Under the pieces are notes generated by a model. That model was not told the origin of the DNA. It saw nothing but the letters and a program-made list of their open reading frames with translations, and did not search any database. Of a stretch of DNA of 64,000 bases, positions 1 through 64,000 are shown piece by piece. Position 1 is the first letter of the stretch, and each line of letters begins with the position of its first letter. This DNA is from an uncultured Flavobacteriales bacterium. GTDB lineage: Bacteria > Bacteroidota > Bacteroidia > Flavobacteriales > Flavobacteriaceae. The position numbers and the translations under genes are program-made. Where the stretch lies: the NCBI GenBank assembly GCA_913058295.1, contig CAJXRD010000001.1:1-64000 (forward strand). Reading direction: 5' to 3'.

Positions 1-863
1 CAATCGCTAATGCAAAACATGTAATTGCACAGGTTAACCCTAATATGCCAAGAACTCATGGAGATGGAATAGTTCATTATACAGAATTTGATACCCTTGT
101 GGAAGTAAATGAACCATTACATTATCATGATACTGTAGCTCCTAGTGAAAGTGAAGAAAAAATAGGGGATTTTGTCGCAGAACTTATTGAAGATAAAAGT
201 ACCCTACAAATGGGGATTGGATCTATCCCAAATGCGGTATTATCTCGTTTAGGAAATCATAAAGATCTAGGCTTGCATACCGAAATGTTTTCGGATGGTG
301 TGATCGATTTAATTTTAAAAGATGTGATTAATGGGAATCATAAAGGAATAAATCCTGGAAGAGCCATGGCTACATTTTTAATTGGTTCCAAACGATTGTT
401 CGACTATGTAGATGATAATCCATTTATTGAAATGCGAGAAGCAGACTTTGTAAATAATGTAAGTATCATTAAACAAAACCCAAGAATGGTTGCTATCAAT
501 TCTGCCATAGAAATTGATGTAACTGGACAGGTTTGTGCAGATTCTATTGGGATGAACATGTATAGTGGTGTTGGTGGACAAATGGACTTTATTAGAGGCG
601 CATCTTTAAGCGAAGGAGGAAAAGCTATCATTGCTTTACCCTCTGTTACCAATAAAGGAATAAATAGAATAGTCCCTTTCTTAAAGCCTGGTGCTGGGGT
701 AGTAACTACTAGAGCACATGTGCATTATGTAGTAACCGAATATGGGGTTGCAAATTTATATGGTAAAACGATTAAGCAACGGGTAAAAGCCTTAACTGAA
801 ATTGCGCATCCAAATTTTAGAGAGGATATCGCAAGAGATTATTTTGATAAAAATATTAGATAG
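1..863 (+). CDS. Acetyl-CoA hydrolase/transferase family protein, C-terminal part
   Basis: The reading frame is open at the window edge (first full codon at base 3) and ends with TAG at 863, so about 287 residues are visible of a family usually about 430 long; the N-terminal third is missing. The visible part has the family signatures: a GIGSIPNAV segment, then LHTEMFSDG, whose Glu is the expected acyl-carrying residue of this class of CoA transferases, and a late glycine-rich GAGVVTTRAHVHYVVTEYG segment. Known members move CoA between acetate, succinate or 4-hydroxybutyrate; the exact substrate cannot be read from this fragment. A strong terminator follows within 30 bases, so this is the last gene of its unit. 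Confidence 0.9.
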   Translation, partial: IANAKHVIAQVNPNMPRTHGDGIVHYTEFDTLVEVNEPLHYHDTVAPSESEEKIGDFVAELIEDKSTLQMGIGSIPNAVLSRLGNHKDLGLHTEMFSDGVIDLILKDVINGNHKGINPGRAMATFLIGSKRLFDYVDDNPFIEMREADFVNNVSIIKQNPRMVAINSAIEIDVTGQVCADSIGMNMYSGVGGQMDFIRGASLSEGGKAIIALPSVTNKGINRIVPFLKPGAGVVTTRAHVHYVVTEYGVANLYGKTIKQRVKALTEIAHPNFREDIARDYFDKNIR

Positions 864-891
864 AATAATTAAATTATAGGTAAGCAAAGAA

Positions 892-928
892 AAAGTCTTC
901 TAATATTTAATTAGAAGACTTTTTTTTG
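892..928 (+). terminator. Rho-independent terminator after the CoA transferase gene
   Basis: A perfect 13-bp stem (892-904 with 910-922) closes a 5-base loop and runs into a tract of eight Ts. It lies 28 bases after the stop codon of the acetyl-CoA hydrolase gene. Confidence 0.9.
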
Positions 929-950
929 AATAAAATCATTAGGGTTCGAT

Positions 951-985
951 AAAAGACAAAAGACCGCTACGCTGAAAGACAAAAG
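951..985. repeat. Short intergenic direct repeat AAAGACAAAAG x2
   Basis: The 11-mer AAAGACAAAAG occurs at 952-962 and again at 975-985, separated by ACCGCTACGCTG. Purine-rich repeats of this look are common between genes in flavobacterial genomes (from memory, not searched). No coding function is seen in 864-1065. Confidence 0.5.
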
Positions 986-997
986 GTTAAAGAATGA

Positions 998-1032
998 TTT
1001 AAACTATCATATAAACAGTAGTTTAAATTTTT
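998..1032 (+). terminator. Possible weak hairpin terminator
   Basis: A 9-bp inverted repeat, TTTAAACTA (998-1006) and TAGTTTAAA (1019-1027), is followed by five Ts. The AT-only stem and 12-base loop make it weak; it may be a second stop after the one at 892-928. Confidence 0.3.
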
Positions 1033-1065
1033 ATAGTTTATAAAAAAACCCCAGAAAAAGTAAAA

Positions 1066-2597
1066 TTATTCTTTTACAAATTTTTTAATTAATGTCCCTT
1101 GATCTGTTTTTATAGAAACAAAAAATAATCCAGCCTTTAAATTGGAAACATCTAGTAGGTTGGTTGGGTGGTTTAGGCTGAACACCCTCCTCCCGATCAC
1201 AACGTATATTTTTAAACTATTAATGTGATAACCGCTACTGTTTTCTAAGTGTAATACATTTTGTGCGGGATTGGGATATAGCATAATTTGTGTTGCTAAA
1301 ATATCTTCTATCCCCAAACTACAATCTTCACTAAATATAGTCCAATCACTCACATGCCAATCTGGATAATCGTCTTGTACAGGAGCATCTACATCAATAC
1401 AAAATAATTCTTCACTCCCCCAACATATTAAATGGTCAAGATTAGCATTATTTCCGTTTTTTAGATTTAATGAAGTTAGGTTGTCGTTATATAAAAGCCC
1501 AACATATTCTAATTGAGGATTATTACTCAAATCTAATGTTGTAATTTGACCTTCCAAAATTTCCACCCTTTTCAATAAAAAATTATCAGACAAGTCCACC
1601 TCTGTTATAAAGTCAAGCCCAAAATATAAATGTCTTAAATTTATATTATTAGAGGTATTTATAGAGGTTAAAAAATTTCCCGGACAGTAAAACCATTCTA
1701 AAGCGATATTATTTGAAATGTCAATATTTTCTATATTATTTTCATTAATCCACAACCGTTTTAAATTAACATTTTGAGAAACATCAATAGTGTTAATATT
1801 ATTTCTAGAAACATTTAAAGTTTCTAAATTAACATTTTGAGAAATATCAATAGTGTTAATATTGTTTTCAGAAATCTCCAATTGTTCTAAATTTACATTT
1901 TGAGAAACATCTAACTCTGTTATTGGATTATTATAACACCATAATTGTTCTAATTTTAGATTTTGAGAAACATCTAAGTTACTTATCGCATTACTTTGGC
2001 AACGCAATATTTTTAATTCTTTAAATGCGTTTATTCCCTCCAAACTAAGTATGTAATCAAATACATAATTAAAATCAACGATTGCCATGTTTTCTATTCT
2101 ATTGGTAAACACTAAGTCGTTATATGCAATATCATCTCCAAAACCTAAATCTTCTAAATAATCTTCAAATATGTTGTCTGGTATAAAAGTAGTTGCTGAA
2201 TTATCGTAAGGATAATCAAAAGTAATGGTTCTTGTTTCTTCCAAGATGTCTAAGGCGCAAGGCATTACGGCGTCACTATCGCTATAGAGTTCTATGTTTA
2301 ATGTATAGGAGTTATATCCATTTGGCAGATTAATAATATGAGTTTGAGAGTCCCAAGTTTCTGATTGACCAGAAGAGTATAAATAACATAGGGAAACGCT
2401 AATGGTATTGTCTAAATAACTTATAGTGGAGCCGCCAAAAGTTGCTGCAAAGTTGCTGCAAAGTTGCTATAAAATAATGTTTCTAATGTTACCTCATTGT
2501 CTCCACTAGGCTCTATATAAAAATTCATAAGATCCTCGGTTTGGCTATAGCTATAGCTTGAAATAAATAATAAGAATAGTATTGTGATTTTTTTCAT
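1066..2597 (-). pseudogene. Leucine-rich-repeat surface protein with T9SS sorting domain, frameshifted by an 11-bp tandem repeat
   Basis: Translation from the ATG at 2597 gives a typical signal peptide (MKKITILFLLFISSYSYSQ) and reads to a stop at 2421-2423. The remainder is in another frame, open from about 2466 to 1066, with a first ATG at 2265. The break lies in a tandem repeat of an 11-mer; removing one unit joins both halves into one frame of about 506 codons (SNFAATFGGSTISYLDNT across the join). The downstream part has about nine 21-residue leucine-rich repeats of the form DVSQNxxLxxLxxxxNxI, then a C-terminal domain starting at LYPNPAQN and ending in KKFVKE, typical of T9SS cargo exported to the cell surface. 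Function of the repeats is unknown, probably binding or adhesion. If the break is real, the product now lacks a secretion signal; a slipped copy number would restore it. Confidence 0.8.
2438..2468. repeat. 11-bp tandem repeat, 2.8 copies, at the frameshift
   Basis: Unit AAAGTTGCTGC at 2438-2448 and 2449-2459, then nine bases of a third copy at 2460-2468. Because 11 is not a multiple of three, each gain or loss of a unit changes the reading frame of the surrounding leucine-rich-repeat gene. With one unit fewer the gene is intact. Confidence 0.9.
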
Positions 2598-2700
2598 AAT
2601 AAATTTGGGGGGAGTTGTATAAAGATACTAAATATATTTCAGTGCTAAATACTTTTATTAGGAAAGCTGAATTTAATTCTTTTTTGAAATTTAAGACAAA

Positions 2701-2740
2701 AAAAAAGAGGCTTCTAAAATTAAGAAGCCTCTTTTTATTT
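2701..2740 (-). terminator. Terminator of the ATP synthase operon
   Basis: A perfect stem AGAGGCTTCT (2706-2715) with AGAAGCCTCT (2723-2732) has an A-tract on one side and a T-tract on the other, so it can work on both strands. It lies just after the atpG stop codon in the minus direction. Confidence 0.9.
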
Positions 2741-2758
2741 AATTTTATGTATTTCTTA

Positions 2759-3625
2759 CTATCCAGCCAAGGCTTCAGCTCCACCAACAATCTCTAAGAT
2801 CTCGTTAGTAATAGAAGCTTGTCTTGCTTTGTTATATTGTAAGTTAAGCTCATCTCTAAGCTCTGTTGCATTATCGGTTGCTTTATGCATCGCTGTCATA
2901 CGTGCACCGTGCTCACTTGCAGAAGAATCTCTAAGTGCCTTATACAATTGCATTTTTAAACTCTTAGGGATTAACTCTTCCACTATTTTAGCTTTGGAAG
3001 GCTCAAAAATATAATCTGAAGCAGTCGTTGATGCCTCAGAATCACTAACAGATTCTAAAGGTAAAAATGGCTCTGTCATTATAATTTGAGTCGCAGCATT
3101 TTTAAATTTATTATATACCAAAACGATTTTATCGTAAGTTCCTTCCGTAAATAAATCCATCAAATTTTGAGCGATAATCGCATTATTCTCAAAAGTTAGG
3201 TCATCAAAAATTTCAATATTATTTTCAATAACTGTATGGTCCTTTATAAGAATATCGTTTGCTTTTTTACCTAAAGTAATAAAATCTACTTGTTTCCCTT
3301 TATAAGACTCTTCAATTAAAGTGTTACAAGCTTTTACAATATTAGAATTAAAAGCTCCAGCTAATCCACGATTAGAAGAAATAGCAACCAACAATACTTT
3401 GTTTACTTCTCGTTGTGTAGTATAATCACTACCAATATCACCATCCAAACTTGCGCTTAGATTTTGAAGTAATTCAGTTTGTTTATCAGCATAAGGACGT
3501 AAAGTAGTAATTGCATCTTGCGCTTTTTTCAACTTCGCTGCAGACACCATTTTCATGGCACTGGTAATTTGCATCGTTGAAGATACAGACGCTATTCTAG
3601 TACGTATTTCTTTTAAATTTGCCAT
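2759..3625 (-). CDS. atpG: F-type ATP synthase subunit gamma
   Basis: A 288-residue protein starting MANLKEIRTRI, the classic N-terminal helix of the gamma subunit, with the ITSAMKMVSAAKL segment (about residues 20-32) and the conserved C-terminal stretch around ASEHGARMTAMHKATDNA and ending in the ITNEILEIVGGAEAL motif. Gamma is the rotating central stalk that couples proton flow through the a/c ring to catalysis in alpha/beta. It is the last gene of the operon and is followed by a strong terminator. Unusually, it is separated from atpA by an unrelated cassette of about 400 bp, so its translation is not closely coupled to atpA. Confidence 0.98.
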   Translation of the reverse strand: MANLKEIRTRIASVSSTMQITSAMKMVSAAKLKKAQDAITTLRPYADKQTELLQNLSASLDGDIGSDYTTQREVNKVLLVAISSNRGLAGAFNSNIVKACNTLIEESYKGKQVDFITLGKKANDILIKDHTVIENNIEIFDDLTFENNAIIAQNLMDLFTEGTYDKIVLVYNKFKNAATQIIMTEPFLPLESVSDSEASTTASDYIFEPSKAKIVEELIPKSLKMQLYKALRDSSASEHGARMTAMHKATDNATELRDELNLQYNKARQASITNEILEIVGGAEALAG

Positions 3626-3631
3626 TTTTCA

Positions 3632-3661
3632 AGTTATGAGTTATGAATGCAGAGTTATGAG
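3632..3661. repeat. Left flank of the four-helix-bundle cassette
   Basis: AGTTATGAGTTATGA followed by ATGCAGAGTTATGAG. It resembles the reverse complement of the sequence at 4003-4033 on the other side of the four-helix-bundle gene (shared blocks AGTTAnGAGTTAT and nTGCAGAGT). The stop codon of the cassette gene lies inside it. Confidence 0.65.
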
Positions 3662-3990
3662 TTTTTGATAATTGCTACTAATATTCTTATTAACTCCTCG
3701 CACTTATTTGTCAATTCTTCAGGTACTTTTCTTCCAGTTGCTTTTAATAATTCTAACCAATATTTAGTTTCATCAGCTTCCTTTAGTGCAATACCAAATT
3801 TATTTTTAAAATCCTTTTTGCTTACTCCTCTTTGTGCTTCTCTAGTATTAGCCCCAATACTAGTACCGCTTTTTAAAAGTTGTGAAGCTAATTCATAGTC
3901 CTTATTAGCTTTAAGTTGATCACAGTATAAAACTATTTCACGTGCAAATTGAAAACTCTTTACTCTTATTGGACTGTTTTCAAAAGCCAT
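3655..3990 (-). CDS. Four-helix-bundle protein (S23 / 23S rRNA intervening-sequence protein family)
   Basis: A 111-residue protein from the ATG at 3990; a GTG start at 4011 would add seven residues but lies inside the flanking repeat. Sequence features of the S23-type four-helix-bundle family are clear: an N-terminal VKSFQFAREIVLYC helix, the LASQLLKSGTSIGANTREAQ block, the KNKFGIALKEADETKYWLELL block and a C-terminal ELTNKCEELIRILVAIIKNS helix. Relatives are encoded in intervening sequences of 23S rRNA genes and in diversity-generating retroelements (Avd); their biochemical role is uncertain, probably nucleic-acid binding. The gene sits between atpA and atpG with inverted-repeat flanks, so it looks inserted rather than a part of ATP synthase. 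Confidence 0.85.
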   Translation of the reverse strand: MAFENSPIRVKSFQFAREIVLYCDQLKANKDYELASQLLKSGTSIGANTREAQRGVSKKDFKNKFGIALKEADETKYWLELLKATGRKVPEELTNKCEELIRILVAIIKNS

Positions 3991-4002
3991 AGTTTTTATT
4001 TT

Positions 4003-4033
4003 ACTCTGCACTCAACACTAATAACTCTTAACT
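4003..4033. repeat. Right flank of the four-helix-bundle cassette
   Basis: ACTCTGCACTCAACACTAAT then AACTCTTAACT; the inverted partner of 3632-3661. It ends one base from the atpA stop codon, so the cassette fills almost the whole atpA-atpG gap. Confidence 0.65.
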
Positions 4034-4034
4034 A

Positions 4035-5612
4035 TTAGTTATACTTTGCTGAAAGATCTTTAGCTACATTAGTTAAAACTTCAATCACCTCATCGGTTAA
4101 TTTTCCAGCTTTTAATGTATTTAAAGTATCTCTATGTTTTGCGTTAAGGAATTCGATAAAATCTCTTTCAAATTCTTTAATTTTATTTACAGGAACTGCT
4201 TTTAATAAGTTCTTAGATCCTGCATAAATAATTGCAATTTGATCTTCTACTGTAAATGGATCGTTTTGTGCTTGTTTAAGGATTTCAACGTTACGCTTAC
4301 CTTTCTCAATTACATTAAGTGTCGCTGCATCTAAATCTGATCCAAATTTAGCAAAAGCTTCTAATTCACGGAATTGAGCTTGATCTAATTTTAAGGTTCC
4401 AGAAACTTTCTTCATCGATTTAACCTGTGCATTTCCACCCACACGTGATACCGAAATACCTACGTTAATTGCTGGACGAACCCCAGAGTTAAATAAATCC
4501 CCATCTAAAAATATTTGACCATCTGTAATAGAAATTACATTGGTTGGAATATATGCAGATACATCTCCCGCTTGCGTTTCAATAATTGGTAATGCAGTTA
4601 ATGATCCACCTCCTTTTACTTTATCCTTTAAGGATTCAGGAAGGTCATTCATTGTTTTAGCGATTTCGTCGTTATTAATGATTTTTGCCGAACGCTCTAA
4701 TAATCTAGAGTGAAGGTAAAATACATCTCCAGGATATGCTTCACGTCCCGGTGGGCGACGTAATAATAAAGATACCTCACGGTATGCTACTGCTTGCTTA
4801 GATAAATCATCATAAATAATTAAAGCAGGACGACCTGTATCTCTAAAATACTCCCCAATTGCAGCACCTGCAAATGGAGCGTAAACTTGCATTGGGGCAG
4901 GATCTGATGCATTTGCAGCTACTATTGTAGTATACGCCAATGCTCCTTTTTCTTCCAATACTTTAGCAATATTCGCTACTGTAGAAGCTTTTTGCCCTAT
5001 AGCAACATAGATACAAAATACTGGTTCCCCAGCATCGTAAAATTCTTTTTGATTTAATATGGTGTCAATACAAACGGTAGTTTTTCCTGTTTGACGGTCA
5101 CCAATTACCAACTCACGTTGTCCTCTACCCACTGGAATCATAGCATCAATTGCTTTAATTCCTGTTTGTAATGGTTCTGTTACTGGTTCACGAAAAATTA
5201 CACCAGGTGCAATTCGTTCAAGTGGCATTTCAACAGTTTCTCCTGTAATTACTCCTTTACCATCAATAGGTTCTCCTAATGTATTTACAACACGACCAAC
5301 AATATCTTCTCCTACATTAATAGAAGCAATTCGTTGGGTACGTTTTACAGTAGATCCTTCTACTATATTACTAGAATGACCTAATAATACAACCCCTACA
5401 TTGTCTTCTTCTAAGTTTAGAACAATACCTTCTAAACCATTTTCGAATTCAACTAATTCACCGTACTGTACATTAGAAAGCCCGTATACACGTGCAATAC
5501 CATCACCTACAGTTAGAACACTTCCTACTTCATCTAATGAAGCAGTGGATTCAAAACCAGATAATTGTTGTTTTAATATTGCTGATACTTCAGCTGGATT
5601 AACTTCTGCCAT
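4035..5612 (-). CDS. atpA: F-type ATP synthase subunit alpha
   Basis: A 525-residue protein with the alpha-subunit features: N-terminal [19 protein letters not shown] crown region, Walker [10 protein letters not shown] (about residues 172-180), Walker [11 protein letters not shown], and the SRLLERSAK and [15 protein letters not shown] motifs. Alpha forms the hexamer with beta; its nucleotide site is non-catalytic. The length is normal for Bacteroidetes. It lies between atpH and the inserted four-helix-bundle cassette. No atpD or atpC follows, as expected for Bacteroidetes, where beta and epsilon are often encoded elsewhere. Confidence 0.98.
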
Positions 5613-5649
5613 ATTAATTATATTATTCAGATATAAATCTGAAATTTAT

Positions 5650-6192
5650 TTATATACTTTTACTAAATTCTCTTTTTATTCTTGCAAGGTTATTTGAAAT
5701 ACTTGCATTGTATTGAAGATCTCCTATTCTAAGAATAAACCCTCCAATTATTGATTCATCAATGGTGCTTTCTATAGTAACTTTATCACTTCCTGTAAGT
5801 TCTTTTACTTTGGAAAGAATTTTTTCAGTTAGTTCATTAGTTAGTGCAACCGCTGTAGTTACTTGAGCAACTTTTACCCCTTGAGCTTTGTTGTATAAAT
5901 CGATATATTTTATAGATACATCCTCCAACAAATTTGTCCGTTTGTTTTCTACCAATACATTAATTAAAGATTTGGTAGTATCGGATTGCTTGTTAAAAAT
6001 TGCAAGCAAGGCATTTTTCTTATCATTTACATTAATAACAGGGCTATTAAGCACTGTTTGTAAATCATTACTTGCTTTAATGGTAGCTTGAATAATCTGC
6101 ATATCATCAAACACAAGGTTTGCAATATTTGTTTCGTTAGCTTGCAGTAAAACTGCTTTAGCGTATCGTATGGCTGCTCTGCTTCCGCTCAT
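5650..6192 (-). CDS. atpH: F-type ATP synthase subunit delta
   Basis: A 180-residue OSCP/delta protein with the typical start SRAAIRYAKAVLLQA and a C-terminal region ELTGSDKVTIESTIDESIIGGFILRIGD in which GG-F-x-x-R-I-G-D is the family signature. Delta joins the peripheral stalk (subunit b) to the alpha/beta head. It lies 12 bp after atpF and 37 bp before atpA in the same transcription unit. Confidence 0.96.
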   Translation of the reverse strand: MSGSRAAIRYAKAVLLQANETNIANLVFDDMQIIQATIKASNDLQTVLNSPVINVNDKKNALLAIFNKQSDTTKSLINVLVENKRTNLLEDVSIKYIDLYNKAQGVKVAQVTTAVALTNELTEKILSKVKELTGSDKVTIESTIDESIIGGFILRIGDLQYNASISNNLARIKREFSKSI

Positions 6193-6204
6193 AATTATTT
6201 ATCT

Positions 6205-6705
6205 CTAATTTAAGGTAGCGTCATCTAACATACTTTCAACCAATTTTAATTGCTTGTCTTTGTTAGATAGTTCTTCTTTAACTACTTTTTCAGCGATCTC
6301 GATAGATAACGATGCAACTTGATTTTTTAAATCGGCAATAGCAGATTTCTTTTCATTCACAATAGCTTCTTGTGCTTGAGTAATCATATCGTCAGCTGTT
6401 GCTTTAGCTTCTTCTTTCGCGTCGGCTATCATCTTCGTTTTAATTTCACGAGCTTCCTTAATAAGGTTTTCTCTTTCTGCACGAGCTTCTTTTAAAATAC
6501 GCTCATTATCAGCATTAAGAGATTCCATTTCTTTCTTCGCATTTTCAGCTGCATCCAATGCATTTTTAATACCTTCTTCTCTTTCATTAAGAGCATTCAA
6601 TATTGGCTTCCATGCAAACTTTTTTAATAATATTAGCAATAACAAAAAAAGTGTTATTTGCCAGAAAAAAAGTCCAAAAGAGAAATCGTTAATTAACTTA
6701 TCCAT
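6205..6705 (-). CDS. atpF: F-type ATP synthase subunit b
   Basis: A 166-residue protein with one N-terminal membrane helix (about residues 12-30, FFWQITLFLLLLILLKKF) followed by a long charged, coiled-coil-prone helix, which is the architecture of the peripheral stalk subunit b. The conserved KPI..ALNEREEGIKNALDAAE segment after the helix is typical. A perfect 16-bp hairpin precedes it, directly after atpE. Confidence 0.97.
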   Translation of the reverse strand: MDKLINDFSFGLFFWQITLFLLLLILLKKFAWKPILNALNEREEGIKNALDAAENAKKEMESLNADNERILKEARAERENLIKEAREIKTKMIADAKEEAKATADDMITQAQEAIVNEKKSAIADLKNQVASLSIEIAEKVVKEELSNKDKQLKLVESMLDDATLN

Positions 6706-6738
6706 ACTTATAATTTAAATAAATTCTTAATTTTAATT

Positions 6739-6775
6739 AAACAACAATTGCAACCAATCGTTGCAATTGTTGTTT
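6739..6775 (-). promoter_or_regulatory. Strong hairpin between atpE and atpF
   Basis: A perfect 16-bp stem (6739-6754 with 6760-6775) and a 5-base loop lie about eight bases after the atpE stop codon. On the transcribed strand no uninterrupted U-tract follows, so it is more likely an mRNA end-protecting or attenuating structure than a full terminator. Such an element would help make more c subunit than the single-copy subunits. Confidence 0.75.
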
Positions 6776-6783
6776 GGGTTTTG

Positions 6784-6975
6784 TTATACTGCAAATAATG
6801 CAGCAAATCCAATACCTTCAATAAGCGCAGCTGCAATTAGCATTGCTGTTTGAATCTTTCCATAAGCTTCTGGTTGACGAGCGATAGCGTCCATTGCTGA
6901 ACCACCAATTCTACCGATACCGATTCCGGCACCAATTACTACTAAACCTGCACCTACAATAGCTGGGATCTCCAT
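6784..6975 (-). CDS. atpE: F-type ATP synthase subunit c
   Basis: A 63-residue protein with two membrane helices joined by the polar ARQPEA loop. The first helix carries the glycine-rich GAGIGIGRIGG packing motif and the second carries the ion-binding Glu in ALIEGIGFAAL. The residue after the Glu is Gly rather than Ser or Thr, which fits a proton-type rather than a sodium-type ring. Subunit c forms the rotating ring in the membrane and is needed in about ten or more copies per enzyme, in keeping with the hairpin just downstream. Confidence 0.97.
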   Translation of the reverse strand: MEIPAIVGAGLVVIGAGIGIGRIGGSAMDAIARQPEAYGKIQTAMLIAAALIEGIGFAALFAV

Positions 6976-7011
6976 AATATATATTTATTTAAAATTAAAC
7001 ATTCAAATTTA

Positions 7012-8088
7012 TTAATGCGCTTCATCATGCTCTTCCACTGCAAAGCCAAAATAAAGGGCCGATAGCATAGTGAAAATATAAGCTTGTAATAAAGCAACTA
7101 AAAGTTCAATCATAGATATAGCAAAAGCCAACACAAAGGTTAAACTACTACCAATCCAATTATGAAACACAAATATTAAACCTATCAAACTCATTAATAC
7201 AATGTGTCCTGCCATAATGTTTGCGTACAAACGAATCATTAAAGCAAAAGGCTTAATCACTACTCCTAACAATTCGATAGGAGCTAATATAATTTTCATA
7301 GGAACTGGTACACCAGGCATCCAGAAAATATGTTTCCAATAATTTTTGTTCCCTGAAAATTGAGTAATTATAAAGGTAATTAAAGCCAATGCAAAAGTAA
7401 TGGCAATGTTCCCTGTTACATTTACTCCTAGAGGAGTTAAGCCAAATAAATTTAAAAACCATACAAAAAAGAATACGGTTAATAAATAAGGCATGTATTT
7501 TTTATACTTATTAATACCAATGTTTGGTATTGCAATTTCGTCTCTTATATAAATAATAATCGGTTCTAAAAATCTTCCAGCTCCAGTTACAATTGGTCCT
7601 TTTTTAAAGGATTTTGCCATACCTGCAAAAGCTAGAAACATTAAAATACCGGTAATGATTATCATTAAAACACTTTTCGTAATAGAAAAGTCTAATGGTT
7701 TTACTTGAGTAGGATGATGATGGTCATCTAATGTGATGGTTCCTTCAGCGTCTGTTTTATAAATTTTGTTGTGGTAAAGCTTGTAATAATTTCCATTATT
7801 TTCAGCTACAGTTTCCCCGTGATGAAATTTAGAAGAAGAAAACAATTGAATCCCTTCATCTATTAAAATTACTGGAAGTGAAAAGCCGTAATGTTTTCCT
7901 GTTTCAGTATCACTAAAGAAAATAAAATCATGAGAATCTAACAAGTGATGATTGATACTTTCCTTGATTTTTGTTTTTAAACTTACTTCCTCTGGCGTTC
8001 CTTCATGTTCTTCATTTTGTGCTTGAACATTCATGCTAAAAACGAATAGTACGATTGTAAGTAGTTTTGCTAAAAAATTGCTTTGCAT
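7012..8088 (-). CDS. atpB: F-type ATP synthase subunit a
   Basis: The ATG at 8088 gives 358 residues beginning MQSNFLAKLLTIVLF with a signal-peptide-like segment ending VQAQ; an upstream TTG at 8097 is less likely. A region of about 100 residues outside the membrane follows, including a HDFIFFSDTETGKHYGFSLP segment, before the first membrane helix near residue 130. The C-terminal part has the subunit a core: MIRLYANIMAGH, with the essential Arg facing the c ring, and the final AYIFTMLSALYFG helix. The cleaved-signal, long N-terminal form is typical of Bacteroidetes. A TATTTTTG promoter box lies 35 bp upstream, so atpB can start its own transcript. Confidence 0.97.
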   Translation of the reverse strand: MQSNFLAKLLTIVLFVFSMNVQAQNEEHEGTPEEVSLKTKIKESINHHLLDSHDFIFFSDTETGKHYGFSLPVILIDEGIQLFSSSKFHHGETVAENNGNYYKLYHNKIYKTDAEGTITLDDHHHPTQVKPLDFSITKSVLMIIITGILMFLAFAGMAKSFKKGPIVTGAGRFLEPIIIYIRDEIAIPNIGINKYKKYMPYLLTVFFFVWFLNLFGLTPLGVNVTGNIAITFALALITFIITQFSGNKNYWKHIFWMPGVPVPMKIILAPIELLGVVIKPFALMIRLYANIMAGHIVLMSLIGLIFVFHNWIGSSLTFVLAFAISMIELLVALLQAYIFTMLSALYFGFAVEEHDEAH

Positions 8089-8122
8089 AGTAAACAAATT
8101 GTATTGGCTTTAAAAATCGGTG

Positions 8123-8130
8123 CAAAAATA
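8123..8130 (-). promoter_or_regulatory. TATTTTTG -7 box upstream of atpB
   Basis: Exact match to the Bacteroidetes -7 consensus TAnnTTTG on the minus strand, 35 bp before the atpB ATG and inside the only sizeable gap between the upstream membrane genes and atpB. No clear -33 TTTG was found. Confidence 0.6.
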
Positions 8131-8188
8131 CTGTTCTTTATGGAAAGAAAAAACTATTTATACTCTTTTTTATATTCCCTGAAATTTG

Positions 8189-8578
8189 TTAAGTAGACTG
8201 ATTATTAAGCTGTTTAGAAAGATAGATTACTTCTGTAATTAAACTGATAGCATATGGCACAAAAAAGGCTGTAAACTCTATGGCTTGCATTTTGTCATCT
8301 GCCTTATAAGTAGGGTAGAAAACCAAAAAGAAAATTAAAAATTTTAAACCGCTTCCAGCCATAAAAACAAAGCCTGCTTGTGCAGAGTTTTTGCTTAATG
8401 TTTTTTCTACAGCAATTAAAACTATTGCAGCGAGCACATAGTTAAGTAAATAAGAAAGAATTATTTGATTTCCAAAAAGATCATTACAGGTAAAATGAAG
8501 TGCAATTAGATGCAGTCCAAAACTAATGGATAGCAACACTCCTAATACTAATAAAAATAGTAGACTTTTACGTTTCAT
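8189..8578 (-). CDS. Small four-helix membrane protein upstream of atpB (AtpI-position)
   Basis: A 129-residue protein with four hydrophobic segments (about residues 5-25, 40-60, 68-88 and 100-122) and little else. It lies between the AtpZ/AtpI-like gene and atpB, with only three bases to the upstream gene. I believe this is the flavobacterial family catalogued as DUF6168, but the name is from memory. Its place matches that of AtpI, which helps c-ring assembly in other bacteria; a role in ATP synthase assembly is inference from context only. Confidence 0.75.
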   Translation of the reverse strand: MKRKSLLFLLVLGVLLSISFGLHLIALHFTCNDLFGNQIILSYLLNYVLAAIVLIAVEKTLSKNSAQAGFVFMAGSGLKFLIFFLVFYPTYKADDKMQAIEFTAFFVPYAISLITEVIYLSKQLNNQST

Positions 8579-8581
8579 TAT

Positions 8582-8800
8582 TTATTTGTTTAATCGATTG
8601 GTTTGTTTAAGTACTAAAAATAATGAAATTGCAACACCTAGTAGAGTAAATATTATGGTATACATTTTTCCTTCGGGATTGTAATTAAGGTCCAGCCAAT
8701 TTCCCCCTTTAACAAATAAATAAATAATAGCGCCCATTTGGATTCCGATACCCGAAAGAATAGCCCATCGTTTTACTCCATTTTTACCCTTTTTAGACAT
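8582..8800 (-). CDS. AtpZ/AtpI-family ATP synthase accessory protein
   Basis: A 72-residue protein with two membrane helices (about 14-31 and 46-64). The first contains GIGIQMGAIIYLFVKGGNWLD and the loop has the DLNYNPEG element, which fits the AtpZ/AtpI group: small membrane proteins next to atp genes thought to help c-ring assembly or ion supply. It is tightly packed between bactofilin (three bases) and the following membrane protein (three bases), so co-transcription is very likely. Confidence 0.85.
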   Translation of the reverse strand: MSKKGKNGVKRWAILSGIGIQMGAIIYLFVKGGNWLDLNYNPEGKMYTIIFTLLGVAISLFLVLKQTNRLNK

Positions 8801-8803
8801 TTA

Positions 8804-9274
8804 TTAAGATTCCGTCTGTTGAGTGCTTTTAGACTCTATGTTTTGTTGACGATTGAAGAGGCTAGAGGAGTTTTCTTCTTTTTTAATCTCTTTTGTAAAA
8901 GAAGGAGTTTCTTTTTTTGAATCTTTCATTAAACAGGTTGCATTAAATGTTGCTCCTGGTTCAACTGCTAGTTTACCTACGGAAACTTCACCTTCTATAT
9001 GTGCAGAAGATTTAAGAGATAGTGTCCCTGAAATATTCAATGTTCCCTTTATATTTCCTTCAACATCCGCATTTTTACAACTTAGCGTACCTATAATTAC
9101 ACCGGTTTTACCAACAACTACCTTTGAAGGGGTTTTAACATTACCTTCTATTCTACCGTCAATTCTAAAATAACCATTCGAACTAATATCGCCTTTAATG
9201 TTAGTTCCATCATTAATTCTGTTTTGACCTGTCCCTGGATTTTCTTGATCTTTCTCTTTTTTATCTGAAAACAT
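8804..9274 (-). CDS. Bactofilin, polymer-forming cytoskeletal protein
   Basis: A 156-residue protein with a central right-handed beta-helix core (about residues 20-115) built of short glycine- and valine-rich repeats such as GYFRIDGRIEGNVKTPSKV, GVIIGTLSCKNADVEGNIKG and AHIEGEVSVG, flanked by charged, disordered ends. Bactofilins polymerise without nucleotide and organise cell-envelope machinery at the membrane. It lies 10 bp after sprE/porW and directly before the ATP synthase accessory genes. The C-terminal tail is rich in Lys, Glu and Ser. Confidence 0.93.
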   Translation of the reverse strand: MFSDKKEKDQENPGTGQNRINDGTNIKGDISSNGYFRIDGRIEGNVKTPSKVVVGKTGVIIGTLSCKNADVEGNIKGTLNISGTLSLKSSAHIEGEVSVGKLAVEPGATFNATCLMKDSKKETPSFTKEIKKEENSSSLFNRQQNIESKSTQQTES

Positions 9275-9284
9275 AAGATGTTAT

Positions 9285-11981
9285 TTATTGGTTTTCTCCT
9301 TTACTTCTAGAGTTATTTTTAGATTTAGATTTGTTAGTTGGTTTAGGATTTTGTTTATTTTGAGCGTTTATTTTCTTTTTTTCAATGGCTTTTTCCTTTT
9401 CCTTTAGGGTCATGGCTTTTTTTTCTTCCTTTTCTAAAGACATATTCACAAAATTATGATTTAAATAATCCTCAAGATTTTTATGAATCTGTACAATAGT
9501 ATAATTAGGGGATGAGATTTCGAAATAAGTGTTATTTACTTTAAATTTTTTCTCTTCCTTTAAAACTTCCGCAAAACCGCGACCTCCTAACCTTGAATTT
9601 AAACCATGGATAATTACAAATAAAGTGTCTGGATTATAATAATCTATTGATATGGACATATTATCATAACGATACCATTCAATTGCTTCGTTAAGCTTTT
9701 TTAATAATTCTTCGGCAGCTTCTCTGTCCTCTTTATTAAAGCTATAAACCACCTTCCATTTATCGCTTGCCTCGTCTGCTAAAAATGTTTTAGTAGCGAT
9801 TCTTGGCAATAAATTTTCGTAAAGGTTTTGCGCTTCTTTTCCTTCCTCTGAATTTGGATAATTTAAAGCTACAAAATTTAAAGCATTTTTATAGGCTTCA
9901 TATCCTTGTTGACGAGCTATAGCATCTGCTTTTAAAAGTTCGAATTTTGGAATAATTAAATTACCAAAATACAATGCAATATAGATGTCACATTTCTCAA
10001 TTACTTCTTGGTATTTAGAGTTTTCAAAATCTTTATATAATTCCCCATATTTATATTCGGGACTAGATTCATCTGTTGCTAGAATTGCACTAGGGTTTCT
10101 TAATATTTCAGCATAACGAGAGTCTGGGTACCTAGTAATAATTTCGTTTTTATACTGTGCTGCAGTGATTTCGTCTCCTTGAATTAAATATATTTTATGT
10201 AAAAAATAAAGGGTTGGCAGAACTAACCTCTTCTCTGGGTTAAAGGAAAGTAGTGTTTCTAACCTGTTCGTTGCCAAATCGTATTCTTTAAATTTTTCCT
10301 TGTAAATTAGTCCAAGTTGGTAATAGGCAAAATTTCTTTGTCTAGTTAAGCTGTCTATTACTTGTTCGTCTTTAGGAATTAAGGCAATATAAGTTTCTGG
10401 TTTAAATTGAATGCTCTCTGCTATTGGAACAGAGGCGTCTTCTTCTGGAAGATTTTCAATTTTGGATAATTTATTAGAAAGCCTCCAGTTATCTTCTAGG
10501 CTTCTATTTCCCCAACGTTTTGAAAATTCTTGCTTTCCAAAAGCAACTGTAGTTGGATTGTAAAAATAAAAAGTTCCTCCTGAAACTCCTGGCCCCTTAA
10601 TGTCGTTTCCATTAGAGTTAAAGAACTCTTTATTTTTAATATTTTCCTGTTTTTCTGCTAAATAGATAGAATCTTGAATAGCCTGTTGTTTTAAATTTGC
10701 AGTATATTCAGAAAAATAAGCATACTGCTGAGATTCACTCATATTAACCAGGCGTAAAATACTATCACTTTCGTATGCGACATCCTCATACAAAATTACA
10801 TCGTCTAAGTTTTCACGCTTCTTTTTAATACGTCTATATATTCTAGTTCCTTCATCAAGATTTGTTAAAGTACTATCATAGTATGCTCCGGCCATTTTAT
10901 ATTCTGTAAAATCAAAATATATTTCGGCTAGTGTTTGGTAATTTACAGATTGCATTTTTCTATCTTCCCGATAAGCCTGTAGTGATTTATTATAAAATTC
11001 TATAGCCAAATCGATACTATCATTTTTATTGTAATATTCCCCTATTTGGTTGTATATTTTATCTAGAAATGGTCGGTTTTCTCTATTCCTTTCCAGGTCA
11101 TATAGTAATTCTAAAAATGCTACTCGATCTTCTTTGGTAAAATCGAAATTTTTAGCTTTTTCAATATAAGCGTTAATCATATACACTCTCGGAGACTTTC
11201 TATTAAGTGCAATAACCTCGTCAAAAACTTGGTTAGCACTATCTTTTAATCCAAGAGTATTATATAATTGCCCAGTTATATATAAGTATCTTCCTTTTAA
11301 CTCATTGCTTTTTACGTTTTCTGAAGCTTGTTTTATATAAGGTAATGCTGTTTCTAAAGAGTCTAGATTGATAAAGGCCTGGGCAATAATTGCTGAAGCA
11401 TCTGCAAAATCTTCACTGCTTATTTCCTTTAGCTTAAACATCTTTTTAAGATTCTCAATAGCGACTTCTTCGTTATTAAGGCGAATATTTGTTTTAGCTT
11501 TCCAAACCTTTGCATGATTAATGCTATTAGATGTAGGATACTTATTTAGAATATAATTAAATGCATCTAGAGCTTGTATAAATCTCGTGTCGTAATAACG
11601 TGCCTTTCCTAATAAAATATAAGATTCGTCTATTTGTGAGTTGTATTCTTTACCATCCACATAAACGGAGTGTTTTTGGATTGCTTTTGTTGCTTTTTCT
11701 TCAGCGACATTAAAATTTGGGTTTTTCTTTTGTCCGGGGAGATTTAAATCATCATCTAACTCAATTCTTTCAATGGGCAAGATTTCCCAAAAATCATCTC
11801 TATATCCTCTCTCTACTTCTTCTTTTCCAATGTCGAAAGCAAGATTCCCATTATACAATGCATTATACTTTGCAAATACTGCGTGGCTATTTCTGCTTAA
11901 AAAAGTGTTCTTTTTACGTGAACAGGCCGCCAAAAACAGGACAGCCATTAATAAAATTGTAGTTTTTATGATCCCCTTCAA
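9285..11981 (-). CDS. sprE: SprE/PorW-type T9SS and gliding-motility lipoprotein with TPR repeats
   Basis: An 898-residue protein. The start is a TTG at 11981; it gives a lipoprotein signal peptide KGIIKTTILLMAVLFLAAC with the lipobox Cys near residue 20. The body is rich in helical tetratricopeptide-like repeats (for example ALDAFNYILNKYPTSN near residue 135 and AYYQLGLIYKEKFKEYDLA near 550). The C-terminal third has a non-repeat domain and the end is a Lys/Asn-rich tail. N-terminal sequence (SRNSHAVFAKYNALYNGNLA) and size match the periplasmic SprE/PorW lipoprotein needed for type IX secretion and gliding. Two T9SS cargo genes occur elsewhere in this window. Confidence 0.85.
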   Translation of the reverse strand: MKGIIKTTILLMAVLFLAACSRKKNTFLSRNSHAVFAKYNALYNGNLAFDIGKEEVERGYRDDFWEILPIERIELDDDLNLPGQKKNPNFNVAEEKATKAIQKHSVYVDGKEYNSQIDESYILLGKARYYDTRFIQALDAFNYILNKYPTSNSINHAKVWKAKTNIRLNNEEVAIENLKKMFKLKEISSEDFADASAIIAQAFINLDSLETALPYIKQASENVKSNELKGRYLYITGQLYNTLGLKDSANQVFDEVIALNRKSPRVYMINAYIEKAKNFDFTKEDRVAFLELLYDLERNRENRPFLDKIYNQIGEYYNKNDSIDLAIEFYNKSLQAYREDRKMQSVNYQTLAEIYFDFTEYKMAGAYYDSTLTNLDEGTRIYRRIKKKRENLDDVILYEDVAYESDSILRLVNMSESQQYAYFSEYTANLKQQAIQDSIYLAEKQENIKNKEFFNSNGNDIKGPGVSGGTFYFYNPTTVAFGKQEFSKRWGNRSLEDNWRLSNKLSKIENLPEEDASVPIAESIQFKPETYIALIPKDEQVIDSLTRQRNFAYYQLGLIYKEKFKEYDLATNRLETLLSFNPEKRLVLPTLYFLHKIYLIQGDEITAAQYKNEIITRYPDSRYAEILRNPSAILATDESSPEYKYGELYKDFENSKYQEVIEKCDIYIALYFGNLIIPKFELLKADAIARQQGYEAYKNALNFVALNYPNSEEGKEAQNLYENLLPRIATKTFLADEASDKWKVVYSFNKEDREAAEELLKKLNEAIEWYRYDNMSISIDYYNPDTLFVIIHGLNSRLGGRGFAEVLKEEKKFKVNNTYFEISSPNYTIVQIHKNLEDYLNHNFVNMSLEKEEKKAMTLKEKEKAIEKKKINAQNKQNPKPTNKSKSKNNSRSKGENQ

Positions 11982-12192
11982 AATATGAATTGTTTTATAT
12001 AATACTGAAACTTAAAAGCTTCGTGTTTAGTATGTCTACTTAAAAAGTAAGCGTAAAAATACGGTTCTTTTTAAAAATTATCCTGTAATTCTAACAAAAG
12101 TTGGAATCAAAAAAAATATAATGCTGTAGTTAATAAATGTAAAAAAATATTTATTAAGAACCTAAGGTGTTTTTTAATCCTCAATTCCTTTG

Positions 12193-12200
12193 TATTTTTG
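12193..12200 (+). promoter_or_regulatory. TATTTTTG -7 box upstream of the ferredoxin gene
   Basis: Exact TAnnTTTG match, 17 bp before the ATG at 12217, in a 235-bp gap between divergent genes. Confidence 0.6.
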
Positions 12201-12216
12201 CAAAAATTTTAAATAA

Positions 12217-12519
12217 ATGAGCATCAAAAGTCAAAACGAAAAGGTTGATTTAATAATCAAAGTAGATGATGAGATTCATCAAATAAATATGTCTCCTAAA
12301 GAGTCTGTTTTAGATGCTGCATTAAAAAATGATGTGGATGCGCCTTATTCGTGTCAAGGGGGTGTTTGTTCGTCATGTATTGCTCGAATTATTGAAGGAA
12401 AAGCAGTAATGGGACAAAACCAAATTCTTACCGATTCCGAAATTGCTGAGGGCCTTATATTAACTTGCCAAGCTCATCCCACTACACCAGTACTGAGTAT
12501 AGATTATGATGATGTTTAG
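12217..12519 (+). CDS. 2Fe-2S plant-type ferredoxin
   Basis: A 100-residue single-domain ferredoxin. The iron-sulfur ligands are visible as YSCQGGVCSSC (C-x4-C-x2-C, about residues 47-54) and the distant Cys in LTCQAHP (about residue 85). The sequence is closest in feel to the C-terminal ferredoxin domain of PaaE-type reductases, but no reductase domain is attached. It would carry electrons in the cytoplasm for an unidentified partner. It is a single-gene unit whose 3' end overlaps the convergent glycosyltransferase gene by four bases. Confidence 0.93.
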   Translation: MSIKSQNEKVDLIIKVDDEIHQINMSPKESVLDAALKNDVDAPYSCQGGVCSSCIARIIEGKAVMGQNQILTDSEIAEGLILTCQAHPTTPVLSIDYDDV

Positions 12520-13547
12520 AGTATTTCTAAAATTTTAGCACTAACCGTTTTTGATAAAATAGTTTTCATTGCATTTTCATATCCCTCTGGGTATTTATTA
12601 CCATAAATTGACGTGGGAATAAATGGATATTTAATTCGGTCTGCTACCAAATTATTTTCAGAAATTTGTCCAAAGGGAGCAAATCCTGCATAGGGATGTG
12701 TTACTCCCCAAATAGAAATTACTGGGACCCCATACATTGCTGCTAAATGTCCATTACCACTATCCATAGAAAGCATTATATCTAAATTAGAAATTAAGGC
12801 AAGTTCTTCCTTAAAACTCAATACTCTCGCAACACTAGAAACTGTTGAAAATTCCTCTGCTATCTTTTTAAGTTTTAAAGTTTCTTCATTTCCTCCTCCA
12901 AAAAGTAATATGCTGTACAAACCTGTTTTATCTAATTCAAGAATGACTTCCCGCATTAATTCTAATGGATACATTTTACTATCATGTGCAGCAAAAGGCG
13001 CAATACCAATTATTTTTTTGGGAGAAGATCCAACTAGGTTTTGGAATTTTTGAGTAAATGCTTTTCTTGGAAGTGCATTTCCTGTTTTTATATCTAGAGG
13101 AAATCCAAGTTTATAAAAAACATCCGCATAACGTTGGTGTGTAGTCTTTAGTTGTCGAAACTCTTTATTTGTTTCTCGAGTAAGTGCCTTTTTTTCTGAA
13201 CGGCCTTTGTCAATGGTTGCGGTTTTAACTCCTATTATTCTAAGGTAATTAGTGATGACTTTTGATCGAATTACATTGTGTAAATCGGCAACTGCATCAA
13301 TTCCTAATTCCTTTGCTTCTTTTGCTAGTTTTACTAAACCAATTCCTTTGTGTTTCCCATAAACATCTGCTTCTAAAAAATTTAGATTCGGTATGTCTTC
13401 AAAAAAAGGCTTGAAAAAAGCACGAGAAAGTACCGTTAGTTTTACTTCTGGATAGGCTTGAGAAAATGATTGCAACACAGGAACTGCCATTGCTACATCT
13501 CCCATGGCCGATAGTCTAATTACAAGTATGTGAGTTGGCAGTTTCAT
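12516..13547 (-). CDS. Glycosyltransferase family 9 (heptosyltransferase-like)
   Basis: A 343-residue protein starting with ILVIRLSAMGDVAMAVPVL, the N-terminal phosphate-type loop of GT9 enzymes, with the second-domain motifs APFAAHDSKMYPLELM and SMDSGNGHLAAMYGVPVISIWGVTHP (DSGxxHLAA is the donor-site motif). GT9 enzymes add heptose or related sugars to the lipid A core of lipopolysaccharide at the inner face of the membrane. The gene follows the DUF4254-type gene by 34 bp and is probably in one operon with it. Confidence 0.92.
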   Translation of the reverse strand: MKLPTHILVIRLSAMGDVAMAVPVLQSFSQAYPEVKLTVLSRAFFKPFFEDIPNLNFLEADVYGKHKGIGLVKLAKEAKELGIDAVADLHNVIRSKVITNYLRIIGVKTATIDKGRSEKKALTRETNKEFRQLKTTHQRYADVFYKLGFPLDIKTGNALPRKAFTQKFQNLVGSSPKKIIGIAPFAAHDSKMYPLELMREVILELDKTGLYSILLFGGGNEETLKLKKIAEEFSTVSSVARVLSFKEELALISNLDIMLSMDSGNGHLAAMYGVPVISIWGVTHPYAGFAPFGQISENNLVADRIKYPFIPTSIYGNKYPEGYENAMKTILSKTVSAKILEIL

Positions 13548-13581
13548 AAAAATAAGGATCTCCTATTTGATTTGAGTATCT

Positions 13582-14190
13582 TTATTTTTCCCCTCGTAAC
13601 ACAGGGTTTAACTCATCATCATTATACATTTTCATTTGCTTATACACTTTCATATACTTGTTTCCTTTAGAAATATCACCAAGTAATTGATCAATAGCTG
13701 TGCTTAAATCAACTCTTTGTTCTAACAATATATTTAGCTTTGTTTGACAAGCATTTCTATGTTCTTCAGAAGCGTTTTCTCTAGTTGCTTCTTCATTCAT
13801 ATGATATACTTTTAATGCCAAAATTGAAAGTCTATCCACTCCCCATGCTGGGCTTTCGGTATTAATTGTTGCGTTTTCTACAACAGTGGCTCCTTTATAT
13901 TTCTCTAAAAAATAACTGTCTACGTATTCTACCATATCTGTTCGATCTTGATTAGAAGCATCGATTAGGCGCTTTAAAGAAAGTGCACTTACCGGATCAA
14001 TATTTGGGTCACGGATTATATCTTCATAATGCCATTGTACCGTATCTATCCAACATTTTCTGTATAACAAATGTGCTAACAAATGTGTTTCATCGCTATA
14101 AGGATTATTAAAAGATTGGTCCACGCTGTCAATTTCATGGTATTTATCTATAACTTCTTTAAAAATGGTATTTGCTTTTTCTGAAAACAT
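13582..14190 (-). CDS. DUF4254-family protein
   Basis: A 202-residue soluble, mainly helical protein with many conserved aromatic and acidic residues (NPYSDETHLLAHLLYRKCWIDTVQWHYED near residues 25-55, and the NRDTDMVEYVD-like SNQDRTDMVEYVD near 80). I recognise it as the DUF4254 family, which is common in Bacteroidetes next to GT9 heptosyltransferase genes, as here. No catalytic motif is evident. A role in lipopolysaccharide core synthesis is inferred from the neighbour only. Confidence 0.8.
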   Translation of the reverse strand: MFSEKANTIFKEVIDKYHEIDSVDQSFNNPYSDETHLLAHLLYRKCWIDTVQWHYEDIIRDPNIDPVSALSLKRLIDASNQDRTDMVEYVDSYFLEKYKGATVVENATINTESPAWGVDRLSILALKVYHMNEEATRENASEEHRNACQTKLNILLEQRVDLSTAIDQLLGDISKGNKYMKVYKQMKMYNDDELNPVLRGEK

Positions 14191-14227
14191 AATTTTTATT
14201 ATTTAATAGTATTACTTATTCTGTGTT

Positions 14228-14303
14228 CCCTGAGTGATTTCTATTTTTAGAAATTGTATCGAAGGTTTTTTTATTTAGGTCACTTCGATTAGCTCAGTGA
14301 CCT
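14228..14303. repeat. REP-like intergenic element
   Basis: Starts with CCCTGAGTGAT, has a middle ATTGTATCGAAGG, and ends with an 8-bp hairpin AGGTCACT (14277-14284) and AGTGACCT (14296-14303). This resembles a degenerate copy of a CCTGAG...TTCGA...CTCAGTGACC element that I recall as widespread between genes in Flavobacteriaceae. A shorter relative lies at 52573-52592. Confidence 0.5.
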
Positions 14304-14393
14304 TGCTTATTATTATTTTTCTAAAATGTGTAAATATTCTGTTGTATTATCGGTTTTTTAATTTCTATTTTCGGTTTTATCTGCTTTAAATCG

Positions 14394-14869
14394 CTAGTAT
14401 TTTGTGGTTTTTAAATCATATTTCCCGAATCGTTTCATTTTTTCTTTAACCGTTTCAGGTGTCATTAAGCCTTCCTTGTTGTAACTTAAAAAGTTATATT
14501 TAAATTGTGCGTTTTTCAACAATTCCGTAAACGAATCAAGCACTTTTCTCTTTTTACAATAGTTACTTCTATAGTACTCTCCTAAACCAGTTTTTCCCTT
14601 AGGTACAAAGGTATCAAATTTTGCAATAGTATTTAGAATATGATAATTCGCGCCATATTGCCAATATAATTTCGGTTTAATACTAAACTATAATATTCAA
14701 AATCTTTCGAAATAATTTATTTTACATTTGGCTTAAATGCACGTCCAACAGTTCCTGTTCTAGCGAATAAATTGCGAAACACTTTGTCGTTTAAATCCTT
14801 TCCCACAACACTTGTTATCGTTTTTGAAATAAAAGAAGATAGTCTATTTTTAGAGTCTATATAATTCAT
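14394..14869 (-). pseudogene. D12-class N6-adenine DNA methyltransferase relic
   Basis: From the ATG at 14869 the frame reads MNYIDSKNRLSSF, then VFRNLFARTGTVGRAFK, a damaged form of the SAM-binding motif F(A/C)DLFAGTG. It hits a TAA at 14717-14719 but continues recognisably as DFEYYSLVLNRNYIGN. The C-terminal part of the same family then follows in a different frame down to a TAG at 14394: QYGANYHILNTIAKFDTFVP, KGKTGLGEYYRSNYCKKR and NFLSYNKEGLMTPETV. The central part, about 150 residues with the DPPY-type catalytic motif, is missing. So there is one nonsense change, one large deletion with a frame change, and a mutated SAM motif: the enzyme is dead. No restriction endonuclease gene is left beside it. 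Confidence 0.82.
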
Positions 14870-14909
14870 CGATTAAGCTAGATTAAATCGCTATGCTTTT
14901 CGGTTTGGT

Positions 14910-15833
14910 TCATAAAAACATTACTAGTATAGGTAATGTAATAAGTATCCATAATAAAATTTCTTTCAGCCAATATTTGGGAATATTTTCTATAAAATTG
15001 GTAGTTAAAATTGCTAATGGAGCCATAATATATAAAAATTCAGCGCCATTTTTAGATGGAATAAATAAAATAGTCGTAACACTTATTAAAAGAATTATTA
15101 TTAGTGAAAATGAATTCGACTTCTCCATTAATCTAATTTCTGAAAAATTAATTACCTTCTGAATTGTAGTCCAAATTAAAAGTAATGTTATAAACGAAAT
15201 TGGGATAATAAGTGATAATGAATTATAGTTCTGAAAATCTAAACTCAGGCTTGTATCAATATCTAAAAACCATAAAAAAGAATTGGTTTGTACTACTTTT
15301 ATTGCCGTTAAAATTATTGTTACAGCTAAAAACCCAACAAACGGAATAAGTGTTAGTTTATAGTTTTTTGACCCTATTTGAAAAATTGCAACGAATAACA
15401 CCATAAAAAATAGAATACACCAAAAATAAAAAAGGGAAGCTATTGTAATCCAAATGGATGCATCCAATATCTTTTTCTCCATATTAAGCCCTGAGTTTAA
15501 ACTCATGATCCGCCTAAATGCAAATAATAAAAAGAGGTTTGGAGTAATGACATTTGATTGAAAGAAAACTTCTGGAAAAAGCAATATAAAACATCCAAAG
15601 GAAAGTATTGAATAGGTGTTTATTCCTGTTAGCTTGTTTTTTCTAATAATAAAATTTAAAAGAAATACAGAAAACAAGACAATGAATATTAAAACGGACT
15701 GTATATTAAAAAATGAACTCGCTGTAATTTGCTCATTAACTAGTAAAAACCAATAAAACCATCCTAAAATGATATAAATACTCACTATAATAAAATTAAT
15801 AGGTTTAGATTTACTAAAAAAGCTTGTGAGCAT
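14910..15833 (-). CDS. Polytopic membrane protein of unknown function (DUF6427-type)
   Basis: A 307-residue protein made almost entirely of hydrophobic segments, about nine or ten membrane helices, with short loops. It has no recognisable catalytic motif. I think it belongs to a flavobacterial family catalogued as DUF6427, which is found next to a small membrane protein and purD, as here; this label is from memory. It starts 39 bp from the divergent small gene at 15873. Confidence 0.7.
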   Translation of the reverse strand: MLTSFFSKSKPINFIIVSIYIILGWFYWFLLVNEQITASSFFNIQSVLIFIVLFSVFLLNFIIRKNKLTGINTYSILSFGCFILLFPEVFFQSNVITPNLFLLFAFRRIMSLNSGLNMEKKILDASIWITIASLFYFWCILFFMVLFVAIFQIGSKNYKLTLIPFVGFLAVTIILTAIKVVQTNSFLWFLDIDTSLSLDFQNYNSLSLIIPISFITLLLIWTTIQKVINFSEIRLMEKSNSFSLIIILLISVTTILFIPSKNGAEFLYIMAPLAILTTNFIENIPKYWLKEILLWILITLPILVMFL

Positions 15834-15846
15834 ACTACTAAATTTA

Positions 15847-15854
15847 TATTTTTG
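15847..15854 (+). promoter_or_regulatory. TATTTTTG -7 box upstream of the 79-residue gene
   Basis: Exact TAnnTTTG match about 19 bp before the ATG at 15873. It overlaps a TTG that would be an earlier start in frame, which argues for the ATG as the true start. Confidence 0.6.
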
Positions 15855-15872
15855 CTGTTAAATTATAAAGAT

Positions 15873-16112
15873 ATGACTTGGACAGGATTTTTTGAAGGAA
15901 TTGAAACAATTTTTGTTGATTATGCCTTTTTACCTTATGATGCATTAAGAGAGCTTGAACCTTCAAATTGGTTTGGAGCAAATACAGTGTCATGGATATT
16001 TATGATTATATGTGCAATAGCAATGGTGTATTGGATTGGACAACTTAAAAAATACGATGCAATAGAGGGTAGTGATGACAAAAGTATCAAAGCTCACGAA
16101 TATTTAGGATAA
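15873..16112 (+). CDS. Small conserved flavobacterial membrane protein (DUF6341-type)
   Basis: A 79-residue protein from the ATG at 15873. It begins MTWTGFFEGIETIFVDYAFLPYDALRELE in two runs, has a WFGANTVSWIF segment and one membrane helix (about residues 38-58), and ends with a short charged tail. I believe it is the family listed as DUF6341, usually next to purD; the name is from memory. Function is unknown. Its 3' end overlaps the convergent purD by nine bases. Confidence 0.75.
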   Translation: MTWTGFFEGIETIFVDYAFLPYDALRELEPSNWFGANTVSWIFMIICAIAMVYWIGQLKKYDAIEGSDDKSIKAHEYLG

Positions 16113-17378
16113 ATCAAATCCTATATCCTTACGATAATTCATCGTATCGAAATGTAGTTTTTCTATATTTTGATACGATTTTTTTAATGCCTTTTTATAA
16201 TCTACATCTAAGGATGTTATTGCCAAAACCCTACCGCCATTAGTAACTGTTTTTCCTTCATGTAGTTTTGTTCCTGCATGAAAAACAATAGAATCTTCTA
16301 TTTCAGAAATTCCTGAAATCACTTTTCCTTTTTCATATGCTTCAGGATATCCGCCAGACACCAACATAACTGTAGTGGCAGCTCGCTCATCTAATTTAAC
16401 AGAAACTTTATTTAAGGTTTGATGGTATGTTGCTTCAAATAAATCTACTAAATCAGTTTGAATTCTAGGCAACACTACTTCCGTTTCTGGATCCCCCATC
16501 CTCACATTATATTCAATAACCAATGGTTCGTTATCAACATTAATTAGTCCAATAAATACAAACCCTTTATAAGCTATGTTTTCTTTTTGAATTCCGTTCA
16601 CTGTAGGTTTTACAATTCGCTCTTCAATTTTCTGCATTAACACATCATCAACAAATGGTACTGGAGAAATGGCGCCCATACCTCCTGTATTTAATCCCCT
16701 ATCTCCTTCGCCGATTCGTTTATAATCTTTTGCTGTGGGAAGAATTTTGTAATTTTTACCATCTGTTAATACAAAAACACTTAATTCAATTCCGTCTAAA
16801 AATTCTTCAATTACAACAGTTGAACTTGCTTCACCAAATTTGTTATGAGAAAGCATGTTTTCCAGTTCCTCTTTAGCCTCTTCAATATCCTTTATAATTA
16901 GAACTCCTTTTCCAGCTGCTAATCCATCCGCTTTTAAAACATATGGAGATTTTAAGGTCTCTAAAAACTGCTTCCCTTTGGCCAAAGTATCTTTTGTAAA
17001 ACTTTGGTAGGCAGCGGTTGGAATCTTATGGTCAATCATAAACTCTTTTGCACGTTCCTTACTTCCTTCTAGTAAAGCACCTTCTTTAGATGGACCAATA
17101 AGCATAACATCTTTTAACTCTTCTGAAGCTAAAAAATAATCTGCAATTCCATTTACCAAGGGGTCTTCTGGCCCTACAATTACCATATCAATTTTACGCT
17201 CAATTACACAATTTTTAATTGCTCCAAAATCTGTAACAGAAATAGAAATGTTTGTTGCAATTAATGAAGTCCCTGCGTTACCTGGTGCTACAAAAAGTTG
17301 ATTACAGCGTTTGCTTTGTGCAATTTTATATGCAAAAGTGTGTTCTCGTCCTCCAGAGCCTAATATTAAAATATTCAT
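16104..17378 (-). CDS. purD: Phosphoribosylamine--glycine ligase
   Basis: A 424-residue ATP-grasp enzyme. The N-terminal NILILGSGGREHTFAYKIAQS is the GARS signature, the ATP-grasp lid has ADGLAAGKGV (about residues 150-160), and the metal and substrate region has IEYNVRMGDPETEVVLPRI. It makes glycinamide ribonucleotide from phosphoribosylamine, glycine and ATP, the second step of purine synthesis in the cytoplasm. It is monocistronic here, with a TATTTTTG promoter box 25 bp upstream and a nine-base convergent overlap with the small membrane-protein gene. Confidence 0.98.
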   Translation of the reverse strand: MNILILGSGGREHTFAYKIAQSKRCNQLFVAPGNAGTSLIATNISISVTDFGAIKNCVIERKIDMVIVGPEDPLVNGIADYFLASEELKDVMLIGPSKEGALLEGSKERAKEFMIDHKIPTAAYQSFTKDTLAKGKQFLETLKSPYVLKADGLAAGKGVLIIKDIEEAKEELENMLSHNKFGEASSTVVIEEFLDGIELSVFVLTDGKNYKILPTAKDYKRIGEGDRGLNTGGMGAISPVPFVDDVLMQKIEERIVKPTVNGIQKENIAYKGFVFIGLINVDNEPLVIEYNVRMGDPETEVVLPRIQTDLVDLFEATYHQTLNKVSVKLDERAATTVMLVSGGYPEAYEKGKVISGISEIEDSIVFHAGTKLHEGKTVTNGGRVLAITSLDVDYKKALKKSYQNIEKLHFDTMNYRKDIGFDLS

Positions 17379-17402
17379 TTTGTAGCGTTTTAAAAACTAT
17401 TG

Positions 17403-17432
17403 CAAAAATAAGGTTATTTTATCCTGTGACAA
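17403..17432 (-). promoter_or_regulatory. Promoter of purD
   Basis: On the minus strand a TTG (17430-17432) lies 19 bases before a TATTTTTG box (17403-17410), close to the Bacteroidetes -33/-7 layout. The box is 25 bp before the purD ATG. Confidence 0.6.
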
Positions 17433-17476
17433 GAAGAGGGATTTAATTAATTTGTAAATTAGTCCTCAAATATTTT

Positions 17477-18793
17477 ATGTTGAATTTCTTTGAACTTACA
17501 TTACAATTAAATGGTTATCCAATTAAGGATGCAAAAAAACATTTAAAGAAAATTCAAGGAATTCCGGAAGATCAATATTTAGCATATACTATAGAACAAC
17601 GCAAGGGTATTGTTGATTTTCATATAGAAAGCAATCCCTTTTACAAATCTTTTTTAGGAGAAAAATCCGTTGAAAAATGGGAAGATATTCCTATAATGAT
17701 GAAAAGAGATTTACAAATTCATTTAGTCAAAAGACTTTCAAAAGGGTATACTTTAAAAGACTGCTATACTAGTAAGACTTCGGGATCTAGTGGACAGCCA
17801 TTAATTTTTGCAAAGGACAAATATTGCCACGCCTTAACTTGGGCAGAAATAATAGATAGGTTTGGGTGGTTTAGTATTAATTTCAATTCTTCCTATCAAG
17901 CTCGATTCTATGGTATTCCATTAGATTTTAAAAACTATCAAAAAGAGCGATTAAAAGATTATTTAAGTCACCGTTTTCGGTTTCCAATTTTTGATTTATC
18001 AGAATCAAAACTAGAAGAGTTTTTAAATGAATTTAAAAAGAAAAAATTCTATTTTATCAACGGTCACACTAGCTCCATTGTCCTTTTTGCCAAATATCTC
18101 AAGAAAAAAAATGTACAACTAACATCTGTTTGCCCTACCTTAAAGTATTGTGTGGTAACCAGTGAAATGCTTTACGATCAAGATAAAAAGCTGCTAGAAT
18201 CTATTTTTGGTATTCCAATAATTAATGAATATGGTGCTTCGGAACTGGACCTTATCGCCTTTACAAATAACGAGGATGAACTTATCGTTAATAGTGAAAC
18301 CCTATTTGTAGAAATAATGGATGAAAACAATAAGGTGCTTCCAAATGGAGAGGCGGGGAGAATTATTGTCACTTCCTTATTCAATAAAGCACAACCCATT
18401 ATTAGATACGATATTGGGGATCTAGGTGTTTTAGATCCAAAAAGCACTTTTAAGAAACCAATTTTACAGAAATTAATTGGACGAGCTAATGATTTTGCTC
18501 AACTTCCAAGTGGGAAAACAGTTCCAGGGCATACTTTTTATTATATCACTAAAAGCATTGTTGAGGATGATGGAAATGTAAAAGAGTTTATCATAGAACA
18601 AACGAATTTAGATGCCTTTAAAATTATATATGTTTCTGAAAAGGAACTAAACCCAGATGAAATAACGAAAGTTAAAATAGCCTTGGTTAATTATGTAGAA
18701 GACAATCTGAAATTAACTTTTGAAAGAGTAGATATGCTCCAGAGAAAAAGGAGTGGTAAATTGAAACAGTTTACTTCTTTAATAAAGAAATAA
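17477..18793 (+). CDS. PaaK/CapK-like adenylate-forming enzyme
   Basis: A 438-residue protein of the phenylacetate-CoA ligase / capsule CapK family. The AMP-binding P-loop is KTSGSSGQPLIF (about residues 100-111); later it has NEYGASELDLIAF and the PIIRYDIGDLG motif, followed by a small C-terminal domain. Members in polysaccharide loci are thought to activate or transfer acyl or amino-acid groups to sugars, but the substrate is not known. It opens the polysaccharide locus on the plus strand and is followed after six bases by a glycosyltransferase gene, so the two form one unit. Confidence 0.88.
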   Translation: MLNFFELTLQLNGYPIKDAKKHLKKIQGIPEDQYLAYTIEQRKGIVDFHIESNPFYKSFLGEKSVEKWEDIPIMMKRDLQIHLVKRLSKGYTLKDCYTSKTSGSSGQPLIFAKDKYCHALTWAEIIDRFGWFSINFNSSYQARFYGIPLDFKNYQKERLKDYLSHRFRFPIFDLSESKLEEFLNEFKKKKFYFINGHTSSIVLFAKYLKKKNVQLTSVCPTLKYCVVTSEMLYDQDKKLLESIFGIPIINEYGASELDLIAFTNNEDELIVNSETLFVEIMDENNKVLPNGEAGRIIVTSLFNKAQPIIRYDIGDLGVLDPKSTFKKPILQKLIGRANDFAQLPSGKTVPGHTFYYITKSIVEDDGNVKEFIIEQTNLDAFKIIYVSEKELNPDEITKVKIALVNYVEDNLKLTFERVDMLQRKRSGKLKQFTSLIKK

Positions 18794-18799
18794 TTCTAT

Positions 18800-19966
18800 A
18801 TGAAGAAAAAGGACATTCTAGTTGTGACTAATTACTTTCCCCCTGAAAAAGGTGCTGCTTCCAATAGATTGTTTTCGCTTGTAAGCGGCCTTTCTGAAAA
18901 TGAATATAACGTAAAGGTTGTTTCTCCTTTACCTAATTATCCTCAGGGTAAAATATTTGATGGATACAAATGGAAGCTGTTTTCAAAAACTCAAGAGTCC
19001 TTTGGAACACTTTATAGGCTATGGATATGGCCGAGTAATTCGAGCAACAAATTTTTAAGGCTTTTGTCTATGTTATCTTTTTCATTAAGCCTTTCGTTAT
19101 TCTTTATTTTCCAAAAGATCCCTCAAAAAGTATTGATTCAATATTCTCCTGTTTTTGTTGGTTTTACCGGTGTTTTTTGGTCTAAACTATTTCGTAAAAA
19201 GATAATTTTAAATGTATCCGATCTTTGGCCTCTTGCGGGATTAGAGATGGGGCTTTTATCTAAAGGGTTTTATTATTCTTTGCTATGTAAAATGGAGTTG
19301 TTCTGTTATCGCAATTCTAATTTAATCTTAGGGCAATCCAAAGAAATATTATCTCATATTGATAAAAAAGAAGTTTCATCCGCTTTATTATTATACCGTA
19401 ATTTTCCAGACTTTAAACCTCAAAAACCAATTGATAAGCCAATTGTTGAAGATATAAAAATTGTTTATGCTGGATTAACAGGAGTTGCGCAAGGTTTGTA
19501 TAAAGTATGTTCTTCAATTAACCTTCCAAAACATATAAGTATTCATATTTACGGTACGGGATCTGATGCTGATCAGTTAAAATCCCTTGCTAAGGAAAAT
19601 GTTTTTTACCAAGGTGAAATAAAAAGAGAAGAGTTACATAAAAAAATACAAGAATATCATTTAGGGTTTGTTCCGCTAACCAACCGAATTTATGGCTCAG
19701 TACCTTCAAAAATATTTGAATTGAGTCGTTTAGGAATTCCTATTTTATATGTTGCGGGTGGTGAAGGTGAAAATATAGTTTCGGAAAATCAACTGGGTTG
19801 GGTAATTCCTGTAAATGATCTAGATAAATTGCAAAACTTTATAGATACTTTAACTGCAGAAAAAATGACAATGTTCTCAAGACAACAGGTTCAATTAAAT
19901 GCTGTTAATCAATTTGATTTTTCTTCACAGTTTCAACAATTGATAGAAGAATTAAATCTACTTTAG
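18800..19966 (+). CDS. Glycosyltransferase family 4
   Basis: A 388-residue GT-B protein. The N-terminal domain starts DILVVTNYFPPEKGAASNRL, typical for GT4 enzymes of the WbuB type; the C-terminal donor domain has VYAGLTGVAQGLYKV and a SVPSKIFELSRLGIPILYVAG segment holding the donor-phosphate Glu. Acceptor and sugar cannot be predicted. It follows the CapK-like gene by six bases and its end overlaps the convergent glycosylphosphotransferase gene by four bases. Confidence 0.9.
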   Translation: MKKKDILVVTNYFPPEKGAASNRLFSLVSGLSENEYNVKVVSPLPNYPQGKIFDGYKWKLFSKTQESFGTLYRLWIWPSNSSNKFLRLLSMLSFSLSLSLFFIFQKIPQKVLIQYSPVFVGFTGVFWSKLFRKKIILNVSDLWPLAGLEMGLLSKGFYYSLLCKMELFCYRNSNLILGQSKEILSHIDKKEVSSALLLYRNFPDFKPQKPIDKPIVEDIKIVYAGLTGVAQGLYKVCSSINLPKHISIHIYGTGSDADQLKSLAKENVFYQGEIKREELHKKIQEYHLGFVPLTNRIYGSVPSKIFELSRLGIPILYVAGGEGENIVSENQLGWVIPVNDLDKLQNFIDTLTAEKMTMFSRQQVQLNAVNQFDFSSQFQQLIEELNLL

Positions 19967-21318
19967 TATGCTCTTTCCTCACCTTTTAAAGCGTTAAAAG
20001 CAGTTTGAAATACTATTCTTAAATCCATAAACAAAGACCAATTTTCTAGGTAAAAAATATCGTACTTTACTCTATTGGTAATAAAGCTATCGTCTTCAAC
20101 TTCTCCTCTAAATCCACTTACTTGTGCTAGACCAGTAATCCCAGGTTTTACAAAATGACGCACCATAAATTTATCTATTTTTTCGGCATACATATGCGTA
20201 TGGCTAACCATATGAGGCCGCGGACCAACTACAGACATTTGCCCTTTTAAAACATTAATAAATTGCGGAAGCTCATCGATACTTGTTTTTCTAATAAACC
20301 TCCCTGTTCTTGTAATTCGCAAATCTCCACGAGTAACCTGATGTAAATGTGCTTGTGGATTTGGCATCATAGAACGAAATTTGTAACAATAAAATTCTTC
20401 ATAATCTAAGCCATTTCTTTTTTGTTTAAAAAAGACAGGCCCCTTGGATTCTAATTTAATAATTAAGCCCAATAATGGGGTTAACCAAGAGAGTACGCCT
20501 ATTATCATAAATAACGAGAAGACTATATCAAAACTTCGTTTTATAAATTTATTTAATGGTTCATCGGTTGGGATACTCCTCATAGACAATATTGGAAGAT
20601 ATCCATAATAAGTAAAGTCTAGTTTTTTCGAATAAATATCTCTATTGTCCGGAAGAAATTTTAATATTTTAAGATTATTATCTGCGAAATCGATAAGTTT
20701 AGTAAGGTCGTCACTTTCAACTTCTGCAATTGAAGAATAGATTTCGTCAATCTCGTTTTCAGAAATAAATTTAATACAGTCTTCTATACTTGATTTATTA
20801 TTGCCTTTAAGGTCAAATATTTTAATTAGTTTATACCCATAATCTGGATAGTCAACAAAAAATTTACCTAGTTGATCTGTTTTTTGATTTAACCCAACAA
20901 TAACAACCTTTCTTAAATTACCACCTAATAATACTCGATACTTTTTTAATAAAAAGTATACCATAAATTTCATTATGGTAATACTAACCATTACTATTGA
21001 CACATATTTTAATATGCCTATTGGTTCTCTTTCCAGCTCATTAAAAAATCCAAAAAAAGCAAATACTACTAGAAGAAATGTTGTTGTTTGTCTTGCTAAT
21101 AACTTAAAGATTTTAGTAACACTTGTATATCTATATATTTCATAAAACTTAGATAATAAAGAAATGATAATCCAAGAAAAGGACACAAAAAGAGAATAAT
21201 TTAAAAAGTCTGAATTATTTTTAAAAAAAGGAAATGCTAATGTATTAATTATGGCCAAATCAAATATATATGATAAGGGTCTTAAATAGCCTGAATATCT
21301 TCCTCTTTTAAATATCAT
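19963..21318 (-). CDS. Polyprenyl glycosylphosphotransferase (WcaJ/WbaP type)
   Basis: A 451-residue inner-membrane enzyme. Four N-terminal membrane helices (to about residue 125) are followed by a nucleotide-binding-like domain (KVVIVGLNQKTDQLGKF), one further membrane segment and the catalytic bacterial sugar transferase domain, with KRSFDIVFSLFMI, FFKQKRNGLDYEEFYCYKFRSM in two runs, RKTSIDELPQ and VGPRPHMVSH. It transfers a sugar-1-phosphate from a UDP-sugar to undecaprenyl phosphate and so starts the repeat unit. It lies two bases after the UDP-glucuronate decarboxylase gene, in one unit with ugd. Confidence 0.95.
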   Translation of the reverse strand: MIFKRGRYSGYLRPLSYIFDLAIINTLAFPFFKNNSDFLNYSLFVSFSWIIISLLSKFYEIYRYTSVTKIFKLLARQTTTFLLVVFAFFGFFNELEREPIGILKYVSIVMVSITIMKFMVYFLLKKYRVLLGGNLRKVVIVGLNQKTDQLGKFFVDYPDYGYKLIKIFDLKGNNKSSIEDCIKFISENEIDEIYSSIAEVESDDLTKLIDFADNNLKILKFLPDNRDIYSKKLDFTYYGYLPILSMRSIPTDEPLNKFIKRSFDIVFSLFMIIGVLSWLTPLLGLIIKLESKGPVFFKQKRNGLDYEEFYCYKFRSMMPNPQAHLHQVTRGDLRITRTGRFIRKTSIDELPQFINVLKGQMSVVGPRPHMVSHTHMYAEKIDKFMVRHFVKPGITGLAQVSGFRGEVEDDSFITNRVKYDIFYLENWSLFMDLRIVFQTAFNALKGEERAY

Positions 21319-21320
21319 TT

Positions 21321-22310
21321 TTATTTTCTAATGTGTTTAGAAAAGTCCTTGTGTTCACTTTTTAAAAATTGGTCTGGAGGTAGGTTTTTAAAATACTCAA
21401 ATGTTTTTTTCATCCCTATTTCTCTATTAATCTTTGGCTCCCATTGCAAGATTTTTTTAGCTTTAGAAATATCTGGCTGCCTTTGTAATGGATCATCGAC
21501 TGGCAATGGCTTAAATATTATTTTTTGATCTGTTCCAGTAAGTTTTATAATCTCTTTAGCAAAATCTAAAATAGTTATTTCATTAGGATTGCCAATATTA
21601 ACTGGCAATGAATAATCGCTTTGCAATAATTTAAAAAATCCTTCTATTTCATCTTCAACATAACAAAAAGACCTTGTTTGTGAACCATCTCCAAACACTG
21701 TTAGGTCTTCCCCACGTAATGCCTGCCCCATAAAAGCTGGAATTACTCTACCATCATTTAACCTCATTCTGGGTCCATATGTGTTAAAGATTCTAGCGAT
21801 GCGTGTTTCAACTCCATGAAACCGATGATAAGCCATTGTGATAGACTCCTGAAAGCGCTTAGCTTCATCATAAACTCCTCTGGGACCAATAGTATTTACA
21901 TTTCCATAATAATCTTCCGTTTGAGGGTGTACTAATGGGTCTCCATACACTTCAGAAGTTGAAGCTATTAATATTCTTGCATTTTTTTCTTTAGCTAGAC
22001 CTAATAAATTATGAGTTCCTAAGGAACCAACTTTTAAAGTTTGAATTGGTATTTTTAAATAATCTATAGGACTTGCTGGTGATGCAAAATGAAGAATATA
22101 ATCTAAGTCTCCAGAAACATGAACAAACTTTGAAACATCGTGATGGTAAAATTCAAAATTAGAGTCTTTAAATAAATGTTCAATATTATTTAAATCTCCA
22201 GTAATAAGATTGTCCATCCCCAATACTTCATATCCTTCAGCAATATATCTATCACACAAGTGTGACCCTAAAAACCCTGCTGCTCCTGTTATTAATATTC
22301 TTTTTTTCAT
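21321..22310 (-). CDS. UDP-glucuronate decarboxylase (UDP-xylose synthase)
   Basis: A 329-residue short-chain dehydrogenase-type epimerase. The NAD motif is [16 protein letters not shown], the family marker [10 protein letters not shown] follows near residue 80, and the catalytic residues are STSEVYGDP and YDEAKR (YxxxK). This combination is typical of UXS, which turns UDP-glucuronate into UDP-xylose. It overlaps ugd by four bases, which supplies its substrate, so a two-step path from UDP-glucose is encoded here. Confidence 0.92.
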
Positions 22311-23617
22311 TTTTTAGTTTCCCTTCCTATAGATTTATAAATAAAACCTTCTTTTTGTATTTCAGATACATCGTATAAATTTCTTCCGTCAAAAATTATA
22401 GGTTCATTTAATAATTCTTTTACTCTTTTAAAATCTGGAGTTCTAAAAATACTCCATTCAGTACAAATAACTAAACAATCTGCGGCCTCTAATGCTTGGT
22501 ACATTGAGTCGCAATATATAAGTGTTGCTCCAAATTTCTTTTTTATGTTAGGCATTGCCTCAGGGTCGAATACATTTAAAAAAGCTCCTTTTTCGATTAA
22601 TAATTCCATTAAATCAATGGATGGTGCTTCTCTTATATCATCTGTTTCTGGTTTAAAAGATAAACCCCAAATAGCTATTTTTTTTCCTTTAAGATCCCCA
22701 TTAAAATAATTTTCAATTTTAGGCATTAAAATGGTTTTCTGCTTTTGGTTTACTTCTATTACAGAGTTTAATATTTTAAAATCATAATTTTCAATATCCC
22801 CTGCTTTTTGAAGTGCTTTAACATCTTTTGGAAAACAAGAACCTCCATATCCTATTCCTGGAAATAAAAATCGTTTTCCAATTCTAGAATCTGTGCCCAT
22901 ACCAACTCTTACTTTATCTACATCTGCACCAACTTTTTCGCAATAATTTGCAATCTCATTCATAAAAGTAATCTTAGTCGCTAAAAAAGCATTCGCTGCA
23001 TATTTAGTTAGCTCTGCTGATTTTTCATCCATAATAATAATTGGATTTCCTGAACGTACAAAAGGATTATACAGCTTCTTCATAAAACCAATTGCCTTAT
23101 CACTAGTAGACCCTATTACAATCCTTTCTGGTTTTAAGAAATCATCTACTGCATAGCCTTCTCTTAAAAACTCCGGATTTGAAACCACATCAAAATCACA
23201 AGATGCATTTTTTGAAATAATAGCGCTTACTTTTTCTGCTGTCCCAACAGGAACAGTACTTTTATCTACAATAACTTTGTAATTCTTTATTTTTTTTCCA
23301 ATTTCTTCCGAAACATTTTCAACATAGGATAAATCTGCAGAACCATCTTCATCTTCAGGGGTAGGAAGTGCTAAAAAAACAATCTCACCGTGTTCTAATC
23401 CTTTATCTAATGAAGTTGTGAATCTAAGTCTGCCTGCTTTTATGTTTCTTTCAAATAATACATCTAAATGAGGCTCATAAATTGGTACAATCCCATTTCG
23501 CATTTTCTCTACTTTATCTTTATCAATATCCACACAGATTACTTCGTTTCCTGTTTCTGCCAAACAGGTTCCTGTTACTAAACCGACATATCCTGTTCCT
23601 ATTACTGATATCTTCAT
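22307..23617 (-). CDS. ugd: UDP-glucose 6-dehydrogenase
   Basis: A 436-residue enzyme with N-terminal NAD site [19 protein letters not shown], the catalytic Cys in [16 protein letters not shown] (about residue 260) and the C-terminal UDP-binding domain with [18 protein letters not shown]. It oxidises UDP-glucose to UDP-glucuronate with two NAD in the cytoplasm. It is first in the unit ugd, UDP-glucuronate decarboxylase, glycosylphosphotransferase, and has its own TATTTTTG box 31 bp upstream. Confidence 0.96.
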
Positions 23618-23647
23618 TTATTTATATTTCTTAACCTTATAGTTTTG

Positions 23648-23655
23648 CAAAAATA
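23648..23655 (-). promoter_or_regulatory. TATTTTTG -7 box upstream of ugd
   Basis: Exact TAnnTTTG match on the minus strand, 31 bp before the ugd ATG, in the short gap after the O-antigen-ligase-like gene. Confidence 0.6.
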
Positions 23656-23694
23656 CAATTTACCATAATTATACCCTGTCTAATAGCAGTGATA

Positions 23695-24924
23695 TTACTT
23701 GTTTAATTTTTCTTTTTCAGATTTCATAAAAAAAGAATTATTAATTAATAATATGATCAATATATAACCAAAATAATACGCTCCAATTTGTCTGTGAAAA
23801 TAATTCTCAATTAATCCAATTAATATAATGGTTGTTAATAATGCCATTGCAAAAAAATGTTTTTTATATTTCATTATCATTACCAATAAAACAACCACAA
23901 ACAATAAAAACCCTACTATTCCAGAGCTTATATAGAAATCAAGATATTGATTATGTGAATTAAATCTTTTATCTAAAAAATAGTCTCTTGTTGAACTATC
24001 TGTAATACTCTCTTCATAACAGCTTATAAGGTTTTGATTGGTGTTTTTGAAGCCAATCCCTGAAAATTGGTTTTCACCATTTTGAATCATATTACTAGCG
24101 CAATTCCAAATTATATTTCTAAATCCCCAAGGCAATGCATTATCCTCGTAATTTATTGATTCTATCGATTTTTCAAATGAAATTATATTTTTTAAATCGG
24201 GTTTAAAAATATAAAACATAGAACCCATTGTAATACATAAAATCACAGCTGAAATCAATAATCTTAATTTTCTTTTTTCACCATAAAATTGTCTTAATAA
24301 CACAATTGCTATTAATACAATTAAGAATATTTTGGAAAATATTAATATTATAAATAAACTATTTAATATAATGCTTATTAAATAATACTTATTATTCGGG
24401 TGGTAATCTAATTTTAGGGATTGATATGAAATTAAAATACTTAGAACACATAAGAACCCTATATATAACTTATCTATTAATAGAATATCTAAGCTTTCTT
24501 GAAAATAGTTGATATTAAAGATCCCTGTATTATTAACTAATATGATAAATTTTATAATAGAAAATAATATTGCTGCAATAGAGGAAAAAATAATTGCTTT
24601 GTTTAGTTTTTTAAAATCTTGTACCGGAATATATAGAATAACAAGTCCTATGGGAATTAACATCTTTTTTATTACAACGAAGTCATCTGTTATACGACCA
24701 AACAAGAAAGCATTTATTAAAAGGAAAATAAAGAATATTATAAATATTAGTAATGGTTTTGCTAGTAATTTTTTAAAATCATTCTTAGTAACTATAAAAG
24801 GAAAGGCTATCAATAAAATCCCTAACAATAAATTTGGGAAAGCTCTTATATAATCATCAAAAGGGATCGATATATACAAGAGTATAAAAGCATAAGGATA
24901 TATGCTTGCTAAAAGGATTTTCAT
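23695..24924 (-). CDS. O-antigen ligase/polymerase-like membrane protein
   Basis: A 409-residue protein with about ten to twelve membrane helices. The large outside loop near the C-terminus has FNSHNQYLDFYISSGIVGF, the HNQ-type motif of the WaaL/Wzy family, and the end has IENYFHRQIGAYYFG. The same two elements occur in the protein at 26648-27895 (FNAHNQYIQTYVGLGILGL and TESYLERQKG), so the two are paralogues. It could polymerise or ligate repeat units on the outer face of the inner membrane; which one is not decided by sequence. Confidence 0.85.
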   Translation of the reverse strand: MKILLASIYPYAFILLYISIPFDDYIRAFPNLLLGILLIAFPFIVTKNDFKKLLAKPLLIFIIFFIFLLINAFLFGRITDDFVVIKKMLIPIGLVILYIPVQDFKKLNKAIIFSSIAAILFSIIKFIILVNNTGIFNINYFQESLDILLIDKLYIGFLCVLSILISYQSLKLDYHPNNKYYLISIILNSLFIILIFSKIFLIVLIAIVLLRQFYGEKRKLRLLISAVILCITMGSMFYIFKPDLKNIISFEKSIESINYEDNALPWGFRNIIWNCASNMIQNGENQFSGIGFKNTNQNLISCYEESITDSSTRDYFLDKRFNSHNQYLDFYISSGIVGFLLFVVVLLVMIMKYKKHFFAMALLTTIILIGLIENYFHRQIGAYYFGYILIILLINNSFFMKSEKEKLNK

Positions 24925-24976
24925 AAAATAATTGTGATAATCTAATTAAAAAATTCTTACTAAAAGCTGATCAAAA

Positions 24977-24984
24977 CAAAAGTA
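24977..24984 (-). promoter_or_regulatory. TACTTTTG -7 box upstream of the O-antigen-ligase-like gene
   Basis: Exact TAnnTTTG match on the minus strand, 52 bp before the ATG at 24924. Confidence 0.5.
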
Positions 24985-25032
24985 CGTAAAAAAACTAAAA
25001 CTGGTGGTAAATTAAAATTTTAGGAATTTAAA

Positions 25033-25258
25033 AATAGCCCTCTTTTAACATAGAAAAAACACCTTTTTACTAACCTGAGTTCGACCTAAGGATTTAGCAA
25101 AAAAGTGCTAATTAATTTGTGTTTTTTGTTTCAAATTCGATGACGGTTTTTTTTGGAAGTAATAAGTAGAATGTATTATAGTGTATTGGGGTTCAATACT
25201 TTAATATTCTGTTTTTTCTATGTTAAAAGAGGGCTATTCTTAGGTCGAATTCAAGTTA
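25033..25258. repeat. Rearranged inverted repeats, possible mobile-element remnant
   Basis: A perfect 28-bp inverted pair (25033-25060 and 25211-25238, containing TAGCCCTCTTTTAACATAG) and a 20-bp inverted pair with two mismatches (25071-25090 and 25239-25258, containing TTCGACCTAAG). Their order is A, B, A', B', not nested, so it is not a simple hairpin. A small hairpin TTAGCA/TGCTAA sits at 25094-25111. The 436-bp gap 24925-25360 holds no convincing gene. It looks like the joined ends of a lost insertion element. Confidence 0.7.
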
Positions 25259-25360
25259 GCCGTTTTTTTATAACAACTTGTTTTGCTTTTGTAAAAACCT
25301 TACCCTATAATTCTAGCTCCGTAAGTAAATCATCTAACAATTCGTAGATTTAATTAGAGC

Positions 25361-26566
25361 TTAGCTATTTTTAATGAGGTCAGTATAAATTTCCTCATAT
25401 TTTAAAGCATTAGATTCCCAATCTTTAAAAGTTTTAACATAGTTATATGCCTCTTCTAATATAAAATTCTTTTCCGTATTATTTAGATTATAAACTTTTT
25501 TTACAATGCTCTTTAGATCTTCCTTATTTTCTGATTTAAATAAAAACCCATAGGATTTATTTGTTATTAGCTCTTTAATACCATTAACATCACTTCCTAT
25601 AAATATTTTTTTGTAACCAATAGCTTCCAAAGGTTTTAGTGGTGTAACATTATTTGTTATGTCTAAATTTAATCTTGGATTAATAATAACATCAATTTTT
25701 GAATAGGCGCTACTTATTTTGTCAGGTGGAAAACTTCCATTATAATAAATGTTACTTTCTTTGCTGTCTATCAATTTGATAATGCTATCTCTACAAACTC
25801 CATTTCCATAGATAAGTAACTTATATTTAAGACCATCATCATACATTTCTTGAAAAGTTTCAATAAGAAATTCAATCCCTTCGTAGTGGGTTAGTGTTCC
25901 TACATATCCAAAAACAACCTCATCTGTTTCTGTTTTTTTACTCATTGAGTTAATCAATGATAAATTAACAGCATTCGGAATTACTTTTGATGCTGGAAAA
26001 TTTTTACTTAATTCTTCTATATGTTCTTTTAGTTTATTGTTCAAGAAAACAATATAATCGCTTTTCTTAAGAGTAATTATTTCTAACTTTAATAGTAAGA
26101 AGTTAATTAATTTATTGAAAATATTTTCCTTTTTATCCATTTTATAATTATACATCCATACAGATCGTAATTCATATACTACAGGTATTTTATAAATTTT
26201 TCCAAGAAAAATTGCAGGTAAGCCACAATAAAACATTGCATGTGCGTGTAAAACATCAGGTTTTTCTTTTTTTATCACTTTTGATGTTTTATTAAAAAAA
26301 GAAATTATTGAAAAAAGTCTTAAGAACCGAACAAAAAGATTCCTTCCGTCATCAGAAATTGAGTTTTTAGTTTTTTTAGAGGTTCTATAATGTTTAATGC
26401 CATTTATAATATCAAATTCTTCCTGACTAGTTGAATTTGAAAATGGAGAGGTTATAGCAATTACATCTATCCCTATATTTTTTTGAGAAATTAAAATATC
26501 TCGGCTCCTAATGCTTGAACCAGATACCCGTGGTAATGACTCATATAATATGTGAAAAACTTTCAA
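25361..26566 (-). CDS. Glycosyltransferase family 4
   Basis: A 401-residue GT-B protein. The N-terminal domain begins KVFHILYESLPRVSGSSIRS and has HAHAMFYCGLPAIFLGK; the C-terminal domain has FGYVGTLTHYEGIEFLIE and NVTPLKPLEAIGYKKIF, the donor-binding E-x7-E-like region of GT4. There is no membrane segment. Sugar and linkage are unknown. It stands alone on the minus strand between the rearranged inverted repeats and the divergent polymerase-like gene. Confidence 0.92.
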   Translation of the reverse strand: MKVFHILYESLPRVSGSSIRSRDILISQKNIGIDVIAITSPFSNSTSQEEFDIINGIKHYRTSKKTKNSISDDGRNLFVRFLRLFSIISFFNKTSKVIKKEKPDVLHAHAMFYCGLPAIFLGKIYKIPVVYELRSVWMYNYKMDKKENIFNKLINFLLLKLEIITLKKSDYIVFLNNKLKEHIEELSKNFPASKVIPNAVNLSLINSMSKKTETDEVVFGYVGTLTHYEGIEFLIETFQEMYDDGLKYKLLIYGNGVCRDSIIKLIDSKESNIYYNGSFPPDKISSAYSKIDVIINPRLNLDITNNVTPLKPLEAIGYKKIFIGSDVNGIKELITNKSYGFLFKSENKEDLKSIVKKVYNLNNTEKNFILEEAYNYVKTFKDWESNALKYEEIYTDLIKNS

Positions 26567-26610
26567 ATTAAATAATTTTAGTTAATTTTGAAACATCCAT
26601 TTTAGGATAC

Positions 26611-26680
26611 AATTAGAGTCAAAATTTAACGAGCAAATATAAATAAATTGAATCAAAACTTAACGAGCAAGTACAAAAAA
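26611..26680. repeat. Imperfect 34-bp tandem duplication over the start of the polymerase-like gene
   Basis: Two copies at an offset of 34 bases share AGTCAAAATTTAACGAGCAA-like sequence (26617-26636 and 26651-26670). The second copy holds the proposed TTG start and the first codons of the gene at 26648. Confidence 0.6.
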
Positions 26681-27895
26681 AAGATCGGTTTTTTTCTTTT
26701 GATTTTATTAGTATTAACAATTCCTTTAAAGGAAGATATTAATACTAAAATATTTATTTCATTAACTGCTTTTAGTTTATTTTTTGCAATTAAAGAAAGA
26801 TCATTTAATATTAAAAAATTAAAGAATTATTTACCATTTTTAATTTTTTATTTATTCGTCATTCTTAGTTTAACTTATAGTAGTAATATTAAATATGGAA
26901 TAGATTTAAGTGTAAAATTATTGCCCCTAATCGCCCTTCCATTTATTTTTAGTGTTATTGAAATTTCTAGGAAAGAATTTTTTATTCTCATTAAAATTAT
27001 AATTGGTTGGGTATTAATTTTAGCGCTTTTTTCTCATTATACTGTAATAAAAAAGCTAATTGATAATAATGATATATTATACAATATTGTAAGAATGGAA
27101 TACTCTTACAAAGCCTTAGCTGATGAAGCTATTGGTATTCATAGATCTTATTATGCTTACTATGTTATTACTACAGTCATATTTTTAACTTTTTTAACCT
27201 TTTTTAAAAAATATAAAAAAGCATTGTTGTTTTTAGCAATATTATATTTAAGTTTTTTTGTATTTCACTTGTCGGTTAGAACTGCATTATTAGGGCTGTT
27301 TGTCGTGATTAATTTATTTATTTTACTATATTATATTAAGCAGAATAAATTAAAAAGAGGGATTACTTATTTAATTTTGTTTTACATTATTGTAGCTGTA
27401 ACTGGCTATAATGTAAGAGTTACAAGATATCGGTTTCAGCAAATTTTTGGCTTTACTTTTCATAATGGACCACGTCATGATGATGGGCAAGACAAATTAA
27501 ATCAATGGAAGTCTTCTATCGATGCTAATAATAATTTCTTTTTCGGAAATGGAATTGGAGATGCTAAAGAATCAATTATTGATTCATATGTAAAACATAA
27601 GATGTTTAAAGATGCAAATAGAAAATTTAATGCACATAATCAATATATACAAACTTATGTTGGGCTAGGTATTTTAGGACTATTACTGCTTTTTTGGATC
27701 TTTTATTATTATTTTATTTTCTTTATAAAGAATAAGTTTTATTTAGGTTATATGTTTATGGTCGTTTCTGGTATATTATTTATAACCGAATCCTATCTTG
27801 AAAGGCAAAAAGGAGTTGTTATTTTTACTCTTTTTATTTGTTTGTTTGTAAACATTGTTGAAAATAAAGTAAATTTATCTAGCCGAGACCTCTAA
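26648..27895 (+). CDS. O-antigen ligase/polymerase-like membrane protein
   Basis: A 415-residue protein with about eleven membrane helices. No ATG is available near the N-terminus; TTG at 26648 is the best start because it leaves the first membrane helix (residues 13-25) complete. The C-terminal outer loop has FNAHNQYIQTYVGLGILGL, the WaaL/Wzy motif, and a TESYLERQKG end shared with the protein at 23695-24924. The gene is inverted relative to its neighbours, overlaps the convergent gene at 27875 by 21 bases, and starts inside a local duplication; it may have been moved here. Confidence 0.82.
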   Translation: MNQNLTSKYKKKIGFFLLILLVLTIPLKEDINTKIFISLTAFSLFFAIKERSFNIKKLKNYLPFLIFYLFVILSLTYSSNIKYGIDLSVKLLPLIALPFIFSVIEISRKEFFILIKIIIGWVLILALFSHYTVIKKLIDNNDILYNIVRMEYSYKALADEAIGIHRSYYAYYVITTVIFLTFLTFFKKYKKALLFLAILYLSFFVFHLSVRTALLGLFVVINLFILLYYIKQNKLKRGITYLILFYIIVAVTGYNVRVTRYRFQQIFGFTFHNGPRHDDGQDKLNQWKSSIDANNNFFFGNGIGDAKESIIDSYVKHKMFKDANRKFNAHNQYIQTYVGLGILGLLLLFWIFYYYFIFFIKNKFYLGYMFMVVSGILFITESYLERQKGVVIFTLFICLFVNIVENKVNLSSRDL

Positions 27896-29131
27896 GTCAT
27901 TCCTAAAAGGCATGGCTAATAGTATAAATATCCACAAAAAATTAAATTGATATACCATCGAATTAGTTATACATATTATTAATATCATAATAAAGAAATA
28001 AAATCTTGATTGCTTGGAAAGATATGTGGCCAAGTAATAATACATTAATATAAAAAATACAATAAAAAATACCCCATATTTCGCATATAAAGTAAGGTAC
28101 AAATTGTCAATGTAAATATTGTAATCATCAATGTGGTCTCTCCATGTAAACCAAGGTATAAAAAAAGTTTGTCCAAAACCAGTTCCAATAAAATATTCAC
28201 TGATGCTATAAGATTTAACAGTTTCTATAAAAGGTGAATATCTATTAACTAAACTTTCAATTATCGTTTCTGCCTTATATAGTTTTTGAAATCTAAAAAG
28301 AGGCGATAATTCGTTTGCCCTATTAATAAAATAAGATAGTATTAAAAATAAAAAACCAAAAATTGAGGCAAATATCTTTATTTTTTTAAGTGACAATTTT
28401 GATAAATAATATATAATTATTATTACAAGTATGCTAAATAATAATGTTCTGTTACCAGTATATAAAGTTGGTAATAATACTAACAATATAATTTTTAAAG
28501 AAAGCTTTTTTGATTGAAAAATGGAACTTAATAAATATATAATACCAAAATAATTACCTATCGTTTCATACCTAAACTCATTAATTGTAAAATATTTATC
28601 ATCAGTAAGTACCAAATGAAGATTGTATTTTATTAACAAATAAAAGAATAATGTACTAATAATAAAGTAATATAAAATGAGTCTTTCACAAAACCTCTTA
28701 GTTAATATGCTTTTTAATTTATCCTTATAATAATCAATAAATAAAAAGCTTAAAAAGATTAACACAAATGGTTTAATATCTTTTAAAACATTTATTGCCA
28801 AAACATCTTTAACAGGATCAATTAAAAAATAAATAAAATAAAGGATGATAAATAATAGAATCAGCATTAAACCATCAAAAGTATTTCTCTTAACTTTTCT
28901 GAAGAAAAGTGCTTTTCTTAAAAATAGAAATACTAGAGGTATAAAGAAAAAATAATAGATAGAAACCTGATATTTTAGGTGGTAAACTAGAATTACTTTA
29001 GTTATAGGCAATAGAGTTGTTAAATAAATAAACCCCTTTAAAGCGTTTTCTTTATAGGCTAAATTGGAAGCAGAAACAACACCCAATATAAAAAATATTA
29101 TAGAAAATGATGTATAAAATATATTATCCAT
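27875..29131 (-). CDS. Wzy-like polysaccharide polymerase candidate
   Basis: A 418-residue protein with about eleven to twelve membrane helices, very rich in Ile, Leu, Phe and Tyr. Near the C-terminus a loop reads DNLYLTLYAKYGVFFIVFF, which resembles the D/H-N-x-Y-L...G end of O-antigen polymerases. Its length and helix pattern fit Wzy proteins, which vary widely in sequence. It lies four bases after the next membrane gene in the same unit. Confidence 0.7.
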   Translation of the reverse strand: MDNIFYTSFSIIFFILGVVSASNLAYKENALKGFIYLTTLLPITKVILVYHLKYQVSIYYFFFIPLVFLFLRKALFFRKVKRNTFDGLMLILLFIILYFIYFLIDPVKDVLAINVLKDIKPFVLIFLSFLFIDYYKDKLKSILTKRFCERLILYYFIISTLFFYLLIKYNLHLVLTDDKYFTINEFRYETIGNYFGIIYLLSSIFQSKKLSLKIILLVLLPTLYTGNRTLLFSILVIIIIYYLSKLSLKKIKIFASIFGFLFLILSYFINRANELSPLFRFQKLYKAETIIESLVNRYSPFIETVKSYSISEYFIGTGFGQTFFIPWFTWRDHIDDYNIYIDNLYLTLYAKYGVFFIVFFILMYYYLATYLSKQSRFYFFIMILIICITNSMVYQFNFLWIFILLAMPFRNDLEVSAR

Positions 29132-29134
29132 AAG

Positions 29135-30310
29135 TTAATTAGGGGTTCTTAAACTACTTAATACAACCAACAAATATAATGCAACTGGTGCGTTGTTAAA
29201 ATAGGTGCCAGACAACATTGCAATAATAAGCAAAAAAACTATCTGAATTTTTCCAAATTTCACGATTTTTTTAAAAGAGATGATTTTTTTAAAATAAAAA
29301 TATAAATATAAAAAACTACCTATAATTCCCCAGAACAAAAAAACATCAAATAGTTCAAATTCTACTCTATACTTTACAAAGTCAGTGCCACCAAATAAGT
29401 AATTTAAGAATGACCAATTTTCGGTAATAACAGGAATAAAATTTTCTTTTAATCTTAAATTCCTGTAAGATGTTAACATAGTAATTAGATCATAATTTTC
29501 ATAAACTCTAAAAAGGGTATCATATTTATTTTTCAGAAAATTAATTATTAAATTAATGTTAGATACAATAACAATAATTGAAATAGAAGCGAACAAATAA
29601 AATAGTTTTAGCTTATAAATTTTCTTTACAAAAAATAAATGTATTAGCGTTAGTAACAAAAATAATAACAGTGCTTTAGTACCAACTAACAAACTAGCAA
29701 TTATAACTATTAAGAGTTCTAATTTATTTTTATTATACTTGATATATTGATAAGAAAAATAGGTCAATGCTAAAGCATAAAAAAAGGTGGTTATACTTGG
29801 CACCATAAACAAACCATTAAATCCAAACCTGCTACTATATGTCCGAAATATTATTAAATTAAAAAAAAATCCAATAATAATAAAAAAGCTATTTATAAGA
29901 ACTATTTTCTCATAAACCTTTAAATGCATTTTAGACTTAAATTTAAAAGGATAGTCTATAAAATAAAGAATTAAAAAAAAAACAAAAATATATCTAGAAG
30001 AATATATCAAGTTTTTAAAGAAGTTGCTATTTAATCCATTTGTGTTAAATGTGTATTGTCCAATTAGAAAGATTATAGACATGATCATTAAAAATAATAA
30101 AATAGACTTTCTCTTTTTATTAAAATTAACTAATGCAATATATAATGACAAAAGGATAAAACCTCCTTTTATTAAAGCACTATAATTATGAAATCCAGCA
30201 TGAAAATAATAAGCTATTTTAGTAAAAGCTTCAGATAAATAAAAAACAATAAGCAACATCGAGAGTTGTATGTCTTCGTTGTTTTTTATCTTATAAAGAA
30301 TTTTATACAA
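29135..30310 (-). CDS. Wzy-like membrane protein, second candidate in the same unit
   Basis: A 391-residue protein with about eleven membrane helices. A periplasmic loop followed by VEFELFDVFLFWGIIGSFLYL is a pattern often seen at the end of EpsG/Wzy-like polymerases. Sequence outside the helices is poorly conserved and no ligase HNQ motif is present. It lies between the acyltransferase gene and the polymerase-like gene at 27875, all close-packed on the minus strand. Confidence 0.65.
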   Translation of the reverse strand: MYKILYKIKNNEDIQLSMLLIVFYLSEAFTKIAYYFHAGFHNYSALIKGGFILLSLYIALVNFNKKRKSILLFLMIMSIIFLIGQYTFNTNGLNSNFFKNLIYSSRYIFVFFLILYFIDYPFKFKSKMHLKVYEKIVLINSFFIIIGFFFNLIIFRTYSSRFGFNGLFMVPSITTFFYALALTYFSYQYIKYNKNKLELLIVIIASLLVGTKALLLFLLLTLIHLFFVKKIYKLKLFYLFASISIIVIVSNINLIINFLKNKYDTLFRVYENYDLITMLTSYRNLRLKENFIPVITENWSFLNYLFGGTDFVKYRVEFELFDVFLFWGIIGSFLYLYFYFKKIISFKKIVKFGKIQIVFLLIIAMLSGTYFNNAPVALYLLVVLSSLRTPN

Positions 30311-30315
30311 AATAA

Positions 30316-30804
30316 TTATAGGCTTTTAATAACTCGAGCAGGGTTTCCACCAACAAGTGTATTCTTGGGAACATTCTTATTTACTAATGAATTAGCTCCA
30401 ATAATTGAATTACTTCCTATTGTAACTCCTGGCAAAACTATTGTGTTTGCCCCAATCCAAACATTATCTTCAATAAGCACTTTTTTCATTGAGTATCCCT
30501 GTAATCTAATTGGGATATCTTTTTTTTTATAATTATGATTTTGGCTATAAATAATCACATTTGGTCCAATTAATACATCATTACCTATTTCGATATAACC
30601 TGAAGCATTAAGCACACAATTTCTATTTATTGATACATTGTTGCCAACTATCAATTTACTTGGGAAATCTATATGCGTATTTGCCCAAATTGTAACATTA
30701 CTGCCATATTTATATGGTAATAAAAAATTCCTTAATCGACATCCTGTCCTTCCGGGAACTCCCTTTATAATGGCATTTATCCATAATTTTATCTCAAACA
30801 TCAT
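30316..30804 (-). CDS. Hexapeptide-repeat acyltransferase (LbH family)
   Basis: A 162-residue protein with the left-handed beta-helix hexapeptide pattern: GNNVSINRNCVLNASGYIEI, GNDVLIGPNVIIYSQNH (with the His expected at the acetyl transfer site), EDNVWIGANTIVLPGVTIG and SIIGANSLVNKNVPKNTLVGG in two runs, ending NPARVIKS. This is the WcaF/maltose-O-acetyltransferase type, which acetylates sugars with acetyl-CoA. It overlaps the flippase gene by four bases, so the acyl group is probably put on the repeat unit before export. Confidence 0.9.
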   Translation of the reverse strand: MMFEIKLWINAIIKGVPGRTGCRLRNFLLPYKYGSNVTIWANTHIDFPSKLIVGNNVSINRNCVLNASGYIEIGNDVLIGPNVIIYSQNHNYKKKDIPIRLQGYSMKKVLIEDNVWIGANTIVLPGVTIGSNSIIGANSLVNKNVPKNTLVGGNPARVIKSL

Positions 30805-32018
30805 GCTTTTTTTATCTGTTTCATAATATTATATTTCCAAATAAAAATTCTACTTAACCAAAATAATAAAACGATGAAAGCTATATACTCTAGTTTATCC
30901 AACTTACGGAAAAACAAGAATAAAATTGCAAAAATACTAACAATAGATTGAACATTTGCTTTCCTAATAGTTATAACTTCTCCTCTTGCTCCTAATATTG
31001 CTGAATATAAGCTATAATTTAGTTTTAATATTCCTGTAAATATAAAAATAATAACAATCATAATATTATTCTTAATATTGATATGTGGAATAATCTCAAA
31101 TTGGTTTGAAATAATTGAGCAAATAACTAAGAACCCTCCAAATAATACTCCAAAAAAATTAAGCATTACTAGTTTTTTTCCAATCTTTATTTCTGACGAT
31201 TGATTTTTATAAAAAACTAGTTCCTTAAAACCAATATACCCTTGTAACAAAGAAAAAGGAAATATAAAAATGGTTGCTAAAAAAAAATACTCGCCTAATT
31301 CTACTGCTCCAAAATTAACTTTAATAAAAAACCGATCCCAAAAACTAATGATGGAAATTGTAAACATTGCAATAAAAAAATTTAAAGCAAATGAATATAT
31401 TTTTTTTGGAACCTCAACAATACTATACTCAAAATGTATCTGCTTAAATGTAAAATACGATTGAAGTATTAGTAGTAATAATAAGCAATAACTAAACAAT
31501 TTAATGAATGATTCTAAATCAATTTTATAAATATAAACACCTACAATAGCCAGAAGTATAAGAACAAATTTCCAGTTATTCAACATAAACTGTGAAATAA
31601 GAAAAGATGAGTTTAATCTAAAAATATTATATAGAAATATTGATGCGGTTACTGAAAGAGTACAAATTATTATATATATACTATTAACATCTAAACTGGA
31701 AAAAAAACTCATAAAACCAATTGAACCAAGCAATCCAAATATTACCCAAATAAAAAGAATGATTATTATTAGTTTTTTACTCGTCCGTATTTTTCTATTA
31801 TCAACAGCTTCCGAAATTCTCAAAAAAACTTGCTCAAAACCTAATAAACCAAAGGTGCCTAATAATTGTATATATGAAATAAACAAAGAGTATTCCCCAT
31901 ATTGTACTGGAGTAAGCGCCACTTTAAAAATAATATTTACAAAAAAAACAGCTACAGCTCCCATAACTATAACTGAAAATGAAGTATGCTTTTTAATAAA
32001 TATCCGTAGGTTCTTCAT
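30801..32018 (-). CDS. Wzx-type oligosaccharide flippase
   Basis: A 405-residue protein with about twelve membrane helices spread evenly through the chain, the build of MATE-like polysaccharide transporters. The N-terminus has TSFSVIVMGAVAVFFVNIIF and LTPVQYGEYSLFISYIQLLG in separate runs; VQYGEYSL is close to the L-x-x-x-x-Y-G motif of Wzx. It would flip lipid-linked repeat units across the inner membrane. It is the only flippase candidate in the locus. Confidence 0.85.
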   Translation of the reverse strand: MKNLRIFIKKHTSFSVIVMGAVAVFFVNIIFKVALTPVQYGEYSLFISYIQLLGTFGLLGFEQVFLRISEAVDNRKIRTSKKLIIIILFIWVIFGLLGSIGFMSFFSSLDVNSIYIIICTLSVTASIFLYNIFRLNSSFLISQFMLNNWKFVLILLAIVGVYIYKIDLESFIKLFSYCLLLLLILQSYFTFKQIHFEYSIVEVPKKIYSFALNFFIAMFTISIISFWDRFFIKVNFGAVELGEYFFLATIFIFPFSLLQGYIGFKELVFYKNQSSEIKIGKKLVMLNFFGVLFGGFLVICSIISNQFEIIPHINIKNNIMIVIIFIFTGILKLNYSLYSAILGARGEVITIRKANVQSIVSIFAILFLFFRKLDKLEYIAFIVLLFWLSRIFIWKYNIMKQIKKA

Positions 32019-32280
32019 GTTTTAATTCAACTCTAAGCTTATTAAACGGGAGGTTCATATTATTTTTGTTCTATTCAAATTTAAAACTTTCAAGAACACC
32101 TCCATTATTTAAAATCACTAATTTATAATTTTAGATGTTTTTATTATTATTTAATACAAATCTACAGGACTATCATCAGTTTTCTGGTTTAAAAATCAAC
32201 TAGTATACTAATAAGCAACAGATAACACCAATCCAAATAGTTATAAAATAAGTGTAATTGAAATTTGAATTATATTGAAT

Positions 32281-32760
32281 CTAAAAATTCTTTTCTAAAA
32301 TCAATTGTTTAATAAATTCTGATATAACATTTGAATTATTAGGACTTATGGATTCATCACTTTCTAAATTTTTATGCTTTAAATAATCAAAAAGTTCATC
32401 TTTAGTCGTCGCTGTATAAACCCCCTTAAGTTTTGCCATCCATTTTAAACCATCGGCTTGATGATCGTTTCTATGCTCATTTAATTTTAATTGTCTGTTA
32501 ACTACAATAATAGGAGTCATTAATTCTTTAGCCGTAAATATATTACCCATTCCAGCGTGTGAAACAAATATGGAAGATTCTTTAACCATAGCAATATATT
32601 CATCATTTTTAAAATACTTTTTGTATTCTATATGTTTTGGTAAATAGGAACCTTCGGCAATTTGAGCTATTACTTTTTCTGAATTGATCTTTGCCCATTC
32701 ATCCATGTATTTGATCAAACGATCAAAAGCTAATTGAGTTCCTACTGCAACAAATATCAT
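32281..32760 (-). CDS. Alg13/PssE-like glycosyltransferase subunit
   Basis: A 159-residue protein equal to the C-terminal half of a GT28-type enzyme: MIFVAVGTQLAFDRL at the start, and FVSHAGMGNIFTAKELMTPI (about residues 66-85), the donor-sugar-binding region, plus NEHRNDHQ. Alone it is not a full enzyme; it pairs with the Alg14-like protein encoded just upstream, which overlaps it by four bases. Such pairs (PssD/PssE, Cps14F/G) transfer a hexose or hexuronic acid to the lipid-linked intermediate. The 262-bp gap to the flippase gene shows nothing clear. Confidence 0.9.
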   Translation of the reverse strand: MIFVAVGTQLAFDRLIKYMDEWAKINSEKVIAQIAEGSYLPKHIEYKKYFKNDEYIAMVKESSIFVSHAGMGNIFTAKELMTPIIVVNRQLKLNEHRNDHQADGLKWMAKLKGVYTATTKDELFDYLKHKNLESDESISPNNSNVISEFIKQLILEKNF

Positions 32761-33215
32761 AATAAAGCGCCTTTAAACATTATTTTTTCATCAACTAAAT
32801 TTTCCCATTGTGTAAGAAAAATAGTCACATGATTTTTAACTAATTTTCCTGATAAGGAAAGTTCTTTAGTATTAGCAATACTATCTATCCAAATAGTTTT
32901 ACATGGCAACCATTTTGCAAGCAAAACAGCAATTGCTCCAGGAGCTGCTCCTGTAGAAATTATGTACTTTGGTCTATTAAATAAGATTATTTTAATTAAT
33001 TGAAAAGAAAGAATAATTAGTTTAAGTTTTGTCTTTGCACTTGCATCTATAATCGAAATGTTATTTGAAGAATCATCATCGCTTTTTGTAAATTGATTAT
33101 TAGGATTGACATACACAATATTGAAAATTTCTTCTAAAGGTTTACAAATCTTTTGTAACTCTATCCAATGTCCTCCTGGTGATGATATAGCTATAATTTT
33201 TAATCTCTTTTTCAT
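32757..33215 (-). CDS. Alg14/PssD-like glycosyltransferase subunit
   Basis: A 152-residue protein equal to the acceptor and membrane half of a split GT28-type transferase: IIAISSPGGHWIELQKI at the N-terminus (S-x-G-G-H-x-x-x-L) and YIISTGAAPGAIAVLLAKWL near residue 95, with IWIDSIANTKELSLSGK after it. It anchors and completes the Alg13-like partner encoded next, with an ATG/stop overlap of four bases that couples their translation. Confidence 0.9.
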   Translation of the reverse strand: MKKRLKIIAISSPGGHWIELQKICKPLEEIFNIVYVNPNNQFTKSDDDSSNNISIIDASAKTKLKLIILSFQLIKIILFNRPKYIISTGAAPGAIAVLLAKWLPCKTIWIDSIANTKELSLSGKLVKNHVTIFLTQWENLVDEKIMFKGALL

Positions 33216-33287
33216 TTAACCTACAAAATATAAAATCTTACTATTAAATTGGTTCTACAATGGATTTAGTATAGGAAAATATTAATT

Positions 33288-34493
33288 TTAATCTAAACTA
33301 TTCACAAAATCTAAAACTATTTTGTCATTAATGTCTATATTAATAAACTCATTATGTCTTACTAAAAAAACTACAATATCTGCTTTTTTGATAGCATCGT
33401 TTACTAAAATAATATCAAATTCGTTGTATTCTTTAACATTAGGTTCTACTGCTAAAACATGAAAATCATCACTAATTAGTGTTTTTGTTACCAATAATGC
33501 TGGTGACTCTCTTAAATCATCAATATTTGGTTTAAAAGCCAAGCCCATACAAGCAATGATTGGATCTCTTTTGTTTTCTATTTTAAAAGCCAAGGCTTTA
33601 TTCTTTATTTTTTCTATAACCCATTCTGTTTTATAATTGTTAGCTTCCCTCGATTTTTTAATTAAAGGACTTTCATCAGGAAATTCAGAAACAATAAACC
33701 ATGGATCTACTGCGATACAATGGCCTCCAACTCCTGTGCCAGGGTTTAAAATATTTACTCTTGGATGTTTATTTGCTAAAGCAATCATATGCCATACATT
33801 GATACCTGCCTTATCACAAATAATTGATAATTCGTTTGCAAATGCTATTTGATTATCTCTTGAAGCATTTTCCACTAGTTTTACCATTTCAGCTGTTTTA
33901 GCATTAGTTGGGTGCAAGGTACCCACCACAAAATGTTTATAGAAAGCAATTGCTTTTTGTGTAGAGGCTTCATCAATACCACCAATAGCTCTATCGTTAT
34001 GCTTTAATTCGTGTAATATATTTCCCGGTAAGACTCGCTCAGGGCAATATGCTAAATAAATGTTCCCTTTTAATTCAGGCCTTTCTTCATAAATAAGATT
34101 TTCCATTTTACGTGTAGTACCAACCGGGCTTGTTGATTCTAAAATCACTAAAGCTCCTTTTCTAAGTGTTGGAATAATGCTTCTTACAGCTGAAGCTACA
34201 AATGAAAGATCTGGCTCATGATCGCCTTTAAAAGGGGTTGGAACAGCAATTAAATATGCATCTGAAACTATTGGGACTATCGATGCTTTTAAATTTCCAT
34301 CTTTTACAACTTTATGAACTAACCCATCTAGATCGGGTTCAACGATATGAATCTCACCTTTATTAATAGTGTCTACAACACTTTGGTGAATATCTACTCC
34401 TGTTACTTTTAATCCTCTACTAGCTATTAAAGCTGCTGTTGGAAGACCTATATAACCAAGGCCCATCATAACCACACTGGGTTTGTTCTCCAT
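33288..34493 (-). CDS. wecC: UDP-N-acetyl-D-mannosamine dehydrogenase
   Basis: A 401-residue nucleotide-sugar dehydrogenase. NAD site MMGLGYIGLPTAALIASRG, catalytic Cys in PGTGVGGHCIAVDPWF (about residue 260) and C-terminal domain with CMGLAFKPNIDDLRESPA. The HCIAVDPWF form, rather than the SCFPKD form of Ugd, marks the WecC group, which makes UDP-ManNAcA. It lies one base after wecB, which makes its substrate, so the pair is one module. Confidence 0.94.
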   Translation of the reverse strand: MENKPSVVMMGLGYIGLPTAALIASRGLKVTGVDIHQSVVDTINKGEIHIVEPDLDGLVHKVVKDGNLKASIVPIVSDAYLIAVPTPFKGDHEPDLSFVASAVRSIIPTLRKGALVILESTSPVGTTRKMENLIYEERPELKGNIYLAYCPERVLPGNILHELKHNDRAIGGIDEASTQKAIAFYKHFVVGTLHPTNAKTAEMVKLVENASRDNQIAFANELSIICDKAGINVWHMIALANKHPRVNILNPGTGVGGHCIAVDPWFIVSEFPDESPLIKKSREANNYKTEWVIEKIKNKALAFKIENKRDPIIACMGLAFKPNIDDLRESPALLVTKTLISDDFHVLAVEPNVKEYNEFDIILVNDAIKKADIVVFLVRHNEFINIDINDKIVLDFVNSLD

Positions 34494-34494
34494 A

Positions 34495-35616
34495 TTATAA
34501 TTCCTTAATATAATTTACAATCCTAGAAGTTGCTTTTCCATCTCCATAAGGATTATGTAGCATACTCATACTGTTATAATATGTAGAATCGCTTATTAGT
34601 TTTTGTGTTTCTTCTATTATTTTATGGGTATTTGTACCCACTAAAAGTACCGTTCCCTCTTCTACAGCTTCGGGACGTTCAGTAGTGTCTCGAGTTACTA
34701 AAACCGGTTTTCCTAGACTTGGAGCCTCTTCTTGAATTCCTCCACTATCCGTAATAATAAGATAGGATTTTTCCATCAACCAAATAAAGGCTGCATAGGC
34801 TAAGGGTTTTACTAAAAATATATTTGCAAAGCCTGTAAGTAATTCATGAACTGGCTTTTCTACATTTGGATTTAAATGTACTGGGTATATTATCTGCACC
34901 TCTGGGTTATTTTCTGCAATAGTTTTTAAAGCCGAGCAAATATTTAATAATCCTTGTCCATGATTTTCTCTTCGATGTCCTGTTACTAAAACAATTTTAT
35001 TATTAAAATCTAAAATTTCTTTTAAATTTTCAATCTCCGATTCTTTAAAGTGATTTGAGTTTACTTTATCAATACCAAACAATAACGCATCTATTACTGT
35101 ATTTCCTGTTACTATGACTGATTCTTTTTTAGTGTTTTCTTGTAATAAGTTAGCCTTTGATAACTCTGTTGGAGCAAAATGATAGTCTGCTATTTTACCT
35201 GTAAGTTGCCTATTAAATTCTTCTGGAAAAGGATATTTTCTATCGAAAGTACGCAATCCTGCTTCAACATGACACACTTTTGCGCCACTGTAAAAAGCTG
35301 CAATTCCTACTGCCATAGAAGTTGTAGTATCTCCATGAACATAAACAAAATCTGGATTTACTTCTTCCAAAACAGGTTTCATTCCTTCTATAATTGTTGC
35401 TGTTAAGCTATATAGATTTTGATTAGGTTTCATTACGTTTAAATCATAATCAGGTGTGATTTCAAAAAATTCTAATACCTGATCTAACATTTCTCGATGC
35501 TGTGCAGTAACACATACTTTTGTTATAAACTTAGGATCTGCTAAAAAAACTTTTACTAAAGGAGCCATTTTTATGGCTTCAGGGCGTGTGCCAAATACAA
35601 TTAAATTAATTTTCAT
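34495..35616 (-). CDS. wecB: UDP-N-acetylglucosamine 2-epimerase
   Basis: A 373-residue non-hydrolysing epimerase: IVFGTRPEAIKMAPLVKVF at the N-terminus, HVEAGLRTFDRKYPFPEEFNR in the middle (E and the FPEE motif), VTGHRRENHGQG and ITDSGGIQEEAPSLGKPVL in the UDP-binding half. It makes UDP-ManNAc from UDP-GlcNAc in the cytoplasm for the WecC enzyme encoded next. Confidence 0.97.
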   Translation of the reverse strand: MKINLIVFGTRPEAIKMAPLVKVFLADPKFITKVCVTAQHREMLDQVLEFFEITPDYDLNVMKPNQNLYSLTATIIEGMKPVLEEVNPDFVYVHGDTTTSMAVGIAAFYSGAKVCHVEAGLRTFDRKYPFPEEFNRQLTGKIADYHFAPTELSKANLLQENTKKESVIVTGNTVIDALLFGIDKVNSNHFKESEIENLKEILDFNNKIVLVTGHRRENHGQGLLNICSALKTIAENNPEVQIIYPVHLNPNVEKPVHELLTGFANIFLVKPLAYAAFIWLMEKSYLIITDSGGIQEEAPSLGKPVLVTRDTTERPEAVEEGTVLLVGTNTHKIIEETQKLISDSTYYNSMSMLHNPYGDGKATSRIVNYIKEL

Positions 35617-35643
35617 ATTAAATGATAGCTGAATAATTAAATC

Positions 35644-36633
35644 TTATTTGTTATTATCTGCACTTTCAGAAATTGTTTTTAATTTATAATAAAAGTCCTT
35701 CATTAAGAAAAAGAATATATATAAAAACACAAGTATAAATGGATATATTATTGTTTTATTACTAAATCTATCTTTAGGGCTTATTAAAACAGGTTTATTT
35801 ATTAAAGTAACTACATTATCGTATTTTGTTAGTTCAGTTTCTAAACTAATAATTTGATAAATAGCATTATTCTTAGAATTTATCAACTCATAGAAATCTG
35901 TAAAATCTGCTCCATTTGGGATAATTAATTGGTTTGAACTATTGTCTTCTAAATTTTTACCTGATTGGGATTCTAAAATTTTATCGATTTTATTAATTGA
36001 TTCTTTATAATGATTTATTTGAACTTTTGTTTCTTCAAATACTACTTTTTTAATGTCGTTAAAAACAATATTATCATTTAAAAAGTTAAGTACATTTTCA
36101 ATTACTTCTTGTGTACCGTTCGCTGAAGTATTAATGTGAATTTTATGAAACGTATATTCAGATAAAAATAATTCGGAAGTTAATATTTCGTCTTCAATAC
36201 TAACTTGATCTATAAAAGTTTCTAAGGGCTTATAATAGTCTCGTGATTTATTTAATAAATCAATCATATTGACAATAGGTTCAATTTCTATTTTCTTTAT
36301 TACAATTGTATCAGTTTTGAAACCCGCATTTTTTAAAAAAACAGTGTCCTTTTCTTTAAGTTTATTATTCAGTTGATAAATTGCATTATAAACATAATTT
36401 GAGCTCTTAAAATTATTTTGAACAATTAGTTCTGTTTCCTTATTCGGTTCGCTATTTTTATTTGAAAAATGACCAATAGTACCACCAATTATAACAAGAA
36501 TTAATAATTTCCACCAGTGTTTAATTAGAAACTGTGTTCCATGATAAATACTAATTAAAAACTTATTTGTTGTATTTTTAATTTTTGTAAAAACAATTCC
36601 TAAATCTATTTCGTCTGTATTGTCTTGTGCCAT
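35644..36633 (-). CDS. Wzz-like chain-length regulator
   Basis: A 329-residue protein with a membrane helix near residues 40-60 (LLILVIIGGTIGH), a long, helix-rich and partly coiled-coil middle part outside the membrane, and a second membrane helix near the C-terminus (about 292-312) with a short tail. This two-helix hairpin layout is that of the Wzz/polysaccharide co-polymerase family, although sequence identity to the classic members looks low and the usual Pro-rich motif is weak. It would set polymer length with one of the polymerase-like proteins. It lies 14 bp after rfbD. Confidence 0.75.
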   Translation of the reverse strand: MAQDNTDEIDLGIVFTKIKNTTNKFLISIYHGTQFLIKHWWKLLILVIIGGTIGHFSNKNSEPNKETELIVQNNFKSSNYVYNAIYQLNNKLKEKDTVFLKNAGFKTDTIVIKKIEIEPIVNMIDLLNKSRDYYKPLETFIDQVSIEDEILTSELFLSEYTFHKIHINTSANGTQEVIENVLNFLNDNIVFNDIKKVVFEETKVQINHYKESINKIDKILESQSGKNLEDNSSNQLIIPNGADFTDFYELINSKNNAIYQIISLETELTKYDNVVTLINKPVLISPKDRFSNKTIIYPFILVFLYIFFFLMKDFYYKLKTISESADNNK

Positions 36634-36647
36634 AATTATAATATTGT

Positions 36648-37493
36648 CTAATTTATAAGCATTGATAAACTCTTTTCCCAGTTAATCAATTGCTTGTTAA
36701 ATGTGTTCTTAAATTTTAATGTGTCTAAAACACTGTTTTTTGGTCTTTTTGCAAAAGTACGGTAATGGTCGGTTTTGGCAAGTTTTCTTGGGTCAAATTG
36801 TTTGGTTTCTTGCAAAATAGCTTTTGCAAAATCATACCAAGTTGCTTCCCCATTATCACTAAAATTATAAATTCCGTATTTATTACAATTTATTGCTATA
36901 ATATTTAATATTGATTTAGCCAAGTTATTAGCGTTTGTTGGAGTTCCTGTCTGTTCTGTTGTTATCGACAGTTCCCTTCCTTGCAAAGCAAATTTTAGAA
37001 TTGAATTATAAAAATTATGCCCGTGTTGTGAATATAACCAAGAGGTTCTTAAAATAAAATATTCGTTAAGAATCTCTTGAACATACTGTTCTCCTTTTAA
37101 TTTTGAAGCTCCATATACGTTAATAGGATTAGTTTTGTCCTTTTCGGTATAGGGCATTTGTTTCTCTCCGTCAAACACATAATCTGTAGAAATATGTATT
37201 AAAACTACATTTTGGCTTTTACAAGCTAATGCAATGTTTTTAACCGCTTCTGTATTCACTGCAAATGCTTTGTCCGGTTCACCTTCTGCCTTTTCCACAT
37301 TGGTATAAGCTGCGGCATTTATACAATAATCTAACTTGTTTTCACTAAAATAATCACTAACAGAACTTTCATCCGTAATATTTAAGTCTTCTCTAGTTTT
37401 AAAGTCAAACTCAAGGTCTGGAAAGTTTAAGGAGGCATCTTTTATGCATTTCCCTAATTGTCCATTTGCTCCTGTAACTAATATTTTTTTCAT
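36648..37493 (-). CDS. rfbD: dTDP-4-dehydrorhamnose reductase
   Basis: The ATG at 37493 gives 281 residues beginning MKKILVTGANGQLGKCIK; a longer frame starting at 37568 would run deep into rfbC and is unlikely. SDR-type features are the N-terminal NADP site GANGQLG, STDYVFDG, and the catalytic YGASKLKGE (YxxxK). It performs the last step to dTDP-L-rhamnose. Its ATG overlaps the rfbC stop codon (ATGA), so translation is coupled. Confidence 0.96.
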   Translation of the reverse strand: MKKILVTGANGQLGKCIKDASLNFPDLEFDFKTREDLNITDESSVSDYFSENKLDYCINAAAYTNVEKAEGEPDKAFAVNTEAVKNIALACKSQNVVLIHISTDYVFDGEKQMPYTEKDKTNPINVYGASKLKGEQYVQEILNEYFILRTSWLYSQHGHNFYNSILKFALQGRELSITTEQTGTPTNANNLAKSILNIIAINCNKYGIYNFSDNGEATWYDFAKAILQETKQFDPRKLAKTDHYRTFAKRPKNSVLDTLKFKNTFNKQLINWEKSLSMLIN

Positions 37494-38035
37494 CCAGTAA
37501 TATCCAAAAAGGAAGGTAGTTCTAAATCTTTTTCTGAAATTATAAAATCTTCCTTCGGAAGATGCCAATCTAGGGCTAAGGTTGCGTCATTATATAGGAT
37601 TCCACCTTCAGATGCTTTATTATAAAAATTATCGCATTTATAAGAAAAAATAGACTTTTCCGATAATGTTATAAATCCATGAGCAAATCCTTTTGGTACA
37701 AATAACTGTAGTTGCTCTTTATCGTCAAGAATAATAGAAAAATGCTGCCCAAAGGTTTTAGAACCTTTCCTTATATCGACAACGACATCTAATACTTTTC
37801 CCCGAATTACTCTTACTAATTTAGATTGAGCCATTTCACCCGTTTGAAAATGTAGGCCACGAAGAACTCCACGAGTAGAAGTAGATTGATTGTCTTGTAC
37901 AAAGTCAATTTCCTTTCCAGAAACTTCTTTAAAAAGGTTTTGATTAAATGTTTCGTAAAAAGTCCCTCGATGGTCTTTAAATATTCTAGGTTTTAAAACA
38001 AAACAATCTTTTAGGGGGCTGTGCTGTATTTCCAA
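37490..38035 (-). CDS. rfbC: dTDP-4-dehydrorhamnose 3,5-epimerase
   Basis: A 181-residue cupin with the RmlC features: RIFKDHRGTFYETFNQ, the active-site His in RGVLRGLHFQ (about residue 62), KLVRVIRGKVLDVVVDIRKGS, and FVPKGFAHGFITLSE. Third step of dTDP-L-rhamnose synthesis in the cytoplasm. It is packed between rfbA (two bases) and rfbD (four-base overlap). Confidence 0.97.
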   Translation of the reverse strand: MEIQHSPLKDCFVLKPRIFKDHRGTFYETFNQNLFKEVSGKEIDFVQDNQSTSTRGVLRGLHFQTGEMAQSKLVRVIRGKVLDVVVDIRKGSKTFGQHFSIILDDKEQLQLFVPKGFAHGFITLSEKSIFSYKCDNFYNKASEGGILYNDATLALDWHLPKEDFIISEKDLELPSFLDITG

Positions 38036-38037
38036 GG

Positions 38038-38895
38038 CTAGTCTTTTTGAATTAAATGTTTCCCATAACCGCTTTTTAGCAAGGGCTCTATTAAAACGTT
38101 TAATTGGTGTTTGGTAATATATCCCATTTCGAAAGCTGCTTCTTCAATAGATCCTATTTTTAATCCTTGGCGTTCTTCTATAACTTCTACAAATTGAGAT
38201 GCCTGCATCAATGAAGAAAAAGTTCCTGTATCTAACCACGCTGTTCCTTTATCCAAAATACTTACGTTAAGTTTTCCCTGTTTTAAGTATACGTTATTTA
38301 TATCGGTAATTTCTAACTCTCCTCTATGACTTGGCTTTATATTAGAAGCAATTTCTACCACACTATTGTCATAGAAGTAAATTCCAGGGACCGCATAATT
38401 AGATTTTGGTTCCTCTGGTTTTTCTTCTATGGAAAGTGCTTTTCCGTTATTATCAAATTCTACCACTCCATATCGTTCTGGATCTTGTACATGATAAGCA
38501 TAAATTATTCCTCCATCAGGATTATTATTAGCTTGTAAAAGTCCCTTTAATCCAGAGCCATAAAATATATTGTCGCCAAGAACTAATGCCACTTTATCAT
38601 TACCTATAAATTCTTTTCCAATTATAAATGCTTCAGCCAAACCATTAGGTTGTGCTTGCTCGGCATAAGAAAACTCACAACCAAACTTTTTACCATCACC
38701 CAACAATTTTTTAAATAAAGGTAAATCTTGTGGAGTCGAAATGATTAAGATTTCGTTTATTCCCGAATACATTAAGGTAGATAGTGGGTAGTAAATCATT
38801 GGTTTGTCATAAACCGGCATTAATTGTTTACTTACCGCTAAGGTGATTGGATGCAACCTTGTTCCAGAACCTCCAGCTAATATTATTCCTTTCAT
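38038..38895 (-). CDS. rfbA: Glucose-1-phosphate thymidylyltransferase
   Basis: A 285-residue nucleotidyltransferase: [18 protein letters not shown], with the G-x-G-T-R-L signature, [30 protein letters not shown] and the [20 protein letters not shown] region. It joins dTTP and glucose-1-phosphate, the first step of dTDP-rhamnose synthesis. The last residues (SGYGKHLIQ) are typical of the short RmlA form. Confidence 0.97.
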
Positions 38896-38910
38896 GTCTC
38901 TTTATTATTT

Positions 38911-39924
38911 TTATAATTGGTCTTTATTATCTAAATACCATTCAATAGTTTTTAAAATACCGCTTTCAAAGTTTTCATCGGCTTTCCAAGCCAATTCCTT
39001 TTCAATTTTATCTGCATCAATAGCATATCTAAAATCATGCCCTGCACGATCTTGTACAAATGTCATCTGCTCTCTATAAGGTGTTTCGTTAGGAACTAGT
39101 TTATCTAATAAATCACAAATAGTATAAGCAATATATAAGTTTTCACGTTCGTTACGTCCGCCAATATTATATGTCTCTCCTAATTCACCTTTATCAAGTA
39201 CCAACTTAATTCCTTTACAATGATCGGTAACATAAATCCAATCTCTAATGTTTTTTCCATTCCCATAAATAGGAATTTCTTGACCCGAAATCGCTTTTCT
39301 AATAATCGTTGGAATTAATTTTTCTTTATGTTGATGCGCTCCATAATTATTAGAGCAATTAGTGGTCACTACCGGCATTCCATAGGTGTGAAAATAACTT
39401 CTTACAATAAAGTCTGAAGACGCTTTAGAGGCACTATATGGACTGTTTGGTGCGTATGGAGTTGTTTCTAAAAACAAGCCTGTTTCCCCTAAAGTACCAT
39501 ATACCTCATCGGTAGAAACATGTAAAAAACGAGCGTCGTTAAATTCTTCTTTTAACTTATTAGGCCCATTCATCCATAACCGATAAGCGCTATGAATTAA
39601 ATTAAAGGTTCCAATAATATTCGTTTGTATAAATGCTCCAGGCCCTGTGATTGAATTATCCACATGAGATTCTGCGGCAAAATGAACTACTTTATTAAAT
39701 TGATGTTTTTTAAAAAGACCGTCTACCAAAGCCTCATCACAAATGTCTCCTTTTATAAAAGTGTAATTTGATAAATGAGAAACGGCTTCCAGATTTTTTA
39801 AATTTCCCGCATAAGTTAAATTGTCTAATACAAAAATTTGATCTTCAGGATTTTCAATAACCAGTTCTACATAATTAGATCCAATAAACCCAGCACCTCC
39901 TGTAATTAAAACTTTATTCTTCAA
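38911..39924 (-). CDS. rfbB: dTDP-glucose 4,6-dehydratase
   Basis: A 337-residue extended SDR: ITGGAGFIGSNYVELVIE, HFAAESHVDNSI, STDEVYGTLGE and the catalytic YSASKASSD (YxxxK), followed by NCSNNYGAHQHKEKLIPT. Second step of the rhamnose pathway. It is first of the rmlBACD set and lies seven bases after the conserved hypothetical gene at 39932-41599, so these genes are probably one transcript. Confidence 0.97.
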   Translation of the reverse strand: MKNKVLITGGAGFIGSNYVELVIENPEDQIFVLDNLTYAGNLKNLEAVSHLSNYTFIKGDICDEALVDGLFKKHQFNKVVHFAAESHVDNSITGPGAFIQTNIIGTFNLIHSAYRLWMNGPNKLKEEFNDARFLHVSTDEVYGTLGETGLFLETTPYAPNSPYSASKASSDFIVRSYFHTYGMPVVTTNCSNNYGAHQHKEKLIPTIIRKAISGQEIPIYGNGKNIRDWIYVTDHCKGIKLVLDKGELGETYNIGGRNERENLYIAYTICDLLDKLVPNETPYREQMTFVQDRAGHDFRYAIDADKIEKELAWKADENFESGILKTIEWYLDNKDQL

Positions 39925-39931
39925 AATATAA

Positions 39932-41599
39932 TTATTCTAAAATTTGATTTAACATTTTTTCTGTAATCAAGTATGTTGGTTTTACACCTGATGTCCCTAA
40001 TCCTCCTGATGCTAAGGTGCTTCCTGTTTTTAAAGGATTATCCGAAGCATAGTAAGCATATTGCACTTTTACTTTTGAGCTTATACTGTGTCTTATTTTG
40101 GATGCAGATTGAATTGCTTTTTGATAGTGAGCACCTTCCATTTCAAGACCTACAACATTCCAAGTAGAATTGTTGAAGAATTTTAAAATATCCTTATTCT
40201 GAAGTGAAGTCCCTAAAACAGTAATCATAGTTCCTTTACAAACATTTACATCTTCGCCTTCAAAATGAGATTTTTTAAGCATATTCTTAAATGGGTAATT
40301 ATCTGCGGTACCTTCAAAAACATGAGCTGAAGGAATCATAATATCTCCTTTTCCTCCTTCTAAAATTCCAGCTTTTCCCATAATAGAAACCGAACAAACA
40401 TCTAAAAATTGTTTTTCTTTTTTAGAAACTTTATATGGTTTTAATAACTCATCCAAAGTTTCAAAAGCTTGTTCTCCAAAAGCATAATCCATTACAATAA
40501 TTACCGGCTTGCTTTCAATAATATCGGCAGAAGTAGTGTTAGGTAGTTTTGCAGTGTCAATTATTTGAACATTGATGTTCGTTCCACTAGTATCTTTTAT
40601 ATAAGTCAAGCCATTTAGAGCTGCATATTTCATCACTTTTTTACGAAGCAATGTGTTTTCAGAATCACTTAGCATTTCATAAATCTCCATTGCTGAGTGC
40701 TTTTTATGTTCCGTTTTTAATGCTAAGGGGCTATAAAGAGTGTTCATAACACTGTGCATATTGGCACTAATAATATGTATTGGTCTTGCTAACAAATTGT
40801 TTTCGTCCAATTTTTTCTTAATCGTTGATGCCCATATTTCTCCATGAATATGATGACCTAAACGTTCTCTTAAAACAGGGCTAAAAGTTACAATTCGTTT
40901 ATTATTGGTAGTAACTTCTTGAATCGCTAGGTTTCCTAAATAATAAATGATTTTTAAAAATCGATTGGGATCTGTTTTAGTAGCAAAATTTGGATAAGCA
41001 TTTTTTACTTCTTCAAAAGTTCTGCCTAAAAAATTTGCTGTATGTGTTAAGGCAACCTCTTTCTCTTTTTGTGTAAGTTTTCCTTTTTTAAGTACTGCCT
41101 TTTCTAATTTTTTCCAGTCTCTATTCACATCATCCCCATCATTTATAATTACATGTGACATGATTTTATGAGACTCTATAAACAAAAACGTAAGATGAGT
41201 AAGTACATCGTAAATTTCAGAACGCCCTCGAGTTACTTCAATATTCATTTGTTCCTCGTCAATACGATAACAATTTCTTCTTCTTTTGGAAGGGATTATA
41301 GCTTCAAAGTGCGAATCTTTATACCCTTCATCACTTGTTAGGTTTATAAAACTACATTCTTCAATTCCAATTGGGAGTCTATCTATAACATATAGCAACC
41401 CTTCTAATTCTACCTTTTCTTCAGCTATAGAACCATAAATTTCTGGTCTAAGGGTAAGCAAGGACTCTCGTAAAGTTTCTCCAGAAACTCCCATAGGCTT
41501 ATAAAACCCACGGTTAAAAAGATGTCGCATGGTTATGTATAATCTTTCAATTGCTCCAGAACTTTCTTGAGCTCGCGTTCGTTTGTGTGTTATTATCAT
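39932..41599 (-). CDS. Conserved Bacteroidetes protein, possible nucleoside-phosphorylase-like C-terminal domain
   Basis: A 555-residue soluble protein. The N-terminal half (SSGAIERLYITMRHLFNRGF, then SFINLTSDEGYKDSHFEAI) is not a domain I can name with certainty; I think the family is listed as DUF6909. The C-terminal quarter has NVVGLEMEGAHYQKAIQSAS and YYASDNPLKTG; the MEGA run and a later SD pair are reminiscent of nucleoside phosphorylases and AMP nucleosidases, though the rest does not prove it. It is expressed from its own TATTTTTG box and leads directly into rfbB. Confidence 0.7.
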   Translation of the reverse strand: MIITHKRTRAQESSGAIERLYITMRHLFNRGFYKPMGVSGETLRESLLTLRPEIYGSIAEEKVELEGLLYVIDRLPIGIEECSFINLTSDEGYKDSHFEAIIPSKRRRNCYRIDEEQMNIEVTRGRSEIYDVLTHLTFLFIESHKIMSHVIINDGDDVNRDWKKLEKAVLKKGKLTQKEKEVALTHTANFLGRTFEEVKNAYPNFATKTDPNRFLKIIYYLGNLAIQEVTTNNKRIVTFSPVLRERLGHHIHGEIWASTIKKKLDENNLLARPIHIISANMHSVMNTLYSPLALKTEHKKHSAMEIYEMLSDSENTLLRKKVMKYAALNGLTYIKDTSGTNINVQIIDTAKLPNTTSADIIESKPVIIVMDYAFGEQAFETLDELLKPYKVSKKEKQFLDVCSVSIMGKAGILEGGKGDIMIPSAHVFEGTADNYPFKNMLKKSHFEGEDVNVCKGTMITVLGTSLQNKDILKFFNNSTWNVVGLEMEGAHYQKAIQSASKIRHSISSKVKVQYAYYASDNPLKTGSTLASGGLGTSGVKPTYLITEKMLNQILE

Positions 41600-41612
41600 A
41601 AAAATATTTATG

Positions 41613-41620
41613 CAAAAATA
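41613..41620 (-). promoter_or_regulatory. TATTTTTG -7 box upstream of the 39932-41599 gene
   Basis: Exact TAnnTTTG match on the minus strand, 14 bp before the ATG at 41599. It may drive the hypothetical gene together with rmlBACD and the genes behind them. Confidence 0.6.
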
Positions 41621-41666
41621 CTATAATCTTACCGAAAATTATAAATCGTGACTATTTAGCATAAAG

Positions 41667-43154
41667 CTAGCTTAAAAGCTTGTCTGCTATCTTACGATTG
41701 TCTGAAAGTCTTGGCACTTTATTTTGACCTCCTAATTTTCCTAGAGACTTCATATATTTATTAAAACTTCCTTCTTCTAATTTAGATATTTTTAAAGGCT
41801 GAAGTACCTTTCCTTCAATCAAATCTCTATAATACGTATTTTGATCTTGCATGTTTTTATCCATAAAATCCGCAATTTCAGTAAGGTTTAATGGAGGGGA
41901 TTGAAATTCGATTAGCCATTCATGATAAGGTAATTCGTCTTTTATTGGATTGGTTTGAGGAGCAACAGTAAATTCTGAAATAGAAAATTCAAACTTTTTC
42001 ATTGCTTCATTAATTGCTTGTTCTACTTCTTTACCAATTACATGCTCACCAAAGGCAGAAATAAAATGTTTAATTCTTCCTGAAACGATTACTCTATAAG
42101 GTTTTGTAGAAGTAAACTGAACCGTATCTCCAATATTATATCCCCAAAGACCTGCGTTAGTTGAAATAATCATTACATAATTAACTCCAATTTCAACTTC
42201 TCCAATGGTCAATCGTTTTGGGTTATCATCGTAAAATTTTGAAGCTTCTATAAATTCGTAAAAAATTCCTGAATTTAATAACAACAACATCCCTTTTTCC
42301 TTTTGAGAATCTTGAAAAGCAAAAAAACCTTCAGAGGCTGGATATAATTCTATACTGTCTATTCTTCTGCCTATCATTTCTTCAAATTTTGCGCGATAAG
42401 GCTCGTAATTGACCCCGCCATACACAAATAGTTGAAGGTTTTTAAACAGTTCCCCAACTTTTAAGTTAGTGGCCGTCTGAAGCTTTTCATAATACATCTG
42501 TACCCAAGACGGAATCCCTCCAATAAGTGTCATATCCTCATTTTTGGTTTCTTCAACTATGGTATCTACCTTAGTTTCCCAGTCGTCTATACAATTGGTT
42601 TCCCAACTAGGTAGTCTGTTTTTTTGTAAATATTTGGGGACAAAATGGGCAACTATACCCGATAGACGTCCAATATTAATTCCGTTTTTAACTTCTAAAA
42701 CTGGGCTTCCTTGTAAAAAAATCATTTTACCATTTACAAAATCTACATTGCCCGTTTCTTGAATATAACACAATAATGCGTTTTTGGCCGCTTCAATATG
42801 AGACGGCATAGATTGTTTTGTAATAGGAATGTATTTTGCTCCTGAAGTGGTACCAGAGGTTTTTGCAATGTACGTAGGCTTTCCTTTCCAAAGCACATTT
42901 TCTTCTCCATTAGCTGTTCTTTCAAAATAATCTTTTAAGCCTTCATAATCTCTTACAGGGACTTGTTTTACAAAATCTTGATAGGTTTGAATGTTGTGAA
43001 AATGATGGTCTTTTCCGAAGGAAGTATTTTTAGCTTCAGTAATTAAAGTGTTAAAAAGTTTTTGTTGCGTTTCGATAGGGTTGATAGCCCATTTATGGAT
43101 ATTCTTAACTGCTTTTTTTGCTAAAATTTTAGCTCCAATGGATTTTAAAAACAT
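41667..43154 (-). CDS. GH3-family acyl-adenylate/amidosynthetase-like protein
   Basis: The ATG at 43154 gives 495 residues starting MFLKSIGAKILAKKAVKNIH; an earlier start at 43220 would run 59 bases into the upstream M23 peptidase gene. The GH3 features are an AMP-binding loop AKTSGTTSGAKYIPIT (about residues 100-115), YPASEGFFAFQD and the GLWGYNIGDTVQF motif. Plant GH3 enzymes join amino acids to hormones; bacterial members are uncharacterised but keep the adenylation fold. It is close behind the peptidase gene, likely in one unit. Confidence 0.9.
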   Translation of the reverse strand: MFLKSIGAKILAKKAVKNIHKWAINPIETQQKLFNTLITEAKNTSFGKDHHFHNIQTYQDFVKQVPVRDYEGLKDYFERTANGEENVLWKGKPTYIAKTSGTTSGAKYIPITKQSMPSHIEAAKNALLCYIQETGNVDFVNGKMIFLQGSPVLEVKNGINIGRLSGIVAHFVPKYLQKNRLPSWETNCIDDWETKVDTIVEETKNEDMTLIGGIPSWVQMYYEKLQTATNLKVGELFKNLQLFVYGGVNYEPYRAKFEEMIGRRIDSIELYPASEGFFAFQDSQKEKGMLLLLNSGIFYEFIEASKFYDDNPKRLTIGEVEIGVNYVMIISTNAGLWGYNIGDTVQFTSTKPYRVIVSGRIKHFISAFGEHVIGKEVEQAINEAMKKFEFSISEFTVAPQTNPIKDELPYHEWLIEFQSPPLNLTEIADFMDKNMQDQNTYYRDLIEGKVLQPLKISKLEEGSFNKYMKSLGKLGGQNKVPRLSDNRKIADKLLS

Positions 43155-43161
43155 AAGCCTT

Positions 43162-44025
43162 TTAATTGTAATCGATAAAACTGGAAGGATTAATTGGATA
43201 GCCATCACTCCATAGTTCAAAATGAAGATGTGGGCCTGTAGAAAACTCTCCAGTATCTCCTACTTGAGCAATTACTTCACCAGCTTTCACCAATTCTCCC
43301 TGGTCTTTAGTTAATAATGCATTGTGTTTATATACCGAAAGAAAATTATTTGAATGGTCTATTATTATCACATATCCAGTATCTGAAGTCCATTCAGAAA
43401 AAATTACCGTTCCATCTGCAGTAGCTTTTACTGGCGCATCTTTTTGAGCAACAATATCAATTGCATAGTGTTTCTCCTTAATATTAAATTCTTGAGAAAC
43501 CGTTCCTTTTACAGGTGGAAAAAGCACAAAACTAACTTCAGAATTAGTTACTAGTGGGTTGTATTTATCTTCTAATGTTACCTTTTCTCTAAGTAAGGAA
43601 TCTTCTCTAGAAGGGGCTAAGTCTAATTCTCGGTTGTCCTTTTCAGCAGCTTTAATTATAGAGTCTTTGTTAAAATCAACAGAATTTACGTCTCCTGTCA
43701 ACACTTTTTTTATAGATTCTAAATACTGGTCGTTAATAGCAATAACTTGTTGTAGTGAATCCGTCTTATAAGTCAACAAGGTTGCTTTTTTTCTTAATGT
43801 AGCAGAAGAATAACCTGGAATATATTCCCGTAAAGGAGTAAATGCAATAATAATTGTTGTTGAAGTAATCAATATAATTACAGAGAGTATGCTAAAAACA
43901 AATACGTTTAGTCTATTAAGCTTAAAGGTAAATCGTTCCTCAAAAGTATCTTCGTTAAGTACTACAAGACGATACTTATTAAGAAGTTTACTTTTAATTT
44001 TTTTTGATCTCTTTTCGGTATCCAT
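43162..44025 (-). CDS. M23-family (LytM) peptidase, membrane-anchored
   Basis: A 287-residue protein with a basic cytoplasmic N-terminus, one membrane helix (about 37-60), a coiled-coil-like spacer (about 75-150) and a C-terminal LytM domain. The zinc-site motifs are present: KHYAIDIV (H-x3-D) near residue 185 and GPHLHFELW near 266. It should cut peptide cross-links in peptidoglycan or act as an envelope regulator. A TATATTTG box lies 20 bp before its ATG, divergent from tatA. Confidence 0.93.
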   Translation of the reverse strand: MDTEKRSKKIKSKLLNKYRLVVLNEDTFEERFTFKLNRLNVFVFSILSVIILITSTTIIIAFTPLREYIPGYSSATLRKKATLLTYKTDSLQQVIAINDQYLESIKKVLTGDVNSVDFNKDSIIKAAEKDNRELDLAPSREDSLLREKVTLEDKYNPLVTNSEVSFVLFPPVKGTVSQEFNIKEKHYAIDIVAQKDAPVKATADGTVIFSEWTSDTGYVIIIDHSNNFLSVYKHNALLTKDQGELVKAGEVIAQVGDTGEFSTGPHLHFELWSDGYPINPSSFIDYN

Positions 44026-44045
44026 TTTTTAATTCCTCTATTTAG

Positions 44046-44053
44046 CAAATATA
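44046..44053 (-). promoter_or_regulatory. TATATTTG -7 box upstream of the M23 peptidase gene
   Basis: Exact TAnnTTTG match on the minus strand in the gap between two divergent genes. Confidence 0.55.
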
Positions 44054-44115
44054 AAACAATGTAGGCGCTATACACTAAAGTTAAAATGAAAACGATAATT
44101 CTAATGAATTCTTGT

Positions 44116-44123
44116 TACATTTG
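44116..44123 (+). promoter_or_regulatory. TACATTTG -7 box upstream of tatA
   Basis: Exact TAnnTTTG match 19 bp before the ATG at 44143. It lies downstream of an alternative in-frame ATG at 44086, which argues that 44143 is the true start. Confidence 0.6.
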
Positions 44124-44142
44124 TGCTTTAAATATTTTTATT

Positions 44143-44334
44143 ATGAATTTAGCAATAGTGCCTTTAATGATAGGGTGGCCACAAATAGTTTTAATTGTTG
44201 TAGTTGTATTATTATTGTTTGGAGGAAGAAAAATCCCTGAATTAATGAGAGGCTTAGGAAGTGGTCTAAAAGAATTTAAAGACGCTTCTAAAGACGAATC
44301 TGATGACTCAACGAAATTGGACGAAAATAAATAG
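44143..44334 (+). CDS. tatA: Twin-arginine translocase subunit TatA
   Basis: A 63-residue protein from the ATG at 44143; a longer frame from 44086 would place 19 odd residues before the membrane helix and start upstream of the promoter box. It has the TatA layout: short outer end, one membrane helix (IVLIVVVVLLLF), the hinge FGGRKIPELMRGLGSGLKEF with the conserved FG, and an acidic tail. TatA forms the pore of the Tat export system for folded proteins in the inner membrane. tatC is not in the window. Confidence 0.93.
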   Translation: MNLAIVPLMIGWPQIVLIVVVVLLLFGGRKIPELMRGLGSGLKEFKDASKDESDDSTKLDENK

Positions 44335-44340
44335 TCCTTT

Positions 44341-45318
44341 TTAATTTATTTTAGCTGATCTTATTATCGATTCTAATTCAAATTGAAGGTTACGCTTTCT
44401 TACGGATGGCGCGTACGTAAACCCTTCAATAATTAAATATCTGCTGTTTTTCTCATCATATATTGCATAATTAATAAAAGGTCCAGCCATAAATGCACCT
44501 TCTACTTCCCAAATACCTTTAGTTTCATAAGCAAACTTTCCATCTATTTCAGATTTGTATAAGGACGTTGAATATGCTTCTTCAGTAATAAATCTAGAGT
44601 CATCTTCTACTGGTAAATGACCTCCACCAATAGAATCTCTAATATTAATTATTTCTTCTAATACTAAACTATCGTTTGTAATGGAATTAAGTGGTACTTC
44701 ATAAATTAAGATATTCGTAGATCCATTATCCTCAAGGTCTTTACGAAGCCAATAAAAATCGTCCGATTGACTTGCAACTCTATAAGCAGAAGCAATTTCT
44801 ATACTTAGTCCAAATCGTTCTTGTAGAGAATCTATCTTTTTTGGAGAAATTGAGGTTCTTCGTTGTCTTTCTTTAATTTCAGACTTATAAAAAGAATCGA
44901 TTATTCTTTCTTGATTTTCTGCAATTAACTCTACTAGTCTTTCTTTTGTTTTTGCAACTATTATGGCTCCTGTTTGTGGTCTCGCAAAAGGATCTTTAGC
45001 AACTTTAACAGATTCATTTTCTCCTAAACTTACATGTAATAAAATACGGTTACTTCTCATAAACCCAGAAAAAGAAGAAGGATTCAATTGGTTTATTCTG
45101 AAAATAGCCTCATCTTGTGGTAATCCATCGGCTGGAGCAGCAAAATATTTTCTTATCTCTTCCCCAACAATATCCGTCCATAAATCATCTTTAATCACTA
45201 CTTGTAAAGCGTTAATGTTTCCAACAGATTGCTGACGATAATTGCTTTTTTTAGCGCCACTATTGTCGCATGAAAAAAGAATTAACACTGATAATATTGC
45301 TATAAAAAATGACTTCAT
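44341..45318 (-). CDS. DUF4837-type lipoprotein
   Basis: A 325-residue protein with a lipoprotein signal peptide, MKSFFIAILSVLILFSC, the lipobox Cys at residue 17. The mature part has no catalytic motif that I can see; conserved-looking segments are NALQVVIKDDLWTDIVGEEI near residue 35 and FAYETKGIWEVEGAFMAGPF near 270. I recognise it as the DUF4837 family of Bacteroidetes, function unknown. It follows the lytic transglycosylase gene by 22 bp, so an envelope role is likely. Confidence 0.8.
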   Translation of the reverse strand: MKSFFIAILSVLILFSCDNSGAKKSNYRQQSVGNINALQVVIKDDLWTDIVGEEIRKYFAAPADGLPQDEAIFRINQLNPSSFSGFMRSNRILLHVSLGENESVKVAKDPFARPQTGAIIVAKTKERLVELIAENQERIIDSFYKSEIKERQRRTSISPKKIDSLQERFGLSIEIASAYRVASQSDDFYWLRKDLEDNGSTNILIYEVPLNSITNDSLVLEEIINIRDSIGGGHLPVEDDSRFITEEAYSTSLYKSEIDGKFAYETKGIWEVEGAFMAGPFINYAIYDEKNSRYLIIEGFTYAPSVRKRNLQFELESIIRSAKIN

Positions 45319-45340
45319 CTTAAATGGAATTTAAAATTTA

Positions 45341-46942
45341 TTAACCTTTAGAAACTTTTAATTTCATTCCGGGTTTTAAATGGTTACTGCTAATATCGTT
45401 CCAATTTTTTATTTTTTGAACAGTAACTCCAGGAAATTTTTGAGAGATACTCCAAAGGGAGTCTCCATTTTTAACAGTATAAATTTTTACGTTGTTCTTG
45501 GTAGTTGTTTTCGCTACTGAAGTCTCATTCTTGGCGGCAAATGGTTTACGAGGATAAATGGTAAGTCGTTGCCCAACTTTTAAATTGTTACTCTTAAGGC
45601 CATTCCACTTTTTTATCTGACTAACACCAACGCCATAACGTTCGGCAATTTTACCTAAATAATCCCCACTTCGTACTCGATATCGAATCCTATCTGGTTG
45701 TTCTATATAGGTGGGTAATGGTTTTTCTAATTTCTTTATTTCTTCTTCAACATGTACATAAATAGCTTCTTCATTAGCTACAAATATTCCTATTTTATCT
45801 ACCGGAAGTCTTAGGGAATAATTTTTATCCTTAATATATGGGATAATTCCAACCTTATAGGAAGGGTTTAAAAACTGTACTTCTTCTATAGGAAGGTTCA
45901 CTACTTCTGCTACCTGCTTTAAAGTTATTAACCTTTTTACCTGTATAGTATCTGTTGCAATTTGATGGTGTCTAGGGCCTGTACTTTTAAATCCATGTTC
46001 TTCGGCGTACTCAAAAATATACATGGTAGCTAAAAACGCAGGGACGTAGCCAGCGGTTTCTCTAGGTAGTTTTTTTCTAATCTTCCAATAATTAGTTTCT
46101 CCTCCAGATCTTCTAATTGCTTTCGAAACATTCCCTGGTCCAGAATTATAGGCTGCTAAAGCTAAATCCCAATCGTTAAAGCTACCATATAGGCTTTTTA
46201 AATATTTACTTGCAGCTTCGGTAGCCATTTCTGGGTCCGCACGTTCATCTACATATGAATTTACCTCTAAGCCATACATTTTTCCAGTGGCAAACATAAA
46301 TTGCCAAAGTCCTTTTGCACCAACTCGAGATTGTGCTACAGGGTCTAAAGCAGATTCTACTACGGCCAAGTATTTAATCTCCAGCGGAAGGTTGTGCTTA
46401 TCTAATTCCTGTTCAAACATTGGAAAATAATAATCGCTCAATGCTATTAAACTTCCCATCGTTCTACGACGATTTTTTAAGTAATGCTTAATTACGCTTT
46501 CTAAAGAGGCGTTGTATTCTACATTAAATGGAGTTCGGGCATTGAGCTCTTCTAATCTTTGTTTTAAAACTTCTGTGGAAAGTTCTTTGTATTCTACTGG
46601 TTCATATTCCTGATTTACAATACTGCCATAAACTTCTTCAAACCTTTCGTTATTATAAAGTTCTTTAATCCATAAACTATCCGCTTCTCTTGCTATCTGA
46701 TTATCCTGTAAATCAAAAATCAAAGTGTCTCTAGTGTTCGTGTGAATAGAATTGCTTGTAAAATCTCCTGAAGTTTCTTTTACAACAATTGTATCTACAA
46801 GTTGTATAGTTTTTTTCTGAAGCTCTAGTTGAACAATTGGTAAAGAATCATTTTTTATGGTTTCTTCTTGTGCAAATACAGTTCCATTTCCATAAAAAAA
46901 TAGAATCAAAAAAAGAGCAGAGTATATTTGTTTTAGATTCAT
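45341..46942 (-). CDS. Lytic transglycosylase with two LysM domains (MltD-like)
   Basis: A 533-residue protein: signal peptide ending VFAQ (about 25), a linker, then an SLT/lysozyme-like domain (about 165-300) with the catalytic Glu in AVVESALDP, SRVGAKGLWQFMFATGKMYG and ALAAYNSGPGNVSKAI, and two C-terminal LysM repeats (about 430-475 and 488-532, with YRVRSGDYLGKIAERYG and YTVKNGDSLWSISQKF). It cleaves peptidoglycan glycan strands in the periplasm and binds the wall through LysM. Confidence 0.95.
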   Translation of the reverse strand: MNLKQIYSALFLILFFYGNGTVFAQEETIKNDSLPIVQLELQKKTIQLVDTIVVKETSGDFTSNSIHTNTRDTLIFDLQDNQIAREADSLWIKELYNNERFEEVYGSIVNQEYEPVEYKELSTEVLKQRLEELNARTPFNVEYNASLESVIKHYLKNRRRTMGSLIALSDYYFPMFEQELDKHNLPLEIKYLAVVESALDPVAQSRVGAKGLWQFMFATGKMYGLEVNSYVDERADPEMATEAASKYLKSLYGSFNDWDLALAAYNSGPGNVSKAIRRSGGETNYWKIRKKLPRETAGYVPAFLATMYIFEYAEEHGFKSTGPRHHQIATDTIQVKRLITLKQVAEVVNLPIEEVQFLNPSYKVGIIPYIKDKNYSLRLPVDKIGIFVANEEAIYVHVEEEIKKLEKPLPTYIEQPDRIRYRVRSGDYLGKIAERYGVGVSQIKKWNGLKSNNLKVGQRLTIYPRKPFAAKNETSVAKTTTKNNVKIYTVKNGDSLWSISQKFPGVTVQKIKNWNDISSNHLKPGMKLKVSKG

Positions 46943-47062
46943 TGTTCTTAAAATGATCTTGGGCTTTTATAAAATTTTGATAAATGTAGGAAATTGGTAA
47001 GAAACGTCAAATTATTTAACTTTTCAATGTCATAAAATAATTCTCTTAGTTTGTGTTATTTC

Positions 47063-48250
47063 TTATTTAGTAATCGCTTCAATTCCAGGAAGCACTTTGC
47101 CTTCTAGCATTTCTAGCATGGCACCACCCCCAGTAGAAACATAACTCACTTTTTTAGAAAGTTCAAACTTTTTAACGGCTGCTACTGAATCTCCTCCTCC
47201 AACTAATGAAAAGGTTCCGTTTTTAGTTGCTTCCGCAATTGCATTTCCTAAATAAATAGTTCCTTTAGCAAAGGTGGAAAGTTCAAAAACTCCTACAGGT
47301 CCGTTCCATAGTATGGTTTTCGAATCCAATATTACTTTAGAAAATAAGACGTTCGTTTGAGGCCCAACATCTAAGCCCATCCAACCTTCAGAAATATGAA
47401 AAATGTCTTCTATTTTGGTTTCCGCCTCGTTAGAAAAATCTGCAGCAGCAATCACGTCTAATGGTAAATGAACTTCCACATTTTTCTCTTTTGCTTTTTT
47501 AAGAATGGTAAGCGCTAATTCTTGCTGGTCTTCTTCCACTAAAGAATTACCTATGTTTCCCCCTTGTGCTTTTATAAAAGTAAAAGCCATTCCGCCTCCA
47601 ATAATAAGGTGATCTACTTTATCTAAAATGTTTTCAATAATCGTAATTTTTGAAGACACTTTTGCACCACCAATAATTGCGGTCACTGGTTTTTCACTAT
47701 TGGTTAGTACTTTATTAAGGTTTTCAATTTCTGAGGCTAAAAGCAATCCAAAGCATTTATTTTCAGGGAAAAATTGAGCAATTACAGAAGTTGATGCATG
47801 GGCTCTATGTGCCGTACCAAATGCATCATTAATATAAATATCTCCTAACTTAGAAAGTTGTTTTGCAAACTCTACGTCTCCAGCTTTTTCCTCATTATGA
47901 TAACGTAAGTTCTCTAATAAAAGTAACTCTCCTGAATTTAAATTTTCCACTGCATTTAAAGTCTCTTCGCCAATACAATCGGATACAAACTTAACTTCAA
48001 CCCCAACAACTTGTTCTATAGTGGTGATAATATGTTTTAGTGAGAACTGTTCTTCTCGATTTTTTGGCCTTCCAAGGTGAGACATTAAAACACAAGACCC
48101 TCCGTCTTCTAAAACTTTAATAATCGTTGCTTTAGCGGCTAATATTCTAGTATTATCGGTTACTTTTAAAGTATCGTCTAAAGGAACATTAAAATCAACG
48201 CGGATTAATGCTTTTTTATTTTTGAAGTCAAAATCGTTTACAGTTTTCAT
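47063..48250 (-). CDS. pgk: Phosphoglycerate kinase
   Basis: A 395-residue monomeric kinase of normal size. Features are ALIRVDFNVPLD (the RVDxNVP signature), LMSHLGRPKNR, LLLENLRYHNEEK, AIIGGAKVSSKI, and the nucleotide end LVGGGDSVAAVKKF followed by YVSTGGGAMLEMLEG. It is the ATP-forming step of glycolysis. A TATATTTG box lies 106 bp upstream on the minus strand, divergent from holB. Confidence 0.98.
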   Translation of the reverse strand: MKTVNDFDFKNKKALIRVDFNVPLDDTLKVTDNTRILAAKATIIKVLEDGGSCVLMSHLGRPKNREEQFSLKHIITTIEQVVGVEVKFVSDCIGEETLNAVENLNSGELLLLENLRYHNEEKAGDVEFAKQLSKLGDIYINDAFGTAHRAHASTSVIAQFFPENKCFGLLLASEIENLNKVLTNSEKPVTAIIGGAKVSSKITIIENILDKVDHLIIGGGMAFTFIKAQGGNIGNSLVEEDQQELALTILKKAKEKNVEVHLPLDVIAAADFSNEAETKIEDIFHISEGWMGLDVGPQTNVLFSKVILDSKTILWNGPVGVFELSTFAKGTIYLGNAIAEATKNGTFSLVGGGDSVAAVKKFELSKKVSYVSTGGGAMLEMLEGKVLPGIEAITK

Positions 48251-48356
48251 GTATTTCTGTTATTTTAATAAATCGGTCACATGCTGTTCGCTATAATTCA
48301 TTTTACTGAATGATAAACTTTTTTGCATGCTCGTTTCATATGCTTTATTTTCGGGG

Positions 48357-48364
48357 CAAATATA
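48357..48364 (-). promoter_or_regulatory. TATATTTG -7 box upstream of pgk
   Basis: Exact TAnnTTTG match on the minus strand in the pgk-holB divergent gap; a leader of about 100 bases would result. Confidence 0.45.
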
Positions 48365-48410
48365 CGGATAACAAGGTTTTATTTCTGTGTAAATTAACGT
48401 AATATTGTCT

Positions 48411-49565
48411 ATGGATTTTTCAGAAGTTATAGGTCAAAAACACTTAAAATCTCACTTGTTAAAAACGATTGAAAATGGGCGTATTCCCCATTCTCAACTT
48501 TTTATAGGTAAAGCCGGTAGTGGGATTCTTCCAATTGCTTTAAGTTATGCAAAAGAAATTTTATGCCATAGCTTTACAAAGGACAGCGAGGGCTATTTAC
48601 AATGTGCGCACAAAGTTGCAAAACTTGGCCATCCTGACCTTCATTTTGTAATGCCCGTGAATACAAATGAAAAGATTAAAAAAAATCCAATCTCTTCTAA
48701 TTTTTCATCCGAGTGGCGAGAGTTTGTTTTAAATAATCCCTACGCATCTTTATACGATTGGTATCAGTTTTTAGGAATAGAAAATAAACAAGGAAACATT
48801 AGCAAACATGAAGCACAGGATATTTCAAAGAAATTAGCATTAAAAGCCTATGAAGGAGGTTATAAAGTAATGATAATTTGGATGGCCGATAAAATGAATA
48901 CGGAATGTTCTAATAAAATATTGAAATTACTAGAAGAACCGCCTGCCAAAACAGTGCTTTTATTGCTTACTGAAAATGAAGAGAATGTTCTAGGAACTAT
49001 TCAATCTCGTTGCCAGAAATTACATTTTCCATTGTTATCTGAAGAAGACATCTCTTTACAACTAATTAATAGTCACAACATTACAGAATATATCGCTAAA
49101 AATATTAGCCATCAAGCTAATGGCGATTTTAATAAGGCGCTTCACTTAATATCCAATAATCAAGAGGATCTTGAATTTGAAAAATGGTTTGTTACCTGGG
49201 TTCGAACTGCTTTTAGAGCAAGAGGGAACAAAGCTGTAATTAATGATTTGCTAAGCTGGAGTGAAACCTTGGCTAAAGAAGGTAGAGAAACACAAAAAAA
49301 GTTTTTAGCTTTTTGCTTAAGTTTATTTAGACAAGCATTGCTTAAAAACTATAAAGTAGATTCTTTAATATTTTTTGAAAGTAAGGATTTTAAATTCTCA
49401 TTAGAAAAGTTTGCTCCTTTTGTACATCAAAATAATATTTTTGGAATTATGAAGGCTTTGGAAGATGCTGAATATCATGTAGAGCGAAACGGGAATGCCA
49501 AAATTATTTTTACAGATCTGTCCATTCAATTAACAAGACTAATTCATAAAAAAGAACTTGCATAA
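48411..49565 (+). CDS. holB: DNA polymerase III subunit delta'
   Basis: A 384-residue clamp-loader protein from the ATG at 48411. It begins MDFSEVIGQKHLKSHLLKTI and has SQLFIGKAGSGILPIAL where an active ATPase would have a Walker A lysine; the degenerate loop is expected for delta', which does not hydrolyse ATP. NKILKLLEEPPAKTVLLLLT and IQSRCQKLHFP are typical clamp-loader motifs. The zinc module is reduced: only two of the usual cysteines are obvious. It helps load the sliding clamp at the replication fork. Confidence 0.92.
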   Translation: MDFSEVIGQKHLKSHLLKTIENGRIPHSQLFIGKAGSGILPIALSYAKEILCHSFTKDSEGYLQCAHKVAKLGHPDLHFVMPVNTNEKIKKNPISSNFSSEWREFVLNNPYASLYDWYQFLGIENKQGNISKHEAQDISKKLALKAYEGGYKVMIIWMADKMNTECSNKILKLLEEPPAKTVLLLLTENEENVLGTIQSRCQKLHFPLLSEEDISLQLINSHNITEYIAKNISHQANGDFNKALHLISNNQEDLEFEKWFVTWVRTAFRARGNKAVINDLLSWSETLAKEGRETQKKFLAFCLSLFRQALLKNYKVDSLIFFESKDFKFSLEKFAPFVHQNNIFGIMKALEDAEYHVERNGNAKIIFTDLSIQLTRLIHKKELA

Positions 49566-49584
49566 GCAATTTCTATTTTATAAA

Positions 49585-49628
49585 TTAATTTCATATTTTT
49601 TTCTTATGAATTAAGCGTATGAAATTAA
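49585..49628. repeat. 11-bp inverted repeat after holB
   Basis: TTAATTTCATA (49585-49595) and TATGAAATTAA (49618-49628) form a perfect AT-rich inverted repeat with a 22-base loop, 20 bases after the holB stop. There is no T-tract, so a terminator role is unproven. Confidence 0.35.
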
Positions 49629-49708
49629 GCTTTTAAGCAACTTTCTTAAAAACCCCAACAAATCCTCTGTTTTTATTATAAAGTATAATTAAAGGGCGCT
49701 GAAAACGG

Positions 49709-50557
49709 CTATTTGTCTTTTTTAAAGCAATATATCAATGAAGAATAGTCCTTAGTTTTCCAAGCAGTAAGATTAGATCGCAATCCTATAAAAAATGCTT
49801 TGATTAAGTTTTGCTTCCCTGTTTTATTTTTTTCAGAAAGCAAACTCACATAATAGGAATCAAAAATCATTGGCTTTGTTTTGAAAAGAGTCAGTTTGTC
49901 TGAAAATATCTTTTCCATTGATTTTCTTGAAAAATGCCAAAGGTGTCTAGGCACATCAAATGCTGCCCAAAAGGTTTTATAATACTTTGCGTCATAAGAT
50001 TTAAAATTAGGCACAGCAATAATTAATGTTCCACCTGGCTTTAATAGTTTTTCAATCTTATCTATTGTTTCTTCTAAATTAGGAAGATGTTCTAATACAT
50101 GCCAAAGGGTAATTACCTCGAAAGTTTTTCCTTTAAAGGCATCTATATTATTTGTTAATTCTATTCCTTTTTTGCTTGCTAATTCTCTGGCTCCTTTATT
50201 GGGTTCTACACCGTTTATTTCCCAACCAGTTTGCCTGGCATGTTTTAAAAAATCTCCTGTACCTGCACCAATATCCAATAGATTTCCTTCTCCTTTATTC
50301 AAAGTCTTAATTAGCTTTGTTTTATTTTGAAGTGCATTTGTTTTTATAAATTGATACAAAAAAGAAACGAGCCCCTTTTTATTATCGGTATGAGAAATGT
50401 ATTCCTCGCTCTCGTAATATTTCGATAAGGATTCAATCTTTGGTTGTGGATGAGTTACAAGTAATTCCCTATCTAAATCATAAAGCAAACTAAACTCTTC
50501 CCCTGAAACAAGGAAGTCTTTTGTCTTAATATAAATGGATTGGTTTTCCTTTTTCAA
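49709..50557 (-). CDS. Class I SAM-dependent methyltransferase
   Basis: A 282-residue protein. The only workable start is a TTG at 50557, since an in-frame stop lies just upstream and no ATG follows before the core. The N-terminal part is of the kind seen with methyltransferase_23 proteins; motif I is NLLDIGAGTGDFLKHA (about residues 95-110), then VITLWHVLEHLPN and GGTLIIAVPNFKSYDA. The substrate is unknown. The start lies 17 bases from a parS-like site. Confidence 0.9.
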   Translation of the reverse strand: MKKENQSIYIKTKDFLVSGEEFSLLYDLDRELLVTHPQPKIESLSKYYESEEYISHTDNKKGLVSFLYQFIKTNALQNKTKLIKTLNKGEGNLLDIGAGTGDFLKHARQTGWEINGVEPNKGARELASKKGIELTNNIDAFKGKTFEVITLWHVLEHLPNLEETIDKIEKLLKPGGTLIIAVPNFKSYDAKYYKTFWAAFDVPRHLWHFSRKSMEKIFSDKLTLFKTKPMIFDSYYVSLLSEKNKTGKQNLIKAFFIGLRSNLTAWKTKDYSSLIYCFKKDK

Positions 50558-50573
50558 GATGAAATTTTATTAA

Positions 50574-50589
50574 TGTTCCACGTGAAACA
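50574..50589. other. parS-like ParB-binding site
   Basis: TGTTCCACGTGAAACA matches the B. subtilis parS consensus TGTTnCACGTGAAACA at every fixed base. It lies between mnmG and the methyltransferase gene, with a second site on the other side of mnmG. Confidence 0.88.
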
Positions 50590-50606
50590 TTTCTAAATAT
50601 TTTTGT

Positions 50607-52478
50607 TTAACGTCCCATATAAACTAACAATACCGAAATATCATTAGGCGAAACACCACTAATTCTAGATGCCTGTGAAACCGTTACAGGCTTTACAGCT
50701 CTTAACTTTTCTAAAGCTTCATAGGATAAAGATTTTAGTTTAGAATAATCGAAACTTTCTGGAATTCTAATTCCCTCTAATCGATTTAACTTATCTGCGT
50801 TATTTCTTTCTTTATCTATATAACCTGAGTATTTAACTTGAATTTCGGTTTGTTCAATCGCTTCATTATCTAAATCATTTTCAACAATAAAGTCATCTAC
50901 TTCTTTTATTTTCCTCATATCCTCCATGGTAATATTCGGTCGAGAAAATGGCTTAAATAATTTATCGGTTTGTTTAACAGGTGAAGATTCTTTAAACTCT
51001 AATATTGGGTTCAAGATCGATGGACTTACACTTGTACTTCTAAAGAATTGAATAAAATCTTTAGAGTTTTTTTGCTTTTTCTCCATGGTTTCCATTCGTT
51101 CTCTAGAAGCTAAACCTAAATCAAAAGACTTAGAGGTTAGTCTAAAATCTGCATTATCTTGTCTTAATAAAGTTCGATATTCTGCTCGAGAAGTAAACAT
51201 TCTATAAGGCTCTTCCGTTCCTTTAGTAATTAAGTCATCTATTAAAACCCCTATATATGCTTCGTCTCTTTGTAAAGTAAATGGATCTTTTTCTTTCCCC
51301 TTGAGGTGGGCGTTTATTCCTGCCATTTGCCCTTGAGCTGCTGCTTCTTCATAACCCGTCGTTCCGTTTATCTGTCCAGCAAAAAACAAGCCTGAAACCA
51401 ACTTTGTTTCAAGGGAGTGTTTTAATTGAGTAGGTTGAAAATAATCATACTCAATAGCATATCCTGGTCTAAAAAACTTAACGTTTTCAAATCCCGCTAC
51501 TTCTTTTAAAGCTTTATACTGTATATCTTCAGACAAAGAAGTAGAAAAACCATTTATATAATACTCAACTGTGTTCCATCCTTCAGGTTCCACAAAAAGT
51601 TGATGCCTATCTTTATCTGCAAAACGATTTATTTTTTCTTCTATAGAAGGGCAATATCTAGGGCCTGTACTTTGTATTGCACCATTAAACATTGGTGATT
51701 TTTCAAAGCCTTCCTTTAGTAATTCATGTACCGTATTACTAGTATAGGACATATAACACAAACGCTGATTAGTTAGTCTTTTGGTAGACTTTAAATAAGA
51801 AAACTTCTCTGGATGTTCATCACCTGGTTGTTCAATCATTTTTGAAAAATCTAAAGACCGGCCATCTACTCTAGGAGGAGTTCCTGTTTTCATTCTTCCA
51901 GATTCAAAACCTAGATTTAATAGTTCTTCGGTTATTCCGGTTGATGCTCTTTCGCCAGCTCTACCTCCTCCAAAATTTTTGTCTCCAATATGAATGATCC
52001 CATTAAGAAAAGTGCCATTAGTTAATACCACAGTCTTTGATCTAATTTCTATACCAAGTGAAGTTTTAACTCCAACTACCATGTTGTTTTCAACAATTAA
52101 TCCAGCAACCATTTCTTGGTAAAAATCTAAATTAGGAGTGTTTTCCAACATATCCCTCCAGGTTTCTGAAAACCGCATTCGATCACTTTGAACTCTAGGG
52201 CTCCACATAGCAGGACCCTTAGACTTATTAAGCATCTTAAATTGTATGGCGGTATTATCTGAAACAATTCCACTATATCCACCTAAAGCATCAATCTCTC
52301 TAACAATCTGTCCTTTTGCAATTCCTCCCATAGCAGGGTTGCAAGACATTTGCGCGATGTTTTGAAGGTTCATAGTTATCAATAAAGTCTTTGAGCCTAA
52401 ATTAGCAGCAGCAGCAGCAGCTTCAGAACCAGCATGTCCTGCGCCTACAACAATAACATCATATCTATTTGGAAACAT
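50607..52478 (-). CDS. mnmG: tRNA uridine-5-carboxymethylaminomethyl modification enzyme MnmG
   Basis: A 623-residue FAD protein: YDVIVVGAGHAGSEAAAAAA at the N-terminus, CNPAMGGIAKGQIVREIDAL, FLNGIIHIGDKNFGGGRAGE in the middle and the C-terminal PVTVSQASRISGVSPNDISVL domain that binds MnmE. With MnmE it modifies the wobble uridine of some tRNAs. The gene, once called gidA, is often near the replication origin, and here it is flanked on both sides by parS-like sites. Confidence 0.97.
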   Translation of the reverse strand: MFPNRYDVIVVGAGHAGSEAAAAAANLGSKTLLITMNLQNIAQMSCNPAMGGIAKGQIVREIDALGGYSGIVSDNTAIQFKMLNKSKGPAMWSPRVQSDRMRFSETWRDMLENTPNLDFYQEMVAGLIVENNMVVGVKTSLGIEIRSKTVVLTNGTFLNGIIHIGDKNFGGGRAGERASTGITEELLNLGFESGRMKTGTPPRVDGRSLDFSKMIEQPGDEHPEKFSYLKSTKRLTNQRLCYMSYTSNTVHELLKEGFEKSPMFNGAIQSTGPRYCPSIEEKINRFADKDRHQLFVEPEGWNTVEYYINGFSTSLSEDIQYKALKEVAGFENVKFFRPGYAIEYDYFQPTQLKHSLETKLVSGLFFAGQINGTTGYEEAAAQGQMAGINAHLKGKEKDPFTLQRDEAYIGVLIDDLITKGTEEPYRMFTSRAEYRTLLRQDNADFRLTSKSFDLGLASRERMETMEKKQKNSKDFIQFFRSTSVSPSILNPILEFKESSPVKQTDKLFKPFSRPNITMEDMRKIKEVDDFIVENDLDNEAIEQTEIQVKYSGYIDKERNNADKLNRLEGIRIPESFDYSKLKSLSYEALEKLRAVKPVTVSQASRISGVSPNDISVLLVYMGR

Positions 52479-52489
52479 ATTATCTTGAT

Positions 52490-52505
52490 TGTTCCACGTG
52501 GAACA
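52490..52505. other. parS-like ParB-binding site, perfect palindrome
   Basis: TGTTCCACGTGGAACA is a perfect 16-bp palindrome and matches the parS consensus at all but one fixed base. It sits 12 bases before the mnmG ATG, 1.9 kb from the first site. Confidence 0.88.
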
Positions 52506-52572
52506 TTTTTTTTAAACTGTATTTAAATTTGTTTACTAGTAATGAAATATTATTCAATCCTAAATAAAAGAT

Positions 52573-52592
52573 CCCTGAGCTAAGCTGAAGGG
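52573..52592. repeat. REP-like element CCCTGAGCTAAGCTGAAGGG
   Basis: A short element with CCCT/AGGG ends between mnmG and ybeY. It begins with the same CCCTGAG as the element at 14228-14303. Confidence 0.4.
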
Positions 52593-52668
52593 AAAAAATT
52601 GAGTGCAAATATAGGTAATTAACTTAAAACCAGAGTATTAATATTCTTTTGCTTTGATTTTCAAGACG

Positions 52669-53085
52669 TTAAACAAAATCCCGTAACAAAAGAGCTTCGT
52701 TTTCTTTGGATCGCATGACTTTAGCATCAGCGTCAGATTTATCTTTAAATCCACAAAAATGAAGTATTCCATGAATAATTACTCGATGCAATTCGTTTAA
52801 AAATGTTGTCTTAAAAGTTTTAGAGTTTTCAAGTACACGCTCAACAGATATAAATATATCCCCATTAATTTGTCTCCCTAAACTATTGTCAAAGCTTATA
52901 ATATCTGTTAATGTATCATGATTTAGAAATTCAACATTTAATTTGTGTAGATAATCATCATCACAAAAAATAAAAGATATCTCTCCCTCTTCATATCCTT
53001 CAGAAGTGATGTTTTTTAATATCCATTTTGAAACTTGTTCTTCCTTTTCAAGGTTAAAATCTGTTTCTGAATAAAAATCAATCAT
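52669..53085 (-). CDS. ybeY: Endoribonuclease YbeY
   Basis: A 138-residue protein. The metal-site motif reads VIIHGILHFCGFKDKS, so the first two His of H-G-x-L-H are kept, while the third ligand position has D instead of the common H (G-x-D-H in many bacteria). This variant is, to my knowledge, usual in Bacteroidetes. The DYLHKLNVEFLNHDTLTDIISF segment earlier is the family core. YbeY matures 16S rRNA and takes part in ribosome quality control. Its start overlaps the end of the upstream DUF4175-type gene by eight bases. Confidence 0.93.
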   Translation of the reverse strand: MIDFYSETDFNLEKEEQVSKWILKNITSEGYEEGEISFIFCDDDYLHKLNVEFLNHDTLTDIISFDNSLGRQINGDIFISVERVLENSKTFKTTFLNELHRVIIHGILHFCGFKDKSDADAKVMRSKENEALLLRDFV

Positions 53086-56000
53086 TGTTTTTTTTAAAAT
53101 ATTCTTGAACCTTTTGTTTATATTCTTGTTGCAAAGGTAATGCCTCCCTATTTAATATTTCGGTAGTGTTAAAATATTTTTTTATCTCCTCTGGATTATT
53201 AGTAGAAGGCGTTTCAAAGTTTGAAAAGTTGGTTTTAGATTCCCTTTTCATTTCTTGTCCTTGCTCAAAAGTTGCTTTATCTAATTTTAAAAGTTCATGT
53301 TTTAAGTTTAGCATTTTTTCTAAGGTTTGTTCATTAAAACCCTTGTCTAGCAATTGCTGTTCAATTTCTTCCATTTGCTGCAGTAAATTATTTGCGTCTC
53401 CTTTATTGCCCAATTGACGAAGTTTGTTTTCTAGTTGTTGGCGAAGCATTTGTTGTTGTTTGTAGATTTCATAAAGCTCTCCGTTCATTTGTTCTCCTAG
53501 ACTTTCAGACTCACCCCCTTCTTTATCTCCTTTACCATTCTTTCCGTTTTTTCCTGAGCCTTCACCATCCCCTTGACCATCGCCATCCCCTTCTCCTTCT
53601 CCTTCTCCTTGACCCTCTCCTTCACCTTCGCCTTCGCCCTCTTCGCCTTTGCCTTTTTTCTTTCCCTTTTTTACTCCTTCCCCCATTTTCTCATTTAGGC
53701 TTTCTTGTTTTTCTATAATATCTGGTAATTGAAACCCTTTTCCTTTTCCTTCTCCCTCTCCTTTTCCTTTTCCCTTACCTTTTCCACTCCCATTTCCAGA
53801 ACCAGGCATATTCATCTGACTTTGCATGTTGCTTAAAACATCACTTAAAAGAATTGCCAACTCATTTGCTCCTGTAATGGTATATTGCTGACTCGAAATT
53901 CCTTGACCAAACTTATTATCTGCAAACCGCTCTAAACTTTTATCTAGGTTGAAAAGTACATTGGTTAGTGATTTGTTAATTACTCCTCCTATCATGGGTT
54001 GTCTTAGAGAAAGTGCAAAAATACTATCGTCAATATGCTCAAAGTTTTGCTTTAAATCGTTTTGTACAATTAACTTTTTACCGAATAGTGGATTTCCATA
54101 ATCAATAGTATTAAAGTCTTCCATTAAATCTTCTTGTTCGAAAGAAAACACCACTAAATTATCTACGATTTGTCGTAACATTTCTAAATCTTCATCTAAA
54201 GATTCCATCTGCCCAGCTTTCATTTGCATTTGCATTTGCTGGCTCATTTTTTTCATTTTTTGAGCTGCCTTTTTTTGATTTTTTGATGCGCCAGGTTTGT
54301 TTTCTTGTTCTAGCTTATCGGTAGCTTTTTCTTGTTCTTCCTGAACCTCTTCCTCCTCTTTTTTATCATCTGGAATGTCCATGGGTTCTTTTAGTTCTTC
54401 ATTCTCTTTTTGTAGCTCTTCCTTTTCTTTTTTATATTCATCAAACTTCTCGTTAATTTCTTCTTGCTTTTCTTTAGTGTTTTCGTCCTCAGGAGCTTCT
54501 GCTAATTTTTCTTGTTCTTCAGCAAGTTTTTCAAGTTCCTCTGCAAGTTTTTCAGCCTTTTTAGTTACATAATACCGCTTAGTTAGCTCTACTAATTGTT
54601 CTAGGTTTTTCTCTTGGTTTTTATTTTGTTTTGCTAATTTTTCCAGTTTTTCGGTAAGCTCTTCTTTCTCAATTTTATCTTGTAACTTTTCTAACTCCTC
54701 CAGTAATTTCTCGTTTTCTTTTAATTGCTCTTCATTTTCTTTAAACCGCTCTTCAAGCTTTTCTTTAAAAGGATCCTCTTCTTCGTTTTCTGGTTGAAAA
54801 TTTTCTAAATTCTCTTTCAATTCTTTAGAGAAATTTTTCATCATTTCTTCCTGCTGCTGCTGTTTCTTTATAAAATTTTCTAATTTCTTTTTATCATTCC
54901 AATTCAACTCCTCCTTTTCTTTTTGATTTTTAGAGAGCTCTTCTAGTTTTTTATCTTGCTCTTTCATGTTCTCCAGAGACTTGTCCAACCCTTTAATTGT
55001 ATTTTCTTGGTGTTGAAGCTGTTCCATTTCAATCTCATCTTTCGTGAGTTTTCTAAAGGAATAAATCGCTGATTTACTAGATTTAAAATTATGTAATGCA
55101 TCGTTATCGAAAACCTCAAAATAATATTCATAAGAGACCCCATCCTTTAATTCAATTTTTCCAGGAAATCCATAAACAAATTGATCAAAATTAGATGCAT
55201 TTAAGCGCAATGAAGCGCTTTGCTTTAGGCTTTCTTCTCCGGAAGGAAAATACACCAATTGTAATTTTGTAAGCCCGTAATCGTCCGAAACGTTTCCTAA
55301 AAAATATACTTTCTGACTACTTGTACTATCTTGTTTGGACTGCACACTAATCTCTGGATATTCATCCCGAATAACGCCAAGCGTAAAGGATAAATTTTCG
55401 TAATCTTTTAGCTCTTTATTGGAGGTTGTAATTGCATAATCTAGCTTGCGAAACACCCTTTTATCAAATAAAAACTCTTCTTTTTCAGAAGTAAATAGAT
55501 AGCTGCTATCTTTTGTTTTTAAAGCAACCTCATCGGTGTTTTTTGTGTTCATTTTCCAATAAACCCTTGTGCCTTCAGGAATAATGGCATTTCCTGTACT
55601 ATTCAGTGTTTCATCTTTTTTACCAGTATAGGAAGGGTAATCCAAAGCCATTTCAAAGGTTACCAATGCTGGGGTTTTAATAACGTCTAAGGTGTAGCTT
55701 TGAGAGGTAACCGTATTTGCCTTTAAGTTAAAATTGATTGGTTCTTCAAGGTTTAAAAAGGTAAATTCAAAAAATCCCGGTGATGTGGAAATTAAGTAAT
55801 ACGTTTCATTATTATAACTAATACTTGCGTTTTCTGGAACAATCTCTCCTTGAGTTTTTATTTTTAGCGTAAAGCTTTTGTTTTCTAAACCTCTTAAAGA
55901 ATTATTGGTAAGGATAAACGAAAATGGAGCAGGTGGTTCATAAGCGGTGTCGTAATTAACAACCCGTTTATAGCTTTTTGAAAAAATATCTTTATCCCCT

Positions 56001-56506
56001 AAAGCGCTAAACAATAAAAATATGATAACAGGTATCGCTGCATACTTTAAATACTTGCTGTTTTTATTAAAGTTAACTGCGTGTTTAAAAGGAATGGGTT
56101 GCAGGTCTGATGACTTTTGATCGATACTCGCTAAAAGTAATTCCGATTCACGTTGGTTCTGATTTAACTGAATTACATTTAAAAGCTTATCGCTTACTTC
56201 GGGAAAATGGTTTCCTATTAATTTAGAAGCTTCTTCATGACTTATTCCCTTTTGTAAATTAAATATCTTTAATAAAGGATAAGCAATAAAGCGGAGAAAT
56301 AATCCAGTTTCGACCAAAACAAAGGACCAAAACAATAAGGTTCTTCCTGTAGAACCTAGCCATAAATAATGTTCTACCAATAAAGTGACCAAAAGATATA
56401 GGAGCCCTATGGCGAAAAAAAGAATTGCTCCTTTTATCAATTCGCTTATATAGTACTTTTTAATAAATTGTTCCAGTTTTTGCTGGATGATGGAAAAGCT
56501 ACTCAT
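53078..56506 (-). CDS. Large DUF4175-type membrane protein with coiled coils and GEGEG tail repeats
   Basis: A 1142-residue protein. Two or three membrane helices lie in the first 170 residues (about 22-44, 52-74 and 151-168); a beta-rich outside part follows (about 170-500) with the domain pattern of the DUF4175 family. Residues about 500-740 are almost pure Lys/Glu/Leu coiled coil, and about 880-1000 contain GKGKGKGEGEGKGKG-type low-complexity runs. No enzyme motif is visible. It is an envelope protein of unknown role and overlaps ybeY. Confidence 0.8.
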   Translation of the reverse strand: MSSFSIIQQKLEQFIKKYYISELIKGAILFFAIGLLYLLVTLLVEHYLWLGSTGRTLLFWSFVLVETGLFLRFIAYPLLKIFNLQKGISHEEASKLIGNHFPEVSDKLLNVIQLNQNQRESELLLASIDQKSSDLQPIPFKHAVNFNKNSKYLKYAAIPVIIFLLFSALGDKDIFSKSYKRVVNYDTAYEPPAPFSFILTNNSLRGLENKSFTLKIKTQGEIVPENASISYNNETYYLISTSPGFFEFTFLNLEEPINFNLKANTVTSQSYTLDVIKTPALVTFEMALDYPSYTGKKDETLNSTGNAIIPEGTRVYWKMNTKNTDEVALKTKDSSYLFTSEKEEFLFDKRVFRKLDYAITTSNKELKDYENLSFTLGVIRDEYPEISVQSKQDSTSSQKVYFLGNVSDDYGLTKLQLVYFPSGEESLKQSASLRLNASNFDQFVYGFPGKIELKDGVSYEYYFEVFDNDALHNFKSSKSAIYSFRKLTKDEIEMEQLQHQENTIKGLDKSLENMKEQDKKLEELSKNQKEKEELNWNDKKKLENFIKKQQQQEEMMKNFSKELKENLENFQPENEEEDPFKEKLEERFKENEEQLKENEKLLEELEKLQDKIEKEELTEKLEKLAKQNKNQEKNLEQLVELTKRYYVTKKAEKLAEELEKLAEEQEKLAEAPEDENTKEKQEEINEKFDEYKKEKEELQKENEELKEPMDIPDDKKEEEEVQEEQEKATDKLEQENKPGASKNQKKAAQKMKKMSQQMQMQMKAGQMESLDEDLEMLRQIVDNLVVFSFEQEDLMEDFNTIDYGNPLFGKKLIVQNDLKQNFEHIDDSIFALSLRQPMIGGVINKSLTNVLFNLDKSLERFADNKFGQGISSQQYTITGANELAILLSDVLSNMQSQMNMPGSGNGSGKGKGKGKGEGEGKGKGFQLPDIIEKQESLNEKMGEGVKKGKKKGKGEEGEGEGEGEGQGEGEGEGDGDGQGDGEGSGKNGKNGKGDKEGGESESLGEQMNGELYEIYKQQQMLRQQLENKLRQLGNKGDANNLLQQMEEIEQQLLDKGFNEQTLEKMLNLKHELLKLDKATFEQGQEMKRESKTNFSNFETPSTNNPEEIKKYFNTTEILNREALPLQQEYKQKVQEYFKKNND

Positions 56507-56613
56507 GTTCTTATGAAATCCTATGAATTATATACCGAAAATACTATAATCTTTTTTAAAAACCTGTTAATGTTTTTGTAACAATAATAATGCTAGAGAA
56601 TGAAAAGTGTATT

Positions 56614-58146
56614 TTATTTAATTATTAGTTTTTTCACCAACTGTCGGCTGTTTGTTGAAATAACAACGGTATAAACACCCTTAGCTAAATAACTAACATC
56701 AATATTGGCATTACTTTCTCCTGTAAATTCTTTAAAATAACTCTGTTTTCCTAAACTAGTAAAAATTGTTATTGCCTCTAAGCCTTCTGCTTCTATTGTT
56801 ATATCCCTATTGGATGGGTTGGGGTATAAAAAGGCCGTATTATTAAATTCATTGTCATTAATTCCTAAATCTGGGGAGAGTTTTACTATCCAATAATCAC
56901 CATGACCATGGTTTTCTGTAACATCTCCATCTGTAGAACTTGTAGAGCCGGCTACAATATAGCCTCCATTGTTAGTTTGTTGAACTGAATAGGCAATTTC
57001 AAAGTCACTACCTCCTAGTGATTTTTCCCATTGTATATTTCCGCCCACATCTAGTTTTACAAGCCAATAATCAGAATCACCGTGATTACCTGAAATATCG
57101 CCGTTATTCGAAGAGCTTAATCCTGTCACTACATAACCACCATCTATGGTCTGTTGAATGGAAGTAGCAACATCTTTTTCGCTGCCGCCAAGGGATTTTT
57201 CCCATTGAATTGTACCTGTTGTATTTAGTTTTACTATCCAATAATCGGCATCTCCTTTATTTTCAGAGACATCGCCATCACTCGATTTGCTTTCACCGGC
57301 AACTATATATCCTCCATCGGAAACTTGTTGAATTGAACTTGCCCTATCAGAGTTGCTTCCTCCTAGAGATTTTTCCCACTGTAAAGACCCTACTGTGTTA
57401 AGTTTTACTATCCAAAAATCATAATCACCATGGTTTCCCGAAACATCACCATCATTTGAATTGCTAGTTCCTGCAATAATATACCCCCCTTCATTTGTTT
57501 GTTGGATCGATAGGGCTGTTTCAAAACTACTCCCTCCAAGGGATTTTTGCCATTGTAGGGTTCCAGTATTATTAAGCTTTGCTATCCAAAAGTCAATATT
57601 TCCATGATTTCCTGTAACATCTCCATCGTTTGAGTAACTTGAACCTGATATAATATATCCCCCATCGGTTGTTTGTTCTATTGAGTAAGCAGAATCATAA
57701 TCACTTCCTCCTAGGGATTTTTGCCATTGTATTTCCCCTTCAGTATTAAGTTTTACAATCCAATAATCAGCATCTCCATGATTTCCAGTTACATCACCGT
57801 CATTAGAATAACTTTGTCCTGAAACAATAAAACCTCCATCTATAGTTTGATGAATGGAACTAGCTTTTTCACCATTGCTTCCTCCTAGGGATTTTTGCCA
57901 GGTTATTGTTCCGGATTCAGACATTTTTACTATCCAATAATCTTCACCCCCATGATTTCCAGAAACATCACCATCGTTTGATATGCTTTTTCCTGAAATG
58001 ATATATTCTCCATCTGATGTTTGTTTTATAGAAAATGCAATATCAACGTAACTTCCCCCCAATGATTTTTGCCATTCTATATCTGGTTGTGAAAAACACA
58101 ATAAAGATGTAGTTAAAAAAAAGAATAATATGATTTTGAACTTCAT
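56614..58146 (-). CDS. T9SS-sorted protein with seven 58-residue repeats
   Basis: A 510-residue protein: signal peptide MKFKIILFFFLTTSLLCFSQ, seven tandem repeats (about residues 25-430), each opening W(Q/E)KSLGGS and carrying SNDGDVSGNHGDxDYWIVKL, and a T9SS C-terminal domain starting FLYPNPSN and ending KKLIIK. The D-G-D-V and N-H-G-D runs look suited to calcium or sugar contacts, and seven repeats would suit a propeller fold, but this is inference. It should be exported to the surface by type IX secretion. Function unknown. Confidence 0.9.
   Translation of the reverse strand: MKFKIILFFFLTTSLLCFSQPDIEWQKSLGGSYVDIAFSIKQTSDGEYIISGKSISNDGDVSGNHGGEDYWIVKMSESGTITWQKSLGGSNGEKASSIHQTIDGGFIVSGQSYSNDGDVTGNHGDADYWIVKLNTEGEIQWQKSLGGSDYDSAYSIEQTTDGGYIISGSSYSNDGDVTGNHGNIDFWIAKLNNTGTLQWQKSLGGSSFETALSIQQTNEGGYIIAGTSNSNDGDVSGNHGDYDFWIVKLNTVGSLQWEKSLGGSNSDRASSIQQVSDGGYIVAGESKSSDGDVSENKGDADYWIVKLNTTGTIQWEKSLGGSEKDVATSIQQTIDGGYVVTGLSSSNNGDISGNHGDSDYWLVKLDVGGNIQWEKSLGGSDFEIAYSVQQTNNGGYIVAGSTSSTDGDVTENHGHGDYWIVKLSPDLGINDNEFNNTAFLYPNPSNRDITIEAEGLEAITIFTSLGKQSYFKEFTGESNANIDVSYLAKGVYTVVISTNSRQLVKKLIIK
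56857..58074 (-). repeat. Seven tandem repeats of exactly 174 bp
   Basis: The GATTTTT(G/C)CCA block of each unit starts at 57019, 57193, 57367, 57541, 57715, 57889 and 58063, a constant 174-bp step (58 codons) without any insertion or deletion. Confidence 0.88.
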
Positions 58147-58234
58147 TTTTGGTTAGTTTAATGGTTATATAAAATAATAGTAAAGATATGTTTTTAAGTA
58201 AAGATTCGCTATACTTTTTTATCAAGCGAAACAC

Positions 58235-58242
58235 TATCTTTG
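58235..58242 (+). promoter_or_regulatory. TATCTTTG -7 box upstream of gltX
   Basis: Exact TAnnTTTG match 26 bp before the gltX ATG, between divergent genes. Confidence 0.6.
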
Positions 58243-58267
58243 CGCCCTAATTAAAGTATAATTTTTC

Positions 58268-59779
58268 ATGTCACAAAAAGTTAGAGTTCGTTTTGCACCT
58301 AGTCCAACAGGGCCATTACATATTGGAGGAGTAAGAACCGCCTTATTTAATTATTTATTTGCAAAAAAACACGGAGGAGATTTTGTGTTGCGTATAGAAG
58401 ATACCGACCAAACTCGTTATGTGGAAGGTGCTGAAAATTATATCGTAGAAGCTTTAAATTGGCTAAACATCCCATTTGATGAAGGTGTTGGCAAAGAAGG
58501 TAAATTTGCTCCTTATCGCCAGAGTGAGCGTAAAGAGATTTATAAGCAATATGCTGAGCAATTAATCGCTTCAGGAAATGCTTATTATGCTTTTGATACT
58601 TCAGAAGAATTAAATGTTTTACGAAAAGAATATGAAGCTGATAAAAAGACATTTATATATAATTGGCATAATCGCAAAAGTTTAAACAATTCATTGGCGC
58701 TTTCTTCTGAAGAGGTAAATGCTAAAATTGAAGCTGGCGAAAATTATGTAATCCGTTTTAAAACACCTATCAACGAAACTCTTCAGTTAAAAGATCTTAT
58801 AAGAGGGGATGTTCAAATAGACACCAATGTTCTGGATGATAAAGTTTTGTTTAAAAGTGATGGGATGCCTACTTATCATTTAGCGAATATTGTAGATGAC
58901 CATCTTATGGAAATCAGCCATGTTATTCGTGGGGAAGAATGGTTGCCATCTATGGCTTTACATATTTTATTATACCGTTCCTTAGGGTGGGACGCTCCAG
59001 GTTTTGCACATTTACCTTTGATTATGAAGCCAGTGGGTAAAGGGAAGTTAAGTAAGCGAGATGGAGATAAAATGGGCTTTCCCGTATTTCCAATAGTATG
59101 GAAAACAGCAGGTGATGAAACTTTTTCAGGGTATAGAGAAGATGGTTATTTACCAGAAGCAGTGATTAATATGTTGGCTTTATTGGGTTGGAACCCTGGT
59201 ACGGAACAAGAAATATTTAGCTTAGAGGAATTAATTGAAGCATTCGATTTAAGTAGGGTTAACAAAGCGGGGGCAAAATTTGACCCTGATAAAACCAAAT
59301 GGTTTCAAAATCATTATTTACAAGAACAATCCAATGAAGAGTTGGCTATCTCTTTTTTAGAAATACTTGATGAGAAAAAAACAGTAACTAGTCTTGATCT
59401 AACAAAAATCGTTTCCTTGTTAAAAGAACGCGCCACTTTTGCATCGGACTTATGGGAATTGGGTGATTTCTTTTTTATTGCTCCTGAAACTTATAATGAA
59501 AAAGCTTCCAAGAAAGCTTTTAAAGAAGACACTCCTGAAATTCTTAGAAATGTAGTAACACTTTTAAAAGAAACAAATGTGTTTTCTTCTGAAGAAATTT
59601 CAGAAAAGATAAAAGGTTGGGTTACCTCACAAGAAATGGGCTTTGGAAAAGTTATGATGCCACTTCGACTTGCATTAGTTGGTGAAATGAAGGGGCCAGA
59701 TGTGTTTGATATCGCTTCTATTTTAGGAAAGGAAGAAGCCGTTTCTAGAATTGAAAAAGCAATAGTATATATGAGCTAG
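58268..59779 (+). CDS. gltX: Glutamyl-tRNA synthetase
   Basis: A 503-residue class I synthetase: RFAPSPTGPLHIGGVRTALF (HIGG form of HIGH), RIEDTDQTR, the KMSKS equivalent KGKLSKRDGDKMG near residue 265, and a C-terminal anticodon-binding region. The middle insert VFPIVWKTAGDETFSGYRED near 277 is, as far as I recall, typical of Bacteroidetes. It charges tRNA-Glu in the cytoplasm and is a single-gene unit. Confidence 0.98.
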   Translation: MSQKVRVRFAPSPTGPLHIGGVRTALFNYLFAKKHGGDFVLRIEDTDQTRYVEGAENYIVEALNWLNIPFDEGVGKEGKFAPYRQSERKEIYKQYAEQLIASGNAYYAFDTSEELNVLRKEYEADKKTFIYNWHNRKSLNNSLALSSEEVNAKIEAGENYVIRFKTPINETLQLKDLIRGDVQIDTNVLDDKVLFKSDGMPTYHLANIVDDHLMEISHVIRGEEWLPSMALHILLYRSLGWDAPGFAHLPLIMKPVGKGKLSKRDGDKMGFPVFPIVWKTAGDETFSGYREDGYLPEAVINMLALLGWNPGTEQEIFSLEELIEAFDLSRVNKAGAKFDPDKTKWFQNHYLQEQSNEELAISFLEILDEKKTVTSLDLTKIVSLLKERATFASDLWELGDFFFIAPETYNEKASKKAFKEDTPEILRNVVTLLKETNVFSSEEISEKIKGWVTSQEMGFGKVMMPLRLALVGEMKGPDVFDIASILGKEEAVSRIEKAIVYMS

Positions 59780-59797
59780 AAAAAGCCTATTGTCTTT

Positions 59798-60460
59798 CTA
59801 AAAATAAAATACCAAAGCAAAGATTATATTGTTACTATTGCCTTTAAAATTTGTGTTTTCTAGATCTTTATCGTTTAGTTTTCCCAACATATTGGTAGCG
59901 CCATATTGATATTGAACACTTGCTCTTAAACTTTCAAGTCCACCAGATATTCCTCCGGCAACTAAAAAACTAACAGGCGAAATGTCTTCTATATCAGTAG
60001 CTCTTAATGAATCGTATCCATCCAAAATATAATCTTCATATCTTTCAGAATCTACTTTCATTTTACCATTAACATTTAAAACGGGTCCAAACTCTAAGCT
60101 TAAATGGTGTTTTATTATATTATAACTTCCTAGAAAATTTATTTGAACCGTCGGTATTGTATATCCAATATATTGAGTGTCTGTAAATGAAATTGGGTTT
60201 CTTCCTAAAACTTCAACACTAGTACTAAGGAAATTAAGTCCGTAAATTAAATCAAAGTTATTTCTAAAAGCACCGCGAGTTGTAAACCCAAGCATAAACC
60301 CCCCCGATTGTTTGGTGGTTAAGTCAGATGTTGATATGTCGAAAAGCGTATATCCAGCTGTAATTCCAAGTCGATTATAATGATCAAAATTTCGTTGAGA
60401 AAAGGCTTGTTGGACAAATAAAAGCGAAAAGGTAACAAAAATAATTTTTTTAAGACTCAT
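59798..60460 (-). CDS. Outer-membrane beta-barrel protein (PorT-like)
   Basis: A 220-residue protein with signal peptide MSLKKIIFVTFSLLFVQQAFS and a mature part made of alternating hydrophobic/polar strands (GITAGYTLF, GGFMLGFTTRGAF, SYNIIKHHLSLEFGPVLN, and a final NNIIFALVFYF ending in Phe, as outer-membrane barrels do). The size and layout fit small eight-strand barrels of the PorT/OMP_b-brl type; which one is uncertain. Confidence 0.8.
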   Translation of the reverse strand: MSLKKIIFVTFSLLFVQQAFSQRNFDHYNRLGITAGYTLFDISTSDLTTKQSGGFMLGFTTRGAFRNNFDLIYGLNFLSTSVEVLGRNPISFTDTQYIGYTIPTVQINFLGSYNIIKHHLSLEFGPVLNVNGKMKVDSERYEDYILDGYDSLRATDIEDISPVSFLVAGGISGGLESLRASVQYQYGATNMLGKLNDKDLENTNFKGNSNNIIFALVFYF

Positions 60461-60545
60461 ATATAAAGTAGGTTATTAAGGCAACTAAAATAGCTTTATT
60501 TTCGTATCTTCAACAATGTAATAAAAAAATAAAATTGTAAATATT

Positions 60546-61526
60546 ATGACTAATTTAATTGGCCTACCCATCCTTATTGTTTTAGGGTTGTTTTTATTGT
60601 TTCAAGTATTCTTTATAGTAAAGCAACAAACTGCTGCTATTGTTGAGAATTTTGGAAAGTATTCTAGTATTCGAACTTCGGGTTTGCAATTAAAAATTCC
60701 AATTGTACAGCGGATTGCAGGAAGAATAAACTTAAAGATTCAGCAACTGGATGTAATGGTAGAAACGAAAACGAAAGACGACGTTTTTGTAAAGCTTAAA
60801 ATATCCGTTCAGTTTCAGGTAATAAGAGAAAACGTTTACGATGCTTTTTACAAGTTACAAAGCCCACATGACCAAATTACATCCTATGTGTTTGATGTGG
60901 TTCGTGCTGAAGTACCTAAAATGAGGTTAGATGATGTTTTTGAAAGAAAAGATAATATTGCTATTGCGGTAAAACGAGAATTAAACGAAGCCATGATTAA
61001 TTATGGTTATGATATAATAAAAACTCTAGTAACCGATATAGATCCAGATGTTCAGGTTAAAGAAGCAATGAATCGTATTAATGCTGCAGAACGTGAAAAA
61101 GTAGCTGCAGAATATGAAGCAGAAGCAGAACGTATTAAAATTGTTGCTAAGGCTCGAGCAGAAGCTGAAAGTAAGCGCTTACAAGGACAGGGAATTGCAG
61201 ACCAACGACGTGAAATTGCTAGAGGATTAGAGGAGAGTGTAGATGTATTAAATAATGTGGGGATTAATTCTCAAGAAGCGTCCGCATTAATTGTGGTAAC
61301 ACAACATTATGATACTTTACAGTCCTTAGGTGAAAAAACCAATTCTAATTTAATACTAATGCCTAATAATCCGCAAACGGGTTCTAATATGTTGAATGAA
61401 ATGATAACTTCATTTGCCGCAAGTAATCTTTTAGGAGAAGAAATGAAAAAAGAAAATGAAGCGAAGGGTATTACTAATAAAAAAAGAAAGCCTAAATCCC
61501 CACCTCGAGAAGATTTTGAATATTAA
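60546..61526 (+). CDS. SPFH/Band 7 domain protein
   Basis: A 326-residue protein with an N-terminal membrane helix (about 4-24), a Band 7/SPFH domain (about 25-210; FFIVKQQTAAIVENFGKYSSI and IVQRIAGRINLKIQQLDVMV) and a charged helix rich in Ala/Glu/Arg (about 185-235). The C-terminal tail is short and basic. The family covers HflK/HflC, stomatin and membrane-scaffold proteins. A shared terminator follows. Confidence 0.92.
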   Translation: MTNLIGLPILIVLGLFLLFQVFFIVKQQTAAIVENFGKYSSIRTSGLQLKIPIVQRIAGRINLKIQQLDVMVETKTKDDVFVKLKISVQFQVIRENVYDAFYKLQSPHDQITSYVFDVVRAEVPKMRLDDVFERKDNIAIAVKRELNEAMINYGYDIIKTLVTDIDPDVQVKEAMNRINAAEREKVAAEYEAEAERIKIVAKARAEAESKRLQGQGIADQRREIARGLEESVDVLNNVGINSQEASALIVVTQHYDTLQSLGEKTNSNLILMPNNPQTGSNMLNEMITSFAASNLLGEEMKKENEAKGITNKKRKPKSPPREDFEY

Positions 61527-61533
61527 TAGAATT

Positions 61534-61566
61534 AAAAAAGGATGTTTTAAAAAACATCCTTTTTTA
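61534..61566. terminator. Bidirectional terminator between the SPFH gene and glnS
   Basis: A stem AAAAAGGATGTTTT with AAAACATCCTTTTT has A and T tracts on its two sides and lies in the 42-bp gap between the stop codons of the two convergent genes. Confidence 0.9.
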
Positions 61567-61568
61567 GT

Positions 61569-63590
61569 TTATAGGTTTTTTGCTTCGTTTACTAAAACTT
61601 CACTTTTATCTTCTAATGCTTTGCTGATGAAATCATTTATTTCTTCATTTCTTTCCAGACCCTCTTTTAATAAAACACCCAAACTAATCATGGTAACTAT
61701 TCGGGTTCCTGCTTTTTTTACAGCGGTTCCAAATAAAGGTTGAAGTTCATCGTAAGTAATATTTTCAGCCAATACTTGAATTTTAGCTTTTGTTTCTTCT
61801 TGCTTTACAGTAGGGAACTTTGTGTACTTTTTTCCAAATTTCATAATTTCATTTATTGGTGAAATTTGAGGTCTTTGTTGTTGTACTATTTGTTTTTGAA
61901 CCGGTTTCCTCTTTGCCCAAGAATCTTTTAAACCAACCGTTTTATTAAATACTATTTTATCTGAAGTTGAGTCTGGATCTACATTAAAATACCCCAAACG
62001 TTGAAATTGAAAACTGTCTCCTTTTTTAACAGAAGCTAAACTTGGTTCAATAAATGCTTCAGATGTAGTAAGCGAATTTGTATTGATAAAGTCCATAAAG
62101 GATTTGTCTTTATGGCTATCTGGAGCTTCATCTGTAAATAAACGGTCATAAGATCTTACCTCAGCCTTTAAAGCCTGTGCTATAGACACCCAGTGAAGAG
62201 TTCCTTTTACTCTTCGAACACTAGCTTCTGTACCGGTACCGCTTAAACTATTTGAATCGTAAGAACATAATATTTCTGTAATATTTCCTTGGTCATCTTT
62301 TAGTATAGAATCTGCTTTAATAATATAGGCGTTTTTCAAACGAACCTCTTTTCCAATGGTTAATCGAAAAAAGTTACCACTTGCTTCTTCTTTAAAATCA
62401 TTTCTTTCTATATATAATTCTTTAGAAAAAGGAACTTCTCGAAAACCTGCACTCTCATCTTCAGGGTTGTTTTCAGCTTTTAAAAGCTCAACTTTACCTT
62501 CAGGATAATTGGTAATTGTTAGTTTTATAGGGTTTAAAACCGCCATTACACGTGGTGCAATCTTATTTAAATCCTCTCGGATACAAAATTCTAATAAAGA
62601 AACATCAATAACATTTTCTCGTTTTGCTACACCAACGGCTTCAATAAATTTCTTTATAGCATTAGGTGTATATCCTCTTCTTCGCAAACCAGATATAGTA
62701 GGCATTCTAGGGTCGTCCCAACCGCTAACTATGCTTTCTTCTACCAGTTTAAGTAACTTTCGTTTACTCATAATGGTATAACTTAAGTTAAGCCTAGCAA
62801 ATTCACGTTGCTTTGGTGGGTTTGGATATTCCCTAGAACAATACCTAACAACTTCGTCTCTAAACCAATTATAAAGCTTTCTATGGGGTTTAAATTCTAA
62901 AGAGCATAACGAGTGTGAGATTTGTTCAATATAATCGCTTTCGCCGTGTGTCCAATCGTACATTGGATAAATACACCAATCGTTTCCTGTTCTATGGTGT
63001 GATTTTTTTAATATTCTATACATTAATGGGTCGCGCATTAACATATTAGGGTCTTCCATATCAATTTTTGCACGAAGAACATAAGTACCTTCTTCAAACT
63101 CTCCCTGTTTCATTCTTTGGAATAAATCTAGGTTTTCTTCTACAGATCGATCGCGAAAAGGACTATTTGTACCCACTTGTGTTGGAGTACCTTTCTGAAG
63201 TCTCATTTCTTCACTTGATTGAGAATCTACATAAGCTTTACCTTCTTTTATTAAAAGTATAGCCCAATCGTAAAGTTGTTGAAAATAATCTGAAGAATAC
63301 AGTTCCTTATCCCATTGATAACCCATCCAAGCAATATCTTCTTTTATAGCGTCTACATATTTCTGTTCCTCTTTTGCAGGGTTGGTGTCATCGAACCTAA
63401 GGTTAACGGGAGCATTATATTTTTCTCCCAAACCAAAACTAATTCCAATAGCCTTAGTATGACCTATATGTAAAAAACCATTAGGCTCTGGAGGAAACCG
63501 AAAACGTAAGTTTTCTTTCGGCATTCCGTTAGTTAAATCTTCTTCTATTATGTGTTCAATAAAATGAAGAGGCTCTGTTGTATTTGACAT
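61569..63590 (-). CDS. glnS: Glutaminyl-tRNA synthetase with C-terminal extension
   Basis: The ATG at 63590 gives 673 residues starting MSNTTEPLHFIEHIIEEDL; starts at 63680 or 63635 lie above or close to the TATTTTTG box at 63659-63666. Class I motifs: RFPPEPNGFLHIGHTKAIG (HIGH) and YTIMSKRKLLKLVEE (MSKRK). The body aligns in order with E. coli GlnRS up to KTVGLKDSWAK (about residue 560), where the E. coli enzyme ends. About 110 residues follow: a Gln/Lys-rich linker and a helical region with TYDELQPLFGTAVKKAG that I do not recognise. Confidence 0.95.
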   Translation of the reverse strand: MSNTTEPLHFIEHIIEEDLTNGMPKENLRFRFPPEPNGFLHIGHTKAIGISFGLGEKYNAPVNLRFDDTNPAKEEQKYVDAIKEDIAWMGYQWDKELYSSDYFQQLYDWAILLIKEGKAYVDSQSSEEMRLQKGTPTQVGTNSPFRDRSVEENLDLFQRMKQGEFEEGTYVLRAKIDMEDPNMLMRDPLMYRILKKSHHRTGNDWCIYPMYDWTHGESDYIEQISHSLCSLEFKPHRKLYNWFRDEVVRYCSREYPNPPKQREFARLNLSYTIMSKRKLLKLVEESIVSGWDDPRMPTISGLRRRGYTPNAIKKFIEAVGVAKRENVIDVSLLEFCIREDLNKIAPRVMAVLNPIKLTITNYPEGKVELLKAENNPEDESAGFREVPFSKELYIERNDFKEEASGNFFRLTIGKEVRLKNAYIIKADSILKDDQGNITEILCSYDSNSLSGTGTEASVRRVKGTLHWVSIAQALKAEVRSYDRLFTDEAPDSHKDKSFMDFINTNSLTTSEAFIEPSLASVKKGDSFQFQRLGYFNVDPDSTSDKIVFNKTVGLKDSWAKRKPVQKQIVQQQRPQISPINEIMKFGKKYTKFPTVKQEETKAKIQVLAENITYDELQPLFGTAVKKAGTRIVTMISLGVLLKEGLERNEEINDFISKALEDKSEVLVNEAKNL

Positions 63591-63658
63591 TCTATAATCT
63601 TTATCAATAAAATTAAACTTTATAAAATCCCGCATTTTGTATGGGATTTGTACCTTTA

Positions 63659-63666
63659 CAAAAATA
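63659..63666 (-). promoter_or_regulatory. TATTTTTG -7 box upstream of glnS
   Basis: Exact TAnnTTTG match on the minus strand, 69 bp before the proposed glnS ATG and 7 bases before the divergent folB ATG. Confidence 0.55.
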
Positions 63667-63672
63667 GTTGAA

Positions 63673-64000
63673 ATGAGCACGATACGGCTAAAAAATATTA
63701 AAATTTATGCTTTCCATGGTTGTATGATGGAAGAAGGGCAGATTGGTTCTGATTATTTGGTAAATCTAAAGGTAAGGGCCGATTTAAATAAGGCACAGGT
63801 TTCAGATGAATTACATGATACTGTAGACTATGTTTTGCTTAATAAAATAGTAAAAGAAGAAATGGCAATTCGATCTAAACTTTTAGAACATGTTGGAAAA
63901 CGTATAGTAGATAGAATACTTGCTTCTATTTCGATGGTTAGTTCGGTGGCTGTAACTGTTTCTAAAGTCAACCCTCCAATTGGTGGGGATGTTTCTGAAG
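63673..64000 (+). CDS. folB: Dihydroneopterin aldolase, N-terminal part
   Basis: The frame opens at the ATG 63673 and runs off the window end. It reads MSTIRLKNIKIYAFHGCM, the FolB start with the conserved Y-A-x-H-G-C/V core, followed by EEGQIGSDYLVNLKV, DTVDYVLLNKIVKEEM and LLEHVGKRIVDRIL, which holds the family Glu; then VTVSKVNPPIGGDV. It converts dihydroneopterin to hydroxymethyl-dihydropterin in folate synthesis. About 109 of roughly 120 residues are visible. It is divergent from glnS. Confidence 0.93.
   Translation, partial: MSTIRLKNIKIYAFHGCMMEEGQIGSDYLVNLKVRADLNKAQVSDELHDTVDYVLLNKIVKEEMAIRSKLLEHVGKRIVDRILASISMVSSVAVTVSKVNPPIGGDVSE

Follow-up and report, generated by a model that had tools for sequence, protein, structure and literature searches.

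The window, by which we mean the whole stretch of 64,000 nucleotides that was analysed, carries between its atpA and atpG genes a compact block with a single small gene, laid out in the following features.

2759-3625, minus strand: atpG, host gene, open over its full length, with its ATG at 3623-3625
3620-4040, minus strand: predicted mRNA hairpin (RNA folding) with a 22-bp terminal stem and the S23 ORF in the loop
3632-4033: S23 cassette block, 402 bp, filling nearly all of the atpA-atpG gap
3632-3662: flank array on the downstream side of the S23 gene, made of imperfect AGTTATG-type 7-mers
3655-3990, minus strand: S23 gene, 111 aa from an ATG start, encoding a four-helix-bundle protein of the 23S rRNA-intervening-sequence type
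4003-4033: upstream flank array of degenerate 7-mers, in inverted orientation to 3632-3662
4035-5612, minus strand: atpA, host gene, open over its full length, with its stop codon at 4035-4037

The first-pass annotation had described just this arrangement, an S23-type gene in a block of about 400 bp between intact host genes, six bases from the atpG start and one from the atpA stop, with flanks related to each other in inverted orientation. Its coordinates agree with ours, both host genes are open over their entire length, the encoded protein matches PF05635 (77.9 bits; cut-off 33.8) and TIGR02436 (98.1 bits; cut-off 24), and we find the observation correct and understated. In the 29 loci compared below, atpA is 82-100% identical to its matches. 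The element encodes S23 and nothing else; the program-made ORF listing places the S23 ORF at 3655-4011 with a GTG start, and the stop codon (3655-3657) falls within the downstream repeat. Positions 3632-3662 and 4003-4033 form a 31-nt imperfect inverted repeat that is 74% complementary over its length and 83% over the inner 24 nt. The flank score is 14.0, shuffles averaging 7.8 (sd 1.4; one of 100 as good), so that the inverted flanks of the atp copy alone are only modestly beyond chance. The predicted hairpin lies on the co-directional transcript between atpA and atpG, and its 22-bp stem is found in both the minimum-energy and the centroid structure, the total folding energy of the block being ordinary (z -1.65; 6 of 100 shuffles equally good). 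Taken by themselves, the arrays in the window are short and degenerate, and it is through the S23 flanks as a class that they are recognised as intergenic tandem 7-mers; the inverted-flank architecture, too, is settled by class-wide statistics and not by the single atp copy. Elsewhere in the window, a leucine-rich-repeat-like ORF with tandem DNA repeats (1066-2265, minus strand) is adjoined at about 2440-2470 by a short TTGCTGCAAAG tandem, possibly a frameshift.

The nearest solved structures, both of five chains, are 2rld (E 3.6e-22) and 2gsc (profile E 5e-32). A profile search against PDB chains recovered these two at E<=1 and did not recover Avd. A solved S23 relative from Xanthomonas is described as a homopentamer (PMC4990558). 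S23 is under purifying selection: dN/dS is 0.03-0.13 in 13 of 14 pairs, the remaining pair having saturated dS and several others dS >1, and the low ratios therefore indicate that the protein is being kept.

The class was defined by 117 S23 loci, a part of the matches listed, from 59 genomes including the window's own (hereafter G000), 37 of which have a match; one locus below the cut-off (L009) was excluded and one at a contig end (L005) was removed after the autocorrelation analysis. Comparison of the 90 bp upstream with the reverse complement of the 90 bp downstream, each against 100 dinucleotide shuffles, gives inverted flanks at p<=0.01 for 72/117 S23 loci, compared to 8/394 ordinary genes from about 451 kb of the own genome (1/56 among those of at most 450 bp); 45 of the 117 miss this threshold. 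At the 99th percentile of mismatched pairs stand 63 of the 117. Five of the eight own-genome loci pass, the failures being L001 (0.02), L004 (0.30) and the contig-end locus L005. The flanks are periodic, with autocorrelation of 0.44 at lag 7, 0.40 at lag 14, 0.37-0.39 at lag 21 and 0.34 at lag 28 against about 0.31 when shuffled, and such peaks are absent at these lags from coding and distant controls. Among 80 loci from named genomes, 53 have a flank z of about 3 or more and 27 fall below 3 (simple shuffles). Four loci (L253, L265, L166, L177) have their arrays in direct rather than inverted order. Base composition is skewed as well, G to C being about 2 to 1 in upstream flanks and C to G 1.5 to 1 in downstream flanks.

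Cassettes of the class are mostly read in the direction of the genes around them. Taking as neighbours the longest open segments of at least 80 residues within 1 kb on both sides (unannotated), S23 is co-directional with both neighbours at 179 of 207 loci, opposed to both at 8 and mixed at 20, as compared with 223/394 co-directional among ordinary own-genome genes. By source, the proportion is 109/119 for the own genome and its relatives, 62/74 for named genomes and 8/14 for plasmids.

The assembly of G000 (3.07 Mb in 95 contigs, 97.6% complete) contains nine PF05635 matches, eight of them above the cut-off. Judged from unannotated neighbour translations, their sites include groES-groEL, prfA-pyrF, fadA-fadE, two paa genes, a position before tilS and others, and the low-complexity flank word differs from cassette to cassette. 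The first-pass annotation had looked to other S23-type genes and to further copies of the flank motif in the genome as support for mobility. The former exist, at several other loci. For the latter the outcome is divided: the exact motif at 3632-3646 does have a second place, in contig C13 of the own genome, where the mraY-murD gap (46602-46623, L011) holds a tandem GAGTTATG/GAGTGAA array in the atp cassette's word, and no S23 gene accompanies it. A single flank sequence common to all cassettes is rejected, AGTTATGAGTTATGA (with at most one mismatch) being found only at the atp block and in C13. Seven of the nine matches were compared, with 45% identity in their best pair, and across genomes only 2 of 279 within-genome S23 pairs reach at least 70% identity. 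Because close within-genome pairs are so few, S23 cassettes are no freely multiplying transposon; the pattern of copies suggests either that one cassette per clade came in from elsewhere or that old insertions have been kept at favoured sites.

Some own-genome contigs call for separate mention. The first 45 positions of contig C21 (L005), beside an S23 gene and presumably adapter-like in sequence, likely mark an assembly break. On C39 (L002), the neighbour downstream of S23, which we take to be a SohB-type protease, is on the opposite strand, with a GC content of 45% there and 35% to the left; the array may mark a chimeric join in this contig. On C2, outside the window (84798-85100, plus strand), lies a one-gene cassette unrelated to S23, with inverted GTCATCCTGAACTTGATTCAG-type repeats on both sides of what we assume to be a small GIY-YIG-like nuclease gene.

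From these observations, the atp block is understood as an S23 cassette, that is, a one-gene mobile element of the IVS type that spreads mainly between genomes, a reading to which we assign a probability of about 0.6. Such a cassette would consist of a short tandem array of 7- or 8-mers, the S23 gene and the same array inverted, and it would settle between operon genes in their reading direction, where read-through from the host operon could express it. Pairing of the two arrays in the mRNA may loop out the ORF and so let operons tolerate the cassette. The S23 protein, we infer, would recognise the array of its own cassette, in RNA or DNA form, and assist in copying the element, for the most part into new genomes and less within the same one. 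The first-pass suggestion of a small mobile unit is well supported for the class, through flank words that recur across loci and phyla, near-empty sites and co-directional insertion; such a unit may, as that annotation supposed, insert without stopping transcription. The support does not carry over to the atp copy itself, whose nearest S23 elsewhere is 50% identical. For that copy, an old insertion followed by many losses would fit the sequences just as well as mobility.

A serious but rather improbable alternative holds that the cassette is a resident regulatory module, captured long ago, inherited vertically and engaged in processing or balancing operon mRNA, with frequent loss leaving hairpins behind. 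The strong purifying selection on S23 and the few within-genome copies are in keeping with it, as is the reuse of sites across genera (atpA-atpG, fadA-fadE and a putative CoA-transferase A/B pair, a label that we assume from the neighbour proteins), where S23-less hairpins also occur. Comparison of the sites among relatives bears on it in both directions. For atpA-atpG, 57 genomes have an AtpG match, and 30 loci were taken from them; one lacks atpA, leaving 29 gaps. S23 is present in six, those of the own genome, G017, G012 and G025, of G024 with a stop, and of G028 in degenerate form. It is absent from the other 23, whereas its presence here with the same flanks in every relative would have refuted the first-pass idea of mobility. 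The S23-less gaps measure 12-138 bp, several with a short 7-mer hairpin of a different word. In our sample, the atp subfamily is seen solely at atpA-atpG, in genomes of four genera, and since S23 outside this site is at most 50% identical to the atp copy (214 loci), the atp copy may be old.

At fadA-fadE and prfA-pyrF, the distribution speaks against a resident module, both sites being filled in G000 and free of a cassette in its nearest relative, G017, and in many others. The fadA-fadE search (27 loci) finds S23 in G000, G012 and G008, and a gap of only 0-16 bp in 12 loci (G014 with 2 bp, its FadE being 95% identical). G017 has a different 117-bp hairpin there, and G003, G005 and G039 have other sequence of more than 500 bp, that of G003 and G005 (L283, L280) being a 512-bp gap with sequence unlike the S23 cassette. 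From outside that search, G025 and G031 carry a related cassette at fadA-fadE, and G052 has an S23 gene there that is 15% identical to that of G000; occupation of the site by an unrelated S23 clade also speaks against a resident module. Among 30 prfA-pyrF loci, 24 have a readable gap (six pyrF loci have no readable prfA gap); S23 is found in G000 only, and 13 gaps span 0-9 bp. At groES-groEL, S23 occurs in G000, G017, G011 and G012 among the loci seen. When filled and empty gaps at fadA-fadE and prfA-pyrF are set side by side by eye, no target-site duplication is recognised, the gaps being highly diverged. Two neighbouring gaps of the fad operon in G012 (contig C85; L108, L110) hold S23 genes that are 88% identical and have the same word. 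Contig C4 of G025 (L043, L106) also has two S23 cassettes in adjacent fad-operon gaps, which are 39% identical. Between G000 and G008, S23 has a dN of 0.035 and fadE one of 0.164 (dS 1.2 and 2.07, respectively), which is only suggestive of a transfer at fadA-fadE.

Seven hand-chosen S23-less gaps were compared with 214 flank pairs by match scores taken without a shuffled baseline. The five best matches of the fadA-fadE hairpin in G037 are all fad-operon cassettes, and that in G041 matches best the S23 cassette of G041 itself. The mraY-murD array of G000, which forms no hairpin, has as its first matches the atp cassettes of G017 and G000. Three S23-less atp hairpins match best a locus from another genus (L118), with the genome's own L107 joint second in the case of G008; for the prfA-pyrF hairpin of G036, no same-genome match appears in the top five.

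The association of flank words with protein clades across loci and phyla is the second body of evidence against a resident module, and it favours the mobile cassette. We compared 214 loci (116, 80 and 14, together with four atp copies), using pairs without a detectable common neighbour and scoring the upstream flank of one locus against the reverse complement of the other's downstream flank. This inverted similarity between different loci rises with protein identity, from 7.0 at low identity to 9.03 at 60-70% and 10.31 above 70%. For the 767 pairs at a protein identity of at least 0.6, it is 9.13 as compared to 7.20 under permutation (sd 0.11), a value reached in 0 of 999 permutations. Across phyla, it climbs from 6.36 to 12.08 with protein identity while shuffled flanks remain at 6.41-6.91, at most 400 pairs per bin being scored and three of the 80 named loci being dropped for unclear phylum; phylum labels here are our own, drawn from record titles, and many contigs are metagenome bins that are possibly stray or mistitled. 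The word core AGGCA is present in 46 of the 77 named loci, a set retrieved with the protein of one clade, and in 5 of 120 others. The clade with AGGCACAA-like words is spread over contigs titled as Desulfobacterota relatives, Nitrospirae, Kiritimatiellae, Verrucomicrobia, Planctomycetota and Chitinophagaceae, with differing neighbours.

Cassettes are also found on plasmids, among them in CRISPR and conjugation gene clusters, which likewise counts against a resident module. In the plasmid collection, 43 records matched S23, more than half of them from Nostoc, Calothrix and other cyanobacterial genera, which we take to be heterocystous. Of 14 loci opened, nine have strong inverted arrays (z >5), two direct arrays and one a weak array, the remaining two showing little array or one side only; among the cyanobacterial loci, strong inverted arrays number 7/11. 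Flank words include CAGGGAA, TAGGGAG and AGGGTGT. The sites are cas6-cas4, cas10 and a cmr3-family gene, an iron-sulphur assembly gene and sufB, and a TraM-domain gene and a hypothetical gene; on one plasmid, S23 lies between two ribonucleotide reductase genes on the opposite strand. Phage carriage was considered and set aside, one query protein giving 0 matches in 50,697 phage records. In three cyanobacterial plasmid loci (L252, L253, L260), S23 stands between cas genes, from which false associations of PF05635 with CRISPR may result. A figure legend in an article on CRISPR mining names PF05635 as one of the domains, and such links could arise where cassettes have inserted into cas gene clusters.

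How a cassette without a transposase might move leads to possible partner enzymes, one candidate being that S23 assists a trans-acting reverse transcriptase in copying the looped mRNA segment into DNA. The resemblance of PF05635 to Avd, the accessory protein of diversity-generating retroelements that is of the same fold family (PMC10053308), invites this idea, and co-directional insertion in transcripts would suit an RNA intermediate. We nevertheless regard it as unlikely. The own genome, at 97.6% completeness, has no match to PF00078 (reverse transcriptase), which sets it apart from the Avd systems with which S23 has its fold in common, and 15 of the 21 genomes with at least three S23 matches likewise have none. 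Over the 59 genomes, the counts of S23 and reverse transcriptase show no significant correlation (rho 0.18, p 0.18; Fisher p 0.06).

Still more doubtful is that the 7-mers arise from replication slippage in intergenic DNA and that S23 stands among them by chance. Slippage has been held responsible for heptamer over-representation in bacteria (PMC4692102), and AT-rich gaps do yield many weak period-7 scores: in a short-window scan, which discriminates weakly, the own-genome S23 gaps rank 1, 3, 8, 83 and 135 of 252, the last two well among ordinary gaps. Against this stand the rarity of inverted flanks at ordinary genes (8/394), the words that follow protein clade across phyla, and the scans of 451 kb of the own genome, in which strict settings return two intergenic and no coding arrays and looser settings place three of four intergenic 7-mer arrays at S23 genes, the flanks of the S23 gene on C2 escaping the scan. 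That a Y1 (IS200/RAYT) transposase mobilises the cassettes in trans by acting on the hairpin ends is the least credible of all, given that its one support, a correlation of S23 and Y1 counts over the 59 genomes (rho 0.64), is equalled by that with genome size (rho 0.71, the strongest correlate of S23 number), that the own genome has no match to PF01797 (Y1 being the sole transposase family sought), and that 5 of the 21 S23-rich genomes have neither reverse transcriptase nor Y1. Either enzyme as a required resident partner is thus rejected, there being no match to it in the own genome.

The mobile S23 cassette has importance in joining two old puzzles that the articles searched discuss separately, an S23 gene of rRNA intervening sequences for which a function is not known and heptamer arrays that lack a known mechanism of spread, and in offering a concrete pairing amenable to test, in which each S23 clade has its own word. 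It may also account for the presence of PF05635 proteins in unrelated operons, among them CRISPR gene clusters. We tentatively extend the reading, at odds that we place somewhat below even, to a very widespread and so far unrecognised group of transposase-less mobile elements in bacterial operons, in which a pentameric S23 would read a clade-specific array of 7- or 8-mers, carry the cassette between genomes and leave behind the STRR (presumably the cyanobacterial class of heptamer repeats), GGGAATC and TAACTGA repeats, the rRNA intervening sequence being a special case. If S23 is indeed the mobility factor, this would be a new kind of DNA movement, brought about by a helical protein of 110 residues with no recognised nuclease. 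Among open-licence articles in PubMed Central, judged from titles and the beginnings of abstracts, we found nothing that joins S23 genes, heptamer flanks and operon insertion.

Comparison with known systems places the cassette between several of them. MITE and REP-RAYT families comprise short inverted-repeat elements, some geneless, that occur beside gene-bearing ones with similar ends. The likeness is that geneless hairpins resembling S23 flanks exist beside S23-bearing cassettes; the difference is that the cassette gene is not a known transposase and that the genome is without Y1 (PF01797). The heptamer repeats GGGGA(C/T)T of Nostoc and GGGAATC of Xanthomonas (PMC4692102) and TAACTGA of Beggiatoaceae (PMC4679880) are, like the S23 flanks, intergenic tandem 7-mer arrays, and in Xanthomonas Xcc 70 cases are described of 7-mer arrays paired in convergent order (PMC4692102). 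Their spread across phyla is called patchy, with the remark that "no mechanism is evident", and MacGregor suggests that a repeat-binding protein might itself be the mobile element (PMC4692102, PMC4679880); in a term search, the main texts of both articles do not contain "23S", "four helix" or "S23".

The nearest known system is the S23-coding intervening sequence (IVS) of 23S rRNA, which has in common with the atp block an S23/PF05635 ORF and complementary termini predicted to form a stem. In the account of Coxiella burnetii, the IVS of 428 nt has one S23 ORF between stem-forming complementary termini, tandem heptamers (GACAGAT) immediately before the S23 start, excision by RNase III and an inferred horizontal acquisition (PMC4990558). 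Its S23 ORF is there described as subject to reductive evolution and probably not made (PMC4990558), a decay that contrasts with the purifying selection on S23 in the present cassettes. The intervening sequences, moreover, are located in 23S rRNA, from which RNase III excises them, whereas the present cassettes lie between protein genes, the atp block between atpA and atpG.
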